The notes below the pieces were generated by a model that had not been told where the DNA came from, made no database searches, and worked only from the letters and a program-made list of their open reading frames with translations. From positions 868,001 to 932,000 of the forward strand of contig NZ_CP069161.1 in assembly GCF_018802605.1 (NCBI RefSeq): a DNA stretch of 64,000 bases, in the 5' to 3' direction. Below, in pieces: positions 1 to 64,000 of this stretch (its first letter is position 1; every line of letters starts with the position of its first letter). Source of the DNA: Paludibacterium paludis. GTDB taxonomy: Bacteria > Pseudomonadota > Gammaproteobacteria > Burkholderiales > Chromobacteriaceae. The position numbers and the translations under genes are program-made.

Positions 1-1530
1 CTGTCGTGCCACCTCCGTCTTGCCAACTCCCGTGGGCCCGGAGAACAGGAAGGAACCGATCGGTTTTTGCGGATTGCCAAGACCGGAGCGGGCCATCTTG
101 ATGGCCGCGGACAGCGCCTCGATCGCCTTGTCCTGACCGAAAACCACGTTGCGCAAATCGCGGTCAAGATTCTTCAGTACATTCTTGTCATTGTTCGACA
201 CGGTCTTGGCCGGAATGCGGGCGATCTTGGCGACGATCTCCTCGATCTCCGACTTGTTGATGACTTTCTTCTGTCGCGACTTGGGCAGGATCTTCTGGGC
301 GGCACCCGCTTCGTCGATCACATCGATGGCCTTGTCGGGCAGATGGCGGTCATTGATATAGCGTGCCGACAACTCTGCCGCGGACGCGAGCGCCCCTACC
401 GTGTAGCGAACCCCGTGATGGGTTTCGAAGCGCGATTTGAGGCCCTTGAGAATCTCGACGGTCTGCTCAACGGTCGGTTCGGCGATGTCGATTTTCTGGA
501 ACCGGCGCGAGAGGGCGTTATCCTTCTCGAAAATCCCGCGGTACTCGTTGTAGGTGGTCGCGCCGATACAGCGCAGGCTGCCGTTGGACAGCGCCGGTTT
601 GAGCAGGTTCGAGGCATCGAGCGTTCCCCCCGACGCCGCGCCGGCGCCGATCAGGGTATGGATTTCGTCGATGAACAGGATCGCGTGCGGGTCGTCGGTC
701 AATTGTTTGACCACGGCCTTCAGGCGCTGCTCGAAATCGCCGCGATACTTGGTGCCGGCCAGCAGCGCGCCCATATCCAGCGCGTAGACGGTCGCACGGG
801 CCAGCACTTCGGGCACTTCGCCGTTGACGATGCGCCGCGCGAGCCCTTCGGCGATCGCCGTTTTGCCGACCCCGGCCTCACCGACCAGCAGAGGATTGTT
901 CTTGCGGCGCCGACACAGGATCTGCACGGTGCGCTCGAGCTCAGGGTCGCGCCCGATCAGCGGATCGATCTTGCCGTCGCGCGCCTGGGCATTGAGGTTG
1001 AGCGTATAGTTTTCCAGCGCGCCGCCCGGCCCCGGGGCATGTTCCTCGCCCTCGCCGTCCGAGCCTTCGCGGGGTTCGGAGGGCTGCTGCGGCGAACGCT
1101 GCTTGGTGATGCCGTGGGAAATGAAATTGACCACGTCAAGACGCGAGATGCCTTGCTGGTGGAGGTAATAGACGGCGTGCGAATCCTTTTCCCCGAAGAT
1201 CGCCACGAGAATGTTGGCGCCGGTCACTTCCTTCTTGCCGGAGGACTGGACGTGCAGGATCGCGCGCTGGATCACCCGCTGGAACCCCAGCGTCGGCTGG
1301 GTTTCGACCTCGGTTTCTCCCGGAACGGTCGGCGTATGTTCATCGACGAAGTCGGTCAACTGCTTTTTCAGCTGGTCGATATTCGCTCCGCACGCGCGCA
1401 GCACATCCGCCGCCGAGGGGTTGTCCAGCATGGCGAGCAACAGGTGTTCGACACTGATGAATTCGTGCCGTTTGCGCCGTGCATCCATAAAAGCCATGTG
1501 CAGGCTGACTTCAAGCTCCTGGGCAATCAT
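1..1530 (-). CDS. clpA: ClpA, ATP-dependent Clp protease ATP-binding subunit (C-terminus outside window)
   Basis: The first 510 codons of ClpA, the AAA+ unfoldase that feeds substrates to ClpP. Visible in order: the Clp N-domain (residues about 1-145), the D1 ATPase with Walker A GEAGVGKT (about 215) and Walker [10 protein letters not shown], and the start of D2, whose Walker A GPTGVGKT lies at the window edge. The family is about 750-760 aa, so about a third is missing to the left. The ATG at 1530 shares its A with the clpS stop codon (TGATG), so translation is probably coupled to clpS, which makes the adaptor for this subunit. Identity is certain from motif order and the clpS context. Confidence 0.97.
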
Positions 1531-1838
1531 CAGTTTTCCTCCATCACGCACTGCAGCGGATGCTGGTGCGCTTTCGCAAAATGCAACACCTGCTCTACCT
1601 TGGTTGCAGCCACATCTTTGGTATAAACGCCACACACGCCGTGACCTTGCGTATGCACCTGAAGCATGATTTTCGTGGCTTGTTCCCGATCCTTGTGGAA
1701 GAACGTCTGCAGGATCTGTACCACGAACTCCATGGGGGTGAAATCATCGTTCAATAACAAGACTTTATACAAGGGCGGCGGGGTCGTGCGCGCCCTCGAT
1801 GCCTCCTTGAGGGCATCTTCCCTGAACTGCGTAGACAT
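1530..1838 (-). CDS. clpS: ClpS, Clp protease adaptor
   Basis: A 102-aa adaptor that delivers N-end-rule substrates to ClpAP and blocks other ClpA substrates. The ClpS core is clear: [19 protein letters not shown], the residues that bind N-degrons, and the C-terminal [17 protein letters not shown] stretch. I chose the ATG at 1838 (MSTQF); an in-frame TTG at 1853 would add five residues but has no better ribosome-binding site. It is the first gene of a clpS-clpA operon and overlaps clpA by one base. It is divergent from the cold-shock gene. Confidence 0.95.
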
Positions 1839-1925
1839 GTCGGCTTTCTGCAAATTCCCGGTTTACTACAATTTTGGTTCCAGCCGGTTTTTTTTCAAGT
1901 GGTGAAAAATCTTTTCTGCGATCCC

Positions 1926-1954
1926 TTGACGGTAGCGCAAGGGTTGCGTAGAAA
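1926..1954 (+). promoter_or_regulatory. Predicted sigma-70 promoter of the cold-shock gene
   Basis: TTGACG (1926-1931), a 17-base spacer and TAGAAA (1949-1954). Initiation near 1961 would give a leader of about 107 bases before the ATG at 2068. Long structured leaders are typical of cspA-type mRNAs and act in cold-induced translation. Only the promoter match is seen; cold regulation is inferred from the family. Confidence 0.5.
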
Positions 1955-2067
1955 TGCAGTCAGGTGCTTGGCTTAGTCGTATCGCATGGCTTTCGGAACC
2001 TTTTTCGAGCCAGCTGCATTAAGCCGGTTTGTTCGGCCTCACCCGCCTGTTTATGCAAGGATGTGAA

Positions 2068-2271
2068 ATGGCAACTGGTATTGTCAAATGGTTCAACGAT
2101 GCTAAGGGCTTCGGTTTCATCACCCCGGATGAAGGCGGTGAAGATCTGTTCGCCCACTTTTCGGCCATCAACATGCAAGGCTTCAAGTCCCTCAAGGAAG
2201 GGCAACGTGTAAGCTTTGACGTTGTGAACGGTCCGAAAGGCAAACAGGCATCCAACATCCAGACCGCTTAA
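2068..2271 (+). CDS. CspA-family cold-shock protein
   Basis: A 67-aa single cold-shock domain, the normal length for the family. It has RNP1 (KGFGFITP) and RNP2 (DLFAHFSAI) and binds single-stranded RNA or DNA as an RNA chaperone. The ATG at 2068 follows a GCAAGGATGTGAA ribosome-binding stretch; longer in-frame versions (from 2029) lack homology. The gene stands alone with its own promoter and a strong terminator. The copy number of csp genes cannot be judged from one window, so I give no specific csp letter. Confidence 0.95.
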
Positions 2272-2324
2272 GGTACTGAACACGCTGATTGTCCGACTCC
2301 GTGTCGAGCAATCCGGATGACTAG

Positions 2325-2350
2325 AAAACCCGCCGACAGGCGGGTTTTTT
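2325..2350 (+). terminator. Intrinsic terminator after the cold-shock gene
   Basis: Perfect 10-bp stem AAAACCCGCC / GGCGGGTTTT with loop GACA, followed by more T. It sits 54 bases after the stop codon. Confidence 0.9.
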
Positions 2351-2451
2351 ATTGCCCCGCGACCCGCCCTTGGCTGCCCACCCTACGAACCCAGTATAAC
2401 ACCCGGTTTTCGGCTTCGCTGGCATACCCAGATCAATTAATGTTTGGCAAC

Positions 2452-2476
2452 AAAAAACCCGCCTTGTGGCGGGTTT
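2452..2476 (-). terminator. Intrinsic terminator of icd
   Basis: Stem AAACCCGCC / GGCGGGTTT with a 4-base loop, followed on the minus strand by a T run. It lies 22 bases beyond the icd stop codon. Confidence 0.88.
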
Positions 2477-2497
2477 CTGTTTCAAGTGCCGTAAGCG

Positions 2498-3745
2498 TCA
2501 CATGCGCGCGATCATCGCATCGCCAAAGGCCGAGCAGCTCACTTCGTGAGCGCCGTCCATCAGGCGGGCGAAGTCGTACGTGACCTGCTTGTCGGCGATC
2601 GCAGCTTCCATCGAGCGGATCACAAGATCGGCCGCTTCCTTCCAGCCCATGTGACGCAGCATCATTTCGGCGGACAGGATCAGCGAACCCGGATTGACCT
2701 TGTCCTGACCCGCGTACTTCGGCGCGGTGCCGTGGGTGGCCTCGAACACGGCGTACTGGTCGGAGATATTGGCTCCCGGGGCGATACCGATGCCGCCGAC
2801 CTGGGCTGCGAGCGCATCGGAAACATAATCGCCGTTCAGGTTCAGGGTGGCGACCACATCATACTCGGCCGGACGCAGCAGGATCTGCTGCAGGAAAGCA
2901 TCGGCGATGGCGTCCTTGACGATGATCTCGCGACCGGTCTTCGGGTTGGTGAAGGAGCACCACGGACCGCCGTCGATCGGCTTGGCGCCGAATTCGGTCT
3001 GCGCGAGCGAATAGGCCCAGTCGCGGAAGCCGCCTTCGGTGAACTTCATGATGTTGCCCTTGTGGACAATGGTTACGCTCTTGCGATCATTGTCGATGGC
3101 GTAGCGGATGGCGGCGCGAACCAGACGCTCGGTGCCCTGACGGGATACCGGCTTGATGCCGATGCCGGAGGTTTCCGGGAAGCGGATTTTCTTGACACCC
3201 ATTTCGTTCTGCAGGAAAGCGATCACCTTCTTGGCGCTGTCGCTTTCGGCTTGCCACTCGATACCGGCGTAAATATCTTCGGTGTTCTCGCGGAAGATGA
3301 CCATGTCGGTCAGTTCCGGTTGCTTCAGGGGGCTGGGCACGCCCTTGAAGTAGCGGACCGGGCGGACACACTGGTACAGGTCGAGTTCCTGGCGCAGGGC
3401 GACGTTCAGGGAGCGGATGCCGCCGCCGACCGGCGTGGTCATCGGACCCTTGATCGATACGGAGTATTCTTTCAGGGCGGCGAACGTTTCAGCCGGCAGC
3501 CATTCGTCCGGACCATACAGGCGCGTGGATTTCTCTCCGGCGTACACTTCCATCCAGTGGATTTTTTTCTGGCCGCCATAGGCCTTCTCGACAGCGGCGT
3601 CGATGACCTTGATCATCACCGGCGTGATGTCGACGCCAATGCCATCGCCTTCGATGAACGGAATGATCGGATTGTTCGGGACAGCCTGGCCCGGGACGAT
3701 TTTCTGGCCTTCAGCGGGTACCTTGATCAGGGATTTAGCGCTCAT
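2498..3745 (-). CDS. icd: Isocitrate dehydrogenase, NADP-dependent
   Basis: A 415-aa enzyme that oxidises isocitrate to 2-oxoglutarate in the TCA cycle, nearly the length of E. coli Icd (416). The substrate loop [17 protein letters not shown] carries the serine that AceK phosphorylates in E. coli, and [23 protein letters not shown] is the Mg-isocitrate/NADP region. The ATG at 3745 has a GGAG ribosome-binding site; the reading frame stays open upstream but the family starts here. aceK lies about 0.9 kb away on the other strand, so enzyme and control protein are near neighbours. Confidence 0.97.
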
Positions 3746-3888
3746 GCCTACTCCATCATGTTTGTGTTGATTAGCAGATTGGGCGTTGCAACGCCGGCCC
3801 AGAGCCAAATGAGTCTCGTTGCAGTGCCGAGGCGGGAGAAGCCGGGGCTTGGCCGCGTGCGCGCTCCTGTTGTTGTGCCGCTTCTTCC

Positions 3889-3903
3889 CATCCTTGCTAT
3901 TAT
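3889..3903 (+). promoter_or_regulatory. Extended -10 promoter candidate for the rluE-aceK unit
   Basis: TGCTATTAT (3895-3903) is an extended -10 element (TGn-TATTAT) 30 bases before the pseudouridine synthase ATG. No convincing -35 is present; TTGTGC at 3873 is 19 bases away. Support is the match alone. Confidence 0.4.
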
Positions 3904-3932
3904 CCTGTAATTCACCCCTTCTCGCTAGACCG

Positions 3933-4565
3933 ATGCCCGATCTGATTCTCCTGAACAAACCTTACGGGGTAATTTGCCAGTTTTCCGAACACGAAACCCA
4001 CCCGACCCTGAAGACCTGTGTCGATGTGCCGGGGGTCTATCCCGCCGGGCGTCTCGACACGGACAGCGAGGGTCTCGTGCTGCTGACCCCGGATGGCGCC
4101 GTGCAGCACGGTATTAGCGATCCGCGCTGGAAATTGCCGAAAACCTACTGGGTCCAGGTGGAGGGGATTCCCGACGACAGCCAGCTTGACGCTTTGCGCC
4201 ATGGCGTGGATCTGGGGGATTTCGTCACCCGCGAGGCGCGGGTGGAACGCCTCGCGCCTCCGGATCTGTGGCCGCGTCATCCGCCGGTGCGCTTTCGCAA
4301 AAGCGTGCCGGACAGCTGGCTTGCGTTGACCATTCACGAAGGCAAGAACCGCCAGGTGCGGCGAATGACCGCCAGGGTCGGCTTGCCGACCTTGCGTCTT
4401 GTGCGTGTGGCGATCGGCCCCTGGCGGCTGGATGGCCTGGAACCCGGTCAATGGCGCCGCGTCGAGGTCGGTCTTGAAGAATTGCCGGCGCTCAAGCATG
4501 CTAATGGCAAACCCGGGGGCCGGGTTCACCGGGGGGCGGCCAGAACGCGCGGGCGGGGCCGTTAG
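3933..4565 (+). CDS. RluE-type 23S rRNA pseudouridine synthase
   Basis: A 210-aa RsuA-family pseudouridine synthase without the S4 domain, which fits RluE (modifies U2457 in E. coli 23S rRNA). Seen: LLNKPYGV near the N-terminus, the catalytic-Asp motif [14 protein letters not shown], and [18 protein letters not shown] C-terminal residues ([14 protein letters not shown]). The basic tail ([12 protein letters not shown]) is longer than usual. The ATG at 3933 starts at the family N-terminus. It lies 48 bases upstream of aceK and is probably co-transcribed; the same icd/rluE neighbourhood is known in E. coli. The exact target uridine is inferred. Confidence 0.85.
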
Positions 4566-4613
4566 CGCGAAATGCACGCCGGGCACCGGTGCCCATGAAC
4601 ACGAGGCGAGGCG

Positions 4614-6371
4614 ATGCAGATACCCGAATACTACAATCCGGTGGCCAGGGATATCGCCCTGGCGCTGATCGGCGGTTTCGACAAGCACTACCGGCTGTTT
4701 CGCGAGTGCAACCGCCAGGCCAAACGGATGTTCGAGGAGGGAAACTGGCAAGGGGTGCAGCAGGCGATCCGGGACCGCATCCAGTTCTACGACAATCGCG
4801 TGGCGGAGACGGTGGCCCGCCTGCACGAGGAATTTCACGCCGAATTGCTCGACGATGAAATCTGGCAGCAGGCCAAGCTGTACTATATCGGCCTGCTGAC
4901 CAACCACAAGCAGCCGGAGCTTGCCGAAACCTTCTTCAATTCGGTCTTCACCCGCATTCTGCATCGCGACTATTTCAACAACGACTTCATCTTTTTGCGA
5001 CCGGCGATTTCCACAGATTACATCGAGTCATCGCCGCCTTCCTACCAGAGTTATTATCCGGCCTCCCAGGGTGTCCGGCATGTGATGCGGCAGATCATCG
5101 CCCAGTTCGGCTGGCGTCGTCCTTTTACCCGCCTGTCCCGGGATCTGGGAATGGTGCTGCGCATGATCGGCGAGCATCTGGGGGGGAACTGGCCGAAACC
5201 CGAAGCCAATTTCCAGATCCAGGTGCTCTCCTCGGCGTTCTACCGCAACAAAACCGCCTATATCCTCGGCAAGATCATCAACGGGCACGCCATCTATCCG
5301 TTCGCCGTGCCGGTGCTGCACGACGAATCGGGGGGATTGTTTCTGGACACCATACTGCTCGAGCCCTGGCGTATCGGTGTATTGTTCTCATTCAGCCGGG
5401 CTTATTTTCTGGTGGACATGGAAGTGCCGTCAGGTTACGTGCAGTTTCTGCGCTCGATGCTGCCGACCAAGAGCAAGGCCGAACTCTATACCATGCTCGG
5501 GTTGCAAAAGCAGGGCAAGAACATCTTTTACCGGGATTTCATCCATCACCTGCAGCATTCCAACGACCAGTTCATCGTCGCGCCGGGTATCCGCGGCCTG
5601 GTGATGCTGGTGTTCACGCTGCCGTCGTACCCTTATGTCTTCAAGCTGATCAAGGACGTGTTCGGCGGGCCCAAGGAAATCGACCGCGCTACGGTCAAGA
5701 AAAAATACCTGCTGGTAAAACGTCATGACCGGGTCGGCCGGATGGCCGATACGCTGGAATATTCCAATGTGGCTTTCCCGGTCGACCGCTTTACGCCGGA
5801 ACTGCTGGAGGAGCTGCGCCGGGAGGTGCCGTCCTCGCTGGAAGAGGATGGAGACAGGATCATCTTGCGCCATCTTTATATCGAACGGCGCATGAAACCG
5901 CTCAATCTTTATCTGCAGACCGCCAGTCCCGCCGAAAAAGAGGCCGCCGTGCTGGACTACGGTCTGGCGATCAAGGAGTTGGCCTGTGCGAATATTTTCC
6001 CGGGGGACATGCTTTTCAAGAATTTCGGGGTAACGAGATACGGTAGAGTTATCTTTTACGACTACGATGAGATCGAGTATATGACGGATTGCCATTTCCG
6101 GCGGATTCCAGAGGCGCCGAATCCGGAAATGGAGATGTCAGGGGAAGTGTGGTATCCGATCGCGCGCAATGACGTCTTCCCCGAAGAGTTCGGCGCGTTT
6201 TTGCTGGGCGACCCCGATGTTCGCCGGGTTTTTCTCGAGCATCACCGGGACTTGCTCGATGTGCCGTTCTGGCAGGCGCGCCAGGAACGCATCCGGGATG
6301 GGGTCATCGAGGATTTCTATCCTTATCCGGAGCCGTTGCGTTTCGTCAACCGCTATCCGGAGCGGTATTGA
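4614..6371 (+). CDS. aceK: Isocitrate dehydrogenase kinase/phosphatase
   Basis: A 585-aa bifunctional enzyme that phosphorylates Icd to divert isocitrate into the glyoxylate shunt and reverses this. The ATP-binding segment [20 protein letters not shown] lies near residue 325, and the kinase catalytic region [20 protein letters not shown] (about 465-485) has the Asp residues that bind metal. Length matches the family (about 575-600). ATG at 4614 with a GAGGCGAGG ribosome-binding site. No aceA or aceB is adjacent, unlike enteric aceBAK, so its partner genes must lie elsewhere. Confidence 0.96.
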
Positions 6372-6425
6372 CCATCGGGAGGCGGACGGCGCACCGGGAG
6401 ATCCTGCCATGCGCCATCAGGCTTG

Positions 6426-6860
6426 TCATGCGGGGGTCTCGCACAGATGAACCGCGAAATAGGCTACCGGCCCAGCGCTCGTCACGCCGATGTGGAAGCA
6501 GATTTCGTCGGGAAGGCCGGCATCGGGCTGCTCCGCGGCGCGGATCAATTCGTACAGCACTTCCACTTCCTTGAAGCGCTTGGCCAGCTTCACGTTCCCG
6601 CTCATCCAGGCGAGGATCGTGTCGGACTGCGGATGTTCGCTTCCCAGCGCCAGTTCGCAGTTCGGGCAACTGACCAGATCGACGGCGGGGGGCAGGGCGA
6701 CGCCTTGCGATTCCAGCTCGAGACGGACGTACCGATCGAATCGATCGAGCGCTTTGCCGGCGCGTTTGCGCACCCCGCTCAAGGTCAGGTTGTGATTGGC
6801 GACAGCCGGGCCGAACAACCGGACAAGGCCGCGGTCTCCGGGCTTTTCCCTGTATTGCAT
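6426..6860 (-). CDS. Uncharacterised small protein with one CPNC motif
   Basis: A 144-aa soluble protein that I do not recognise. A central CPNCELALGSEHP could be half of a metal site, but no second Cys pair follows, so zinc binding is only a guess. The C-terminal half is regular (KRFKEVEVLYELIRAAEQ helix, then CFHIGVTSAGPVAYFAVHL strands). ATG at 6860 has a GGGAG ribosome-binding site eight bases upstream. It is convergent with aceK (54-base gap) and lies just beyond mutS on the opposite side. The plus-strand ORF over the same bases is a shadow. Confidence 0.6.
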   Translation of the reverse strand: MQYREKPGDRGLVRLFGPAVANHNLTLSGVRKRAGKALDRFDRYVRLELESQGVALPPAVDLVSCPNCELALGSEHPQSDTILAWMSGNVKLAKRFKEVEVLYELIRAAEQPDAGLPDEICFHIGVTSAGPVAYFAVHLCETPA

Positions 6861-6920
6861 GATGGCTCCCTATCCATGGGTATCAGCCTTAAGTGTAGAC
6901 CAATCCCCCGGAAATACTGA

Positions 6921-9458
6921 TTATCGCAATTGCGATTTTAAATCATAAAGCATATTTAACGCTTCGCGGGGAGAAATCGTATCAGGATCAATATCCTGCA
7001 GCATTTCGATGGCCGGGTGTGGCTCCGGTTCCACAGTCATGGGCTGGCTGAACAGGTCCGGTTGCTGACGCGATGCGGCGTGGTTTTCCAGTTCCGCCAA
7101 GTGGCGTCGCGCCTCGCGTATGACGCGGCCGGGCACGCCGGCCAGCTGCGCGACGGCAAGTCCGTAGCTTTGGCTGGCGGGGCCGTCTTCCACATGGTGC
7201 AGGAACACGATCTTGTCATTGTGTTCGACCGCGGAAAGATGCACGTTGGCGACCGACGGATAGTCCGAGGACAGACGGGTCAATTCGAAATAGTGGGTGG
7301 CGAACAGGGTATAGGCGCGGTTTTTCTCGATCAGCGCCCGCGCGATGGCCCAGGCGAGCGCCAGGCCATCGAAGGTCGAGGTGCCGCGCCCGACCTCATC
7401 CATCAGCACGAGACTGTGTTCGCCGGCATTGTTGAGGATGTTCGCCGTTTCGGTCATTTCCACCATGAAGGTGGAACGTCCGCCGGCCAGGTCGTCCGAC
7501 GCGCCGATCCGCGTGAAGATCCGGTCCACCGGCCCCATCACCGCGCGGCCGGCAGGCACGAAGCTGCCGACGTGCGCGAGCAGAGTGATCAGCGCGGTCT
7601 GCCGCATATAGGTCGATTTACCACCCATGTTCGGGCCGGTGATCAATAACAGTTTGCGGCTGTCGGACAGGCGGGTGTGGTTGGCGATGAAGCGGTCCAC
7701 CTGGCTTTCCACCACTGGATGGCGTCCGTCGACGATATCGAGGCAAGGCGTGTCGACGAACTCGGGTTCGATATAGTTGCCGGCCGTTGCCCTGAGGGCG
7801 AAGGCCGCGAGCACATCGAGGCTTGCGACCGCTTCGGAAAGGGCTTTCAGGCGCGGGATGGCGTCGGCCAGTTCGTCCAGCAGCGCTTCGTACAGTTGCT
7901 TTTCCAGAGCGAGCGCGCGGTCCTGCGCCGACAGGGCCTTGTCTTCGAACTCCTTGAGTTCCGGAGTGATATAGCGCTCGGCGTTTTTCAGGGTCTGGCG
8001 GCGGCGGTAGTCGTCGGGCACCTTGTCCGAGTTGACGCGCGAGACCTCGATGTAGAAGCCGTGCACGCGATTGAATTCGACCTTGAGCGTGGCGATGCCG
8101 GTGCGCTCGCGTTCGCGCGCTTCGAGCTGCAGCAGGAATTCGCCGCAATGGGTCTGAATGCCGCGCAGTTCGTCCAGATCCGGGTGAAACCCGTCGTTGA
8201 TCACGCCCCCATCGCGCAGGAATGTCGACGGTTCCGGCAAAATGGCCCGGGCCAGACGTTCGGCGATCGGGGCGACTTCGGGCAGCACCTGACCGATCCG
8301 GGCAAGCAGGGGACTTTCCATGCCGGCAAGCCGCGGCTGCATCGCCAGCAGCGCGGTGATGGAGTCGCGTAGCGACGACAGGTCGCGCGGCCGGGCCGAG
8401 CGCAGCGCGACACGGGCCGTGATGCGTTCGATGTCGGCCACCTCGCGCAGGTCTCCGTGGATGCCGTCGCCATTCTCCATCAATTCGCGCACGGCGAACA
8501 AACGTTCGCAGATCGCCGTGTGGCTGCGCAGCGGATGATGCAGCCAGTTGGCCAGCAGCCGGCTGCCCATGCTGGTCGCGCACTGGTCGAGCAGCGAGAA
8601 CAGTGTCGGAGAGCGTTCGCCGCGGATGGTTTCGGTGATTTCCAGATTGCGGCGCGTGGCCGCATCCATGCGGATCAGGTCACGATGGTCTTCCACGCCG
8701 AGACTGGCGATATGGGTCGGGTTCACACCCTGAGTGGCCTTGACATAGCCGAGCAGCGCGCCGGCCGCGCCGATCGCCACGGTCATGCCGTCGGTGCCGA
8801 AGCCATCCAGATCCCGCGTGCCGAAATGGCGGGTCAGGGTCAGGCGAGCCGAATCGGCATCGAATTGCCAGGCGGGCAGTTTCTTTTTCGCGCCGGGCCA
8901 GTTTTCCAGAATGCCGACGGTCAGATCATCGGGCATGAGCAGCTCAGCCGGGCGCAGGCGCTCCAGTTCGGCGGGCAGATCATCGACCGGGCACTCCAGA
9001 ACGCGGAAGGTTCCGCTGGCCACCGACATCCAGGCGATGCCCAGGCGGCTGCGCTGGCTGGACAGCGCGAGGATGATGTTGTCGTGCTTGTCGTCAAGCA
9101 GGGCGGCGTCGGTGACGGTGCCGGGAGTGACGACCCGCATGACCTTGCGTTCGACCGGCCCCTTGCTGGTCGCCGGGTCGCCGATCTGTTCGCAGATGGC
9201 CACCGATTCACCGAGTTTGACGAGCCTTGCCAGATACTGTTCGGCCGCATGGTAGGGTACGCCGGCCATTTTGATCGGTGTGCCCGCCGAGCTGCCGCGC
9301 GTGGTCAGCGTGATGTCCAGCAGCCGGGAGGCTTTTTCCGCATCCTCGAAAAAGAGCTCGTAAAAATCGCCCATTCGATAGAACACAAGCTTGTCGGTGT
9401 GCTCGCTTTTGAGTGCGAGGTACTGCTGCATCATCGGAGTGTGCTGGGCTGTCGTCAT
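6921..9458 (-). CDS. mutS: DNA mismatch repair protein MutS
   Basis: An 845-aa mismatch-recognition ATPase, full length for MutS1. The N-terminal mismatch-binding motif is present ([18 protein letters not shown], holding the Phe-X-Glu equivalent), with connector, core and clamp domains and a C-terminal ABC-type ATPase: Walker [10 protein letters not shown] near residue 610 and Walker [17 protein letters not shown]. The C-terminus ends with a helix typical of MutS tetramerisation. It stands alone; the ATG at 9458 is followed by another Met at residue 9. Confidence 0.98.
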
Positions 9459-9603
9459 GGTGTTCAGGAGAAATCCGGGCTACGGTTGTGATACGGAAAA
9501 GCATGCCCCGGCCGTTGCCGTGAGCGCGAGTGAACCCGCCATTCTACCCGAGCCCGCGATGCGGGAACATCCCTGGACGACGGGAGGCGGTTCTCCCTGC
9601 CGG

Positions 9604-10767
9604 TCAGCCCGGCCGCCGGTTTCCGGCTCGCGTCGCGAACAGGCAGGCGAGCGCCAGAACGACGATGGCCGTCCCCAGCCGGATTTCCGCCGGGCCGGGC
9701 AGCGAGGCGAGCAGAGCGCTGAACAGCGCGGCGGAAATCATCTGCAGGCAGCCGAGCGCGGCCGCGGCCCGGCCCGCTCCCCGGCTGAACGCCGTCATCG
9801 CCAGGCCGTTGGCCGGCCCCATGGTCATGGCGAAGCCGGTGCTGACCACCGCCACCGGCAGCATGTAATGCCAGGCGCCGGACTGGTCCGAAACGGAGAG
9901 CATCAGCACGCCCCCGGCGAGCATCAGCCACAAGCCTTCGGCGAGTACGCGCCGCCGTCCGCGCGCCGGGATGCGCCGCGCCGCCACGAGGCTGGCGAGA
10001 ATCAGGATCACGGCGTTGGCCGCGAAATAGAGGCTGAACGCCATCGGCGAAAGTCCGGCTCCGTCGATCATGACTTCCGGCGCCAGGGTCACATAGCTGA
10101 TGATGATCATCAGCGACGCCGCGCAGCATGCGCCATAGCGCAGAAAGTCGGCGTCGCGCAGGATGGCCGCGAAGCCAGGCTGCCCGGTCTCGCTGTGTTC
10201 TGCGCGGTGCCGCGCCGTTTCGGGCATGAGGCAGGCCAGCGCCAGTCCGATCAGCGCGGCCGTCAGGGCGAGCGCGGAAAAGGTCGAAGGCCATCCCCAG
10301 ACCTGCACCATGGCCGCTCCGGCCAGGGGGGCGGCCGACGGCACGATATTGAGCGCGCCATTGAGCAGGCTGTAGCGGCGCGCGGCCTCGTCACCGTCGA
10401 AGAGGTCCCGGATCGCCGAAAAGGCCGTGACCGAGGTCGCGCTGGCTCCCAGTCCCTGGATCAGTCGCAGCAGAATGATCAGCGTCAGCGAATCGGTGGA
10501 GCGGATCAGCCAGGCGGCGAGTCCGTAAAGCACGATGCCGAACAGGGCGACGGGCCGTCGTCCGATCCGGTCGGAGAGGGGCCCGAACAGCAATTGCCCC
10601 GGGCCGATACTGAGCACGAAGGCGCTGAGGGTCAACTGGATATCGGCGCCGAAGTGGCGCGCCATGTCGGGCATGGCGGGGAGATACAGATCGATGCCGA
10701 GAGGATTGAGCAGGATCAGCAGCATGGCGCTGAGCGTCGTCAGCATGGCAAGGCGTGGCGAAGGCAT
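9604..10767 (-). CDS. MFS multidrug efflux transporter, Bcr/CflA type
   Basis: A 387-aa, 12-helix MFS protein. The helix-1 motif NPLGIDLYLPAMPDM and the loop 2-3 motif GQLLFGPLSDRIGRRPV place it in the drug:H+ antiporter-1 Bcr/CflA group. ATG at 10767. It lies 20 bases downstream of the LysR gene on the same strand, so the two may be one transcript and the regulator may control this pump as well as the divergent one. Substrate unknown. Confidence 0.85.
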   Translation of the reverse strand: MPSPRLAMLTTLSAMLLILLNPLGIDLYLPAMPDMARHFGADIQLTLSAFVLSIGPGQLLFGPLSDRIGRRPVALFGIVLYGLAAWLIRSTDSLTLIILLRLIQGLGASATSVTAFSAIRDLFDGDEAARRYSLLNGALNIVPSAAPLAGAAMVQVWGWPSTFSALALTAALIGLALACLMPETARHRAEHSETGQPGFAAILRDADFLRYGACCAASLMIIISYVTLAPEVMIDGAGLSPMAFSLYFAANAVILILASLVAARRIPARGRRRVLAEGLWLMLAGGVLMLSVSDQSGAWHYMLPVAVVSTGFAMTMGPANGLAMTAFSRGAGRAAAALGCLQMISAALFSALLASLPGPAEIRLGTAIVVLALACLFATRAGNRRPG

Positions 10768-10787
10768 GAACAGATGTTTTTCGGACG

Positions 10788-11699
10788 TCAGGACTGCCGA
10801 TTATCCGGGCTTCGCGCCGGGTTGTCATGATCCGGCGGCGCGAACAGCATGGCAAGAAACGCGTCGGCGGCCGGAGTGGGCGCCTCGGCATGAACGCAGT
10901 AGACGCGTCGCGCCGGCGCATCCTCGATGGGACGGGTAACCAGGTCGCGGATCGAGGCGGCAAGGCTCTCCGGTACCAAGCCGATGGCCAGACCCGCCCG
11001 CACGATCTGTTCGAGCAGGCTGTTGTGCGAAATTTCAAAACTGACATGGCGCGGAATGCCCTTGGCGGAGAAGGCCTGATCGGTCTGCCGCCGGGCGCCG
11101 CTGCCCGCGTAAAAATCCACCAGGGTTTGTCCGGCGATATCGGAAAGACGCAGTGTGTCCGCTCCGGCCAGCGAATGCCCCGGGGGCAGCAGGGCGACAA
11201 GATGCTCTTCCTGGACGAGGCGGTGCGGCAGCCTCGGCGCGGGTTCTTCCGGCCGGACCCCGATCAGCGCCACATCGGCGCGCCCTTCGCCGACATCGTC
11301 GACCAGCGCTTCGCTCATGCCGACATAGAGCCGGATGTTCACCTGAGGGTAGCGGGCGTGGAAGCGCGCCAGGGCGTCAACCACAGGTAATTGCCCCGGT
11401 GCGGAAATGATGCCGATGGCCAGCGTGCCGCGCACCAGCCCTCGCGACGCGTCCATTTCTTCGCGCAATCGGCGCTCGTCTGCGAGCAATTGCCGGGCGA
11501 GCGGCAGGAAGGTCTTGCCGTCGGCCGTCAGGCGCACGCGGCGCGAAGTCCGCTCGAAGAGCCGTACGCCAAGGGATTCCTCCAGCTTGGCTATCTGGTG
11601 ACTTAACGCCGACTGGACGATATGGCAACGGTCGGCGGCCCGGGTGAAGTTTTCTTCTTCGGCGACGGCCACGGCGAACTGAATTTGGCGCAGGTTCAT
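10788..11699 (-). CDS. LysR-type transcriptional regulator
   Basis: A 303-aa LysR regulator. N-terminal winged helix-turn-helix (residues about 1-60: AVAVAEEENFTRAADRCHIVQSALSH... in the classical spacing), then a substrate-binding domain from about residue 90. ATG at 11699; a TTG one codon earlier is also in frame. It is flanked by two MFS genes: one downstream on the same strand, one divergent. LysR regulators usually control the divergent neighbour, so the MFS gene at 11810 is the likely target. The inducer is unknown. Confidence 0.92.
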   Translation of the reverse strand: MNLRQIQFAVAVAEEENFTRAADRCHIVQSALSHQIAKLEESLGVRLFERTSRRVRLTADGKTFLPLARQLLADERRLREEMDASRGLVRGTLAIGIISAPGQLPVVDALARFHARYPQVNIRLYVGMSEALVDDVGEGRADVALIGVRPEEPAPRLPHRLVQEEHLVALLPPGHSLAGADTLRLSDIAGQTLVDFYAGSGARRQTDQAFSAKGIPRHVSFEISHNSLLEQIVRAGLAIGLVPESLAASIRDLVTRPIEDAPARRVYCVHAEAPTPAADAFLAMLFAPPDHDNPARSPDNRQS

Positions 11700-11721
11700 C
11701 AAATCAATCGTATAACAAGAT

Positions 11722-11745
11722 CAATGCCATGATAACAAAGCATTG
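11722..11745. promoter_or_regulatory. Inverted repeat between the LysR gene and the divergent MFS gene
   Basis: CAATGC (11722-11727), 12 bases, GCATTG (11740-11745). It lies in the 110-base divergent intergenic region and is a candidate regulator site. It is not a strict T-N11-A LysR box, so the assignment is weak. Confidence 0.3.
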
Positions 11746-11809
11746 GATGGGATCGCCGGGATTGGTGATACTCGCCACCCCATCCCACTGTAATGCAAGG
11801 ATCGATCCG

Positions 11810-13009
11810 ATGACCGCCAAACCGCCGCACGCGTTGCCAAACAGCCTGGTATTCCTGATGGCCATGGCGACCGGCCTTGCCGTTGCCTGCAACTACTATG
11901 CCCAGCCCTTGTTGCACACGCTGGCCGGCGAGTTTCACCTTTCGGTGGAAGCCGCGGGGGCGCTGGTGACCGCCGCCCAACTGGGGTACGCCGCCGGGTT
12001 GCTGTTGCTGGTGCCGCTGGGTGATCTGTTTGAAAAGCGCCGACTGATCGTGACGCTTTGCCTGCTCACCGCTGCCAGTCTGGCGATGACGGCGCTTGCG
12101 CCGAATTTCGCCATCATGCTGGCCGGGACGGCGCTGACCGGTTTTTTTGCCGTATTGGCCCAGGTGCTGATTCCGATGGCGGCGACACTCGCGTCCGCCG
12201 AAGAGCGGGGCCGGGTGGTCGGCCGGGTGATGAGCGGTCTGTTGATGGGGATTTTGCTGGCCCGCACCGTGGCCGGCGCGGTGTCGTCGCTGGCGTCCTG
12301 GCGCGCGGTTTACGTGATCGCCGCGCTGTCGATGCTGCTCATGGCGCTGGCCTTGCGGCGCGCGTTGCCATGCCAGCCTCCGACCGGCAAGCTGGCCTAC
12401 CCCCGTTTGATCTTCTCCGTTTTCGCCCTGCTCATCGCGGAGCCGGTGTTGCGCATGCGCGCCGTGCTCGGCGCGCTGGCCTTCGCGATTTTCAGTGTGC
12501 TGTGGACATCGATGGCTTTTCTGCTGGCCGCGGCGCCTTACCATTACAACGATGCCACGATCGGCATGTTCGGCCTGGTCGGCGCGGTGGGGGCGCTGGC
12601 CGCCGCCAAGGTCGGCCGCATGGCCGATCAGGGCCGCTCCAGCCAGTCGACCAGCCTCGGCTTCGGGCTGCTGTTGCTGTCCTGGTTGCCGCTGGCGTTC
12701 GGCGAGGTATCGCTGACTGCGCTGATCTTGGGCATCATCCTGCTGGATCTGGCCATCCAGGGCGTGCACATCAGCAATCAGAGCCAAATTTATCGCAGCC
12801 GCCCCGAAGCCCGCAGCCGTATCACCGCCGCATATATGACCAGTAATTTCATCGGCGCGGCGGCGGGGTCGCTCATGTCGGCGGCCGCCTACGGACAGAT
12901 GGGCTGGCAAGGCGTGGCGCTCTCCGGCGCCGCCTTGAGCCTGGCCGGTTGTGTGTACTGGGGCTGGCAACTGCGGCAGTCATCAAAACATCATGGAGTA
13001 GTGACATAA
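11810..13009 (+). CDS. MFS transporter, DHA1 (YnfM-like)
   Basis: A 399-aa, 12-helix MFS protein. Helix 1 holds GLAVACNYYAQPLLHTLA, a sequence typical of YnfM-like putative exporters, and the loop 2-3 motif is VPLGDLFEKRRLI. The ATG at 11810 (MTAKPPH) follows AAGGATCGATCC; the longer frame from 11729 runs into the LysR promoter region and is unlikely. Divergent from the LysR gene. Substrate unknown. Confidence 0.87.
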   Translation: MTAKPPHALPNSLVFLMAMATGLAVACNYYAQPLLHTLAGEFHLSVEAAGALVTAAQLGYAAGLLLLVPLGDLFEKRRLIVTLCLLTAASLAMTALAPNFAIMLAGTALTGFFAVLAQVLIPMAATLASAEERGRVVGRVMSGLLMGILLARTVAGAVSSLASWRAVYVIAALSMLLMALALRRALPCQPPTGKLAYPRLIFSVFALLIAEPVLRMRAVLGALAFAIFSVLWTSMAFLLAAAPYHYNDATIGMFGLVGAVGALAAAKVGRMADQGRSSQSTSLGFGLLLLSWLPLAFGEVSLTALILGIILLDLAIQGVHISNQSQIYRSRPEARSRITAAYMTSNFIGAAAGSLMSAAAYGQMGWQGVALSGAALSLAGCVYWGWQLRQSSKHHGVVT

Positions 13010-13050
13010 TCGGCGGATTTTGACGGGGGCGATGCCCCGGAAAGTCCCCC

Positions 13051-14292
13051 ATGCGCCAGATGCTGCGTTCGGCCCTGTGCCTTGCCTTGTTCGGCTTGTC
13101 CCCGCTGACGGCCCGGGCCGAGTTCACCGTTCCCGGTTTCGAGCTGGTGTACACGGCGCCCGCTGGCGCCGGTCTGGAAGCGCCGGATCTGCGTTCCCCG
13201 TCGGAGGTGTGGTCAGGGATGGTCGATGCGGCGCGCTCGGATATCGCGATCGGGGCATTTTATGTGAACAGCCGATCCGGGACTGCGCTGGATCGCGTGA
13301 TCGGCCGGCTCGAGGCGGCCGGTCGCCGCGGCGTGAAAATCCGTTTTCTGATGGAGGAGAAGGGGCGTTTCGCCGCCGATGAAGCCACTATCGCCCGCCT
13401 GCGCGCCATTCCCAATCTCGAATTCCGTTTCCTGGATTTCGGCAAGCTGGGCGGCGGCATTGTTCACGCCAAATACCTGATCGTGGATAAACAGGTCGCC
13501 TATGTCGGCAGCCAGAATTTCGATTGGCGCTCGCTCGAGCATATCCATGAAACCGGCCTGAAAATCACCGAGCCGTTCATCGTGTCGCGCCTGTCGGCGA
13601 TTTTCGGGCTGGACTGGCAGGCCCAGGCGGCGATCGCGTCGGGTCGGACCGTGGCTCCGCTCAATACCACGGTGAAGCACGCCAACCTTTCCGGCGAGGC
13701 TTTTCTGGTGGCCAGTCCCAACGCCTTCAATCCGCCCGGAGTGGGCGACTCGGAAACCGCGCTGCCGGCATTGATCGGGCAGGCCCGCAGCGAAGTGCGG
13801 ATTCAGTTGCTCGATTATGTGCCGCTCGCGTTCGGCGATGGCAAGAGGCGGGCGTACTACGCCGTGATCGACAACGCGATACGAGCGGCTCTCGCCCGTG
13901 GTGTCAAGGTGAAGCTGATGGTGTCCGACTGGAATGCGGTCAAGCCCGACATCGATTACCTGAAGAGTCTTGCGGTGTTGCCCGGCATGGAGGTGCGCAT
14001 CGTGACCGTGCCCCCGGTCAGGGAAGGCTGCATTCCCTTCGCGCGCGTGATTCACTCGAAGACCATGACCATCGATGGCAAGCTCGCCTGGATCGGCACC
14101 AGCAACTGGAGCGGCGGCTACATGGACACCTCGCGCAATCTCGAGGTGGTAGTGCGCAATGCCTCGCTGGCTGGACGGGTGGCCGCCCTGCACGAGGCGG
14201 CGTGGTCGTCGTTGATGGCCCGTCCGGTCAGGGCCGGCGAGGAGTACGCGGTGCCGGACAAGGCCTGTCTGAAGACCCCGCCGGCACGGTGA
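13051..14292 (+). CDS. Exported phospholipase D-like protein with two HKD motifs
   Basis: A 413-aa protein with a signal peptide (hydrophobic residues 5-20, cleavage after LTARA) and two PLD domains. Both HxK(x4)D motifs are intact: HAKYLIVD at His139, followed by GSQNFDW, and HSKTMTID at His335, followed by GTSNWSG. It is therefore a likely active periplasmic or secreted phosphodiesterase, acting on phospholipid or nucleic acid. It faces the first prolyl oligopeptidase gene, with 31 bases between stops. Its last 54 bases are copied at 16884-16937. Confidence 0.88.
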   Translation: MRQMLRSALCLALFGLSPLTARAEFTVPGFELVYTAPAGAGLEAPDLRSPSEVWSGMVDAARSDIAIGAFYVNSRSGTALDRVIGRLEAAGRRGVKIRFLMEEKGRFAADEATIARLRAIPNLEFRFLDFGKLGGGIVHAKYLIVDKQVAYVGSQNFDWRSLEHIHETGLKITEPFIVSRLSAIFGLDWQAQAAIASGRTVAPLNTTVKHANLSGEAFLVASPNAFNPPGVGDSETALPALIGQARSEVRIQLLDYVPLAFGDGKRRAYYAVIDNAIRAALARGVKVKLMVSDWNAVKPDIDYLKSLAVLPGMEVRIVTVPPVREGCIPFARVIHSKTMTIDGKLAWIGTSNWSGGYMDTSRNLEVVVRNASLAGRVAALHEAAWSSLMARPVRAGEEYAVPDKACLKTPPAR

Positions 14293-15112
14293 AGCGGATC
14301 CTCGGCGGATCCGCCCGATACGCTCAGCGCAATGCCTTGAAGAGGAAGCTGTACTCCAAGGCGGTGCGGTAAGCCTGCTGCTCGTTGTTGGCCGCCGCGC
14401 CATGTCCTCCTTCGGTGTTCTCGAAGTAGAGCACATCGTTGCCGTTGGCCTTCATGGCCGCGTACATTTTGCGCGCATGGCCCGGATGCACCCGGTCGTC
14501 GCGCGTGGAGGTCACGAACAGGGTGCGCGGGTAGGTTCTGCCGGACTGGATATTCTGATAGGGCGAATAGCGGCGGATCGCCTCCCAGTCGGCCGGCACA
14601 TCGGGGTTGCCGTATTCGTCCATCCAGCTCGCGCCGGCCAGCAGCTTGTGGAAGCGCTTCATGTCAAGCAGCGGAACCTGGCAGACCACCGCGTTGAACA
14701 GGTCGGGCCGCTGGGTGAGCATCACGCCCATCAAGAGGCCGCCGTTGCTGCCGCCCATGATGCCAAGATGGCGTGGCGCGGTGATCTTGCGGCGGATCAG
14801 GTCTTCGGCGACGGCGGCGAAGTCGTCGTAGGCTTTTTGACGGTTGTGGCGCAACGCCGCCTGGTGCCATTTCGGACCGTACTCGCCACCGCCGCGGATG
14901 TTGGCCAGCACATAGGTGCCACCTCGGGACAGCCAGCCCGCGCCGATGCCTCCTGAATAGAAAGGCGTCATCGAAACATCAAATCCGCCGTAACCGTAAA
15001 GCAGGGTGGGGTTCTTGCCATCCGTCCTGAGATTTTTTGCGCCGATGATGAAGTAAGGCACGCGGGTTCCATCTTTCGAGACAGCGAAAAATTGCTGGAT
15101 CCGGAACGGCGC
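14246..15112. repeat. 867-bp direct repeat, left copy
   Basis: Identical base for base to 16891-17757 (constant offset 2645). It starts inside the 3' end of the phospholipase D gene, crosses the gap and covers the last 262 codons of the peptidase. Both edges are sharp: single differences at 14245 and 15113, with heavy divergence beyond. Confidence 0.95.
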
Positions 15113-16396
15113 ACTGTCGAAAAATGCCGGCAAGGTTTTAAGTGATTCACGCGTATCGCTTCCAGTTCGGGCCAAGTGCAACGATGTCGGTGTCAGAAAA
15201 TCGGTGAAGGTCAGGAAGTACTCGTCGGAGTGCTCTCTGTCCACCTCGGTGATTTTCAGGGTACCGTACGTCGGCGTAGCGACCTTGCGGGATTGCCACT
15301 GCCCGTTCATCAAGGTACGTTCCTCCAATGACGCTTTGACATCGTTTGTGATGGTCAGCAGAAGACCGTCGCGTGTGCTTGTGACGTCGTCGAGCGCGGT
15401 CGACGCCGTGGGCACGAAAAGCGCGGTGAAGTTGCGTTTGCCTTGAAGGAAGTCCTCTACCGGCGCGGCGATCAGCGAGCCGCTGCTCCAGGTCTTGCCT
15501 CCCGTTGTCCAGTCCGATTTGAGCTGCAGCAGGATCCAGCTATCAAAAAAGGCGACAGTGGCATCGGCTGGCTTGCCCAGACGCACCCACTCGCTCCCTC
15601 GACGCAGCAGGGCTTCGGTGTCGGAGAACGTCACCGCGCGTTCGATCATGTCGTACCGATAGGTCTTGTGGCGGTAAACGGAAGCGTGCACGGTGACATC
15701 GGAACGCTGGCCCGCGAACAGGGTGCGAGCCGAGGCCAGCGGCGTGCCGCGTTTCCATTCCTTGACGAAGCGGGGGTAGCCGGAGTCGGTCAGGCTGTTC
15801 TGGCCGAAGTCGGTCATCACGTACAGCGTGTCGCGGTCTTTCCATTCGGCCGCTCCTTTGGCTTCTGGAAGCGAAAACCCGTTGGCCGCGAAGGTTTTTG
15901 TGGTCAGGTCGAATTCGCGGATCACCGCAGCGTCGGCGCCTCCGCGACTGAGGCTTAGCAAGCAGCGAGATCCGGATGCGCGCTCGCAGGTGGCGCCTTG
16001 CCAAACCCAGTTTTCTCTTTCGTCGCGAGCCAGGCGGTCCAGGTCGAGAACGGTTTCCCAGGCAGGGGAGGCCTTGCGGTATTCCGCCAGTGTGGTGCGG
16101 CGCCAAATGCCGCGGACGTGGTTGTTGTCGCGCCAGAAGTTGTAGTAGAAGTTCCCGACTTTCTCGATGTAAGGAATGCGGTCATTGGAGTTGAAGATTT
16201 TCTTCAGCGCGTCGCGAGTCGGAGTGAAATCCGGTAATGCTTCCAGTTCGGTGCGCGAAATGGCGTTTTGTTGGTTGACCCACGCGGTTGTTCTGGCGCT
16301 GGCCATGTCTTCCAGCCAAAGATAGGGGTCTACGCCGCTCGCGAGACTTGCGCTGACGGCTCCAGCCAGTAATAAGCCGAACATGTGTTTCTGCAT
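14324..16396 (-). CDS. Prolyl oligopeptidase family serine peptidase (S9A), copy 1
   Basis: A 690-aa exported peptidase. Signal peptide over residues 1-20, then PYLWLEDM (the usual N-terminal motif), a beta-propeller, and a C-terminal alpha/beta hydrolase. Catalytic triad: Ser550 in GGSNGG, Asp near 632 in RDDRVHPGH, His665 in EGGHGA. It cleaves short peptides after proline in its family. It is a tandem paralogue of 16969-19041 with no length difference. Residues from about 429 to the end are identical in both copies, while the N-terminal part has diverged. Confidence 0.95.
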   Translation of the reverse strand: MQKHMFGLLLAGAVSASLASGVDPYLWLEDMASARTTAWVNQQNAISRTELEALPDFTPTRDALKKIFNSNDRIPYIEKVGNFYYNFWRDNNHVRGIWRRTTLAEYRKASPAWETVLDLDRLARDERENWVWQGATCERASGSRCLLSLSRGGADAAVIREFDLTTKTFAANGFSLPEAKGAAEWKDRDTLYVMTDFGQNSLTDSGYPRFVKEWKRGTPLASARTLFAGQRSDVTVHASVYRHKTYRYDMIERAVTFSDTEALLRRGSEWVRLGKPADATVAFFDSWILLQLKSDWTTGGKTWSSGSLIAAPVEDFLQGKRNFTALFVPTASTALDDVTSTRDGLLLTITNDVKASLEERTLMNGQWQSRKVATPTYGTLKITEVDREHSDEYFLTFTDFLTPTSLHLARTGSDTRESLKTLPAFFDSAPFRIQQFFAVSKDGTRVPYFIIGAKNLRTDGKNPTLLYGYGGFDVSMTPFYSGGIGAGWLSRGGTYVLANIRGGGEYGPKWHQAALRHNRQKAYDDFAAVAEDLIRRKITAPRHLGIMGGSNGGLLMGVMLTQRPDLFNAVVCQVPLLDMKRFHKLLAGASWMDEYGNPDVPADWEAIRRYSPYQNIQSGRTYPRTLFVTSTRDDRVHPGHARKMYAAMKANGNDVLYFENTEGGHGAAANNEQQAYRTALEYSFLFKALR
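15396..15534. repeat. Second near-identical tract between the peptidase paralogues (left copy)
   Basis: 139 bases matching 18041-18179 with one difference (15466), embedded in clearly diverged sequence. This looks like a short conversion tract. Confidence 0.85.
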
Positions 16397-16500
16397 CGTG
16401 TTTCCTTATCGTGCTAATGAGTTTCATTACGGTGCGACGGTTCGGCAATATGGCAGCAGTCAGTGTTATAATCCAGTTTCAACTAAATGGTTTGTATTCG
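16397..16500 (-). promoter_or_regulatory. Upstream region of peptidase copy 1, conserved with copy 2
   Basis: On the minus strand AAACTGGATTATAA, then a CATATTG element, precedes the gene. The region before copy 2 (19042-19125) has CAACTGGATTATAG and CATATTG at matching spacing. The shared TGGATTATA block is a likely -10 region that was duplicated together with the gene. No clear -35. Confidence 0.45.
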
Positions 16501-16526
16501 TTGTTATATCTATTAAAAATATTAGG

Positions 16527-16787
16527 TCAGTGTGAGGATGGCTCGCCCAGGCCCCGTCTGGCCTGCATCCCTCTTTTCTTGCTGTGAATATCCTGAAGGG
16601 CCTTGGCAACCGCGGACCTAATCCACGCCCCGTGCAACTGGCCGTTTTGCCCGGGCTTTTTGTCCCCGCGCAACGTGAACGGCCATTGCGGGGATCCTGC
16701 CAAAAATGGAATGTACCAACGCTGCACCGTTAACGGTTCCGGAGGACTCTGAACGAATACGGATTCATCGGTTTCATATGCGGTCAA
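16527..16787 (-). CDS. Possible 86-aa ORF between the peptidase copies, unrecognised
   Basis: The only open frame of note in the 572-base gap between the two peptidase genes. It needs a TTG start, has no good ribosome-binding site and resembles nothing I know. It may be the tail of a lost gene or chance. The rest of the gap holds the copy-1 promoter region (16397-16500) and the phospholipase D scrap (16884-16937). Confidence 0.2.
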   Translation of the reverse strand: MTAYETDESVFVQSPPEPLTVQRWYIPFLAGSPQWPFTLRGDKKPGQNGQLHGAWIRSAVAKALQDIHSKKRGMQARRGLGEPSSH

Positions 16788-16883
16788 CTGGCGGATGGGT
16801 AGCCGGCTTTGTCACGAACACAAGACAAGCCGGGTGAAGAGGCGGCGGGACGGCCCCGCGCGAGCCGGCGTGCGGCCCGTCCG

Positions 16884-16937
16884 GAGGAGCACGCGGTGCC
16901 GGACAAGGCCTGTCTGAAGACCCCGCCGGCACGGTGA
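16884..16937 (+). pseudogene. 3' scrap of the phospholipase D-like gene
   Basis: 54 bases equal to 14239-14292 (the end of the phospholipase D gene including its TGA) with one difference at 16890. It marks one edge of the duplication that produced the second peptidase gene. Confidence 0.85.
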
Positions 16938-17757
16938 AGCGGATCCTCGGCGGATCCGCCCGATACGCTCAGCGCAATGCCTTGAAGAGGAAGCTGTACT
17001 CCAAGGCGGTGCGGTAAGCCTGCTGCTCGTTGTTGGCCGCCGCGCCATGTCCTCCTTCGGTGTTCTCGAAGTAGAGCACATCGTTGCCGTTGGCCTTCAT
17101 GGCCGCGTACATTTTGCGCGCATGGCCCGGATGCACCCGGTCGTCGCGCGTGGAGGTCACGAACAGGGTGCGCGGGTAGGTTCTGCCGGACTGGATATTC
17201 TGATAGGGCGAATAGCGGCGGATCGCCTCCCAGTCGGCCGGCACATCGGGGTTGCCGTATTCGTCCATCCAGCTCGCGCCGGCCAGCAGCTTGTGGAAGC
17301 GCTTCATGTCAAGCAGCGGAACCTGGCAGACCACCGCGTTGAACAGGTCGGGCCGCTGGGTGAGCATCACGCCCATCAAGAGGCCGCCGTTGCTGCCGCC
17401 CATGATGCCAAGATGGCGTGGCGCGGTGATCTTGCGGCGGATCAGGTCTTCGGCGACGGCGGCGAAGTCGTCGTAGGCTTTTTGACGGTTGTGGCGCAAC
17501 GCCGCCTGGTGCCATTTCGGACCGTACTCGCCACCGCCGCGGATGTTGGCCAGCACATAGGTGCCACCTCGGGACAGCCAGCCCGCGCCGATGCCTCCTG
17601 AATAGAAAGGCGTCATCGAAACATCAAATCCGCCGTAACCGTAAAGCAGGGTGGGGTTCTTGCCATCCGTCCTGAGATTTTTTGCGCCGATGATGAAGTA
17701 AGGCACGCGGGTTCCATCTTTCGAGACAGCGAAAAATTGCTGGATCCGGAACGGCGC
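16891..17757. repeat. 867-bp direct repeat, right copy
   Basis: Identical to 14246-15112; see that entry. It covers the phospholipase D scrap and the C-terminal 262 codons of peptidase copy 2. Confidence 0.95.
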
Positions 17758-19041
17758 GCTGTCGAAAAATGCCGGCAGGGCCTTGAGAGGCTCGCGGATA
17801 TCGCTGCCGACTCGCGCCAACTGCAGCGATGTCGGTGTCAGAAAATCGGTGAAGGTCAGGAAGTACTCGTCGGAGCGTTCATCGTCCACTGCCGTGACAC
17901 TCAGGGAGCCGTAAGTCGGCGTGTCCACCTTGCGGGCGCTCCACTGCCCGTTCTTCAGGGTGCGCTCTTCCAGCCGACCCTTGACGTCGTCCATGATGGT
18001 CAGGACAAGGCTGTCGCGCGTGCTTTCGAATCCTTCCAGGGCGGTCGACGCCGTGGGCACGAAAAGCGCGGTGAAGTTGCGTTTGCCTTGAAGGAAGTCC
18101 TCTACCGGCGTGGCGATCAGCGAGCCGCTGCTCCAGGTCTTGCCTCCCGTTGTCCAGTCCGATTTGAGCTGCAGCAGGAGCCAGTCATCAAAAAAGCCGA
18201 CCGAGGCATCCGCCGGTTTATCTAGGCGGACCCATTCGCCGGCGCGGCGCAACCGCGTTTCCGTGGTGAAAAACGTTACGCCGCGTTCGATCGTGTCATA
18301 ACGGTAGCGCTTGTGCCGGTAAACCGCGGCGTGCACGCTGACATCGCTGCGCTGGCCTTCGAGCAGGGTGCTTGCCGAAGCCAGCGGCGTGTCGCGCTTC
18401 CATTCCTTGACGATGCGCGGGTAGCCGGAGTCGGTCAGGCTGTCTTTGCCGAAATCGGTCATCACGTACAGCGTGTCGCGGTCTTTCCATTCCACCTGGC
18501 TTTTGGCCTCCGGAAGCGCGAAGCCGCCGGCGACGAAGGTTTTTGTGGTCAGGTCGAATTCGCGGATCACCGAGGCATCGGCTCCGCCTCGGCTTAGTGT
18601 CAGCAGGCAGCGGGCGCCTGACGGCCGTTCGCAGGTGGCGCCTTTCCAGACCCAGTTTTCTTTTTCGTCGAGCGCCAGACGGTCAAGATCGAGGACGGTT
18701 TCCCAGTGGGGCGAGGCTTTGCGGTACTCGGTCAGCGAGGTGCGCCGCCAAAGACCCCGGACATGGTCTTTGTCGCGCCAGAAATTGTAATAAGCATCGC
18801 CGATTTTCTGGACGTAGGGGATGCGGGCACCGGAATTGAGGATGGTCATCAGGGTGTCGCGGGTCGTGGCGAAATCGGGCAATGCCTCCAGCTCTTTGCG
18901 TGTGGCCGCGTTCTGCTGCTCCACCCAGGCCAGTGCCTTGGGACCGGTGACTTCCTCAAGCCACAGGTGAGGATCGCTCTCGGTAGCCTGACTCGCGCTG
19001 GTCGCGCTGGCCAGAAACAGGCCGAACATCAGTTTTCTCAT
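16969..19041 (-). CDS. Prolyl oligopeptidase family serine peptidase (S9A), copy 2
   Basis: A 690-aa paralogue of the gene at 14324-16396 with the same signal peptide, propeller and catalytic residues (Ser550, Asp near 632, His665). The first 428 residues differ at many positions; the catalytic domain is identical. The propeller gates substrate entry in this family, so the copies may have the same chemistry but different substrate range. Both have their own promoter-like upstream region. Confidence 0.95.
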   Translation of the reverse strand: MRKLMFGLFLASATSASQATESDPHLWLEEVTGPKALAWVEQQNAATRKELEALPDFATTRDTLMTILNSGARIPYVQKIGDAYYNFWRDKDHVRGLWRRTSLTEYRKASPHWETVLDLDRLALDEKENWVWKGATCERPSGARCLLTLSRGGADASVIREFDLTTKTFVAGGFALPEAKSQVEWKDRDTLYVMTDFGKDSLTDSGYPRIVKEWKRDTPLASASTLLEGQRSDVSVHAAVYRHKRYRYDTIERGVTFFTTETRLRRAGEWVRLDKPADASVGFFDDWLLLQLKSDWTTGGKTWSSGSLIATPVEDFLQGKRNFTALFVPTASTALEGFESTRDSLVLTIMDDVKGRLEERTLKNGQWSARKVDTPTYGSLSVTAVDDERSDEYFLTFTDFLTPTSLQLARVGSDIREPLKALPAFFDSAPFRIQQFFAVSKDGTRVPYFIIGAKNLRTDGKNPTLLYGYGGFDVSMTPFYSGGIGAGWLSRGGTYVLANIRGGGEYGPKWHQAALRHNRQKAYDDFAAVAEDLIRRKITAPRHLGIMGGSNGGLLMGVMLTQRPDLFNAVVCQVPLLDMKRFHKLLAGASWMDEYGNPDVPADWEAIRRYSPYQNIQSGRTYPRTLFVTSTRDDRVHPGHARKMYAAMKANGNDVLYFENTEGGHGAAANNEQQAYRTALEYSFLFKALR
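18041..18179. repeat. Second near-identical tract between the peptidase paralogues (right copy)
   Basis: Matches 15396-15534 with one difference; see that entry. Confidence 0.85.
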
Positions 19042-19257
19042 CGTTTTCCCTTTTGTAATGAATTGCTTTTTGGTGAAACCCTCGACAATATGCCATTGGG
19101 CAATTCTATAATCCAGTTGAAATAAAGACCTCGCGGATCAGCATCCTGTTCAAAGTGACGGGAAGATCGCAACCTCCTGGCCGGACACTTGGAGTTGCGC
19201 ATGGTATAGTCGGCGACGACGGATCAACCAATAACAAAAGACACGGGATTTCTGCTT

Positions 19258-19701
19258 ATGAGCGCACTGCCGGACCAGTTCAGTGATCTGATCATCACCT
19301 TGCCAAAGATGTGGAAAACGTTGCTGGATGAGCGCTTTAAACCGTTCAACATGTCTTCCGCGCGCTGGCAGGTTCTGTTCAAGCTCGGCCGCGCGGACGA
19401 AGCCCTGACGCAGAACGAGCTTGCCTTGCGCATCGGCATCGAACCGGCATCGCTTGTTCGTCTCATCGATGCGCTCGAAGGCGAGGGTCTTGTCGTGCGC
19501 CAGCCCGATCCGGACGACCGTCGCATCAAGCGTGTCAGACTGACGCCCGAGGCGATCGAGTTGAGCCGCGAGCTTTTTGACATCGCCGACGGTTTGCGCG
19601 CGGACATCCTGTCGTCCGTGGATCAGGGCGAACTCGAAGTGTGCCTTAACGTGCTCAAGTCGATTCGTGGCGAAGTCGAGAAACGGCTCGGATCGCGCTG
19701 A
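19258..19701 (+). CDS. MarR-family transcriptional regulator
   Basis: A 147-aa winged-helix regulator. The recognition helix region (QNELALRIGIEPASLVRLIDALEGEG in normal MarR spacing) and the wing DPDDRRIKRVRLT are clear. MarR dimers usually repress efflux or stress genes and are released by small aromatic ligands. Its last 79 bases overlap the 3' end of mntH on the other strand. It is divergent from peptidase copy 2 (216 bases between starts), which could be its target. Ligand unknown. Confidence 0.9.
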   Translation: MSALPDQFSDLIITLPKMWKTLLDERFKPFNMSSARWQVLFKLGRADEALTQNELALRIGIEPASLVRLIDALEGEGLVVRQPDPDDRRIKRVRLTPEAIELSRELFDIADGLRADILSSVDQGELEVCLNVLKSIRGEVEKRLGSR

Positions 19702-21071
19702 CCGTTTTCATCCTGCGGCCATTTGAGCCGGACGATGGCCAGATAGGCCAGCAAAACTCCCGCCGCGATGGCCGCCGGGTAGCCGCCGAACCGGGCGGCC
19801 ACGCCGGCCCATCCCGGCAGCGCCGACAATTCCCCCACCGTTTGCAGCACCAGCTTCCCGTTTAGCAGCAAGATGAACAAGGCGACCGCCCAGGCCAGCG
19901 CGCGCGCGCCGACAGGCGGGCGCAACCGGCCCATCACCGAGCGGTTTCCTGTCAGTCTCAGCAAGGGAATCACCGCGAAGCCCAATTGCAGGCTGAGAAT
20001 CACCTGACTGGCGACCAGGAGGGTATCGAGGCTTCGGTCACCGGCCAGGACGATTGTCAGGAAGGCCGGGACGAGGGCGATGGCGCGTGTGACAAGGCGC
20101 CGCTGCCAGCCCTTCCAGTGCAACTTCCCATGACCTTCAAGAATGACCTGACCTGCCAGGGCGCCGGTCAGGGTGGACGACTGCCCGCACAGGATCAGCG
20201 CGACGGCGAACAGGATCTGCGCCGGATGGCCGAAACGTTCGCCGAACAGGCGGTGGGCGTCGGACAGTCCGCCTACCGCTGCGCCATCATGGTGGAACGC
20301 GGTGGCCGCGACGATGAGGATGGCCGCGTTGACGGCGAAGGCGATGCCCAGCGCGAGTCCCGTGTCCCGGGCATTGCGCTTCAGGGTAGCCCGAACCCGG
20401 GCAAGATCCGGGCTGGCGGTTGTCTTGACCAGCGCGGAATGCAGATAGAGGTTGTGGGGCATGATGGTCGCGCCCATGATGCCGATGGCCAGGTAGAGCG
20501 CGTGACCGTCGAGCGGACGGACGATCATCCCGTGAACGATGTCGGTGCCGGAAGGGGCGACGATGGCCAGTTGCGCGGCGAACGCCAAGGCGACGACGGC
20601 GATCATGGCGATGACCGCGCTTTCGAGAGTGCGCAGACCGCGCGCGCTGAGCAGCAGAAAAAGCAGGGTGTCGCAGAGTGTCAGGGCGACGCACCACGCC
20701 ATGTCCAGGGCGAACAGTAAATGCAATCCGATGGCCATGCCGAGGATTTCGGCCAGATCCGTGGCGATCACGGCTATCGTTGCCAGCGCCAGCAGGATGC
20801 GGTTCAGCCGTGGGCCGTACGCCTCGCGCGACGCGGTGGCCAGATCCTGTCCGGTCACGATGCCGAGCCTCGCGCTGAGTGTCTGCAGCAGCCATGCCAT
20901 CAGACTGGATGCGACCAGCACCCATAGCAGCGCATGACCTTCTTCACTGCCCGCCGCGATGGCGGTGGACCAGTTGCCGGGATCCATGTAGCCGACGCTG
21001 ACGAGAAAGGCCGGGCCCAGGTAGCGCATGCCGGGAGAACGGCAGAAACGGGCGAAGGTGGCTCGTGACAT
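19623..21071 (-). CDS. mntH: Nramp-family divalent metal ion transporter MntH
   Basis: A 482-aa, 11-helix H+-coupled Mn2+/Fe2+ importer. Both signature metal sites are intact: DPGNW in helix 1 and MPHNLYLHS in helix 6. The ATG at 21071 has GGAGA five bases upstream; an in-frame TTG at 21083 is less likely. The C-terminal tail after the last helix is unusually long (about 30 residues, DENGQRDPSRFSTSPR...) and is encoded opposite the end of the marR gene. A Fur box lies directly upstream. Confidence 0.93.
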   Translation of the reverse strand: MSRATFARFCRSPGMRYLGPAFLVSVGYMDPGNWSTAIAAGSEEGHALLWVLVASSLMAWLLQTLSARLGIVTGQDLATASREAYGPRLNRILLALATIAVIATDLAEILGMAIGLHLLFALDMAWCVALTLCDTLLFLLLSARGLRTLESAVIAMIAVVALAFAAQLAIVAPSGTDIVHGMIVRPLDGHALYLAIGIMGATIMPHNLYLHSALVKTTASPDLARVRATLKRNARDTGLALGIAFAVNAAILIVAATAFHHDGAAVGGLSDAHRLFGERFGHPAQILFAVALILCGQSSTLTGALAGQVILEGHGKLHWKGWQRRLVTRAIALVPAFLTIVLAGDRSLDTLLVASQVILSLQLGFAVIPLLRLTGNRSVMGRLRPPVGARALAWAVALFILLLNGKLVLQTVGELSALPGWAGVAARFGGYPAAIAAGVLLAYLAIVRLKWPQDENGQRDPSRFSTSPRIDLSTLRHTSSSP

Positions 21072-21081
21072 GATTTTCTCC

Positions 21082-21100
21082 AATGAGAATTATTCTCATT
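21082..21100. promoter_or_regulatory. Fur box upstream of mntH
   Basis: Perfect 19-bp palindrome AATGAGAATTATTCTCATT. It is a close match to the Fur consensus and ends 11 bases before the mntH ATG, touching the ribosome-binding site. Iron-loaded Fur bound here should repress mntH. Confidence 0.85.
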
Positions 21101-21182
21101 ATAGCCATGTTCGAGCGGTTGTCTTTTGGATTGTTTTAATCTATGCGATAGTTGTTTTTGATAGTTTGAATTTCGCTGAGGC

Positions 21183-21206
21183 AAAAAAACCCGCATGACG
21201 CGGGTT
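21183..21206 (-). terminator. Intrinsic terminator of suhB
   Basis: Stem AACCCGC / GCGGGTT with loop ATGAC (plus-strand reading), followed on the minus strand by seven T. It lies 15 bases after the suhB stop. Confidence 0.88.
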
Positions 21207-21220
21207 GGCAGGGTGTCGCC

Positions 21221-22009
21221 TTACTTGACGTGCGGCGCGAGCAGATGCAGCAACTGTGCCAGCACCTTGGGGTTGGCCGCCACGATATCGCCGCTGTCCA
21301 GCCAGGTCTGCTCGCCTCGCAGATCGGTGACGATGCCGCCCGCTTCTTGAACGATCAGGCTGCCGGCCGCGATGTCCCACGGTTTGAGGTTGAGTTCCCA
21401 GAATCCGTCAACGCGGCCGCAGGCCACATTGCACAGATCGAGCGACGCCGCGCCTTCGCGGCGGACGCCGGCGGTCTTGCCCAGAACATCCTTGAGCATG
21501 GCGAGGTAGGTGTCGACATACGACTGATCGCTGACCGGGAAGCCCGTGGAAATCACGCATTCGTTCATGAACGAGCGGCGCGAGACGCGGATGCGGCGAT
21601 CGTTGAGGAAGGCGCCGACACCGCGCGATGCCGTGAAAAGGTCGTTGCGGCCCGGATCGTAGACGACGGCTTGCTGGATCTGGCCCTTGTGCGCCAGCGC
21701 GATCGAGATCGCGAACTGAGGATGGCCGTGAATGAAATTGGTGGTGCCGTCGATGGGGTCGATGATCCATTCGTACTCGGATTCGCCAAGCCGTTGGGCG
21801 CCGGACTCTTCTGCTAAAATGGCGTGCTTGGGGTAGGCCTCGAGGATCACGTCGAGGATCGCCGCCTCGGCGGCATGATCCACCTCGGAAACGAAGTCGT
21901 TGTGTTTCTTTTTCTCTACGCGGACAGCGTCGAGGTTGTTCGACGCGCGCAGGATGACGTTACCTGCGCGGCGAGCGGCTTTAACCGCGACATTGAGCAT
22001 CGGATGCAT
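21221..22009 (-). CDS. suhB: Inositol-1-monophosphatase family protein SuhB
   Basis: A 262-aa Mg-dependent phosphatase that in E. coli also joins NusA-containing rRNA antitermination complexes. Metal-site motifs are present: EVDHAAE, the IIDPIDGTTNFIHGHPQF signature near residues 83-100, and LKPWDIAAG. The ATG at 22009 begins the family N-terminus (MHPMLNVAVKAARRAG). Divergent from trmJ, an arrangement found in many proteobacteria. Confidence 0.95.
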   Translation of the reverse strand: MHPMLNVAVKAARRAGNVILRASNNLDAVRVEKKKHNDFVSEVDHAAEAAILDVILEAYPKHAILAEESGAQRLGESEYEWIIDPIDGTTNFIHGHPQFAISIALAHKGQIQQAVVYDPGRNDLFTASRGVGAFLNDRRIRVSRRSFMNECVISTGFPVSDQSYVDTYLAMLKDVLGKTAGVRREGAASLDLCNVACGRVDGFWELNLKPWDIAAGSLIVQEAGGIVTDLRGEQTWLDSGDIVAANPKVLAQLLHLLAPHVK

Positions 22010-22049
22010 TGACGGCCTTTACACTGGAACGAAGACAGGCGAACGCCTT

Positions 22050-22078
22050 TTGGCAAAGGCGGCTCATCTGTGTATAAC
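22050..22078 (+). promoter_or_regulatory. Strong sigma-70 promoter match upstream of trmJ
   Basis: TTGGCA (22050-22055), exactly 17 bases, TATAAC (22073-22078). Initiation would be near 22085, only about 16 bases before a terminator hairpin. Confidence 0.6.
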
Positions 22079-22100
22079 AATCTGGGTTAAGGAACAGAAA

Positions 22101-22126
22101 AAACCTCGCCACAATGGCGGGTTTTT
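22101..22126. terminator. Bidirectional terminator-like hairpin between suhB and trmJ
   Basis: AAACC(T)CGCC / GGCGGGTTT with one bulged T and loop ACAAT. It is followed by T5 on the plus strand and T6 on the minus strand. It lies in the leader of trmJ, 34 bases before the ATG. Possible attenuator, or an insulator between divergent transcripts. Confidence 0.65.
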
Positions 22127-22160
22127 GCAATATAGACGCTATTTTAATGCGAAACAGCCA

Positions 22161-22931
22161 ATGAATAAACCCGAAGTCCCTGATTTTTTAAAGAACATCC
22201 GTATTGTGCTGGCCAGACCCAACCATCCGGGCAATATCGGATCGGCTGCCCGCGCGATGAAAACCATGGGACTGTCCCGGCTCGTGCTGGTGGCGCCCAG
22301 GGCGTTTCCCGACCCGGAAGCCGTGACGCTCGCGTCAGGCGCGGCGGATCTGCTGGAAACGGCCCGCGTCGTGAAAACCCTTGCCGAGGCGCTCGAGGGC
22401 GTGACCGTGGCCTGCGCGCTGACCAGCCGCCGGCGCGAGTTGACAATGGAGCCGGTTACGCCGCGCGAGGCGGTGCCGGATCTCCTCGCCCGGGCCCGCA
22501 CTGGGGAGGAAATCGCCATCGTGTTCGGCAACGAGACTTTCGGGCTGTCGATCGAGGAAGTCGAATGCTGTAACCGCTTGCTGACCATCGCCGGCAATCC
22601 CGACTATTTTTCGCTCAATCTGGCGATGGCTGTGCAAGTCGTGACCTATGAGCTGTTCAGCCAGGCTGGCGTCGGCGTGGAGCATCTGCGCCAGGAAGCT
22701 GAGCCGGCAACCCTCGACGAAGTCGAGGGATTCTGCGGTCACCTTGACCAGACCATGGAGCATATCGGTTACTACCGCCGCCGCAACGGCGAGCGGCTGA
22801 TGCGGCGCATGCGTTCGCTGTTCCATCGCGCCGCGCTGCAGCGCGAGGAGATCGACATCCTGCGCGGTTTTCTCAAACAGGTGCAGCGTGCCCACGACGG
22901 ACAGCTTCGCGACACCGATCGCGGCGAGTGA
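22161..22931 (+). CDS. trmJ: tRNA (cytidine/uridine-2'-O-)-methyltransferase TrmJ
   Basis: A 256-aa SPOUT methyltransferase that methylates the 2'-OH of nucleotide 32 in some tRNAs. Motif 1 NIRIVLARPNHPGNIGSAARAMKTMG, motif 2 IVFGNETFGLSIEEVE and motif 3 YFSLNLAMAVQVVTYEL form the knot in normal order; the C-terminal helical extension is TrmJ-type. The ATG at 22161 is the family start; the open frame from 21900 extends back into suhB and is not real. The next gene overlaps its end by 44 bases. Confidence 0.93.
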   Translation: MNKPEVPDFLKNIRIVLARPNHPGNIGSAARAMKTMGLSRLVLVAPRAFPDPEAVTLASGAADLLETARVVKTLAEALEGVTVACALTSRRRELTMEPVTPREAVPDLLARARTGEEIAIVFGNETFGLSIEEVECCNRLLTIAGNPDYFSLNLAMAVQVVTYELFSQAGVGVEHLRQEAEPATLDEVEGFCGHLDQTMEHIGYYRRRNGERLMRRMRSLFHRAALQREEIDILRGFLKQVQRAHDGQLRDTDRGE

Positions 22932-23820
22932 ACCCGAGTGGCTGGCCGGATTGAGGCATCCGGCCGTGCGCGACCTGGCCTGTCTGCTGTTCTCCGAGCC
23001 GCCGTGGCATATGGCGGACGCCATCGATCCCGTCCGCTTGCAGGGGCCCGACGCGGTGAGCCGGCTACGAAGCCTCGACCGCGCTCCAGGCTGTCTTGAG
23101 CGCTGGTTGTCGGCCTCGCCTTCCAACCGGCTTGGTCGTTATGCCGAGCATCTTCTGGCGTTCTGGTTCGATACCTCGTCGCATTCCCGTCTTGCCGCCC
23201 GCAACGTACAGGTGCGGCGCGGTAACGGAATGACGATCGGCGAGTTCGATTTTCTGCTCTGGCTCGATGGCGAGCCATGGCATCTGGAGCTTGCCTGCAA
23301 ATTCTATCTGAAGCTTGGTGAGTCACCACTGGAATGCGTCGGCGCGAGTCTTGGCGATGGCATGCAGCTCAAGACCCTGGCGATGAAGCGTCAATTGGCG
23401 TTGCCGACTCTGCCGGAGGGCGCGCGCGCCTTGCCTGACGGGTTTGCCGGATGCCGCAGCGCGGCGCGCCTGGTGGGGGGGCTGTTCGCCGGGGCCGGCG
23501 GTGGGGATCCTGAGGGAACGCTGGGCGGCTGGTGGCGGCAAGGCGCCGAGTCCTTGCCTTGCCGGGGCGCCGCGGCGCGCTGGGTGATTCTTGACCGGAG
23601 CCGCTGGCTGTCGCCCTGGCGGGGCGGGCAAGCCGCAAGTCTTGATGCGGGAGAGCTGGCCGCGCGGCTGCAGGGGGCCGATCGTGTGGCGATGGTCGCC
23701 GAAATCATGGAAGACAATGGAACGTGGAGAGAGGTCTCCAGGGGATTCGTGGTGCCGGAAGGCTGGCCGGATGCGAAACGGCTGGCCGAGCTGTACGGGC
23801 GGAGCGGACCCCGCCCGTGA
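22888..23820 (+). CDS. DUF1853-type protein, possible PD-(D/E)XK fold
   Basis: A 310-aa protein of unknown function. From memory of the family I place it in DUF1853 (moderate confidence). The central segment IGEFDFLLWLDGEPWHLELACKFYL (residues about 110-137) has the acid-X-acid ... Glu-X-(A/C)-Lys pattern of PD-(D/E)XK nuclease folds, so a nuclease-like core is possible. GTG start at 22888 inside the end of trmJ, so translation is likely coupled. It is convergent with fnr (3 bases between stops). Confidence 0.7.
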   Translation: MPTTDSFATPIAASEPEWLAGLRHPAVRDLACLLFSEPPWHMADAIDPVRLQGPDAVSRLRSLDRAPGCLERWLSASPSNRLGRYAEHLLAFWFDTSSHSRLAARNVQVRRGNGMTIGEFDFLLWLDGEPWHLELACKFYLKLGESPLECVGASLGDGMQLKTLAMKRQLALPTLPEGARALPDGFAGCRSAARLVGGLFAGAGGGDPEGTLGGWWRQGAESLPCRGAAARWVILDRSRWLSPWRGGQAASLDAGELAARLQGADRVAMVAEIMEDNGTWREVSRGFVVPEGWPDAKRLAELYGRSGPRP

Positions 23821-23823
23821 CGC

Positions 23824-24570
23824 TTACTGACCGTTGGCGTGTACGCAGCCCGAGATCAGCTCCTTGAGCTGCTCCGGCAGCACCAGCTGGATGTGCTTGT
23901 GGTCGACGGTGATCCAGCCTTGCTGCTGGAATTTCGACAGGGTGCGGCTGACCGTTTCGAGCTTGAGGCCAAGGAAGCTGCCGATTTCCTCGCGGCTCAT
24001 GCGCAGCACGAAGTCGTTGGCGGCGAAGCCGCGGCTGGACAGGCGCTGGGAAAGGTTGAGCAGGAAGGCGGCCAGCCGTTCTTCCGCCTTCATGTTGCCA
24101 AGAAGCAGCATGACGTTCTGGTCGCGAACGATCTCGCGGCTCATCAACCGGAAGAAATGGTGCTGCAGGCTGGGGATGTCGCGGCCGAGACTCTCCATGC
24201 GGGAGAAGGGCAGCTCGCAGACTTCGCTGTCCTCCAGGGCGATCGCGTCGCAGCCGTGAACGCTGGAGGATATGCCGTCAAGACCCATCAGTTCGCCGGA
24301 CATCAGGAAGCCGGTCACCTGTTCGCGACCATCCTGGCTCGATACACAGGTCTTGAAGAAACCGGTGCGGATGGCGTACAGGGACTTGAAGTTCTCGCCG
24401 CTGCGGAACAGGAACTCCCCGCGCTTGAGGCGGCGACTCTGGCGGATGACGGCGTCGAGCTGGGCGAGCTCTTCGCGGTTAAGTCCGACGGGCAGACACA
24501 ATTCTCGCAGACTGCAGTTGGAGCAGCTTACCTTGAGAGTATGGAGCGGGATCAACGTTTGGTCGTTCAT
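23824..24570 (-). CDS. fnr: FNR-type oxygen-sensing transcriptional regulator
   Basis: A 248-aa CRP/FNR regulator that senses oxygen through a [4Fe-4S] cluster. The N-terminal cysteines are at 16, 19 and 25 (SCSNCSLRELC), with the fourth in SSVHGCDAI. The C-terminal HTH contains EEIGSFLGLKLETVSRTLSKFQ, the classical FNR recognition helix (E-SR). ATG at 24570; an in-frame TTG at 24585 is possible. Divergent from hemN with an FNR-like palindrome between them, which suggests autoregulation. Confidence 0.94.
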   Translation of the reverse strand: MNDQTLIPLHTLKVSCSNCSLRELCLPVGLNREELAQLDAVIRQSRRLKRGEFLFRSGENFKSLYAIRTGFFKTCVSSQDGREQVTGFLMSGELMGLDGISSSVHGCDAIALEDSEVCELPFSRMESLGRDIPSLQHHFFRLMSREIVRDQNVMLLLGNMKAEERLAAFLLNLSQRLSSRGFAANDFVLRMSREEIGSFLGLKLETVSRTLSKFQQQGWITVDHKHIQLVLPEQLKELISGCVHANGQ

Positions 24571-24599
24571 GCTGTATTTCAGCAACCTTGTAAATAAGC

Positions 24600-24613
24600 T
24601 TGACGCTTGTCAA
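24600..24613. promoter_or_regulatory. FNR-type binding site between fnr and hemN
   Basis: TTGAC-GCTT-GTCAA has perfect half-site symmetry and is close to the FNR consensus TTGAT-N4-ATCAA. Its centre is at 24606.5. With a -10 TACAAA at 24634-24639 and initiation near 24647, the site centres at about -41, the class II activation position for hemN. Toward fnr it lies 30 bases before the ATG, a position that suits repression. Confidence 0.75.
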
Positions 24614-24679
24614 AGCGGATTTTATCCGTTTTCTACAAATTTACCAGTCCACCACAGGTTTTTCCAGTTCAGGACCGCC

Positions 24680-26086
24680 ATGACACCCACCCACCCGTTT
24701 TTTCCGGACAGCTGCGAATTCGATCGCGAGCTTATTGAGCGTCTGGATTGCTCCGGACCGCGCTACACCTCGTATCCCACGGCTGACCGCTTCACCGCCG
24801 CGTTTGGCCCCGACGATTATCTGCGCTGGTTGGGCCAGCATCAACTGGGTCAAAGCAATCGGGCAATATCATTATATGCTCATTTACCTTTTTGCAACAC
24901 TGTCTGCTACTACTGCGGTTGCAACAAGATCATCACCAAAGACAAGTCAAAGGCGGATACCTACCTCGATTATCTGGAAAAAGAGGTGGATGCGGTTGTC
25001 GCCGCGCTGGGCAAACGGGAGAAAGTCATTCAGTTGCATTTCGGTGGTGGAACGCCGACGTTCCTGTCGGATGCACAACTGGAACGGTTGATGACCTTGC
25101 TCAAGACACGTTTCGAATTCCTGCCCGAAGGCGAGTATTCGATCGAAATCGATCCGCGCAAGGTCGGCCGCGATACCGTGTTCGAGCTGGCGCGTCTGGG
25201 CTTTAACCGCATGAGTGTCGGTATCCAGGACTTCGATCCGGCCGTGCAGCAGGCGGTGAACCGGGTACAGAGCGAAGCCGAAACGCTGGAAGTGATCGAG
25301 GCCGCGCGCGAAGCAGGATTCCGCTCGGTGAGCGTCGATCTGATCTATGGCCTGCCGCTGCAGACGCTCGATTCCGTGATGGCCACGCTGGACAAGGTGA
25401 TCCGCATCGCGCCGGACCGCATCGCCCTGTACAACTACGCGCACTTGCCGACCGTGTTCATGCCGCAGCGCCGCATCAACGAAGCGGATCTGCCCAGCGC
25501 CGAAACCAAGCTGGACATTCTGCAGGAGTCGGTGAAGAGATTGACGGATGCCGGATATGTCTTCATCGGCATGGACCACTTCGCCAAGCCCGACGACGAT
25601 CTCGCGGTCGCGCTGCGCCAGGGACGGCTGCAGCGGAATTTCCAGGGTTATTCGACGCATGCCGATTGCGACATGATCGGACTCGGGGTGTCGTCGATCG
25701 GCAAGATCGGACCCTGTTACACGCAAAACCACAAGGACATCGATGCCTATTACGCGGCGCTGGATGAAGGCCGCCTTCCCGTCATGCGGGGAATGGTGCT
25801 CGATGGCGACGATATTCTGCGGCGCTCCATCATCCAGTCGCTGATGTGCCGTTTTGCCTTGTCCGTCGAAGCCACCGAAGATGTGTTCGGCATCAATTTC
25901 GCGCACTACTTTGCCGAGGAGTTGCCGAAGATCCGCGAACTGCAGGCCATGGGGCTGCTGAGCTTCGATGGCGATTTCCTGATGGTCGAGCCCAAGGGCC
26001 GTTTCCTGATCCGCAATATTGCGATGATTTTCGACAAGCACCTGCGCGACCGCCAAAGCGGCGCCCGCTATTCGAAAGTGATCTGA
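24680..26086 (+). CDS. hemN: Oxygen-independent coproporphyrinogen III oxidase
   Basis: A 468-aa radical SAM enzyme that decarboxylates coproporphyrinogen III to protoporphyrinogen IX without oxygen. The cluster motif CNTVCYYCGC has Cys72, Cys76 and Cys79 plus the extra Cys81 typical of true HemN rather than HemW. GGGTPTFLS and the C-terminal domain (SLMCRFALS) are also present. Start ATG at 24680 (MTPTHP). The FNR site upstream fits expression under low oxygen. Confidence 0.96.
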   Translation: MTPTHPFFPDSCEFDRELIERLDCSGPRYTSYPTADRFTAAFGPDDYLRWLGQHQLGQSNRAISLYAHLPFCNTVCYYCGCNKIITKDKSKADTYLDYLEKEVDAVVAALGKREKVIQLHFGGGTPTFLSDAQLERLMTLLKTRFEFLPEGEYSIEIDPRKVGRDTVFELARLGFNRMSVGIQDFDPAVQQAVNRVQSEAETLEVIEAAREAGFRSVSVDLIYGLPLQTLDSVMATLDKVIRIAPDRIALYNYAHLPTVFMPQRRINEADLPSAETKLDILQESVKRLTDAGYVFIGMDHFAKPDDDLAVALRQGRLQRNFQGYSTHADCDMIGLGVSSIGKIGPCYTQNHKDIDAYYAALDEGRLPVMRGMVLDGDDILRRSIIQSLMCRFALSVEATEDVFGINFAHYFAEELPKIRELQAMGLLSFDGDFLMVEPKGRFLIRNIAMIFDKHLRDRQSGARYSKVI

Positions 26087-26095
26087 CGCGAAAAG

Positions 26096-26115
26096 GGGGG
26101 AGGGGAACCTCCCCC
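26096..26115 (+). terminator. Hairpin after hemN (weak terminator)
   Basis: GGGGGAGG / CCTCCCCC with loop GGAA, ten bases after the stop. There is no proper T run afterwards (GTCCCCTTATT), so termination may be partial. Confidence 0.5.
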
Positions 26116-26175
26116 GTCCCCTTATTCCGTGCTACGCTTTCCGTCCTGTTTTTCTCCAGAGTGTCGTTCCGCTCC

Positions 26176-26301
26176 ATGATGAAGTCCCTGCTCAACGGCA
26201 TCCTGCTGGCGCTGGTGGCCGCCGCCTACGGCCTGTGGTTCGGCGTCCGCGTGGCCGCGTACCCGTTCAGCCTGCTTCGCCGACGGCTGGGGCGTGCCTG
26301 A
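26176..26301 (+). CDS. Possible 41-aa single-helix membrane protein
   Basis: MMKSLLNGILLALVAAAYGLW... gives one transmembrane helix (residues about 5-28) and a very basic tail (SLLRRRLGRA), the pattern of a small inner-membrane protein. There is no strong ribosome-binding site and no known family. The interval 26302-26444 after it holds nothing I can recognise. Confidence 0.35.
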   Translation: MMKSLLNGILLALVAAAYGLWFGVRVAAYPFSLLRRRLGRA

Positions 26302-26444
26302 TACCGGATCATTCCCCCGGTTCCTCCCCGCGTTCCTCTCTCCTCGTTTGCCGGTCGCGGCGGGATGATCGATCGGCTTGCGGCGTATTGCCATCCCGAT
26401 GCTCCTTAGAAGTAATGTGGCGCTTTCCTTTTTATGCAAAAAGC

Positions 26445-27186
26445 ATGATGCACATCGGCCATGTGAAGAAGTGCTTCGCGGTAACGAAAAAGAGCCGTGA
26501 GCACGTCGCCGATCCCCGTGGACAGGGGAGGATGTTCGAGGCGGTTCGCGATGTCTTCTTTGCCTGCGGGGCGGGTGAAGTGCTGGGCCTGCTCGATCCC
26601 AACGGGCGCGGGTAAAACCACCACGTTGCGCATGTTGCCGACCGCGCTGGCGCCAACCGGCGGCATGATCGAGATCCTCGAGGGGCGCTCCCTGCTGGGT
26701 TTTCTGTCCGGCGCCACGGCGCTCTACGGCCGGCTGACGGTGCGAGAAACCATCCGTTTCTTCGGCGAGGCGCATGGCGTTGGCCGGGCACATCGCCGGC
26801 CTGGCCGTCCTGTCGCGAATCGGGGGCGGGAGTGTCGGCTGATCGGCGCGCTGGTGCTGCCGTCCAACGCCATTGTCGCGGCGGTGCGGTTGACCCTGTC
26901 GCTGTTCGCCAGGACGTACAAGTAGGCCAGCAGTTATTGCGGGCAGGTGATGTGCCTGCCTGTTGTTTCCGTCGCGATGTCGATGCTGCCGGGGATGAAG
27001 CTGGAATCATTCTGGGCCTGGATGCCGATCACCAATGTGTCCCTGGCGATACGCGAAGTACTGAAGGGCACCCTGGGTGCCGGCTCCTTGGCGGTCGTGA
27101 TGCTCTCCACTTTGCTGGCCGCAGGCATGCTGATCCAGGTGTGCGTGCGCCTGTGCCGGGCGGAGAGAGTGCTGTTCCGCCGCTGA
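26445..27186 (+). pseudogene. Broken natA-natB sodium/drug ABC exporter genes
   Basis: Remains of an ABC-2 exporter. The 5' part (KKCFAVTKK...MFEAVRDVFF...GEVLGLLDPNG) is the start of a NatA-type ATPase. The Walker A is broken by an extra G at about 26604-26606; the next frame continues GAGKTTTLRML. After SGATALYGRLTVRETIRFFGEAHGVG most of natA and the start of natB are missing. A natB-like membrane piece follows (ALVLPSNAIVAAVRL), with an in-frame TAG at 26923-26925, then PVVSVAMSMLPGMK...REVLKGTL to a normal C-terminus. Family assignment rests on remembered NatA/NatB motifs. Confidence 0.8.
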
Positions 27187-27200
27187 GGGCGGGGTGGGAA

Positions 27201-27237
27201 GCAAAACGCCGGCCCCGGGATGGCGCCGGCGTTTTGC
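27201..27237. terminator. Perfect 13-bp inverted repeat, bidirectional terminator
   Basis: GCAAAACGCCGGC / GCCGGCGTTTTGC. It sits between the natB remnant and the end of udk (stop at 27244) and has A/T-rich outer arms on both sides, so it can stop transcription from both directions. Confidence 0.8.
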
Positions 27238-27243
27238 CACGAA

Positions 27244-27858
27244 TCAGACGATCAGGCTTTCGATGCGGGCGGTGATCATGTCCACCGCCGGGTCGTTGCA
27301 GCCGTGGGGCAGAATCACGTCGGCAAAGCGCTTGGTCGGCTCGATGAACTGGTTGTGCATCGGTCGCACCGTGGCCATGTACTGGTCGATGACGTTCTGC
27401 ATCGAGCGGCCGCGCTCGGCGATGTCGCGTTGCAGGCGGCGGATGAAGCGGACATCCGAATCGGTGTCCACGAAAATCTTCAGCGACATCATGTCGCGAA
27501 GCGCCGCGTCGTACAGAGAATAGAAGCCCTCGATCAGGATGACGGGCGCCGGCACGACGGTCTGGGTGGCGTCCGACCGTGTGTGGCGGGCGAAATCGTA
27601 GATCGGCATGTCGACGGGCACCCCGTTCCTCAGATCATCGATATGCTGCATCAGGAGCGGCCAGTCGAAGGCGTGCGGGTGGTCGTAATTGGTCAAGAGC
27701 CGCTGTTCGAAGGTCAGATTGCTCTGGTCGCGGTAGTAGAAGTCCTGAATGACGACGGCGGCCTTGTCGGCGCCGATGGTCTCGACCAGTTTGCGGGTCA
27801 CGGTCGTTTTGCCGCTGCCGCTGCCACCGGCGATACCGATGATGAAGGGAGTTGTCAT
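27244..27858 (-). CDS. udk: Uridine kinase
   Basis: A 204-aa P-loop kinase that phosphorylates uridine and cytidine in pyrimidine salvage. Walker A GIAGGSGSGKTT near residue 10, QDFYYRDQSNL, DHPHAFDWPLL and the DTDSDVRFIRRLQRDI lid motif are all typical. ATG at 27858; the upstream extension to 27933 lacks homology. It follows an MFS gene on the same strand by 81 bases. Together with upp and uraA it covers uracil/uridine salvage, but the genes are not linked. Confidence 0.95.
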   Translation of the reverse strand: MTTPFIIGIAGGSGSGKTTVTRKLVETIGADKAAVVIQDFYYRDQSNLTFEQRLLTNYDHPHAFDWPLLMQHIDDLRNGVPVDMPIYDFARHTRSDATQTVVPAPVILIEGFYSLYDAALRDMMSLKIFVDTDSDVRFIRRLQRDIAERGRSMQNVIDQYMATVRPMHNQFIEPTKRFADVILPHGCNDPAVDMITARIESLIV

Positions 27859-27939
27859 AGAGGATCTCGGATTTTGCAAAAAACGCGACATTTTAATGAC
27901 TTGTAGTGATCGGTGCCATCTGTAAAGCGGCATGCTCGT

Positions 27940-29163
27940 TCAGGTTTGCACCGTGCCGGAATGCCCGGCGAGGATGGCGCGCACCGGCCGGGTCTGCAGG
28001 GCGACGGCGGTCAACGTGGCGATGGCGCAGGCGCTCCACAGCACCGAGCCGCCCCAGCTGCCGTAAATGAACGTTCCCAGGGCCGGGGCATAGATGGTGC
28101 GACCCGACCAGACCGCGGTGTACAGACCCAGATAGCGTCCGCGCAGCCGGTTTTCCGAACGCATCATCACCAGTTGCGAAAACACCGGCGAGATCAGCAG
28201 CTCCCCGACCGTCACGGTGATCGCCATCAACACCGCGAACAGCGGCCCCTGGCCCGCCAGCAGCCACAGATAGCCCAGACCGTTGAAGAGCACGCCGGCC
28301 GCGGCGCCGGCGCCAAGCCCCCAGCGCATCACCCGCCGCGCGACGGGAAGCTGGAACAGCACCACCATCGCGCCATTGATCGTGAAAAGATACCCCAGCC
28401 ATTGGGGCGGCAAGTGGTAGCGGTCCTTGAGGAACAGCCCCACGCTGGAATACATCTGGTCGAAAATGGCGATGGTGATCATCAGGCTTGCCATCAGCCA
28501 CAGAAAAGCCGGGTCGCGCCAAGGACTGCCGGTGCCGTGTGCCGGACTATCCTGCCGGCGGCGCGGTTCGGGCAGGGCCGAGTTTCCCCGGTAGGCCAGT
28601 GCCAGCCACAGTGCGCCAAGCAGGCTTGCCGCGCCGTTGCTGGCATACACCCACTGGTAGCCGTGCGCGGCGATCAGGCCACCGGTGACGCCGCTGAGCG
28701 CGACCCCCAGGTTGGTGGCGATGCGCAGCATGCCCTGAGCGACAGGCCGGCGGGCATCGGGACAGGGCTCCAGGGCGAGCCGCTGGTTGACCGGCCGGAA
28801 CGCGCCGTCGCTGAAGCCCGAGATGACCAACAAGGGAAGAAACAGCCACAAGGGCAAAGGCAGGAACATCGCCAGCATGGACAGCGCCGAGACGGCCATG
28901 AAGGCCTTGGCCAGCGCCGTGGCGGAAACGCGGTCGGACAGCGCGCCCCCCAGGTAGGCGCCGCTCAATGCGCCGACGCCGTAGGCCGAGACCAGAAAAC
29001 CGATCCAGCGGTAGTCGATACCGTAGCGTTCGTGCAGATAGAGCGGAAGAAACAGTTTGGCCATGCCTCCGGCATTGTTGAGCAGGCAGGCGACCAACTG
29101 GATGTAAACAGTGCGCGGCAACGAACGGTAGGGAGCCAGAAGCCGGGCGGTGGCAGGTTTCAC
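27940..29163 (-). CDS. MFS transporter (MdtH-like)
   Basis: A 407-aa, 12-helix MFS protein. LFLPLYLHERYGIDYRWIGFLVSAYG (helix 1-2) and the loop motif GGALSDRVSATAL resemble MdtH-type exporters; specificity is unknown. It has a GTG start at 29163 (MKPATARLL). It lies between the TesA-type esterase gene (70 bases upstream) and udk (81 bases downstream) on one strand, so the three may share a transcript. Confidence 0.82.
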   Translation of the reverse strand: MKPATARLLAPYRSLPRTVYIQLVACLLNNAGGMAKLFLPLYLHERYGIDYRWIGFLVSAYGVGALSGAYLGGALSDRVSATALAKAFMAVSALSMLAMFLPLPLWLFLPLLVISGFSDGAFRPVNQRLALEPCPDARRPVAQGMLRIATNLGVALSGVTGGLIAAHGYQWVYASNGAASLLGALWLALAYRGNSALPEPRRRQDSPAHGTGSPWRDPAFLWLMASLMITIAIFDQMYSSVGLFLKDRYHLPPQWLGYLFTINGAMVVLFQLPVARRVMRWGLGAGAAAGVLFNGLGYLWLLAGQGPLFAVLMAITVTVGELLISPVFSQLVMMRSENRLRGRYLGLYTAVWSGRTIYAPALGTFIYGSWGGSVLWSACAIATLTAVALQTRPVRAILAGHSGTVQT

Positions 29164-29233
29164 AAGGACTTTCGCGGTCTGATAATTGTAATATATGTCA
29201 CGATAACATGAACGTTGTTGTCATCTCCCGGTA

Positions 29234-29818
29234 TTACCGCAGCGGAAGCCGCGCCCGGACGTTGCGCATCATGCGCGGCTGGGCGGCGGCGGTTGGGTGG
29301 ATTCCGTCGGACTGGAACTGGGACAGGTCGGCCGCGAAGCCTTCCACGAGCAGGGGAACCCAGGCGGTAGAGTACTGTCTGGCCAGTTGGCGATAGACAT
29401 CGGTGAAACGGCGGGTATAGTCTGGGCCGTAATTGGGCGGCAGGGCCATGCCCACCAGCACGACTTTCGCGCCCGATGCCCGGCTGGCCCGGATCATCGC
29501 GGCCAGATTGGTTTTCATGTCGGTAAGCGGCAGGCCACGCAGCCCGTCGTTGCCGCCCAGTTCGAGCACCACGATATCGGGGCGGTGGGCCGACAGCGCT
29601 TCGGGCAGCCGGGCAAGACCGCCCGCCGTGGTTTCGCCGGACAGGCTGGCGTTGATCACCCGGTGCGCGGGCCCCAGTTCTTTCTGCAGCAGCGCGACCC
29701 AGCCTTCCGCCGGACGCAGCCCGTACCCGGCGGACAGGCTGTCGCCGAACACCAGTACGGTCGAGCCGTGCGCGGCAAGGCCGATCAGGGACAGCAAAAG
29801 GAAAGCGAGTTTCTTCAT
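29234..29818 (-). CDS. tesA: TesA-type SGNH esterase/lysophospholipase (periplasmic)
   Basis: A 194-aa GDSL hydrolase with a signal peptide (KKLAFLLLSLIGLAAHGS). Block I GDSLSAGYG (catalytic Ser), block III GGNDGLRG and block V DGIHPTA (catalytic Asp and His) are intact. E. coli TesA, the best-known member, cleaves acyl-CoA and lysophospholipids in the periplasm. ATG at 29818 with GAGGAT upstream. Its start codon overlaps that of the divergent ybbA, the same gene pairing as in E. coli. Confidence 0.92.
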   Translation of the reverse strand: MKKLAFLLLSLIGLAAHGSTVLVFGDSLSAGYGLRPAEGWVALLQKELGPAHRVINASLSGETTAGGLARLPEALSAHRPDIVVLELGGNDGLRGLPLTDMKTNLAAMIRASRASGAKVVLVGMALPPNYGPDYTRRFTDVYRQLARQYSTAWVPLLVEGFAADLSQFQSDGIHPTAAAQPRMMRNVRARLPLR

Positions 29819-30524
29819 GACGGCATCCTCGGTGAGCGAACCGGACAAGACGATCGTGTTGGCCGCGCGCGGCCTGGCCAAGAGCATCGATTTTCACGGC
29901 GAGCACCTGACCATCCTGCGCTCAGCGGATCTGACCCTTGCCCGCGGTGAAAGCCTGGCGATCGTCGGCGCTTCCGGATCGGGAAAGTCTACTCTTTTGT
30001 CCTTGCTCGCGGGACTGGATTATCCCTCGAACGGCGAGGTGATGCTGCTGGGCCAGCCGCTTTTCGAGCTTTCCGAGGATCAGCGCGCCAGACTGCGGCG
30101 CGACAGGGTCGGTTTCGTTTTTCAGAACTTTCAGTTGCTTCCCCAGTTGTCCGCCCTGGAAAACGTCATGCTCCCTCTCGAGCTCGCGGGCCGGAAAGAC
30201 GCGCGCCAGAGCGCGCTCGCGATGATGGAGCGCGTGGGGCTGTCCCACCGGCTGCGGCATTTTCCGCGCCACCTCTCCGGCGGGGAGCAGCAACGGGTGG
30301 CTCTGGCGCGGGCCTTCGTGATCGAGCCGCGCGTCCTGTTCGCCGATGAGCCGACCGGCAATCTCGATCTGGGCAGCGGCCGGCAGATCATCGATCTTCT
30401 GTTTCGTCTCAATGCCGAAGAGGGCACGTCGCTGGTGCTGGTGACCCACGACACGGAGCTTGCCGGCCGCTGCGACGCGATTTGCCGTCTCGTCGACGGA
30501 CAACTGAACGGAGCGGGGCGATGA
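29817..30524 (+). CDS. ybbA: YbbA-type ABC transporter ATPase (LolD/MacB class)
   Basis: A 235-aa ATPase. Walker A GASGSGKST, signature LSGGEQQRVALARA and Walker B VLFADEPTGNLD place it in the LolD/MacB/FtsE class that powers FtsX-type permeases mechanically. ATG at 29817 overlaps the tesA ATG on the other strand (CATG). The end overlaps the permease start (ATGA), so ATPase and permease are translationally coupled. The exported or extracted substrate is unknown. Confidence 0.92.
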   Translation: MTASSVSEPDKTIVLAARGLAKSIDFHGEHLTILRSADLTLARGESLAIVGASGSGKSTLLSLLAGLDYPSNGEVMLLGQPLFELSEDQRARLRRDRVGFVFQNFQLLPQLSALENVMLPLELAGRKDARQSALAMMERVGLSHRLRHFPRHLSGGEQQRVALARAFVIEPRVLFADEPTGNLDLGSGRQIIDLLFRLNAEEGTSLVLVTHDTELAGRCDAICRLVDGQLNGAGR

Positions 30525-33010
30525 CGCGCGGAGTCAATCTGCGGCTGGCGGCGCGCCTGATGCGCCGCGAACTGCGCCTGGGCGAGCTGACATTGCTGGC
30601 GCTGGCGCTGGTCATGGCCGCCACGGCGATCTGCAGCGTGGCGTTCTTTTCCGATCGCGTGCGGGCCGGGCTGAACCAGCGTGCCACCTGGCTGCTGGCC
30701 GCCGACCTGGTGGTCAACGCCGATCAGCCGACGCCTCCTGCCTGGGAGGCCGAGGCGCGCCGCCGGGGCCTGGAAACCGCGCGCTCGGTCACCTTTCCGT
30801 CGATGATCCTGGTGGGCGAGCGCACGGCGCTGACCACCTACAAGGCGGTCGGTCAGGGCTATCCGCTGCGCGGGGAAGTGACACTGGCCGACCGCGGCGG
30901 CCAGATGCGGACCGGACGTTTCAGGCCGAATCCCGGCACGGCCTTTGCCGATACCAGACTGCTTGACCGCCTGGGGGTTCGGCCCGGCGACGTGCTGACC
31001 GTGGGCGGCGCGCGGGTGACCGTGGCGGCCAGGCTGGTGTCCGAGCCGGATGGCGCGATGGATCTGTACAACTTCATCCCGCGCCTGATGCTGGCGGAGG
31101 AGGACCTGCCATCCACCGGTCTCATCCAGACAGGCAGCCGAGCGCGCTATCGCCTGATGGTCTCCGGCGACGGCGAGGCGATCGCCCGTTTCGGCGAGTG
31201 GGTCAAACCGCGCCTGCCGCGCGGCGCCCGGCTGGAGAATGTCGAGGAAGCGCGCCCGGAGGTCCGTTCCGCGATGGGGCAGGCAAGGCGGTTCCTCGGA
31301 CTGACCGCGATGCTGACGGTGGCCTTGAGCGCCGCCGCCGTCGCCATGGCCGTGCGGCGCTATCTGGCGCGCCGCTGGCAGCAGATCGCCGTGCTGCGCT
31401 GCATGGGACTGACGGCGGGCGAGATCATTCTGGTGTTCCTGCTGATTTTCCTCACGGTCGCGCTGGTCTCCGGCGCGCTGGGCACGGGGATGGGCTATGC
31501 GGTGCAGGAGATCATGGCGCGGATGGTCCGGGAATGGACCGGGGATGGCCTGCCGCCGCCGGCGCCTGGCCTGGCCGGAGCGGGTATCATCGCATCCCTG
31601 GTGCTCCTGGCCGGATTCGCTCTGCCGCCGCTGTCGGCGGTGCGCCATGTTTCGCCCATGTCGGTGCTGCGCGACGAGATCCCCGCGACCCCGCCGAGCG
31701 TGCTCGCGCCGTTGCTGGCCGTGACGGCGCTGCTCGGGCTGGCCTCCTGGCTGATCGGCGAAGCCGTCCCCGCCGCATGGCTGATGGGCGGGCTGGCCGG
31801 ATTCCTGGCGGCGGCGGCCGCGCTGTCCTGGGCTCTCGTGCGGCTCGCGCGGCGCCAGAGTGGCGCCTCGACCGTCGGCTGGCGCGCCGGACTCGCCAAC
31901 TTGGCGCGGCGCCCCTGGTTGAGCGTGCTGCAGATGGTCTCGCTGTCCGTCTCGCTGATGGCGTTGCTGACGCTGCTTGTGGTGCGCAACGATCTGATCG
32001 GCGCCTGGCAGCGGAGTCTGCCCGCCGATGCCCCGAATACTTACGTGATCAATCTGCAGGATGGGCAGCGAGCGGCGTTCGTGTCGTTTTTCCGGGAAGA
32101 GGGGCGCCCCGCGCCGGAGATTTCGCCGGCGATCCGGGCGCGTCTGCTGGCCGTCAACGACCGGCCGGTTCGTGCCGGCGATTATGCCGACGAGCGCGCC
32201 CGGCGCCTGATCGAGCGCGAGTTCAACCTGTCGTGGCGCGATACCCTTCCTCCGGGAAACCGGGTCACGGCCGGGCGCTGGTGGGCGCCGGGCGGCCGGG
32301 AGTCGGCGTTTTCGGTGGAGGAGGGGCTGGCGGATACTCTCGGCCTGAAACTGGGCGACCGGCTGCTCTTCGACGTGACGGGCACGCCAGTGGAGGCGAG
32401 GGTGGGAAGTTTGCGCGAAGTTCCCTGGGACAGTTTCCGGGTCAATTTCTTTGTCCTGGCCAATCCGTCCCTGTTCGCCGGCCGATCGGCGAGCTACATG
32501 ACGAGCTTCCGGCTCGACTCCCGCGACCAGGCCTTCGCCGGCCGTCTTCTGGCGAGGTTTCCCACCGTCACGGTGATCGATGTCGATCAGATCCTGATTC
32601 AGGTGCGCGCCATGGTCGACCGTCTGTCTCGGGCCGTCGAACTGATGTTCGGATTATCGTTGCTCGCCGGTGTGCTGGTGTTGTGGGCGGCGCTGGTGGC
32701 ATTGCGAGAATCGCGCCTGACCGATGCGGGTTTGATGCGAACCCTTGGCGCTTCCCGTGGTCAGATACGTACGGTGCTGCTGTCGGAACTGTTGTGGCTG
32801 GGTGCGCTGACAGGGCTGATCGCGGCGCTGGGCGCCATGGTTCTTGGCGCGTTCTCGGCGCGGCAACTGTTCGATTTGCCGCTCTATCTTGACTGGCGGC
32901 TTGTGCCGCTGGGGGTCGCGAGCGGCATGGGCGTCGTGGCATTCGCCGGATGGCCGATCGTCCGCCGGGTGACGCGGACGCCGCCGGCGGTGGTGTTGCG
33001 GTCGTTGTGA
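30521..33010 (+). CDS. ybbP: YbbP-type ABC permease, FtsX family
   Basis: An 829-aa inner-membrane protein with two FtsX modules, as in YbbP. It has an N-terminal helix (LTLLALALVMAATAICSVAFF), a large periplasmic domain, helices at about 260-400, a second periplasmic domain and a C-terminal helix bundle (LMRTLGASRGQIRTVLLSELLWLG). ATG at 30521 overlaps the ybbA stop and has GGAGCGGGG upstream. It pairs with YbbA and, by analogy, works with the adjacent TesA on envelope lipids; that link is inference. Confidence 0.9.
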   Translation: MTRGVNLRLAARLMRRELRLGELTLLALALVMAATAICSVAFFSDRVRAGLNQRATWLLAADLVVNADQPTPPAWEAEARRRGLETARSVTFPSMILVGERTALTTYKAVGQGYPLRGEVTLADRGGQMRTGRFRPNPGTAFADTRLLDRLGVRPGDVLTVGGARVTVAARLVSEPDGAMDLYNFIPRLMLAEEDLPSTGLIQTGSRARYRLMVSGDGEAIARFGEWVKPRLPRGARLENVEEARPEVRSAMGQARRFLGLTAMLTVALSAAAVAMAVRRYLARRWQQIAVLRCMGLTAGEIILVFLLIFLTVALVSGALGTGMGYAVQEIMARMVREWTGDGLPPPAPGLAGAGIIASLVLLAGFALPPLSAVRHVSPMSVLRDEIPATPPSVLAPLLAVTALLGLASWLIGEAVPAAWLMGGLAGFLAAAAALSWALVRLARRQSGASTVGWRAGLANLARRPWLSVLQMVSLSVSLMALLTLLVVRNDLIGAWQRSLPADAPNTYVINLQDGQRAAFVSFFREEGRPAPEISPAIRARLLAVNDRPVRAGDYADERARRLIEREFNLSWRDTLPPGNRVTAGRWWAPGGRESAFSVEEGLADTLGLKLGDRLLFDVTGTPVEARVGSLREVPWDSFRVNFFVLANPSLFAGRSASYMTSFRLDSRDQAFAGRLLARFPTVTVIDVDQILIQVRAMVDRLSRAVELMFGLSLLAGVLVLWAALVALRESRLTDAGLMRTLGASRGQIRTVLLSELLWLGALTGLIAALGAMVLGAFSARQLFDLPLYLDWRLVPLGVASGMGVVAFAGWPIVRRVTRTPPAVVLRSL

Positions 33011-33052
33011 ATGGCGATCCGCGCTGGCGCGCGGAGAGCCTGAAAGGGAGAA

Positions 33053-33595
33053 ATGGACGAAATCGTGCTCAAGGCCATGGCGAAATGGCCGAACACCCCG
33101 GCGGTGTACGGATGGTTACGGCTCGACGCGCGCGGTCAGTGGTGGATTCGCGAAGAACGGCTCGGCAATCCGGCCATGACGGATTTCTTTCACCGCAATT
33201 ACGGCCGTGACAGCGCCGGACGGTTTTATGTCCAGAACGGTCCGCAGCGGGTTTACGTGTCGCTCGATGTCGCCCCGTATGTGGCCAGCCCGGGCGAATC
33301 GGGCTGGCTGACCCTGCCGTGGAGCGAGCAGGACCGGGCGCGCACCGCCTACATGACCCCTGACGGCATGCTGTTTCTCGAATTGGGGGGCGAGCTTGCC
33401 GTCGTCGACGACAGGTGCCTTGCCGGGGTGGTCGCTTCCGGACTTCCCGACTGGGACGGCGACATGCGGCATCTGCCCGCCTGGTTCATCCCCTCCGACC
33501 AGGAGGCGCGTATCCCGCTCTGTCCGGAAACCCTGCCGCGCCTGCTTTCCCAGTACGGGATCATCCGCGAGCCGAAGGCGCAAATCTCCCGTTAA
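33053..33595 (+). CDS. Uncharacterised 180-aa protein following ybbP
   Basis: A soluble protein of about 20 kDa rich in Trp (WLRLDARGQWWIREERL) and with FYVQNGPQRVYVSLDVAPYV. I recall similar proteins in betaproteobacteria, annotated only as unknown function, and cannot name a family number safely. ATG at 33053 with AAGGGAG six bases upstream. It is 42 bases after ybbP and probably the third gene of that operon. The end overlaps the next convergent gene by four bases. Confidence 0.75.
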   Translation: MDEIVLKAMAKWPNTPAVYGWLRLDARGQWWIREERLGNPAMTDFFHRNYGRDSAGRFYVQNGPQRVYVSLDVAPYVASPGESGWLTLPWSEQDRARTAYMTPDGMLFLELGGELAVVDDRCLAGVVASGLPDWDGDMRHLPAWFIPSDQEARIPLCPETLPRLLSQYGIIREPKAQISR

Positions 33596-34779
33596 GCGCC
33601 GGTCCGTACCTGGCGGTTGCGCCCGGCCAGCAGTCCGAAAGCGAGGTCGGCCAGCGACACGACGCCGATCAGGATGCCAAGGCTGTGCCAGCTTCCTGTC
33701 TGGCGGTGAAGCAGTCCCGCGGCCAGCGGGCCGGCCGCCGCCATCAGGTAGCCGATGCCCTGGGCCATGCCGGACAACCGTGCCGCCGCATGGGGAGTCG
33801 GCGAGCGCAGAACGATCAGAGAAAGGGCGAGGCCGAACGCGCCACCCTGTCCGAGCCCCAGGACAACTCCCCAGAGCCAGAGCGAACCGATATCCCCTTC
33901 CAGCACGCCCATGAATCCCGCCAGCGTCAGCAATACCATCAGCGCGATCGCCGCGCACTGATCACGACGCAAATGCGCCAGGGCCGGGGCCGCGAGCGCG
34001 GTCACCATTTGCGACATGACCGACAGGGACATGGCAAACCCGGCATCGACCGGTGCAAGTCCACGGTCGGTGAGAATCGAAGGCAGCCAGCCGAATACGA
34101 TATAGGCGAGGGAGGATTGCAGGCCAAGATAGAGCGTGACCTGCCAGGCCAGCGGGTCGCGCAGCAGCGAACCGGTCGCGGTGACGGTATCGGCGGGCGG
34201 CGCGGCGCGGCGCGTGCTGGGCCACCACGCCAGTGCGGCCAGAAGCGCCGGCACGGCCCAGAACATCAGAGCGGGACGCCAGTCTCCCCCTGCGATATTG
34301 GCCAGGGGAACCGTGGCGCCGGCGGCGAGCGCCGCGCCAAGGCACAAGGCCAGGGTGTACACCCCCGTCATCAGACTGGCCCTGTTCGGGAAGGCGTGCT
34401 TGACAATGCCGGGCAGCAGCACGCCGATGACGCCGATGCTGGCGCCCGCGATCAGCGTGCCGGCGTAAAGTCCGGCGGGGCCCAATAGACTGCGCAGGAC
34501 AATGCCGGCGGCCAGACTGAGCAGGGTGGCGAGAATGACGCGTTCGCCGCCGAAGCGCGCGGCGAGCCTGGGGGCGAGCGGTCCGGCCAGCCCGAGACAG
34601 AGAACCGGCAAGGTGGTCAGCAGACCCGCCGACAGACTGTCCAGACCCGTGTCGCGGCAGACGTCGGCGAGGACCGGAGCCAGGCTGGACAATGCGGGTC
34701 GCAGATTGATGCCGATGAGGATGATGCCCGCCAGCAGAACTCCCGTGGCCCGTCCCGGGTGGCGATGTGATGCGCTCAT
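33592..34779 (-). CDS. MFS transporter, CynX/NimT type
   Basis: A 395-aa, 12-helix MFS protein. GIILIGINLRPALSSLAPVL in helix 1 is the signature of the CynX group (cyanate/nitroimidazole-type transporters), and GLGQGGAFGLALSLIVLRSPT in helix 9-10 agrees. ATG at 34779. It stands alone and is convergent with the unknown gene after ybbP. Substrate unknown. Confidence 0.85.
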   Translation of the reverse strand: MSASHRHPGRATGVLLAGIILIGINLRPALSSLAPVLADVCRDTGLDSLSAGLLTTLPVLCLGLAGPLAPRLAARFGGERVILATLLSLAAGIVLRSLLGPAGLYAGTLIAGASIGVIGVLLPGIVKHAFPNRASLMTGVYTLALCLGAALAAGATVPLANIAGGDWRPALMFWAVPALLAALAWWPSTRRAAPPADTVTATGSLLRDPLAWQVTLYLGLQSSLAYIVFGWLPSILTDRGLAPVDAGFAMSLSVMSQMVTALAAPALAHLRRDQCAAIALMVLLTLAGFMGVLEGDIGSLWLWGVVLGLGQGGAFGLALSLIVLRSPTPHAAARLSGMAQGIGYLMAAAGPLAAGLLHRQTGSWHSLGILIGVVSLADLAFGLLAGRNRQVRTGA

Positions 34780-34881
34780 GAATGTGATGGTTTTATTTTA
34801 TGTAAAGACATATTCTAGCGCAGAACCGTGACGCGAAGCCGGGTGTCGTACTGATACGACATGGGCGGTTGGTCTGTGTAA

Positions 34882-34890
34882 TGGTATTAT
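34882..34890 (+). promoter_or_regulatory. Extended -10 promoter candidate for the mltG operon
   Basis: TGGTATTAT (TGn-TATTAT). It is 46 bases before the mltG ATG and has no clear -35. Confidence 0.4.
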
Positions 34891-34935
34891 CCACCGCAGT
34901 GTATTTTGTCTCTCTGCTCCGGGTTGTCCCCTTCC

Positions 34936-35925
34936 ATGAAAATGTTTGGCCGTCTGGTCCTTGCCACCGTTGTCGCCGCCTTTGCCTGGCTGGCTTTTGT
35001 CGTGCTGATGCCCGTTTCTCCGCCCGAGCCCTCCTGGGTGATCACCGTCGGTCCCAATCGCACGCTGTCGCAGGTCGCCACTTCGCTGGCTGACAAGGGG
35101 CTGGTGCGCAATCGCAACGTGATGGTGGCGCTGGCCCGTCTGGCCGGAACCGACCGCAAGCTCAAGGCTGGCATCTACCGTTTCCATGACGGCGCCTCGA
35201 TGCTCGATATCCTGCGGCGCTTTGCCGAGGGCCGTCCGGACGAAGCCAGCGTGACAATGCTGGAAGGATGGAATTTCCGGCAAATCCGCGAGGCGCTGGC
35301 GCGCAATGCCGATCTGACTCATGCCACGAAAGGCTGGAGCGAGGCTCAGGTCATGACGGCTATCGGAGCCTCGAGCGCCGAAGCCGAGGGATGGCTGTTC
35401 CCCAGCACGTATTTCTTCACGCCGGGCAGTACCGATCTGGATATTTTCAAGCGGGCCTACCAGGCCATGGATGAGCGGCTGGCCGCCGTCTGGCGCGAGC
35501 GCGATCCGGGCCTGCCTTACGCTTCTCCGGTGGATCTTCTGAAAGTGGCGAGCCTGGTTGAAAAGGAGACGTCGCTGGATGCCGACCGGCCGATGGTTGC
35601 CGCCGTGTTCGTGAACCGCCTGCGCATCGGCATGCGGCTGCAGACCGATCCGTCGGTGATCTACGGCATGGGCAGCGCGTTCAATGGCAATCTCACCAAG
35701 CGAGACCTGCAGCGCGATACCCCCTACAATACCTATACCCGTAGCGGGCTGCCGCCGACCCCGATTTCCATGCCCGGCAAAGCCGCGCTGGCCGCGGCAG
35801 CGCATCCGGCCAAGAGCCGCGCGCTGTACTTTGTCGCGCGCGGGGACGGAAGCAGCTACTTCTCCGAGACCCTGGACGAGCACAATAGCGCCGTCCGCCG
35901 TTACATTTTCAAAAAAGGACAGTAA
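34936..35925 (+). CDS. mltG: Endolytic murein transglycosylase MltG
   Basis: A 329-aa inner-membrane lytic transglycosylase that cuts nascent peptidoglycan strands. One N-terminal helix (RLVLATVVAAFAWLAFVVLM), a LysM-like segment, then the YceG catalytic domain: EGWLFPSTYFF, the catalytic Glu in ASLVEKETS, and YNTYTRSGLPPTPIS. ATG at 34936 (MKMFGRL). It heads the mltG-tmk-holB-pilZ-tatD operon, with one base between its stop and the tmk start. Confidence 0.94.
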   Translation: MKMFGRLVLATVVAAFAWLAFVVLMPVSPPEPSWVITVGPNRTLSQVATSLADKGLVRNRNVMVALARLAGTDRKLKAGIYRFHDGASMLDILRRFAEGRPDEASVTMLEGWNFRQIREALARNADLTHATKGWSEAQVMTAIGASSAEAEGWLFPSTYFFTPGSTDLDIFKRAYQAMDERLAAVWRERDPGLPYASPVDLLKVASLVEKETSLDADRPMVAAVFVNRLRIGMRLQTDPSVIYGMGSAFNGNLTKRDLQRDTPYNTYTRSGLPPTPISMPGKAALAAAAHPAKSRALYFVARGDGSSYFSETLDEHNSAVRRYIFKKGQ

Positions 35926-35926
35926 T

Positions 35927-36547
35927 TTGCGCGCCCGTTTCCTCACCCTGGAAGGCATCGACGGTGCCGGTAAAAGCACTCACTTGTCTTTCATCGCCGA
36001 CTGGCTGAAGCGGCAAGGCATCGACGCCGTGTTCACCCGGGAGCCGGGCGGCACGCCGGCGGGCGAGAAGCTGCGCCAGATGCTGCTCGACCGCGACAGT
36101 CGCCTGTCGCTGGATACCGAAACCCTGATGGTGTTCGCCAGCCGCCAGCAGTTGATCGCCGATGTCATACGCCCGGCGCTGGAGGCCGGCCGCTGGGTGG
36201 TGTCCGATCGTTTTACCGATGCGACCTTCGCGTACCAGGGCGGAGGCCGCGGCGTGCCCGAAGAGCGCATCCGCGTGCTGGAAGACTGGGTGCAGCAAGG
36301 GTTGCAGCCTGACCTGACCTTGCTCCTCGATGTTCCGCAAGCGGTCGCGGGCGAGAGGATGGCCGCCTCCCGCGAACTGGATCGCTTCGAAGTGGAGAAG
36401 TCCGATTTCCACCAGCGGGTCCGGGAAGCCTATCTTGCCCGGGCGGCGCGCTATCCGCGGTTTTGCGTGCTGGACGGCACACGCTCCATCGAACGGATCC
36501 AGGCCGATATCGCCGCCGCGCTGGACCGGCTGATCAAGGAGGATTGA
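35927..36547 (+). CDS. tmk: Thymidylate kinase
   Basis: A 206-aa kinase that makes dTDP from dTMP. Walker A FLTLEGIDGAGKST is at the N-terminus, DRFTDATFAYQGGGRG is the DR(Y/F) and lid region, and REPGGTPAGE binds dTMP. It uses a TTG start at 35927 preceded by AAAAAAGGACAG; this is where the family N-terminus falls, and no ATG fits. The stop overlaps the holB ATG (TGATG). Confidence 0.94.
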   Translation: MRARFLTLEGIDGAGKSTHLSFIADWLKRQGIDAVFTREPGGTPAGEKLRQMLLDRDSRLSLDTETLMVFASRQQLIADVIRPALEAGRWVVSDRFTDATFAYQGGGRGVPEERIRVLEDWVQQGLQPDLTLLLDVPQAVAGERMAASRELDRFEVEKSDFHQRVREAYLARAARYPRFCVLDGTRSIERIQADIAAALDRLIKED

Positions 36548-37554
36548 TGCGCTATCCCTGGCAGGTTTCCGACTGGCGCCGCATCGGCACCGAGCGCGAG
36601 CGGCTGCCCAACGCCTGGTTGCTGACAGGTCCGGCCGGGATCGGCAAGCGCGCCTTTGCCGAGTCGCTTGCCGTCTCGCTGCTGTGCGACGAGCCGGGCG
36701 AGGATTTCGTGGCGTGCGGGCGGTGCGAGTCGTGCCGCTGGTTTGCCGCCGGCAATCATCCCGATTACCGCTGCCTGACCCCGGATACCGACGAGGACGA
36801 GGCGCGCGAGGGCAAAGAAGGCAAAAGCGTGCGCAAGCTGCCGGTCATCAAGATCGAGGCGGTGCGAGAAGTGATCGAATTCGCCCATCTGACGTCCCAT
36901 CGCAGCGGACGCCGGGTGATTCTGGTTGCTCCGGCCGAGTCCCTCAATCCCTCCGCGGCCAATGCCTTGCTCAAGATTCTCGAAGAACCGCCCGAAGGCG
37001 TGCTGTTTCTCCTTGTCGCGTACGCCCCCCAGCGGCTGTTGCCGACCATCCGCAGCCGTTGCCGTCCTTTCGCGCTGACCGCGCCGTCCCGCGACGAAGC
37101 GCTGGCCTGGCTTGCCGGCCAGGGCGTGGCCAATCCCGCCGCGGAACTCGCGCACCACGGCGGCGCGCCGCTGTTCGATCACGATCCCCATCTGGCGACC
37201 GTGCGCAAGGGATTTCTCGAGGCGCTCGCCAACCCGAGCATGACCAGCGTGCTGGGGCTGGCCGAGTTGGTGGAGAAAAACAAGCTGCCGCTCTCGGTGG
37301 CGCTTGAATGGCTGCAAAAGTGGCTGGTGGATCTCGCCTCGCTCTCTCTGGCCGGTTCCCTGCGCTACCACCCGGATCTCGAGGGCGTGCTCGTTCCTTT
37401 GGCGCGCCGTGCCGATACGGCCAGGCTGATGCGCTGTCAGGACGCCTTGACGGCGCTCGCGCCGTTCGGCCAGCATACCCTCAACATCCGTCTGCAGCTC
37501 GAAGCTTTGCTGATGGAGTACCTGCGGGTTTTCGCCCGGGCCAATCCGGGCTGA
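36547..37554 (+). CDS. holB: DNA polymerase III delta' subunit
   Basis: A 335-aa clamp-loader subunit. The AAA+ fold is degenerate in its P-loop (GPAGIGKRAFAESLA, Arg in place of Thr/Ser), as in other delta' proteins. The zinc site CGRCESC and the Ser-Arg-Cys finger (RSRCRPF) are present, as is LLKILEEPPEGVLFLLV. Coupled to tmk by start/stop overlap. Confidence 0.94.
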   Translation: MRYPWQVSDWRRIGTERERLPNAWLLTGPAGIGKRAFAESLAVSLLCDEPGEDFVACGRCESCRWFAAGNHPDYRCLTPDTDEDEAREGKEGKSVRKLPVIKIEAVREVIEFAHLTSHRSGRRVILVAPAESLNPSAANALLKILEEPPEGVLFLLVAYAPQRLLPTIRSRCRPFALTAPSRDEALAWLAGQGVANPAAELAHHGGAPLFDHDPHLATVRKGFLEALANPSMTSVLGLAELVEKNKLPLSVALEWLQKWLVDLASLSLAGSLRYHPDLEGVLVPLARRADTARLMRCQDALTALAPFGQHTLNIRLQLEALLMEYLRVFARANPG

Positions 37555-37570
37555 ATCGGAGAATATCGCC

Positions 37571-37927
37571 ATGAGCGACGCCACATACCCGACACCGGCC
37601 GTCCTGAGTCTGGCACTGCGCGACCGGGACGAGCTGTATGCCAGTTATATGCCTTTCGTGCCCAATGGCGGGCTGTTCGTGCCGACCGCGCAAACGATCG
37701 CGCTTGGCCGCGACGTACTGCTCGAGGTGACGCTGCCCGACGGGCAGGATCGGCTGGAGCTGCCCGGCACGGTCGTATGGATCACGCCCTCGGGAGCGCA
37801 TAACGGCCGCGAGCCCGGTCTGGGCGTGGCGTTCCGGGATGTCGAGGCCACGCGTCTGGCCCGCCGTCATATCGAAACCCTGCTCGGCGGCGTGCTCAAC
37901 TCCAGCCGTCCGACCCATACTGTGTGA
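37571..37927 (+). CDS. pilZ: PilZ-domain protein of the type IV pilus kind
   Basis: A 118-aa single PilZ domain. SYMPFVPNGGLFVPT and LPGTVVWITPSGA...GLGVAF match the PilZ proteins found next to holB in many beta- and gammaproteobacteria. The N-terminal RxxxR that binds c-di-GMP is absent, as in Pseudomonas PilZ, so it probably acts through protein contacts in pilus assembly. The gap to holB is 16 bases. Confidence 0.88.
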   Translation: MSDATYPTPAVLSLALRDRDELYASYMPFVPNGGLFVPTAQTIALGRDVLLEVTLPDGQDRLELPGTVVWITPSGAHNGREPGLGVAFRDVEATRLARRHIETLLGGVLNSSRPTHTV

Positions 37928-37931
37928 AACC

Positions 37932-38702
37932 ATGCTTGTCGATTCGCATTGCCATATCAATTTTCCCGATCTTGCCGGTCGTATGCCCGAACTGCTCGCC
38001 AACATGCGCGCCAACCGGGTGTCCCACGCGGTGGTGATCGGCGTGTCCGTGCCCGCCTGGCCCGAAGTCATCGCGCTGGCCGAGACGCACGACAATCTCT
38101 TCGCGACGGTCGGTGTTCATCCGGACAGCGAAGAGGCCGAAGAGTGGAGCGAGGACGAGCTCGTGGCGCGCGGCGCGCACCCCAAGGTGGTGGCGATCGG
38201 CGAGACCGGCCTGGATTACCACTGGTGCAAGGGGGATCTTGGCTGGCAGCACGAGCGTTTCCGTACCCATATCCGCGCCGCGCGGCGCGCGGGGCTGCCC
38301 CTGGTGGTGCACACCCGCGAGGCGGCGGAGGACACCATGAGACTCCTGCGGGAGGAAGGCGCGGGGGAAACGGGCGGCGTCATGCACTGTTTCACCGAAA
38401 GTTGGGAGATCGCGCGGCAGGCGCTCGATCTGGGCTTCTACATTTCCTTGTCGGGCATCGTGACCTTCAAAAGCGCCACGCAGGTGCAGGACGTCGCGCG
38501 CCGCGTGCCGCTTGACCGGCTTCTGGTCGAGACCGACTCGCCGTATCTGGCGCCGGTGCCGTTTCGCGGAAAGATGAACGAACCGGCCTATGTCCGGCAC
38601 GTGGCCGAATGCGTGGCCACCTTGCGGCAGATCCCGCTGGCGGAGGTGGAGGACGCCACCACGGCGAATGTGTTCCGCCTGTTCGGCAAGATGGGAGGCT
38701 AG
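37932..38702 (+). CDS. TatD-family metal-dependent hydrolase (YcfH type)
   Basis: A 256-aa TIM-barrel deoxyribonuclease-like hydrolase. Metal ligands are visible: DSHCHINFPDL at the N-terminus, GETGLDYH, VHTREA, MHCFTES and the final ETDSPYLAP. It sits four bases after the pilZ stop, the same position as ycfH after holB in E. coli. Family members act on DNA 3' ends or D-amino-acyl-type substrates; the true substrate here is unknown. Confidence 0.92.
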   Translation: MLVDSHCHINFPDLAGRMPELLANMRANRVSHAVVIGVSVPAWPEVIALAETHDNLFATVGVHPDSEEAEEWSEDELVARGAHPKVVAIGETGLDYHWCKGDLGWQHERFRTHIRAARRAGLPLVVHTREAAEDTMRLLREEGAGETGGVMHCFTESWEIARQALDLGFYISLSGIVTFKSATQVQDVARRVPLDRLLVETDSPYLAPVPFRGKMNEPAYVRHVAECVATLRQIPLAEVEDATTANVFRLFGKMGG

Positions 38703-38704
38703 CG

Positions 38705-39475
38705 ATGACGGGACGGTGGCGCATTCTTGGTTGCGGATCCAGCTCCGGCACGCCGGCGCTCGGCTGCGGCTGCCCGACCTGCGTGTCCTCCGATGCGCGC
38801 AACCGCCGTACCCGCTGCAGCGCCTACGTGGAAACCCCGTACGGCAACCTGCTTGTCGACACGGGACCGGATCTGCGCCAGCAGGCGTTGCGCGAAGGCA
38901 TCACCCGTGTCGATGGGGTTCTCTATACCCACCCTCATGCCGATCACCTGAACGGTATCGATGATCTCAGAGCGTTCTGCTACCTGAAAAAAGGGCCGCT
39001 GACGCTGTACGGCAATGCCTTCACGCTCGACAATATCCGCAGCCGCTTCGGCTACGCGCTGCAGGCGCCGTCGGCCGTGTGGGACAAGCCGGTGCTGGTT
39101 CCCGAAGCCGTCGAGGGGCCGTTCCCGCTCGGCCGCGCGACCGTGGTGCCCGTGCCGGTGCGGCACGGCGCCTGGCCTTGCCTTGGCTGGCGCATTGGCG
39201 ATGTCGCCTGGCTGACCGACCTGTCGGAGATTCCCGACAGCAGCCTTTCCTTGTTGGAGGGGCTGGATGTGTTGTTTCTCGACTGCCTGCGCCATGCGCC
39301 CTATCCGTCCCACCTGCATGTGGAGAAGAGCTTCGCGTGGGCCGAACGGATCGCGGCGCGGCGCACGGTGCTCATCCACATGACCCACGAATTGTCCTTC
39401 GAGGAATTGGGCCGTCTTTGCCCGCCCGGTATCGAGGTGGGCTACGACGGCCTCGTCGTGGACTTCGATTGCTGA
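38705..39475 (+). CDS. PhnP-like metallo-beta-lactamase-fold phosphodiesterase
   Basis: A 256-aa MBL-fold hydrolase. The metal motif is HPHADHLNG, followed by LTDLSEIPD and IHMTHELSFEE. The N-terminal GCGSSSGTPALGCGCPTC (extra zinc-binding cysteines) is typical of PhnP-like cyclic phosphodiesterases. No phn genes are near, so the role is probably general nucleotide or phosphodiester housekeeping. Two bases after tatD; last gene of the operon. Confidence 0.88.
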   Translation: MTGRWRILGCGSSSGTPALGCGCPTCVSSDARNRRTRCSAYVETPYGNLLVDTGPDLRQQALREGITRVDGVLYTHPHADHLNGIDDLRAFCYLKKGPLTLYGNAFTLDNIRSRFGYALQAPSAVWDKPVLVPEAVEGPFPLGRATVVPVPVRHGAWPCLGWRIGDVAWLTDLSEIPDSSLSLLEGLDVLFLDCLRHAPYPSHLHVEKSFAWAERIAARRTVLIHMTHELSFEELGRLCPPGIEVGYDGLVVDFDC

Positions 39476-39484
39476 GCGATCGGC

Positions 39485-40507
39485 TCAGAAATAGTTGAGA
39501 CCCATCGCCGATTTGACGTCGGACAGCGTCGCGGCGGCCGCTTCGCGCGCCTTCGCCGTGCCCTTTTTCAGCATGTCCATCACCGCGCCGGGATCTTTGG
39601 CGTAGGTTTCGCGGCGCGCGCGGATCGGCGCGAGCAGTTCCTGAAGGATCTCTTCCAGATGTTTTTTGATAACGGTGTCGCCAAGCCCGCCGCGCTGGTA
39701 ATGCGCCTTGAATTCGGCGACACGGTCGACATCGGTATCGAATACATCAAGGTAGGTGAAGACCACGTTGCCTTCCACCTGACCCGGATCGCTGACGCGC
39801 AGATGGTTGGGATCCGTGTACATCATGCGCACCGCCTGGCGGATGTCGTCGGGGCTGGATGACAGGGGAAGGGCATTGCCCAGCGACTTGGACATTTTGG
39901 CCTTGCCGTCGATGCCCGGCAAACGGCCACCCTGTTCGGGCACCACGGCGCGGGCTTCGACCAGGATCTCGCGCGAGACGCTGGCGTTGAAGCGGCGGAC
40001 GATTTCGTTGGTCTGCTCGATCATCGGGATCTGATCGGCGCCCACCGGCACGACCGTGGCCTTGAAGGCGGTGATGTCGGCGGCCTGCGCGGCCGGATAG
40101 GTCAGGAAACCCGCCGGAATATCGCGCTCGAATCCGCGCAGTTTGATTTCATCCTTGATGGTCGGATTTCGCTCAAGCCGGGCGACGGTGACAAGGTTCA
40201 GATAGTAAGAAGCCAGCTCGGCCAGTTCCGGAACCAGACTCTGGATGAAAATGACGCTTTTGTCCGGATCGATGCCGGCCGCGAGGTAGTCCAGGGCAAC
40301 CTGCAGCACATTGTCGCGCACCTTCACGTAATTGCCCATATTGTCGGTCAGCGCCTGGGCGTCGGCGAGCAGCAGGTACTGGCGGCAGACATGCTGCAGC
40401 TGCACGCGCTGCCTGAGCGAGCCGACGTAATGGCCAAGGTGCAGCTGACCGGTGGTACGGTCTCCGGTCAGAATGATGTCGCGGTCGGTGATAGCGGGTT
40501 GGGTCAT
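39485..40507 (-). CDS. trpS: Tryptophanyl-tRNA synthetase
   Basis: A 340-aa class I synthetase that charges tRNA-Trp. HIGH-type motif [10 protein letters not shown] near residue 20 and KMSKS near 202 are intact; [12 protein letters not shown] and [15 protein letters not shown] are typical TrpS. It belongs to the shorter TrpS branch in which the adenylation loop is TG-Q. ATG at 40507 with AGGAACG upstream. The 174 bases before it contain a Trp-Trp leader peptide and alternative RNA helices. Confidence 0.96.
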
Positions 40508-40621
40508 GATCGTTCCTGTCGTTAGCGAGAGTCTTTGAATGCCGACAGGGAGGAGGGGATATGCCGTGGCCGCCTTGTCGGCAGCCATCCGGGTTTTGTC
40601 TGAACAGGGCCCGGCGCCGCC
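40508..40621 (-). promoter_or_regulatory. Candidate translational attenuator in the trpS leader
   Basis: Downstream of the leader peptide the RNA can fold in exclusive ways. CCTGTC (minus 40549-40544) pairs with GACAGG (40520-40515), which is part of the trpS Shine-Dalgarno. Alternatively TGTCGGC (40547-40541), which shares bases with CCTGTC, pairs with GCCGACA (40582-40576), freeing the ribosome-binding site. Earlier hairpins are CCGGG/CCCGG (40614-40610/40593-40589) and GGCGCC/GGCGCC around the leader stop. No T run follows any hairpin, so control would be at translation, not termination. Confidence 0.5.
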
Positions 40622-40672
40622 TCAGTCGAGGCGCCACCAGAAAAAGGAAAGGGGCGTGTTCAGGGAGTTCAT
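40622..40672 (-). CDS. trpS leader peptide with tandem Trp codons
   Basis: A 16-codon ORF, MNSLNTPLSFFWWRLD, stop TGA. An in-frame ATG three codons earlier (40681) gives a 19-residue version. Trp is codon 12 and 13 of 16. Two adjacent Trp codons near the end of a tiny ORF just before a Trp-tRNA synthetase gene match the design of amino-acid attenuation leaders such as E. coli trpL. The ribosome-binding site is weak. No family match is claimed. Confidence 0.65.
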   Translation of the reverse strand: MNSLNTPLSFFWWRLD

Positions 40673-40679
40673 GCGTTTC

Positions 40680-40708
40680 ATCTAACCATGCCGGCCGGGT
40701 TGCCGTCA
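40680..40708 (-). promoter_or_regulatory. Possible trpS promoter
   Basis: On the minus strand, TTGACG, 18 bases, TTAGAT (40685-40680). Initiation would fall at about 40673, almost on the leader ATG at 40672, which would make the leader mRNA leaderless or nearly so. An 18-bp palindrome (40709-40726) lies directly upstream and may end ppsR transcription. Confidence 0.35.
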
Positions 40709-40731
40709 AGCGCCCGGCCGGGCGCTGCGCC

Positions 40732-41553
40732 TCAGAAACGGCGCTCCAGCGTCGCCTTGTGGATGATCGTGGTGGCGATCTCCTCGATGGACTTGTGCGT
40801 GGTGCTGATGAAGGGCACCGCATGGTGCCGGAACATCGACTCCGCCTCGTTGACTTCGAAACGGCAGTTTTCGATGCTGGCGTATCGGGAGTCGGGGCGG
40901 CGCTCCGAGCGGATGCTGTGCAGCCGTTGCGGATCGATGGTCAGGCCGAACAGTTTGTTGCGGTAAGGTAACAGCATCTTGGGCAGGGTCGGCGCATCCA
41001 GATCCTCCGGGGTGAGGGGGTAGTTGGCCGCCTTGATGCCGTATTGCAGGGCGAGGTACAGGCAGGTTGGCGTCTTGCCGGAACGGGACACGCCGACGAG
41101 GATCACGTCCGCTTCCGCGAGATCCTTCAGTTTGACGCCATCGTCATGATTCAGCGAGAAATTCACCGCTTCGATACGGGTGTCGTAGTTCTTTTCGTCC
41201 ACCATGCCGTGCGCGCGGCCCACGCTGAGCGAGGCCGAGCGGCCCAATTCGTTTTCCAGCTCGCCGATGAAGGACTCGAAAAAGTCGATGGTCAGCGCCG
41301 TCTCGATCTTGAAGATCTGGCGGATGGCCGGGTCGATGATACTGGTGAAGACGAGCGGCCGGAAATGCTCCTGCTCGGCGCATTGGCGGATGCGTTCGGC
41401 AAGCTGAGTGGCTTTTTCCACCGTATCGATGAACGGTACGGTTTCGCGGCGGAATTCGACCGTGTCGAACTGGGTCAGCAGCGTGTGGCCGAGCGATTCG
41501 GCGGTAATGCCGGTGCGGTCGGAGATGAAAAAGGCGGAACGGCGGTCTGGCAT
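40732..41553 (-). CDS. ppsR: PEP synthase regulatory protein (bifunctional kinase/pyrophosphorylase)
   Basis: A 273-aa DUF299 protein that inactivates PpsA by ADP-dependent phosphorylation of a threonine and reverses this with phosphate. The P-loop [15 protein letters not shown] lies near residue 150, and [19 protein letters not shown] is the N-terminal signature. ATG at 41553 with AAAGG upstream. Divergent from ppsA, whose product it controls. Confidence 0.95.
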
Positions 41554-41622
41554 GCAAGAACCTTTCACGGCGGGACGATGTGCGACGTGAAGCGATTATA
41601 CGCGCCGCCGGAGGCAAGTGAG

Positions 41623-41684
41623 ATGACACTTGTCATAAAGTGGCGAATTTCTTTGCGGCCCTATTGTGTAGTGCCGGCACTACA
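41623..41684. promoter_or_regulatory. Two inverted repeats in the ppsR-ppsA intergenic region
   Basis: ATGACA-CT-TGTCAT (41623-41636) and a perfect 18-bp palindrome TGTAGTGCCGGCACTACA (41667-41684) followed by T6. Both lie in the 307-base region between divergent starts. The second may be an operator, or a terminator for plus-strand transcripts. Nothing else of note lies in this interval. Confidence 0.5.
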
Positions 41685-41860
41685 TTTTTTCGGGGGAAGA
41701 CCTTGCCGCGCTTTGCTTTATGAAATGGACATTGCCGTTTTCTTGCAGTGTCAAGAACTTTGTCTGGCTTGTGCGATGCAAAATTGGCTACGCAAACAGT
41801 GTGTTAATCGGATAGAATGCGGGCTTCTATCGTCCCCAATCCAACACAGGAAGTGAAGTG

Positions 41861-44248
41861 ATGGCAGAGAACTACGTCATCTGGTTCGAGAAGTTGCGAA
41901 TGACCGATGTCGAGGAGGTTGGCGGCAAAAACGCCTCCCTTGGCGAAATGATCAGCCAATTGGCCAATTCCGGCGTGCGGGTGCCGGGCGGGTTCGCCAC
42001 GACGGCCGAAGCCTACCGGGAATTCCTCCGTCACGACGGCCTCTCCGACCGGATCAATGCCGCCCTGGCGAAGCTCGACGTCGATGACGTGACCGAGCTT
42101 GCGCGGGTGGGCAAAGAGATCCGCCAGTGGATCATCGACATCCCGTTCCCTGCCCGCCTCGAAGAGGAAATCAGGGCCGCATGGGAAAAAATGGTGGCCG
42201 ATGCCGGCGGTGCCGACATCTCCGTCGCGGTCCGCTCCTCCGCGACCGCCGAAGACCTCCCCGATGCCTCGTTCGCAGGCCAGCAAGAAACCTTCCTGAA
42301 TATCCGCGGCCTTGAAAACGTCAAAGACGCCATCAAACACGTTTTCGCTTCCCTCTACAACGACCGCGCGATTTCCTACCGTGTGCACAAGGGCTTCGCC
42401 CACGATGTGGTGGCGCTCTCCGCCGGCATCCAGCGCATGGTTCGCTCCGACTGTGGCGCCGCCGGTGTGATGTTCACCATCGACACCGAGTCGGGATTCG
42501 AGGACGTCGTGTTCATCACCGCTTCCTACGGCCTCGGGGAAACCGTGGTGCAAGGCGCGGTCAACCCGGATGAGTTCTATGTCCACAAGCCGACGCTGAA
42601 GGCGGACCGTCCCGCCATCCTGCGCAAGAACATGGGCTCCAAGCTGATCAAGATGGAGTTCACCGACGCCTCGCAAGCCGGCCGTTCGGTGCGCACCGTC
42701 GATGTGGCGCCGGCCGAGCGCAAGGCCTTCTCCATCTCCGATGCCGAAGTGACCGAGCTGGCCCGCTACGCGCTGATCATCGAACAGCACTACGGCCGTC
42801 CGATGGACATCGAATGGGGCCGTGACGGCCTCGATGGCAAGCTCTACATTCTGCAGGCCCGCCCGGAGACCGTGAAGTCCCAGGAAAACCGCGTGGAGAC
42901 CCTGCGCCGTTACCGTCTGAAGAACAAGTCCGCGATCCTCGCCGAAGGCCGCGCCATCGGCCAGAAGGTCGGCCAGGGCGTGGTGCGCATGATCAAGAAC
43001 GCCTCCGAAATGGACCGCGTCAAGGCGGGCGACGTGCTGGTGACCGACATGACCGACCCGGATTGGGAGCCGGTGATGAAGCGCGCCGCCGCGATCGTGA
43101 CCAACCGTGGCGGCCGTACCTGCCATGCGGCGATCATCGCCCGCGAGCTCGGCATTCCCGCCGTGGTCGGCTGCGGTGACGCGACCGATGTGCTGCGCGA
43201 CGGCATGAGCGTGACCGTTTCGTGCGCCGAAGGCGACACCGGCAACATCTATGACGGCCTGCTGGATATCGAGGTGATCGACCTCGCGCTGGACAAGATG
43301 CCCAAGTCGCCGGTCAAGATCATGATGAACGTCGGCAATCCCGAACTGGCCTTCGACTTCGCGCAACTGCCGAACGAAGGCGTGGGTCTGGCCCGCATGG
43401 AATTCGTGATCAACCGCCAGATCGGCATCCATCCGAAGGCGCTGATCGAGTTCGACAAGCAGCCCGCCGAACTGAAGGCCGCGATCACCGACCGCATCGC
43501 CGGTTACGCGTCGCCGGTCGACTTTTACGTCGAAAAGCTGGCCGAGGGCATCGCCACGCTGGCCGCCGCCTTCTACCCGAAAAAGGTCATCGTGCGCATG
43601 TCGGACTTCAAGTCCAACGAGTACGCGAACCTGATCGGCGGCCAGGCCTACGAGCCGCATGAAGAAAACCCGATGATCGGTTTCCGCGGCGCCGCCCGTT
43701 ATGTGGCCGACAATTTCCGCGACTGTTTCGAGCTCGAATGCCGCGCCGTCAAGAAGGTGCGCGACGTGATGGGCCTGACCAACGTGGAAGTGATGATCCC
43801 GTTCGTGCGCACGCTCGCCGAAGCCGAAAAAGTGGTGGAAATCCTCGCCCAGAACGGTCTGAAGCGCGGCGAGAACGGTCTGCGCCTGATCATGATGTGC
43901 GAACTGCCGACCAATGCGGTGCTGGCCGAGAAATTCCTCGCGCATTTCGATGGCTTCTCGATCGGTTCGAACGACATGACCCAGCTCACCCTGGGGGTGG
44001 ACCGTGATTCGGGCGGCCCGATCGCGCCGACCTTCGACGAGCGCAACGAAGCGGTGAAGGTCATGCTGCACATGGCGATCCAGGCTTGCCGCAAGCTCGA
44101 CAAGTACATCGGCATTTGCGGGCAGGGTCCGTCCGACCATCCGGACTTCGCCAAGTGGCTGGTCGAAGAAGGGATCGAAACCATCTCCCTGAACCCGGAC
44201 ACCGTGGTGGAAACCTGGTTGTACCTCGCCAAGGAACTGAACGCCTGA
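41861..44248 (+). CDS. ppsA: Phosphoenolpyruvate synthase
   Basis: A 795-aa enzyme that makes PEP from pyruvate and ATP for gluconeogenesis. ATP-grasp domain at the N-terminus ([30 protein letters not shown]), swivelling phosphohistidine domain with [15 protein letters not shown] (His near 421), and the C-terminal barrel ([25 protein letters not shown], catalytic Cys in [11 protein letters not shown]). The threonine next to the His motif is the PpsR target. ATG at 41861 with AGGAAGTGAAGTG upstream. Confidence 0.97.
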
Positions 44249-44282
44249 GTAGTGGCCGGCCCGCCGGCCCTGGCTGACCCCG

Positions 44283-44314
44283 CCGCCCCGCCGCCACCGC
44301 GCCGGGGCGGTTTT
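44283..44314 (+). terminator. Intrinsic terminator of ppsA
   Basis: CCGCCCCG / CGGGGCGG with a 12-base loop, followed by TTTTGTTGTT. Confidence 0.85.
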
Positions 44315-44398
44315 GTTGTTGCGCGTTGCCGCGCGCCCGGTGCGGCAGCCCGTGTCGTGTTACGCTGAGGTTGCCTGCCGCGCCTTCGGAGAGTTGCC

Positions 44399-45310
44399 AT
44401 GCCGTACCTTGCCCTGACCCTGGCGATGTTGTTGTGGTCCAGTTCCTTTATCGCGTTGAAGTACGTTTTTGTTTACTTCGATCCTTTGCAGGTGTTGCTT
44501 GCCCGCATGCTGATCGCCACGGCGGGCATTGTCGTGATTTTGCTCTGGCGACGCGAGACGCGATGGCATTACCGGAAAGGCGACTGGAAGTGGATGCTCG
44601 CGATGGCGCTGGCCGAACCGTGCCTGTACTTCCTGTGCGAGGCGCGGGCACTGACCCTGACCAGCGCCTCGCAGGCGGCCATCATCACCGCGACATTGCC
44701 GCTGCTGGCCGCGCTGGGCGCCAGGATGTTTCTTGGCGAGCGCATCGGCGCCAAGGGAGCGTGCGGTATCCTCGTGTCGTTTCTCGGGGTCGCGGCGTTG
44801 ACCCTTGGCGGACAGGCCGAAGCGGGCGCGCCGGATCCGGCGCTGGGCAATGCGCTGGAATTCCTTGCCATGATCTGCGCGACGGGCTACGTCCTGATCG
44901 CCAAGCGCCTGACCTCGCGCTATTCCACCCTGGCCGTCACCGCGATGCAGACCGTCACGGGCGGCGTGTGGTTCGGCGCATGGGTCCTCTTGTCTCCCGC
45001 GCCGCTGCCGGTCTCCTTGCCATTGCTGCCAAGCCTGGTCGTCCTCTATCTGGGCCTGTTCATCACTCTTGGCGCGTACGGGCTTTACACCTGGTCGGTG
45101 AGCCGGGTTCCGGTGGCGATGGCCGCGGCATTCATCAATCTCATCCCGGTGTTTACCGTTGGCATGGCCTGGCTCGCGCTGGACGAACGGCTCTCGGGGT
45201 GGCAGGCTGCGGCCTGTCTTCTGGTATTCGCCGGCGTGGCGATCAGCCAGAAAAAAACGTCCGGCGCGGCTAAGCCCGATGCCGGCAGGGGGTTGGTTAA
45301 TGACATTTGA
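44399..45310 (+). CDS. DMT-superfamily (EamA) transporter
   Basis: A 303-aa protein with ten helices in two EamA repeats (LLWSSSFIALKYV... and LGLFITLGAYGLYTWSVSRV...). EamA proteins export metabolites or amino acids; the substrate is not evident. ATG at 44399 after GGAGAGTTGCC. Lies between ppsA's terminator and the transglutaminase-like gene. Confidence 0.87.
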   Translation: MPYLALTLAMLLWSSSFIALKYVFVYFDPLQVLLARMLIATAGIVVILLWRRETRWHYRKGDWKWMLAMALAEPCLYFLCEARALTLTSASQAAIITATLPLLAALGARMFLGERIGAKGACGILVSFLGVAALTLGGQAEAGAPDPALGNALEFLAMICATGYVLIAKRLTSRYSTLAVTAMQTVTGGVWFGAWVLLSPAPLPVSLPLLPSLVVLYLGLFITLGAYGLYTWSVSRVPVAMAAAFINLIPVFTVGMAWLALDERLSGWQAAACLLVFAGVAISQKKTSGAAKPDAGRGLVNDI

Positions 45311-45355
45311 ATTTCAAAAAGATAAGATGGTTTTTTTTGCAATAGAGGGCGGCCG

Positions 45356-47221
45356 ATGAAAACCCTGCCAAGCCCATTGAGCCGTCTGTTGCTGCCCGCC
45401 ATCCTTCTGGCGGGCGTGGCGGATGCCTCGCCCTGGGTCCCCGAGTCGGAGGCGCTCGCCGATGTCTCCGAACAGCGCGAATGCACGCTGGACACCGCGC
45501 TGGTGCTGCGCTGCAAGGGCGTGCGACGCACTGTGCTGCTGAAGGACGAAGCGAAACAGGATGCCGGCAATGTCATCCTGCGATCCGACTCGCGCTTGAC
45601 GCAAACCCTGAAAAAAGCCTGGGTCGAAACACCGGGCGGCGAGACCATTCCCGTGCCCGAGTCGCAAATCGCGCAGCCGGGCAAGGCTTCCTTCGAAGGC
45701 AAGCGGCGGCTTTCACTGGCTTTTCCGTCGCTGGAAACAGGCAGCCGGACCGTACTGGAAACGGAAACCGTGCTTGTTCCCGCGCCGCATGTCGCGCAAT
45801 TTCATTACACGCTTCATTACCCGGCGACGATGAACCGCATCCGCTCGTCGGTATTCCACCTGCGTTCGGCCGTCCCCGTCATGGTGAAAAGCCGCGACGC
45901 GGACGGGATTGTGGATATCGAGCGTTCGGCCGATGGCAGGGAGCTGACGATCCGTCTGCGCCAGCCGTATTTCCGTTACCCCGCCCTGATGGAGGCCGCC
46001 ACGCCATGGCGAGCGACGCCGCGAATCGAGATCGCCACGGAGGACGACCCCGCGCGTACCTTCGCGGCGCTGGCATCGATCTGGCAGGAACGCATCGACG
46101 CCGGACTGCCCGCCAGGGCTCGCGCCGAGGCGGAACGTCTGGCGGCGCTTCCGGCGGGCGAACGCCTGGCGGGCGCCTTGCGGTATCTGCGCAACAACTA
46201 CCGCTATCTGGGCGACTGGCGTCTTGCCGAGCACGGTTACGCCCCCGAACCCCTCGCGCAAATCGAAGGGCAGGGGTATGGGGATTGCAAGGATCTGTCC
46301 GCCATGTTGACCGGCATTTTGCGCCGGGCCGGCCTGAACGCCGATCCGGTTCTTGTGCAGATGGGATCGGACAACCGTCCATCCCTGTTCATCGGCGCGG
46401 GGAGCTTCAATCATGCCATCGTGCGTGTGGAAGAGCCGGGGGGCGTGCGCTGGGTGGATGCCACTTCGCGGCGCTTCTCCCCTGACGTGCCTCATTGGGG
46501 TATCCAGAACCGCTTCGCGCTGGCGCTGACCGCCGATGGCGCCCGCCCGGCGACCATCCCGATGGTGAAACCGGAGCAGGCTCATTCCCGGGCCGTGTAC
46601 GATTTTTATCCGGAAGGACGGTTGTGGCGCGTATCCGCGCAACTGTGGATGGCGGCGCCGCAAGTCGAGCAGCTGGGCGAGCTTGAAGAAAAGATGGGGC
46701 GGCTGCAGGCGGACAAGCAACTGGTCGATACCCAGTTCGTCGATCTGGATGTGGTGTCGTTCGTGGTCAAGCGCGACAAAGTGCCGGTCGTCAATCGTGG
46801 CGCCTATCCGGTTTCCTTTACCGGCACGCTGGATCCGCAAGCGGGTTTTGTCGGCAATGACCGGTACTTCAATGCCTCGATGCAAAGCGCGCTGGTGCGC
46901 GGCCTGAAGCGTGTGCGCAGACAGGGCCCCGCCGGCGACGGTTACCTTGGCGTGCCGGCAACCCAGACTTCCGTGCTGCGCTGGCACGGGCTGCGTCCGC
47001 GCCAGCCCTTGCTCCGTTGCTCGGCCGACAGTCCCTGGCTGTCTTTTCAGGCGAGTCCGCTTGAGCTGGCCGGCGGTTCGGCGCTGAAGATCATTGTGAC
47101 GCGCAAGACAGACTGGGTGCCGGCATCCGGCTATCAGTCAGCGCAGATGGGCCGGTGGCTCGACCAGGTGGATCGCTGCATGGACGGATTGCGGGTACTG
47201 TTCGGACGCGCCCCCTCATAG
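45356..47221 (+). CDS. Exported DUF3857/transglutaminase-like protein
   Basis: A 621-aa protein with a signal peptide (residues 1-24, LLLPAILLAGVADA). The first 230 residues look like the DUF3857 beta domain. A transglutaminase-like cysteine-protease core follows: GYGDCKDLSAML with Cys311, His in SFNHAIVRVE and Asp in RWVDATSRRFSPD, so the triad is complete. The C-terminus is a beta-rich domain. Such proteins are usually periplasmic or outer-membrane associated and of unknown substrate. ATG at 45356 after GAGGGCGG. Confidence 0.8.
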   Translation: MKTLPSPLSRLLLPAILLAGVADASPWVPESEALADVSEQRECTLDTALVLRCKGVRRTVLLKDEAKQDAGNVILRSDSRLTQTLKKAWVETPGGETIPVPESQIAQPGKASFEGKRRLSLAFPSLETGSRTVLETETVLVPAPHVAQFHYTLHYPATMNRIRSSVFHLRSAVPVMVKSRDADGIVDIERSADGRELTIRLRQPYFRYPALMEAATPWRATPRIEIATEDDPARTFAALASIWQERIDAGLPARARAEAERLAALPAGERLAGALRYLRNNYRYLGDWRLAEHGYAPEPLAQIEGQGYGDCKDLSAMLTGILRRAGLNADPVLVQMGSDNRPSLFIGAGSFNHAIVRVEEPGGVRWVDATSRRFSPDVPHWGIQNRFALALTADGARPATIPMVKPEQAHSRAVYDFYPEGRLWRVSAQLWMAAPQVEQLGELEEKMGRLQADKQLVDTQFVDLDVVSFVVKRDKVPVVNRGAYPVSFTGTLDPQAGFVGNDRYFNASMQSALVRGLKRVRRQGPAGDGYLGVPATQTSVLRWHGLRPRQPLLRCSADSPWLSFQASPLELAGGSALKIIVTRKTDWVPASGYQSAQMGRWLDQVDRCMDGLRVLFGRAPS

Positions 47222-47346
47222 GGTGGACCGGGACGTTCGGGTATCTTGCTGTCCGCCGAAAAGACAGGTGCGAAGCAAAAGTAGTTGACATATGAATGAG
47301 AGAGGCGCTGGTATAGCGCTATTTACCCCGAGAGAGGAGATCTGCC

Positions 47347-48228
47347 ATGTCGCCATCCCGTTCGCTACCCGCCATCGTGGCGATTGCCTGTTTCGCGGCC
47401 CCGTCGGTCGTTCCCGCCCAGGAGACGCCCCAGGCGCTCGAGCCATCGGTCAAGCAGTCGCCGGCCCCGGTGTCCGCGCCGGCGGCGCATGCCGCCGCTC
47501 CCTCCCGCAAGCCCGCCGTCAAGCACGGCCGCGTTTCCCGGCTCCGCTCGGCCTCTGACAGCCATGACGCCGCCGGTCATGGCGAGCCGCACGGCAACGA
47601 AGTGGCTCAGGTCCGGGGTGTCGTTTCAACCATCCTCGCCGCCAATCAGGCTTACATGAAGGGGCACGGCGCCGCCTATTTCAATGCCTTCGCCGACAAG
47701 CAGACGCCCCGCGCCACGGTGCTGACGTGCGCCGATTCGCGTGTTCAGGCCAATGTGATGCATGCCGATCCGGTCAACGATCTGTTTCTGGTGAGGGATA
47801 TCGGCAATCAGATCGCGACGGTGGAAGGGTCGATCGAATACGGCGTGCGGCATTTGCACACTCCCCTGCTGCTCATCGTCGGCCATGCGGCCTGCGGGGC
47901 GATCAAGGCGGCGTCGTCCGATTACAGCGGCCTGGAGCCGTCGATCCGCAAAGAGCTGGACACCATCAATATTCCCAAGGGCGGCGACCCGACCAACGGG
48001 GCGCTGCTCAATGTGAACAATCAGGTCGAGTCCGCCATCCTGAAGTTTTCCGGGGAGGTGGAAAGCGGGCACCTGGCCGTGATCGGAGCGTTTTACGATT
48101 TTCGCAACGATCTGAAGCAGGGCCTGGGCAAGCTTGTCATCACCAATATCAACGGTGAAACCGATCCCGAAATCCTGCGAACCTGGACGCGCCAGGGGCA
48201 GTTTTTCAAGACCGGTTTCGCCAAGTGA
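47347..48228 (+). CDS. Beta-class carbonic anhydrase, exported
   Basis: A 293-aa protein that hydrates CO2 to bicarbonate. The catalytic zinc ligands are Cys128 and Asp130/Arg132 (CADSR), His180 and Cys183 (GHAACGAI). A signal peptide (LPAIVAIACFAAPSVVPAQ) and an Ala/Pro/His-rich linker of about 55 residues precede the domain, so it should act in the periplasm, not the cytoplasm. ATG at 47347 after GAGAGAGGAGA. It is convergent with mfd (6 bases between stops). Confidence 0.9.
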   Translation: MSPSRSLPAIVAIACFAAPSVVPAQETPQALEPSVKQSPAPVSAPAAHAAAPSRKPAVKHGRVSRLRSASDSHDAAGHGEPHGNEVAQVRGVVSTILAANQAYMKGHGAAYFNAFADKQTPRATVLTCADSRVQANVMHADPVNDLFLVRDIGNQIATVEGSIEYGVRHLHTPLLLIVGHAACGAIKAASSDYSGLEPSIRKELDTINIPKGGDPTNGALLNVNNQVESAILKFSGEVESGHLAVIGAFYDFRNDLKQGLGKLVITNINGETDPEILRTWTRQGQFFKTGFAK

Positions 48229-48234
48229 CCGCCA

Positions 48235-51200
48235 TCAGCCCAGTTCCTTGAGCAATTCCCTCACCCTGACCACCCTGAGGGCCACGTCGTCGATCTCGAC
48301 CTCGACCCTCAGCTTGTCCTGACCCGCCAGCTTGTAATTGCGCTTGCTCTGGATCAGCCCGATGATCTTCATCGGGTCGATCGGCGGATTCTTCACGAAA
48401 ATAAGCTGAATGGCCGCTTCGCTGGCATCCAGTTTCTGGATGCCCAGCTGGCGTGCCGACAGGCGCAGGCGATGACTGTCGATCAGGGTCTTGACCGTTT
48501 GCGGTGGCAGACCGAAGCGGTCGACCAGTTCTTCCTGGATCGCATCGATCTCGCCGTCGTTCTCGGCGGTGGCAAGGCGCTTGTAGAGGACCAGCCGCTC
48601 GTGCACGTCGGGACAATAGGCGTCGGGCAGCAGGGCGGGACTGTGCAGATTGATTTCGGTGGTCACGCCAAGCGGAGCGTCCAGATCCGGCTCCCGGCCT
48701 TTCTTGAGGTCCCTGACCGCCTGTTTGAGCATTTCGGTGAACAGCGAGAAGCCCACCTCCTGCATTTCGCCTGACTGCCCCTCGCCAAGAACTTCCCCCG
48801 CGCCGCGGATTTCCAGGTCGTGCATCGCCAGGAAGAACCCCGAGCCGAGCTCTTCGGACATCTGGATCGCTTCAAGACGTTTGACGGCGTCCTTGGTCAT
48901 GCCCTCGGGCGTCAGCAGGTAGGCGTAAGCCTGGTGGTGGGACCGCCCTACACGGCCCCGCAGCTGGTGCAGCTGGGCAAGACCGAACTTGTCGGCGCGG
49001 TTGATCAGGATGGTGTTGGCATTGGGGATGTCGATACCCGTTTCGATGATGGTCGAGCACAGTAAAACGTTGAAGCGCTGCTGCAGGAAATCCCGCATCA
49101 CCTGTTCGAGTTCGCGTTCGCGCAATTGTCCGTGCGCCACGCCGATGCGTGCCTCCGGCAAGAGCTCGGCGAGTTTTTCCCGCATGTTCTCGATGGTGTC
49201 CACCTCGTTGTGCAGGAAGAACACCTGGCCACCGCGTTTCAATTCGCGCAGCATCGCCTCGCGGATGACCCCGCTCGAGAACGGGGACACGAAGGTCTTC
49301 ACCGCCAGGCGCCGCGACGGCGCGGTGGTGATCGCGGAAAAGTCGCGCAACCCTTCCAGCGCCATCGACAGGGTGCGCGGAATCGGCGTCGCGGTGAGCG
49401 TGAGCACGTCGACATTGGCGCGCAGTCGCTTGAGCTGCTCTTTCTGGCGCACGCCGAATCGATGCTCCTCGTCGATGATCACCAGTCCCAGATTCTTGAA
49501 GCGGATATCGGGCTGCACCAGCTTGTGCGTGCCGATGACGATATCCACGCTGCCGTCGGCGAGTCCGTCAAGCGCCGCGCGGGACTCCTTGGCGGAACGG
49601 AAACGCGACAATTCGGCGATGCGCACCGGCCAGTCGGCGAACCGGTCGCTGAAGTTCTGGAAGTGCTGTTCCGCCAGCAGGGTCGTCGGCACCAGCACGG
49701 CGACCTGTTTGCCACCCATCACCGCGACAAAAGCCGCGCGCAGCGCCACTTCTGTCTTGCCGAAGCCGACGTCGCCGCACACCAGGCGATCCATCGGCTT
49801 TCCGCTGGTCATGTCGCCGATGACCGCCTCGATGGCGCCGGCCTGGTCGGGGGTTTCCTCGAAGCCGAATCCCTCGGCGAAGGCTTCGTAGTCCTGATGC
49901 GTGTAGGTGAAGGCGTGGCCTTCGCGAGCGGCGCGCTGCGCGTAAAGATTGAGCAATTCGGCCGCGGTGTCGCGTGCCTTTTCGGCGGCGCGTTTCTTGG
50001 CTTTTTCCCATTGCGGGGCGCCCAGCCGGTGCAGCGGGGCCTGCTCGGGATTACCGCCCGCATAGCGGGAGATCAATTGCAATTGCGCCACGGGCACATA
50101 GAGCTTGGCCGAGTCCGCGTACTCCAGCTGCATCAATTCGGTTTCGCCTTCGCCCAGATCCATCGAAACCAGTCCCATGTAGCGGCCGATGCCGTGCTGT
50201 TCATGCACGACCGGGTCGCCGACCTTGATCTCGGCAAGATCCCGCAGCATGGAGTCCGGCGCCATGCGATGCGTTTTGCGACGGGAATGGCTGCGGGCCA
50301 CATGCTGGTACAACTCGGCTTCCGTGATGACGGCGAGGCCTTCTTCGCTATCGAGAAAACCGCTGTAAAGCGGGGCCACGGTAATGGAGAAGCGGTCATC
50401 GCCGGTAGCGAACGCCCCCCAGGAGTCGACGCAATGCGGGCGCAGTCCGTGTTCTTTCAGGAACTGCAGCATGGTTTCCCGGCGGCCGAGGCTTTCGGCT
50501 GTCAGCAGCACGCGTCCGGCAAAACCCGCGACGAAGGCCGACAGGCGATCCAGCGGCGCGTCGGCGCGGCGCTGTACCGCGAGCGCCGGCAGCGAGGCGG
50601 CGCTGCCATCAGGCGGCGGCATGTCGGTACGCCCGTAATGTTTGATGGCCAGCATCAGCTCGTCCGGGCGCAGGTACAGGTCGCGCGGCGCGAGCACCGG
50701 CCGCTCGGTATCGCCGCGCGCCATGTCGTGGCGGGAGCCGACGTCTTTCCAGAACGCTTCCGCCGCGGCGAGCACATCGTGGTGCGTCACGATGCCTCCC
50801 GTGTCTCCGAGGTAGTCGAAGACCGTTGCCGATTCGTCGAAGAAGAGCGGCAGGTAGTATTCGATCCCGGCCGGGAACAGGCCGCCCGAAACGTCGCGGT
50901 AGATGCGGCTGCGCGACGGATCTCCTTCGAGTTTTTCCCGGTAATTTTGCCGGAAGGTGGTAATTCCCGCCTCGTCGGTAGGATACTCCCGGGCGGGCAG
51001 CATGCGGATTTCCGGTACCGGGTAGAGGGTGCGTTGCGAATCGGGATCGAATGTTCTGAGCGATTCGATTTCATCGTCGAACAGATCGATCCGGTAAGGC
51101 AGCGGCGCCCCCATGGGAAACAGGTCGACAAGACCGCCGCGCAAGGAGAATTCGCCGGGGACCATGACCTGGGTGACGTGCTGATAGCCGGCCGTCACCA

Positions 51201-51627
51201 TGTCCGCGCGAAGGCGCTCAACATCCAGCCTCTGGCCTTTCTTGAGGAAGAAGGTCCGGCCAAGGAGGAAAGAGACCGGCGCGAGGCGGGTCATCGCCGT
51301 GGTGACCGGGGCGATGATCAGGTCGCATTCGCCGCGGTGGATTTGCCACAGCGTGGCCAGCCGCTCGCTGGTCAGGTCGCAATGCGGGGAAAAATGGTCG
51401 TAGGGCAGCGTCTCCCAGTCCGGCAGCAGGGCGACCGCGAGCTCCGGGTCGAAAAACGGAATTTCCGCTCTGAGTCGATGCGCCGCCTGGGCGTCTGCTG
51501 TCAGTACCAGCAATGGCCGATGCCGTCGGGCAAGGGCGGCCAGCCGTCGGGCGTCGAGTCCGGATGGCAGGGGGGGCAGGCTGTGTTTCTGCCCGGCGGA
51601 GGGAAAGCGCGATGGGGTATCCAACAT
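48235..51627 (-). CDS. mfd: Transcription-repair coupling factor
   Basis: A 1130-aa DNA translocase that removes RNA polymerase stalled at lesions and recruits UvrA. The UvrB-homology region (residues about 10-300), the RNA polymerase-interacting domain (EIKVGDPVVHEQHGIGRYMGL), RecG-like motor (Walker A CGDVGFGKTEVALRA near 621, DEEHRFG box, TATPIPRTL) and C-terminal autoinhibitory domain are in order. ATG at 51627. The mfd leader region overlaps nothing, with the GGDEF-EAL gene divergent. Confidence 0.97.
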   Translation of the reverse strand: MLDTPSRFPSAGQKHSLPPLPSGLDARRLAALARRHRPLLVLTADAQAAHRLRAEIPFFDPELAVALLPDWETLPYDHFSPHCDLTSERLATLWQIHRGECDLIIAPVTTAMTRLAPVSFLLGRTFFLKKGQRLDVERLRADMVTAGYQHVTQVMVPGEFSLRGGLVDLFPMGAPLPYRIDLFDDEIESLRTFDPDSQRTLYPVPEIRMLPAREYPTDEAGITTFRQNYREKLEGDPSRSRIYRDVSGGLFPAGIEYYLPLFFDESATVFDYLGDTGGIVTHHDVLAAAEAFWKDVGSRHDMARGDTERPVLAPRDLYLRPDELMLAIKHYGRTDMPPPDGSAASLPALAVQRRADAPLDRLSAFVAGFAGRVLLTAESLGRRETMLQFLKEHGLRPHCVDSWGAFATGDDRFSITVAPLYSGFLDSEEGLAVITEAELYQHVARSHSRRKTHRMAPDSMLRDLAEIKVGDPVVHEQHGIGRYMGLVSMDLGEGETELMQLEYADSAKLYVPVAQLQLISRYAGGNPEQAPLHRLGAPQWEKAKKRAAEKARDTAAELLNLYAQRAAREGHAFTYTHQDYEAFAEGFGFEETPDQAGAIEAVIGDMTSGKPMDRLVCGDVGFGKTEVALRAAFVAVMGGKQVAVLVPTTLLAEQHFQNFSDRFADWPVRIAELSRFRSAKESRAALDGLADGSVDIVIGTHKLVQPDIRFKNLGLVIIDEEHRFGVRQKEQLKRLRANVDVLTLTATPIPRTLSMALEGLRDFSAITTAPSRRLAVKTFVSPFSSGVIREAMLRELKRGGQVFFLHNEVDTIENMREKLAELLPEARIGVAHGQLRERELEQVMRDFLQQRFNVLLCSTIIETGIDIPNANTILINRADKFGLAQLHQLRGRVGRSHHQAYAYLLTPEGMTKDAVKRLEAIQMSEELGSGFFLAMHDLEIRGAGEVLGEGQSGEMQEVGFSLFTEMLKQAVRDLKKGREPDLDAPLGVTTEINLHSPALLPDAYCPDVHERLVLYKRLATAENDGEIDAIQEELVDRFGLPPQTVKTLIDSHRLRLSARQLGIQKLDASEAAIQLIFVKNPPIDPMKIIGLIQSKRNYKLAGQDKLRVEVEIDDVALRVVRVRELLKELG

Positions 51628-51813
51628 AATGCTTCACAATCATAGGACTGACGGTATTATACCAGTTGACTGGCGCCAGTACGCCTGCGGATGCGGCTTC
51701 CTGTCGCTGTATCCCTCGCTGCGACAACTCGAACATGAACAAGGCCTGCCAGGCTTGGGGAGACACTGTCCGCCGCGCAACGCGCCGGGCGGACGGCGGA
51801 AGGTTGAGGGAAC

Positions 51814-54800
51814 GTGAAAATCACACATAATGCGGGTGCCGCGGGCGCACTGGCCTGCTTTCTTGTATCGCTGCTCTTGTGGCCGGGGTTGCCACCTGGC
51901 GATCTCTCGTTTTCTTCCTTCCTGCCCCACGGCATCTATGCGTTCTGGTTGATCCGCGGGGGAGGCCGCAAAACGGCGATCGGCTGGCCGGCCGCCGCCG
52001 CGCTGGTGGCGGGTGGGGTGCATGGCGCCATGTGGGGTGGCATGCTCGCGGTGTCGCTGTTGTCGCTGTGGCTCGGCATCGCCCTGATCGGGCTTCGCGG
52101 ACGCGGCGACTGGCTGGCGTCGCCGCGCTCTCTCGTGCGCCTGATCGCGCTATTGATCATCTATCCGGCGCCCCTGGTGGCGCTGTCGGCCGGCCTTCTG
52201 GCCTGGCCGCTGGCCAATGGCGATGTGCCGCTTAGCTGGCCGTTCAAGGTATGGGCCAGCGCGAGTCTTGCACTCACCGCGCTGGTGCCGCTCGCATTCA
52301 GTCAGCGCGCGTGGGCTTCGGGCATGCGTCTGGAGTTGGCGGGCATTGCCCTGGCGGGGCTGCTGGCATGGGCCGGCCTTGACCGGGGGCTTTACGTGCT
52401 GCCGGTTTCTCTGCCGCCGCAATTGCTGTTTTTCCCGCTGATGCTGTGGGCGGCTTTCCGCCTGACCGTGCGCGGGGCGGCCTTGATCGGCGCGGAAACG
52501 ATTCTCTTGCTGGGGCATCTTGAGAGCGGCGCCTGGAAGGCGCACGGCGCGGGCGATCCGTTCGGTTACGGCATCATGCTGGCCGAAGCCTTTGTCGCCG
52601 CCAGCCTGATGGTGGCGGTGATGGTCGAGAATTACCGCAAGCGCGAGCACGTGCTCTCCGAGTTCCAGGCCCGTGTCGAGGCCCTGGTCAACAACAGTCC
52701 GAACATGATGTCCCTCAAGGGCATGGATGGCCGTTTCCTGCTGGTGAACCGCTCTTACGCCGCCTTGCTCGGCAAAACGTCGCAAGAGCTGATCGGCCGG
52801 CGCGCTTCGGATTTCTTTTTGCCGGACGACGCGGCGATGATCCGCGGCCAGGATGAAATGGTGCTGCGTTGCCTGGAGCCGCGCCAGTTCGAGGAAACCT
52901 TCGAAAGTGGCGGGCGCGAAGTGCATCTTCTGGTGACCAAGTTCCCGCTCTTCGACATCCAGGGCCTGCCGGCCGGAGTGGGGAGCGTCGACACCGATAT
53001 CACCGCCCAGCGCGCCGAGCAGAAGGCGAGGATGGAGACGGAAGAGAAATACCGGGCGCTGGTCGAGCAGTCGCTGGTCGGGATTTTCATCATGCAGGAC
53101 GAACATCTGGTCTACCTCAATCCAAAACTGGCCGCCATTCTCGGCGACGACACCGAAGCCCTGAAAAATGTCAATATCGCCGACATCCTCGAGCCGGGCG
53201 AGGCCCAGCGCATTCGTGAACAGGTCAGCCGCCGCTACCGGGAAAACATCGCGGTGATGAATTACCAGACCCGCGTGGTGGCGCGTGACGGCATGCTGGT
53301 GGACGTCGAGATCCACAGCCGGCTTTTCGAGTACCGGGGCCGTCCCGCGATCATCGGCGTGGTCGAGGATATCTCGCACCGGCTGGCCGCGGATGCCAAC
53401 CAGAAGCTGGCGGCCAAAGTATTCGACACCTCGGCCGAAGGCATCCTGATCACCGATGCCGATACCCGCATCATCGCCGTGAACGAAGCCTTCACGCGCA
53501 TTACCGGCTATACCGAAACCGAAACCGTGGGGCGCCTGTCGCGGATTTTCCGGGAAGGCGGCGCGCGGCAGGGCATGCATGAGGCCTTGCGCGAGCATGG
53601 CTATTGGCAGGGGCAGTTGCAGGACCGGCGCAAGAGCGGCGACTGGTATCCGGCCGAGCTGTCGGTCTCCTGCGTGCGCGACCCCGAAGGCGGCATCACC
53701 AATTACGTGGGCGTATTTTCCGATATCACCGTGCGCAAGCAGGCGGAGGAACGCCTGCATTTCCTCGCCAATCACGATCCGCTCACCCGCCTGCCCAACC
53801 GCACCAACCTGATCGCCCAGCTCGAGGAAAACCTGCTTGCCCGGGTCGAGGGCGGCAAGCTGGCGGTCATCTTCATCGATCTTGACCGCTTCAAGTTGAT
53901 CAACGATTCCTTCGGTCACCAGACCGGCGACGAATTGCTGCGGGTCATCTCGGTGCGTCTTGGCGACGCGGTGGGATCGCGCGGCATGCTGGCGCGCCTG
54001 GGGGGCGACGAATTCACGTTGCTGGTCACCGAGTTCGACAGCCATGAGGATCTGTCGCGCATCGCCGAGGATATCCTGGCGATCCTGACGCGGCCGCTGC
54101 GCCTGGAGGAGCACGAAGTGTTCGTGACCGGCAGCATCGGCATCAGCCTGTTCCCGAACGATGGCACCGATGCGCGCACGCTGCTGAAGAACGCCGATGT
54201 GGCGATGTACCGTGCCAAGGAAGCGGGCAAGAACACCTTCCAGTTCTTCGATGCGGAAATGAATGCCCAGACCTTCGAGCGTCTGCTCCTGGAAAACGGG
54301 CTGCGCCAGGCGCTGGAGCGCAAGGAGCTGGTGCTGCATTATCAGCCCCAGGTCGATGCCGCGACGCGCAATGTGGTCGCCATCGAAGTGCTGATCCGCT
54401 GGCAGCATCCGGAACTCGGTCTGATTCCTCCGGCGCGCTTCATCCCGCTGGCGGAAGAAACGGGGCTGATCAAACCGATCGGCGACTGGGTGCTGGCCGA
54501 AGCGTGCCGGCAACTGACCGAATGGGACGCCGAGGGGCTGGGGGTGCCGCGCGTGGCGGTCAATCTGTCAGCCAGGCAGTTCGAGCACCAGATGCTCACC
54601 TGCAAGGTTTCCGAAGCGCTGGCGCGCGCGGCCCTGTTGCCGGACCGGCTGGAGCTCGAAATCACCGAGAGCATGATCATGCAGAACCCCGGCGAGGCGA
54701 TCCGCATTCTCAACGAACTGAAAGCGCTGGGCGTGAAGCTGTCCATCGACGATTTCGGCACCGGCTATTCGTCCCTGTCCATCCTCAAGCGTTTCCCGCT

Positions 54801-55089
54801 GGATACGCTGAAGATCGACCGTTCCTTTGTCGATGGCCTGCCCGAGGACGGCGACAGCGCCGCGATCACCGAAGCGATTCTGGCGATGGCCCACAAGCTG
54901 GGGTTTTCCGTGGTCGCAGAAGGCGTGGAAAAAGAGACGCAGGCCACGTTCCTGCGCTTCAAGGGGTGTGAAATCCTGCAGGGCTACCAGTTCAGCCGGC
55001 CGCTGCCTGCCGCCGAATTCGCCGACTGGTTCCGGGAGTGGAGCCATTGCCCGGCGCGGGAAGGACGAGTCCAAACCCAGGATGCCTGA
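51814..55089 (+). CDS. Membrane-bound PAS-GGDEF-EAL signalling protein
   Basis: A 1091-aa cyclic-di-GMP enzyme. Residues 1-270 hold about eight helices (MASE1-like sensor), then three PAS domains (about 285-400, 410-520, 530-645), a GGDEF domain with intact LGGDEF near 728, and an EAL domain from about 820. The inhibitory RxxD site is missing (SRGM). The EAL motif reads EVL, while DDFGTGYSS and KIDRSFV are intact, so phosphodiesterase activity remains likely. GTG start at 51814 after GAGGGAAC. The environmental signal is unknown. Confidence 0.92.
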
Positions 55090-55145
55090 GCCGCGCGCCG
55101 TGCTTTCCGGTACAATCGGCACATTTGCGCGGACGGATCCCGATT

Positions 55146-55889
55146 ATGAGCAACAAGCGTCTGATTCATGGCTTTCACGCCCTCAATGCCCGCCTGTGGC
55201 AGAACCCCAGGAGCCTGATCGAGATTTACCTGGCCGGGGGGCGTCATGACGCGCGGGCCAAGGCGCTCATGGAAAAGGCCGGCGAGGAGGGGATCCGCCT
55301 GCATGTCGTGGACAAGGCGCGTCTGGACAGCCTGACCGGCAATGCGCGCCATCAGGGTGTCGCGGCCTGGATCGACGCGAGTTTCACCTTCGTCGATCTG
55401 GACGACGTGCTGGACAATCTGACCGAGCCGCCCTTGCTGCTCATCCTCGACGGCGTGACCGATCCGCACAATCTGGGCGCCTGCCTGCGCGTGGCCGACG
55501 CGATGGGCGCGCACGCCGTGATCGCGCCGAAAGACCGGTCCGCCAGCCTCAACGCCACGGTGTCCAAGGTCGCGTGCGGAGCGGCCGAGGTGGTGCCGTA
55601 CCTCACCGTGACCAATCTTGCCCGCACCTTGCGCGATCTGAAGGATCGCGGCATCTGGATCGCCGGAACGACGATGGAGGCGGACACGGATCTGTTCCAT
55701 TTCGAGCAGACCGGCCCGCTGGCGTGGGTGATGGGCGCCGAAGGCGAAGGCATGCGCCGCCTGACACGCGAGCATTGCGACGTGCTGGTGTCGATCCCGA
55801 TGTTCGGCTCGGTGGAAAGCCTGAATGTCTCGGTGTCGAGTGGTATCGTGCTGGCGGAAAGCCGCCGCCAGCGGGTGTTGAAAGGATAA
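55146..55889 (+). CDS. rlmB: 23S rRNA (guanosine-2251-2'-O)-methyltransferase RlmB
   Basis: A 247-aa SPOUT (TrmH/SpoU) methyltransferase. The N-terminal L30e-like domain ([11 protein letters not shown]) binds RNA; knot motifs [33 protein letters not shown] and [20 protein letters not shown] bind SAM. ATG at 55146 matches the family start; the frame is open upstream without homology. It lies between the c-di-GMP gene and csoR. Confidence 0.94.
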
Positions 55890-55900
55890 GGGGGAGCCGC

Positions 55901-56200
55901 ATGGCCGCGTGTCACGAGGAGCCGAAAGGCAAGATGGTGCTGCAGCCGGACAAGGCTGCCCTGCTCAAACGCCTGGCGCGCATCGAGGGGCAGGTGAGGG
56001 GAATTGGCGGCATGGTCGAATCCGACCGTTACTGTGTCGACATCCTCACCCAGGTCGCCGCCGTGAAGTCGGCCCTCGACGCCGTGGCGATGCAGCTTCT
56101 GGAAAACCATATGAAAGGTTGCGTGGCGCGCTCCCTGGCATCGGGCGATGCCGCGGAGATGGTCTCCGAATTGATCGATGTCGTGAAAAAGGTGAGATGA
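55901..56200 (+). CDS. csoR: CsoR-family copper-sensing repressor
   Basis: A 99-aa four-helix metal-sensing repressor. The Cu(I) ligand set Cys45 (DRYCVD), His70 and Cys74 (ENHMKGC) matches CsoR rather than FrmR or RcnR. KRLARIEGQVRGI is the DNA-facing helix. An extra Cys-His pair sits at residues 4-5. ATG at 55901 after GGGGGAGC. It overlaps copZ (ATGA) but no CopA ATPase gene follows. Confidence 0.88.
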   Translation: MAACHEEPKGKMVLQPDKAALLKRLARIEGQVRGIGGMVESDRYCVDILTQVAAVKSALDAVAMQLLENHMKGCVARSLASGDAAEMVSELIDVVKKVR

Positions 56201-56409
56201 TGGATACCCTGATCGTGAAAGTGGTCGGCATGACCTGCGGCGGATGCGCCGCCAGTGTGGAGAAGGCGCTGGGCAAGGTGCCGGGCGTCATGGCCGTGAA
56301 GGCATCCCATGCCGACGCGCAAGCGACCGTCAGCGGGGAGGCGCTCGAGTCGCGCCTGCCCGAATTGCGCGCGGCGGTGGAGAATGCCGGCTTCGACTGG
56401 TTTGATTAA
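56197..56409 (+). CDS. copZ: CopZ-like heavy-metal-binding chaperone
   Basis: A 70-aa single HMA domain with the metal loop GMTCGGCAAS (two Cys), which carries Cu(I) in the cytoplasm. The start is ATG at 56197 or 56200 (two Met in a row), overlapping the csoR stop, so the pair is co-translated. It ends before the rpsF promoter. The receiving pump must be encoded elsewhere. Confidence 0.9.
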   Translation: MMDTLIVKVVGMTCGGCAASVEKALGKVPGVMAVKASHADAQATVSGEALESRLPELRAAVENAGFDWFD

Positions 56410-56451
56410 GCCGCGCGAATGCCGTGCTTCGCGGCTATTTGCCTGTTTTAT

Positions 56452-56480
56452 TTGCCCCTTCGCGCAAAGCTGCGTATAAT
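56452..56480 (+). promoter_or_regulatory. Promoter of the rpsF operon
   Basis: TTGCCC (56452-56457), 17 bases, consensus TATAAT (56475-56480). Initiation near 56487 gives a leader of about 60 bases. Confidence 0.75.
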
Positions 56481-56498
56481 ATTCGCGTTTTAACCCTT

Positions 56499-56526
56499 GC
56501 CTTTTCGCAACGCATGGCGAAAAGGC
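56499..56526 (+). promoter_or_regulatory. Leader hairpin upstream of rpsF
   Basis: Perfect 10-bp stem GCCTTTTCGC / GCGAAAAGGC with an 8-base loop (AACGCATG), in the 5' leader of the S6-PriB-S18-L9 operon. S6-S18 autoregulatory sites exist in such leaders in other bacteria; the CCG they contain is not in this loop, so the role is open. Confidence 0.5.
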
Positions 56527-56547
56527 TATAAGCCAAAAGGAGTGCAC

Positions 56548-56928
56548 ATGCGGCATTACGAAATCGTATTCATCGTTCACCCGGACCAGAGCGAACAAGT
56601 TCCGGCGATGATCGAGCGTTACAAGGGCATGGTTCTGGGCGCCGAAGGCAAGATCCACCGTCTGGAAGACTGGGGCCGCCGCCAACTGGCCTACCCGATC
56701 CAGAAGCTGCACAAGGCCCACTACGTTCTGATGAACGTCGAGTGCTCCTCCGAGACCCTCGCTGAAATCGAGCACGCCTTCAAATTCAACGACGCCGTTC
56801 TGCGCCACCTGACCATCAAGATGGCGGCTGCCGTGACCGAAGCGTCCCCGATGATGAAGGACGAGAAGGCCAAGAACCTGCTCGACCCGCAACAGCCGGC
56901 CACCGCCGAGGCTGACGTCGCTGCCTAA
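56548..56928 (+). CDS. rpsF: 30S ribosomal protein S6
   Basis: A 126-aa S6 protein ([25 protein letters not shown], with the [18 protein letters not shown] core). ATG at 56548 after AAAAGGAGTGCAC. First gene of the operon. The C-terminal tail after residue 100 is Ala/Glu rich, as in many S6 proteins. Confidence 0.98.
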
Positions 56929-56944
56929 GGGTGGGACGGACTCC

Positions 56945-57244
56945 TTGCAGAACCGACTGGTACTGACCGCTACCGTAGAACGCGAAGACATCCTGAGATA
57001 CACCCCCGCCGGGGTACCGGTGCTGGATATGTGGCTCAGACATCATTCCCGCCAGCAGGAAGCCGGCGTGGAAAGGGATGTGATCTGTGAGATCCAGGGC
57101 ATCATGGCCGGAGACGCCTGCCGCGAATGGGCGGGCAAGCTGGCCGGACAGACGGTCCGGGTGAGCGGGTTCATCAGTCAGCGCAGCTTGCGGAATTCGC
57201 GGCTGGTACTGCACATCGAATATGTTGAATTTGTAAAAGGTTAG
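56945..57244 (+). CDS. priB: Primosomal replication protein N (PriB)
   Basis: A 99-aa OB-fold single-stranded DNA-binding protein of the replication restart primosome. [28 protein letters not shown] and [22 protein letters not shown] are typical. It uses a TTG start at 56945, which gives the correct family N-terminus. The position between rpsF and rpsR is conserved in beta- and gammaproteobacteria. Confidence 0.94.
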
Positions 57245-57248
57245 ACAA

Positions 57249-57476
57249 ATGGCTCGCCAACTCTTCAAGCGCAAAAAGTTCTGCCGCTTCACGGCAGAAG
57301 GTATCAAGGACATCGACTACAAATCCGTTGATCTCCTGAAAGACTTCATTGCCGAAAACGGCAAGATCATCCCGGCTCGCATCACCGGTACCAAGGCTCG
57401 CTATCAGCGCCAGCTGACGACCGCCATCAAGCGCGCTCGTTTCCTGGCCTTCCTGCCTTACACCGACCAGCACTAA
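57249..57476 (+). CDS. rpsR: 30S ribosomal protein S18
   Basis: A 75-aa S18 ([21 protein letters not shown]..., [34 protein letters not shown]). Four bases after priB. It pairs with S6 in the 30S platform. Confidence 0.98.
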
Positions 57477-57497
57477 ACCGGGAAAGGAACAGACAAG

Positions 57498-57950
57498 ATG
57501 CAAATCATTCTGCTCGAAAAAGTGGCCAACCTCGGCCAACTGGGTGACGTGGTCAAGGTCAAGGACGGTTACGCTCGTAACTTCCTGATCCCGCAAGGCA
57601 AGGCCAAGCGCGCCACCGAAGCCAACCTGCAGCAATTCGAAGCCCGCCGCGCCGAACTGGAAGCCAAGCAGGCCGCCGTTCTGGCCGACGCGCAGGCTCG
57701 CGCCGCCAAGCTGGTCGACGCCGTTGTCACCATCGAACAGAAGGCCGGTGTTGACGGCCGCCTGTTCGGTTCCGTGACCAACGTCGACGTGGCCGAAGCC
57801 ATCACCGCTTTCGGCGTTGAAGTGAAGCGTTTCGAAGTTCGTCTGCCGAATGGCCCGCTGAAGGCTGTTGGCGAATACGAACTGGAAATCGCCCTGCACC
57901 ACGACGTGGTCAGCACCGTGAAGATCGTTGTCGCCGGCCTCGCCGCCTGA
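57498..57950 (+). CDS. rplI: 50S ribosomal protein L9
   Basis: A 150-aa L9 with the N-terminal domain [30 protein letters not shown], a long connecting helix and the C-terminal RNA-binding domain. ATG at 57498 after AAAGGAAC. Last gene of the operon. Confidence 0.98.
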
Positions 57951-57971
57951 TCGACGCTCCAACCGGAAAAC

Positions 57972-58004
57972 AACCCCCGGCGCCGCGAGGCCCGGGGGTT
58001 TTTT
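57972..58004 (+). terminator. Intrinsic terminator of the rpsF-rplI operon
   Basis: AACCCCCGG / CCGGGGGTT with an 11-base loop and a T6 run. Confidence 0.92.
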
Positions 58005-58016
58005 CATGGGACGCGG

Positions 58017-58346
58017 TTACACCGCTCGCAGCACGATGCGGGCGCGCAGGCCGGGTTCGCCCGCTTCGGCGATGGCGATCAGGCAATCGATATTGGGGTG
58101 CTTGCCGGGGTGTGCCCTGGCGTCGGCGACATGTTCGGCGTAGAGCGCGAGACCTTCTTTGGCCGCCTTGCGGTCGATATGTCCGTGGCGTTTGACGAGA
58201 GCGTGGTAGACCCGTACCGACCCCGCGGTGCCGGGCGCATTGTCAAGACGGCGCAATGGATGTCCGCCCGCATCGAGCAGGATGACCGCTTCCACGTCAT
58301 CGATAGCGGGCAGGGTCTCAAGAATGTCCTTGAAGCTTTGCGTCAT
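58017..58346 (-). CDS. DUF2322-type small protein
   Basis: A 109-aa soluble protein; ILDETLP-like N-terminus, AGSVRVYHALVKRHGHIDRKAAKEGLALYAEHVADA and HPGKHPNIDCLI match what I recall as DUF2322, a family of unknown function. ATG at 58346. The preceding gene on this strand ends 57 bases upstream (at 58404), so the two may be co-transcribed. Confidence 0.75.
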   Translation of the reverse strand: MTQSFKDILETLPAIDDVEAVILLDAGGHPLRRLDNAPGTAGSVRVYHALVKRHGHIDRKAAKEGLALYAEHVADARAHPGKHPNIDCLIAIAEAGEPGLRARIVLRAV

Positions 58347-58403
58347 GGTGTCCTTCAGTGTGAATCGATCATACGGGAATAGACCCGGCCCGGGGCCGGT
58401 GGT

Positions 58404-58958
58404 TCATCGCGGCTGGGCGCCCTGGAGGAATCGCTTGCTGGCGGCCTTGAACGACTCGGTTCCGGCTTTTTCCAGCATTTCGAACAGCACCATCTCCCGT
58501 GTCACCGGCACGGCGCCGGCTTGCGTCATGCGCGCGATGGCCGTGTCGTGATCAAGGGCGGCGCGGCTGCCGATCGCGTCCACCACCACGAAGACCTCCT
58601 TGCCCGCGTCCAGAAGCTGCATCACGGTCTGCAGCACGCAGACGTGACTTTCCATGCCGCACACGATAACTTGCGGCCGGGCCATCAGCGAAGCCGGCAG
58701 GCAGTGTTCGGCCATGCACGAGAAATGCACCTTGTCCACGATGCCGGCTTCCGGAGCCCGCTCTTTCAGCTCGGGCACGGTGCCGCCGAGTCCCTTGGGG
58801 TATTGCTCGGAAAACACCACCGGCAATGCGGTCGCCACCGCCGCGTCGATGAGCCAGCCGACTCGTGCCAGCAGCGCTTGGGCATCGAGGATGGCCGGTA
58901 ACAGCTTTTCCTGAACATCGACGACGAGCAGCGTCGCCGTTTCGCGTTTCATCATCAT
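58404..58958 (-). CDS. Isochorismatase-family hydrolase (YcaC-like)
   Basis: A 184-aa cysteine hydrolase. Catalytic Asp in LLVVDVQEKLLPAI, Lys in IVDKVHFSC and Cys in CGMESHVCVLQTVMQLL form the complete triad of the isochorismatase-like fold; the substrate is not predictable. Three Met codons in a row (58958, 58955, 58952) leave the exact start open. Divergent from the FUSC gene. Confidence 0.87.
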   Translation of the reverse strand: MMMKRETATLLVVDVQEKLLPAILDAQALLARVGWLIDAAVATALPVVFSEQYPKGLGGTVPELKERAPEAGIVDKVHFSCMAEHCLPASLMARPQVIVCGMESHVCVLQTVMQLLDAGKEVFVVVDAIGSRAALDHDTAIARMTQAGAVPVTREMVLFEMLEKAGTESFKAASKRFLQGAQPR

Positions 58959-59169
58959 GACAATTACCCAGGCAAGAATGATTGCTCTAGCATAACGGCT
59001 TGCCCGCAGGGCGTGAAGAGGGGAAAAAGTCCGGATGACGAGCCTTTCCGGGCAGAGATCAAAGAGCCGTAACCCCGATCGTGGCAGAATCGGCCGACGC
59101 CGCGAGTTCCGGCGTCTAGCATCAATGGAGGAGTGGTATTTTGAACGGTTTTTCGGGAGCCTTCCGGCA

Positions 59170-60156
59170 ATGTTCAACATGAAGCAACCCGCCTGGCGCC
59201 ATCCGCGCTTCCGCTACGAACATGCAGGCATTATTCATGTGATCCGGTTGTCGGCGGCAATCCTGGTTTCCCAGATCATCGCGGCCACGCTGCACGAATC
59301 GCACGCGGTGTGGATGTCCGTGACCATCATCGTAGTGATGGGCGCCCTGCCGCACACCGGCAGCATCATCGCCAAGGCGCGCCAGCGCGCTGTCGGCACC
59401 ACCATCGGGGCGCTGGCCGGTATCGGGGTGATCCTGGTCGGTCGCCATTCTCCGTGGCTTGCCGAAGCGCTCATCGTCGCGCTGACCGCACTGGCCGCCT
59501 GCAAGGCGATCGGCAAGGCGGGTTATACCGCGCTGGCCGCGGCGATCACCCTTGCCATCGTGGCCATGAGCGGTTCGCTCGAGGATGGCGCCTGGCGTTT
59601 TCTCTACGTGATTGCCGGCGTGGGGATCTCCGTGGTCTTCGCCTTGCTGATTCCGGCGCGCGCCCGCGAACACTGGTATTTTCTGTTATCGGACAATATC
59701 CGGGACATGGCCTTCCTGTTTCGTCGCGCCAACCGCGGAGAGGGGCCGGAAATGGGGATCACCGATGCGGTGATCAAGCGCATCGTGATCCAGCGGGGGC
59801 TGCTGAGCGCCGCCGCCAACGAAAGTGGCCTGGATGCGCCCAGCCTGCATGACATCATGCGGCGTCAACGCGCCATTCTCAATACGATAGAGCTGATGGC
59901 CGGGCAGGATGTGGAAGAGGGGGCGGTATCGGTGAAGGTCGCCGATGCTCGGCAGGCCGAAGCGTCGGTCGCCCTGCACTTCGCCCGCCTGGGGGCGAAG
60001 GTCGGACTGACGATCGTCGGGTTTGGCAATGAATACGGTCAGACCGATTCGCCGCAAAAGTGCTGGCTGCTGGGCTGTCTTGCCAGGCAGCTCGAAGGGC
60101 TGGATGCCGCGATGGATAGCGTGACTCCGGCTCTGGCCGGAAGGCGGGCGCGGTGA
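59170..60156 (+). CDS. FUSC-family membrane protein (aromatic acid exporter type)
   Basis: A 328-aa protein with an N-terminal block of about six helices (residues 20-165: SAAILVSQIIAATL, VTIIVVMGALP, ALAGIGVILVG and others) and a cytoplasmic C-terminal domain, as in half-size FUSC/YccS-like proteins. HESHAVWMSVTIIVVMG is the FUSC signature. I prefer the ATG at 59170 with GGGAGC nine bases upstream; an ATG at 59125 adds 15 residues. Substrate unknown. Confidence 0.8.
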   Translation: MFNMKQPAWRHPRFRYEHAGIIHVIRLSAAILVSQIIAATLHESHAVWMSVTIIVVMGALPHTGSIIAKARQRAVGTTIGALAGIGVILVGRHSPWLAEALIVALTALAACKAIGKAGYTALAAAITLAIVAMSGSLEDGAWRFLYVIAGVGISVVFALLIPARAREHWYFLLSDNIRDMAFLFRRANRGEGPEMGITDAVIKRIVIQRGLLSAAANESGLDAPSLHDIMRRQRAILNTIELMAGQDVEEGAVSVKVADARQAEASVALHFARLGAKVGLTIVGFGNEYGQTDSPQKCWLLGCLARQLEGLDAAMDSVTPALAGRRAR

Positions 60157-60171
60157 CGGCCGGGGGACTTC

Positions 60172-60285
60172 CTAGCGGCGTTCCGCCGCGAGCCTGACCA
60201 ACGAACCGGTGGCGAGGGAATAGGCGCCGGCGGCGAGGGGCAGCAGAAAGAAATAGGCCAAGGTCAGGGCGACAAGGGTTTGCAT
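60172..60285 (-). CDS. Possible 37-aa single-helix membrane protein
   Basis: MQTLVALTLAYFFLLPLAAG... forms one clear transmembrane helix with a basic end (RLAAERR). It is convergent with the FUSC gene and lies in an otherwise empty gap before uraA. No strong ribosome-binding site, no known family. Confidence 0.35.
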   Translation of the reverse strand: MQTLVALTLAYFFLLPLAAGAYSLATGSLVRLAAERR

Positions 60286-60385
60286 GGAAAAAATAAGAAA
60301 ATGGTAATGTTCGTATTATCCATTCAAAAACAAACCCTTGTCGTTCATCTCTCCGACTATTCCGTCCGGTTTTGCGACGCGGGCG

Positions 60386-61630
60386 TCAGATGTCCTGGCC
60401 TTCCGGAATGCCTTCGTGCCGGCTCGCCGCGCGCGGCAGGATGAGGTTCAACACAATGGCGAGAATCGAGCACAGGCCGACCCCAGCCAGGCCGAAGGAG
60501 CCGATTTTCACTTCGAGGCCGCCGATCCCGGCGGTCAACACCACGGAAATGATCACCAGATTGCGCGGTTCCATCAGGTCGACACGGGCTTCGATGAGGG
60601 TTTTCAGGCCGATCGAGGCGATGGTGCCGAACAGCAGCACCATGATGCCCCCCATCACCGGCATCGGGATGGACTGCAGCAGGGCGTTGAATTTGCCGAA
60701 GAAAGCGAGGCCGATCGCGAACACGGCCGCCCAGGTCATGGTGACCGGATTGAAATTGCGGGTGATCATCACCGCGCCGGTGACTTCGGCGTAGGTGGTG
60801 ACCGGCGGGCCGCCGATCAGTCCGGCCAGGCATACGCCAAGGCCATCGCCGAACAGCGTGCGGTGCAGGCCGGGGGACCTCGTGTAGTCGGTGCCGGTGA
60901 CGCCGCCGATGGCCATGATGCCGCCCACGTGCTCGATGGCCGGAGCGATGGCCACCGGCAGCATGAACAGTGCCGCCGCCCAGTTGACTTCGGGTTGGAC
61001 AAAGTGGGGAACGGCGAACCAGGGCGCGTTGGCGATCTTGGCCAGATCCACCACGCCGAGCACCACGGCCAGTGTGTATCCGGTTGTGACACCCGCGAGA
61101 ATCGGCACCAGCTTGAACATGCCGCGCGCGAAAATGGCGACCACGATGGTGGTGGCCAGCGATACGCCGGCCAGCAGCATGGCGACCTGATAATCCATGA
61201 CCTGTTGGCCGTTGACACGGGCCATGGCCATATTGGAGGCGGCCGTCGCCACGGACAGGCCGATGATCATGATGATCGGACCGATGACCACCGGCGGCAG
61301 CAGCCGGTTGACAAGGCCGATGCCGCGCAGCCGGATCAGCGCGGCGACGATGAAGTACATCAGGCCGGCGCAGAAAAGGCCGAACAGGGTGGACGGCATG
61401 CCCCAGGTGTGGACCGAATAGATGATCGGGCCGATGAAAGCGAAGGACGATCCCAGAAAGATCGGGACCTGGCGGCGCGTCGCCAGCTGGAACAGCAAGG
61501 TGCCAAGTCCTGCGCCCAGCAGGGCCATGGCGGGATTCAGACCTGTCAGGAGCGGGACCAGGACCAGCGCGCCGAATGCGACGAACAGGATCTGGGCGCC
61601 GGACAGGGCCACCTTCAGGTTTTGCAACAT
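60386..61630 (-). CDS. uraA: Uracil permease (UraA, NCS2 family)
   Basis: A 414-aa, 14-helix proton-coupled uracil importer. GSSFAFIGP (helix 3), the NAT-type substrate site AIEHVGGIMAIGGVTG (helix 8, Glu) and GGPPVTTYAEVTGAVMITRN (helix 10, Glu) match UraA. ATG at 61630. It follows upp by 68 bases on the same strand, so import and salvage form one unit, separated by a hairpin. Confidence 0.94.
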   Translation of the reverse strand: MLQNLKVALSGAQILFVAFGALVLVPLLTGLNPAMALLGAGLGTLLFQLATRRQVPIFLGSSFAFIGPIIYSVHTWGMPSTLFGLFCAGLMYFIVAALIRLRGIGLVNRLLPPVVIGPIIMIIGLSVATAASNMAMARVNGQQVMDYQVAMLLAGVSLATTIVVAIFARGMFKLVPILAGVTTGYTLAVVLGVVDLAKIANAPWFAVPHFVQPEVNWAAALFMLPVAIAPAIEHVGGIMAIGGVTGTDYTRSPGLHRTLFGDGLGVCLAGLIGGPPVTTYAEVTGAVMITRNFNPVTMTWAAVFAIGLAFFGKFNALLQSIPMPVMGGIMVLLFGTIASIGLKTLIEARVDLMEPRNLVIISVVLTAGIGGLEVKIGSFGLAGVGLCSILAIVLNLILPRAASRHEGIPEGQDI

Positions 61631-61663
61631 GGTGCGAGGTTCCTCATTGTGATTGTTATGTTG

Positions 61664-61689
61664 TAAAAACGCCGCTTGGTGAGCGGCGT
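61664..61689 (-). terminator. Intercistronic terminator between upp and uraA
   Basis: ACGCCGC / GCGGCGT with a 7-base loop, followed on the minus strand by TTTTTAC. It begins 10 bases after the upp stop and may reduce uraA expression relative to upp. Confidence 0.75.
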
Positions 61690-61698
61690 CGGGCGGGA

Positions 61699-62331
61699 TC
61701 AGAGGTGTTTGGTGCCGAAGATCTTATCTCCGGCGTCCCCGAGACCGGGGATGATGTAGCCGTTTTCGTTCAGGTGGCTGTCAAGCGACGCGGTATAGAG
61801 CTGAACGTCGGGGTGGGCGTCATTGACGGTTTTGACGCCTTCGGGGGCCGCGACCATCACAACGGCCTTGATGTGCTGGCAGCCCTTGCGCTTGAGAAGA
61901 TCGATGGTGGCGACCATCGATCCGCCGGTGGCCAGCATCGGATCGATGATGATGGCGATGCGTTCGTTGAGGTTGTCGACGAACTTGTCGAAGTACGGCT
62001 CCGGCTCCAGCGTCTCTTCGTTGCGCGACAGGCCGACCACGCTGATCTTGGCGGACGGGACGAGATCCAGAACCCCGTCGAGCATGCCGATGCCGGCGCG
62101 CAGGATCGGCACGACGGTGACTTTCTTGCCCTTGATCTGCTGGATTTCGATCGGACCGCACCAGCCTTCGATGGAGATGGTTTCCAGCTCGAAGTCGCGG
62201 GTGGCCTCGTAGGCCAGGAGACGGGCCAGCTCCTGGGTGAGCTGGCGGAATTTCATGGTGCTGATGTCGCCCTCGCGAAGCAGGCCGAGCTTGTGCTGCA
62301 CCAGGGGGTGATTGACGATGGTGATGTTCAT
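61699..62331 (-). CDS. upp: Uracil phosphoribosyltransferase
   Basis: A 210-aa enzyme that makes UMP from uracil and [21 protein letters not shown], the PRPP-binding [20 protein letters not shown] and the C-terminal [17 protein letters not shown] are typical. ATG at 62331 after GGTAGGGATC. A terminator-like hairpin lies directly upstream. Confidence 0.96.
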
Positions 62332-62349
62332 GGCGGATCCCTACCTTAA

Positions 62350-62387
62350 GAAAAAGCTGTTTTTCGTGCGGCGACGAAAAACAGCTT
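62350..62387 (-). promoter_or_regulatory. Terminator-like hairpin in the upp leader
   Basis: Perfect 14-bp stem AAGCTGTTTTTCGT / ACGAAAAACAGCTT, 6-base loop, followed on the minus strand by TTTTTCTT and then, 16 bases on, the upp ATG. It may be an attenuator for upp or a second terminator of the EAL gene. Confidence 0.65.
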
Positions 62388-62403
62388 CCTGTAATGCGTG
62401 TCA

Positions 62404-62428
62404 AAGGCGGGCGCAGAACGCCCGCCCA
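62404..62428 (-). terminator. Terminator of the EAL-domain gene
   Basis: GGCGGGCG / CGCCCGCC with a 5-base loop, 20 bases after the gene's stop; followed by TTTG only, so it is GC-rich but T-poor. Confidence 0.6.
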
Positions 62429-62445
62429 AGGTATGGGGCGGTATT

Positions 62446-63252
62446 CTAACCCGATTTCCACTCGGAAATCCATGGAATCAATCCATTTTCCGGAAGAGGG
62501 CGACTGAAAACGTAGCCCTGGATCGCGTCGCAGGGCACGGAGGCCAGCCAGTCGAGCTGTCCGCGCTCCTCGACGCCCATGGCGATGGTCATCAGACCGG
62601 CATTGGCCGCGCATGCGACAGTGCGCGCGACAGCCTGGCCGGCTTCCTCATTTTTCGCAACGAGCGCCACGGCTTTGCGCGAGAGCTTGATCGACGACAG
62701 GATGGTGTGGTCCAGTTGGCGCTCCAGCACCGAGCCTGGATAAAAGTCATCGGCCGCCACGCCGAATCCCGCGCGGCGCAGGGCCGCCAGAACCGGCCGG
62801 GCGCTGTCGAGCAGGGACTCGAGGCCGACGGTATTGAATTCGATCACCATGCTCGCGGGCGGGACGCCGGCAATCCGGGCTTTTTGCTGCATGCGCTGGG
62901 CGAGATCGGGAACGTTCAGGGCCTCGGTGGAGAGATTGACGCCGACTTTCAGATCATGCCCCGCGTCGCGCCAGTTGCTGCAGGCATACAGGGATTTTTC
63001 CAGCATCAGCTCCGTCAGCTCTTTCATCATGCCTTTTTCCGCCATGACGGGAACAAAGGCGGCGGGCGGCAGAAGACCGAGTTCCGGATGCTTCCAGCGG
63101 GCCAGGGCTTCGAAACCGAGGATACGGCGGTCGGCCGGCAGGATCAGCGGCTGGAAATAGGGGAGCAATTGATCGTTGGCGAGCGCACCGAGGATGGCTT
63201 CGGGGCTCATTGCGGTGACGGGTTTGGCTGCATCGACGGACTGTACGGTCAT
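62446..63252 (-). CDS. Degenerate EAL-domain protein
   Basis: A 268-aa single EAL domain. FEALARWKHPELG and VNLS are kept, but the usual ELTE is EFNT, the DDFGTGYSS motif reads DDFYPGSV, KIDR is KLSR, and the loop AEGVE is AMGVE. Several metal and c-di-GMP ligands are thus lost, so it is probably a non-catalytic effector or protein-binding domain. I chose the ATG at 63252 (AGGA eight bases upstream) over 63261. It has no sensor domain. Confidence 0.85.
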   Translation of the reverse strand: MTVQSVDAAKPVTAMSPEAILGALANDQLLPYFQPLILPADRRILGFEALARWKHPELGLLPPAAFVPVMAEKGMMKELTELMLEKSLYACSNWRDAGHDLKVGVNLSTEALNVPDLAQRMQQKARIAGVPPASMVIEFNTVGLESLLDSARPVLAALRRAGFGVAADDFYPGSVLERQLDHTILSSIKLSRKAVALVAKNEEAGQAVARTVACAANAGLMTIAMGVEERGQLDWLASVPCDAIQGYVFSRPLPENGLIPWISEWKSG

Positions 63253-63381
63253 TCGCGGCATCCTGAATGGGAAGGAAGATTCATAGTATTTTATATATTG
63301 TCATGAATCTCGCCATACATTTGCCCATAAACCCTGTTCTGGCGCAAATGCTTCAAGTGGCGATACCGTGGTCCCGCAATG

Positions 63382-63407
63382 AGAAAGGCCCCTCGACGAG
63401 GGGCCTT
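63382..63407 (-). terminator. Intrinsic terminator of grxD
   Basis: Perfect 10-bp stem AAGGCCCCTC / GAGGGGCCTT with a 3-base loop; TTTCTC follows on the minus strand. Confidence 0.85.
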
Positions 63408-63429
63408 GCCGTGGCGGAAACGCCCGCGC

Positions 63430-63750
63430 TCAGGCTTCGCTGTAAGGCTTGAGCAGATCCTGCAGTTCGCCGTTCTGGTACATCTCGTACATGATGTCCG
63501 AACCGCCGATGAATTCGCCGGCGACATACAGCTGGGGGATGGTCGGCCAGTTGGCGAAGTCCTTGATGCCCTGGCGGACCTCGGGGTCGGCCAGCACGTC
63601 GACGGTCATGAAGCGCTTGACGCCGCAGGCCTGGATGATCTGCACGGCGCGGCCGGAGAAACCGCATTGCGGAAACTGGGCGGAACCCTTCATGTACAGC
63701 ACGACAGGGTTGTCGGTGATGGTCTTGCGGATGACTTCCTGAATGTCCAT
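63430..63750 (-). CDS. grxD: Monothiol glutaredoxin Grx4 type
   Basis: A 106-aa monothiol glutaredoxin that carries [2Fe-2S] clusters. The CGFS site (Cys29), WPTIPQLYV and GGSDIMYEM motifs for glutathione binding are intact. ATG at 63750 (MDIQEVI). The upstream frame to 63825 has no homology. It probably works in Fe-S cluster delivery with BolA. Confidence 0.95.
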   Translation of the reverse strand: MDIQEVIRKTITDNPVVLYMKGSAQFPQCGFSGRAVQIIQACGVKRFMTVDVLADPEVRQGIKDFANWPTIPQLYVAGEFIGGSDIMYEMYQNGELQDLLKPYSEA

Positions 63751-63821
63751 TGCGGCAAATCCTTCGATCTTGAATACTTGACTGTTTCGATAGGTTATTC
63801 TACGTGCGCCATGTTTTCCGG

Positions 63822-64000
63822 TCAATTTTCCCCAGCGCTTTCCCGGGCTTTTTGCTGATTGAGGTACAGGCGCGCCTGGGTTTCGTACAGGGAATGGCGG
63901 CAGACGACGCGCGAGATGCCCGCGGCGATCAGTGCCGTGACCATCAGGGGAAATATCATGCTCGAAGAATCGGTCATTTCCATGACGATCACGAAGCCTG
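63822..64000 (-). CDS. ClC-family chloride channel/transporter, C-terminal end (cut by window)
   Basis: The last 58 codons of a ClC protein: FVIVMEMTDSSSMIFPLMVTALIAAGISR is the final helix pair (helix Q-R), where the conserved TAFVIVMEMT segment lies, then a short tail SLYETQARLYLNQQ. The rest lies beyond 64000. Upstream of grxD on the same strand, 71 bases apart. A channel versus H+ antiporter cannot be told from this part. Confidence 0.75.
   Translation of the reverse strand, partial: GFVIVMEMTDSSSMIFPLMVTALIAAGISRVVCRHSLYETQARLYLNQQKARESAGEN

Follow-up and report, generated by a model that had tools for sequence, protein, structure and literature searches.

In the stretch of Paludibacterium paludis DNA analyzed here (64,000 nucleotides, hereafter the window), trpS is preceded by ppsR (PpsR family), and a short leader ORF lies between the two; trpS and all features of the leader described below lie on the minus strand. 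The trpS gene (40507..39485 with stop) encodes a tryptophanyl-tRNA synthetase (TrpRS) of 340 aa that matches TIGR00233 at 234.8 bits, with its ATG at 40507 and its Shine-Dalgarno (SD) region, CGACAGG, at 40521..40515 (GACAGG core, 40520-40515). The nearest solved structures are 1yi8 (E 6e-118) and 2a4m (E 2e-117), with the next at 2e-65; 2a4m is named Tryptophanyl-tRNA synthetase II, and we take both to be from Deinococcus. The leader ORF, MNSLNTPLSFFWWRLD followed by a stop, is read directly from the sequence as 16 codons at 40672..40622, running from ATG 40672 to TGA 40624-40622, and its codons 12 and 13 are TGG TGG (40639..40634), the presumed sensing codons. A second in-frame ATG at 40681 sits inside the predicted -10 hexamer, and 40672 is for this reason the likelier start. 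When the 250 nt ahead of trpS were dinucleotide-shuffled 2000 times, an ATG ORF of 8-30 aa with two adjacent Trp codons (WW) arose in 2 cases.

Upstream of the leader, a predicted -35 hexamer TTGACG (40709..40704) and a predicted -10 hexamer TTAGAT (40685..40680), which ends 7 nt ahead of the leader ATG, form the best promoter-like pair of the window leader, with a spacer of 18 and a layout like that of relatives. When gaps of 4-9 nt were allowed, 139 of the 143 leaders had their best sigma-70-like pair end 6-7 nt ahead of the ATG, a scan in which 33 leaders offered several possible ATGs and the promoter score picked among them; when leaders with a single ATG were scanned freely over gaps of 0-45, the predicted promoter fell at 6-7 nt in 106 of 110. 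Random positions reached the median promoter score in 0.6% of trials. With so short a gap between the predicted promoter and the leader ORF, transcription probably starts at or next to the ATG, which would make the leader mRNA leaderless. A first-pass annotation of this DNA had held that a transcript start downstream of 40622 would speak against a leader peptide; the predicted promoter, at 40709-40680, instead precedes the leader, and the span marked by that annotation (40508-40681) omits it. A stricter scan (A at position 2 of the -10, at least 9 of 12 matches) reported no promoter in the window, where the hexamers are weak.

Several helices compete for the RNA that links the leader ORF to trpS. 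In the MFE structure, region 1 (GGUGGCGCCUC, 40638..40628) pairs with region 2 (GAGGCGGCGCC, 40623..40613), which begins within the stop codon and is also, as aligned in A1 (see below), the alternative partner of region 3. Region 3 (CCCGGAUGGCUGCC, 40593..40580), assigned from alignment A1, may pair either with region 2, as an antiterminator, or with region 4. The 3:4 hairpin, GGCUGCC-GACAA-GGCGGCC (40586..40568), is found in the MFE structure and by comparison with relatives, and the tail that follows it, ACGGCATATCCCC, has no T-run. Closer to trpS, the fold and the swap tests described below identify an anti-SD, CCUGUCG (40549..40543; CCTGTC core, 40549-40544), as the partner of the SD region, and in the sequence itself GCCGACA (40582..40576) is the complement of TGTCGGC (40547..40541). 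These two pairings exclude each other because both use UGUC (40547-40544). The window leader folds at -67.6 kcal/mol (z = -3.39), a stability equaled by none of 200 shuffles, and the SD is paired with CCUGUC in the MFE structure, that is, sequestered in the default fold. What the first-pass annotation had read from the letters is therefore present: the 16-codon ORF with Trp at positions 12 and 13, the complementarity of CCTGTC to the GACAGG of the SD, which the fold pairs, and the exclusive alternative that shares UGUC with it. The Trp-Trp leader and the competing helices before trpS are real and far beyond chance.

An Rfam scan of the window returned nothing at gathering score for the leader and no T-box match. 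A gyrA RNA candidate (RF01740) at 40582-40649 of the plus strand, opposite to trpS and the leader, was rejected as sub-threshold (22.4 bits against a cut-off of 45) and is likely a coincidence around CCACCAGAAAAAGGAA, 16 identical bases whose reverse complement encodes the ...SFFWW of the leader. At 20 leader loci, no leader or T-box match was found at gathering score either; the sole Rfam match there, at 47.5 bits, was to the fluoride riboswitch RF01734, at the distal end (4765-4848) of a Janthinobacterium locus, L069.

The leader is widely conserved. Relatives of the window TrpRS, its own genome counted each time, occur in 58 of 61 family genomes (E <= 1e-100); samples from the order (399 genomes, E <= 1e-80) and from the class (274 genomes, E <= 1e-100) contain 57 and 2 genomes with such relatives. 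The first-pass annotation had pointed to the Trp codons of relatives as a decisive check, and these are kept: 57 of the 58 family genomes with the gene have a Trp-Trp leader (WWW in 37, WW in 20), and one has a single W. At 47 further loci from the order, two of them fetched twice, WW before Arg was found in 24, a single W in 1 and none in 22; by the same strict rule, the best 80 listed named genome contigs gave at least two W in 53 cases, one in 11 and none in 16. When one upstream region was taken per trpS start, a WW mini-ORF was present in 134 of 173 distinct regions, compared with 0 of 865 shuffles. The 143 distinct leaders comprise 94 with WW, 37 with WWW and 12 with a single W, and those of relatives share the same position and the WW(W)R ending; adjacent cognate codons are thus found near the end of a short conserved ORF upstream of the putatively regulated gene. 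Hosts include Chromobacterium, Aquitalea, Vogesella, Paludibacterium, Burkholderia, Paraburkholderia, Cupriavidus, Herbaspirillum and Massilia, and no leader was found at the loci examined from Methylobacillus, Methylophilus, Undibacterium and Collimonas, among others. Two loci (L106, L143) were left out as false leaders, L152 was left out of the duplex tests (terminator mis-called) and L080 after them (trpS start mis-called), and L090, which has a very long spacer, was left out of the co-transcriptional simulation.

The relatives also clarify what the 3:4 hairpin of the window may once have been. Their terminator-like 3:4 hairpins keep CCCGG...CCGGG with a T-tract; typical Chromobacterium-like rows have CCCGGAGGCUGCCGACAAGGCGCACCGGG followed by UUUGUUUUU, and elsewhere the form is GCCGCC...GGCGGC with a U-rich tail. 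The ten bases after the hairpin hold at least 6 T in 104 of 141 leaders and at most 3 in 13, the window among these 13. Since the terminator picker favors T's, shuffles served as its control: a hairpin of -11 kcal/mol or below with at least 6 T in the next 10 nt was found in 42 of 58 representatives versus 4 of 290 shuffles. Within Paludibacterium, L005, L007 and L019 keep the T-tract and their congener L004 has a T-rich tail, ATTTTCGTTT; the window and L022 have lost it. In the window the hairpin is present with the tail CATATCCCCT, which lacks the T-tract of an intrinsic terminator, and comparison suggests that this hairpin is an apparent remnant of the terminator of relatives. The lack of a T-run that the first-pass annotation had noted is confirmed for the window; its relatives mostly have terminator-like hairpins with T-tracts.

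Helices were compared in three alignments, A1 to A3, which comprise 76 leaders (31, 20 and 25) of the 105 below 93% similarity; the other 29, mostly divergent, were omitted by eye. The 2:3 and 3:4 helices are predicted to be mutually exclusive, and each pairs in >90% of A1 cells (2:3 in 91.7%, and in 93.6% of A2 cells). Because covariation of 2:3 does not exceed that of shuffles in A1 or A2, this helix is proposed from complementarity; for 3:4 in A1, two pairs are changed on both sides, a count reached by 12 of 500 shuffles. Judged by these sequences, most relatives look like classical attenuators in which an antiterminator, 2:3, competes with a terminator, 3:4, followed by a T-tract.

These leaders have a further element. 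Element M (UGUCGGCA, 40547..40540), which lies just ahead of the trpS SD and overlaps the anti-SD, complements the 5' arm and loop of the terminator (element T, UGCCGACA, 40583..40576), and its anti-SD part complements the SD region (R); both elements were followed in duplex and covariation tests. In a set of 59 representatives less than 82% similar, the mean T:M energy is -20.68 kcal/mol versus -14.65 with species-swapped M and -13.40 with shuffled M (Wilcoxon against swaps, 5e-10), and M:R averages -12.85 kcal/mol versus -10.03 swapped and -10.19 shuffled (Wilcoxon against swaps, 5e-8). Ungapped helices agree with these swap tests (p 4e-9 for T:M, 9e-6 for M:R); for single leaders the swap tests are weak, with p < 0.05 in 31% (T:M) and 19% (M:R) of representatives. 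In 42 of 58 representatives, the best T:M helix and the best M:R helix draw on some of the same M nucleotides. At nine trpS loci without a leader, which are not all independent and three of which have a spacer of only 11-13 nt, the means are -9.9 (T:M) and -5.7 kcal/mol (M:R), with exceptions at L141 (-21.4 kcal/mol) and at L052 (-18.7 kcal/mol), where the leader has apparently decayed.

Covariation points the same way for T:M. With the three groups aligned apart, and bearing in mind that kinship inflates such counts, T:M cells changed on both sides number 11 in A1 versus 4.4 in shuffles (reached by 0 of 500), 6 in A2 versus 2.6 (9 of 500) and 10 in A3 versus 4.1 (0 of 500). Further pair types (A1, A2) and pairs changed on both sides (A2, A3) were not above shuffles, and T:M slid by 3 columns in A3 still gave 8 both-side cells, yet only 33% of its cells pair. 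Covariation in relatives, which the first-pass annotation had named as a mark of its two alternative helices, was accordingly found for one of the two, T:M, in the three aligned groups. In the window itself, M:R is 7 bp (p 0.04 ungapped and 0.09 by energy, against swaps) and T:M is 8 bp, unremarkable against swaps (p 0.11 ungapped, 0.45 by energy). Several T-poor lineages (the window, L022, L006, L069 and L167) retain T:M at -18 to -26 kcal/mol; T-poor L175 has a weak T:M of -10.1 kcal/mol, and no correlation between the loss of the T-tract and the strength of T:M was found (Spearman p 0.39). Sequence and comparison together support the complementarity of both T:M and M:R.

Two observations concern loci without a leader. 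Upstream of trpS in Massilia horti (L052) there is a terminator-like hairpin and a T:M-like complement, and no Trp leader ORF was found there, which looks like a recent decay of the sensor. At L079, L084 and L141, which come from two Collimonas contigs and one genome of the order, trpS has no leader and is preceded by a strong terminator-like hairpin, probably the terminator of the upstream gene.

Would a stalled ribosome switch this RNA? In equilibrium folds, ribosome masks hardly changed SD exposure, and the states were not separated: the median was 0.29 with a mask at the Trp codons, 0.32 with one at the stop codon and 0.30 with none, and the unpaired fraction of the window SD was 0.26 with the stall mask versus 0.27 without. 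In a co-transcriptional simulation, simplified to a few states, with barriers from Vienna findpath, steps of 5 nt and pseudoknots excluded, a stall shifted the 57 representatives toward the antiterminator (0.36 versus 0.09 unstalled, p 2.5e-6), away from the terminator (0.48 versus 0.62, p 0.006) and toward M:3 (0.088 versus 0.006, p 0.002; 10 leaders up, 1 down). SD opening in the same 57 leaders did not rise on average (0.41 versus 0.39, p 0.81; 19 up, 19 down, the rest within 0.05). On stalling, the SD opens in L006 (0.47 versus 0.14), L014 (0.55 versus 0.35) and L135 (0.37 versus 0.14), as a model with both layers predicts, and closes in L022 (0.32 versus 0.62) and L048 (0.50 versus 0.82), against that model. 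For the window, this simulation gives an open SD of 0.29 stalled versus 0.34 not stalled, with M:3 at 0 in both. The claim of the first-pass annotation that a stall exposes the trpS start is thus not borne out by either folding model of the window (0.26 versus 0.27; 0.29 versus 0.34). A translational step in which a stall would open the SD is plausible, and its parts are conserved; neither folding model reproduces it, for the window or on average.

The genomic setting of the synthetase varies. A second trpS, encoding 403 aa and scoring above the cut-off of NF008922, is present in the window genome, with no Trp leader upstream; a long open frame ends 14 nt before its ATG, and one out-of-frame WW there has no ATG ahead of it in that frame. 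An NF008922-type trpS is above cut-off in 55 of 61 family genomes. Four of the six Paludibacterium genomes (G001-G004, each 99% complete and one a single contig) have only the leader-controlled trpS by TIGR00233 and no NF008922-type gene, and the window genome and G005 carry both types; the term 'auxiliary' TrpRS therefore fits most genomes, not all. In one 80% complete genome (G014:C3:739823-741017, minus strand), an NF008922-type trpS is in two pieces, one with an internal TAG, beside a leader-controlled trpS without stops, and this may be a pseudogene or an assembly error. Within the 400 nt upstream of trpE in the window genome, four starts on two stops were found, none with WW.

Taken together, these results make it likely that a ribosome-sensed tryptophan attenuator controls trpS, with an added layer of SD sequestration. 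Transcription would begin at the leader ATG. With charged tRNA-Trp in short supply, a ribosome would stall on TGG TGG and cover region 1, region 2 would then pair with region 3, and formation of the 3:4 hairpin would be prevented. With an ample supply, the ribosome would reach the stop codon, 1:2 and 3:4 would form, and in most relatives 3:4 would presumably act as an intrinsic terminator. M carries the anti-SD, and M:SD pairing would turn trpS off; pairing of M instead with the 5' arm and loop of the terminator would leave the SD free, provided that 3:4 is unformed, and M:T may thus be the 'on' state. Because the T-tract is gone in the window, the output there would most likely be left at the SD. 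We tentatively extend this proposal to a widespread two-layer switch, which we regard as possible: region 3 would have three rival partners (2, 4 and M), escape from termination when Trp is short would latch the SD open via 3:M, unstalled read-through would keep the SD shut, and several lineages, including that of the window, would have shed the terminator and kept the translational layer alone, on a leaderless leader mRNA. Because related leaders mostly carry terminator-like hairpins with T-tracts, the 'translational version' envisaged by the first-pass annotation would apply at best to the window and to a few lineages whose T-tract is gone; in most relatives its place would be taken by transcription attenuation with an added SD layer.

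Other readings deserve consideration. Attenuation in the window could be purely translational, a stall opening the SD with no transcription layer. The missing T-run, the SD paired in the MFE structure and the exclusive helices all fit such a design, but the simulated stall fails to open the window SD and close relatives have terminator-like leaders (L004, L005, L007 and L019), so we consider it somewhat unlikely. The terminator-like leaders themselves invite the opposite view, pure transcription attenuation, in which the M pairings are by-products and weak termination or Rho acts in the window. A hairpin with at least 6 T in 104 of 141 leaders, and in 42 of 58 representatives versus 4 of 290 shuffles, is what this view predicts, as is a simulation that yields a terminator/antiterminator switch and not SD opening. 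It is nonetheless unlikely, as T:M and M:R beat swapped and shuffled controls, T:M covaries, both pairings are weaker on average at loci without a leader, and the T-run is absent in the window.

Control might instead have decayed in the window lineage, the leader persisting beside a dead switch and the second TrpRS gene serving as a backup. We find this unlikely: the Trp codons, the promoter layout, the 7-bp anti-SD:SD helix and T:M are all present, even though the T-tract is lost, the 403-aa second trpS has no Trp leader and the T:M of the window is ordinary against swaps. That a chance short ORF lies beside chance complementarity is hardly credible; short two-copy complements are common in GC-rich DNA, but the WW ORF arose in 2 of 2000 shuffles, leaders are found in 57 of 58 family genomes and in 134 of 173 regions versus 0 of 865 shuffles, and the swap tests favor the native pairings. 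The attenuator with an added SD layer remains our preferred reading.

This proposed design shares parts with several known systems. The trpL leaders of E. coli and relatives use 1:2, 2:3 and 3:4 logic with adjacent Trp codons. The trpS leader shares both features with the trp operon leaders and differs in preceding a synthetase gene and not biosynthesis genes, in having no predicted 5' UTR before the leader, and in its putative SD-sequestering layer. In the erm and cat translational attenuators, a drug-stalled ribosome in the leader ORF frees a sequestered SD; the logic of a stall that frees the SD would be common to both, but the erm/cat stall comes from a drug and not from uncharged tRNA. 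T-boxes bind tRNA directly and, unlike the trpS leader, have no leader peptide. SD sequestration is predicted to control a synthetase gene through translational ileS T-boxes of Actinobacteria (PMC1262725), which resembles the control proposed here for another synthetase gene. Translation of the leader ORF in Salmonella orf34-speF acts at several levels, including sequestration of the ribosome-binding site, with Arg-Arg as sensing codons (PMC6386406); the sequestered downstream ribosome-binding site and the two consecutive sensing codons recall the trpS leader, whereas Rho-dependent termination, RNase G, an arginine signal and a requirement of orf34 for expression are particular to orf34-speF.

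There is precedent for a Trp leader before trpS. A Trp leader attenuator is predicted for S. avermitilis trpS2 (PMC1262725), RNA-seq of S. lividans trpL2-trpS indicates a leaderless leader with no U-rich stretch after trpL2 (PMC8079986), and attenuation of an auxiliary TrpRS gene is credited to Vecchione and Sello 2010 (cited in PMC4787780). The Streptomyces trpS leaders likewise have a short Trp-codon leader peptide upstream of trpS, in S. lividans also leaderless. The leaders described here differ in belonging to Betaproteobacteria, in usually having WW or WWW near the leader end, in the terminator-like hairpins with a T-tract of most relatives, and in the additional M, complementary to the terminator arm and the SD, an element that the consulted passages on Streptomyces do not mention. 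Among the titles and abstracts of the matches listed in our literature search, no betaproteobacterial trpS leader was found, and Lopatovskaya et al. 2010 and Vitreschak et al. 2004 could contain one; PMC2965389 and PMC4833913 do not mention 'trpS' in their main text. Streptomyces thus provides earlier cases of Trp leaders before trpS, and what is new, as far as the literature search shows, is the family in Betaproteobacteria, together with its leaderless layout and element M.

The leaders form a natural series of one attenuator design with and without a terminator, and existing sequences and simple reporters could serve to test how a transcriptional switch becomes a translational one. If our reading is true, Trp-leader control of TrpRS, known from Streptomyces, would also operate across much of the Betaproteobacteria, and in four of the six Paludibacterium genomes examined the leader would control the sole TrpRS found.
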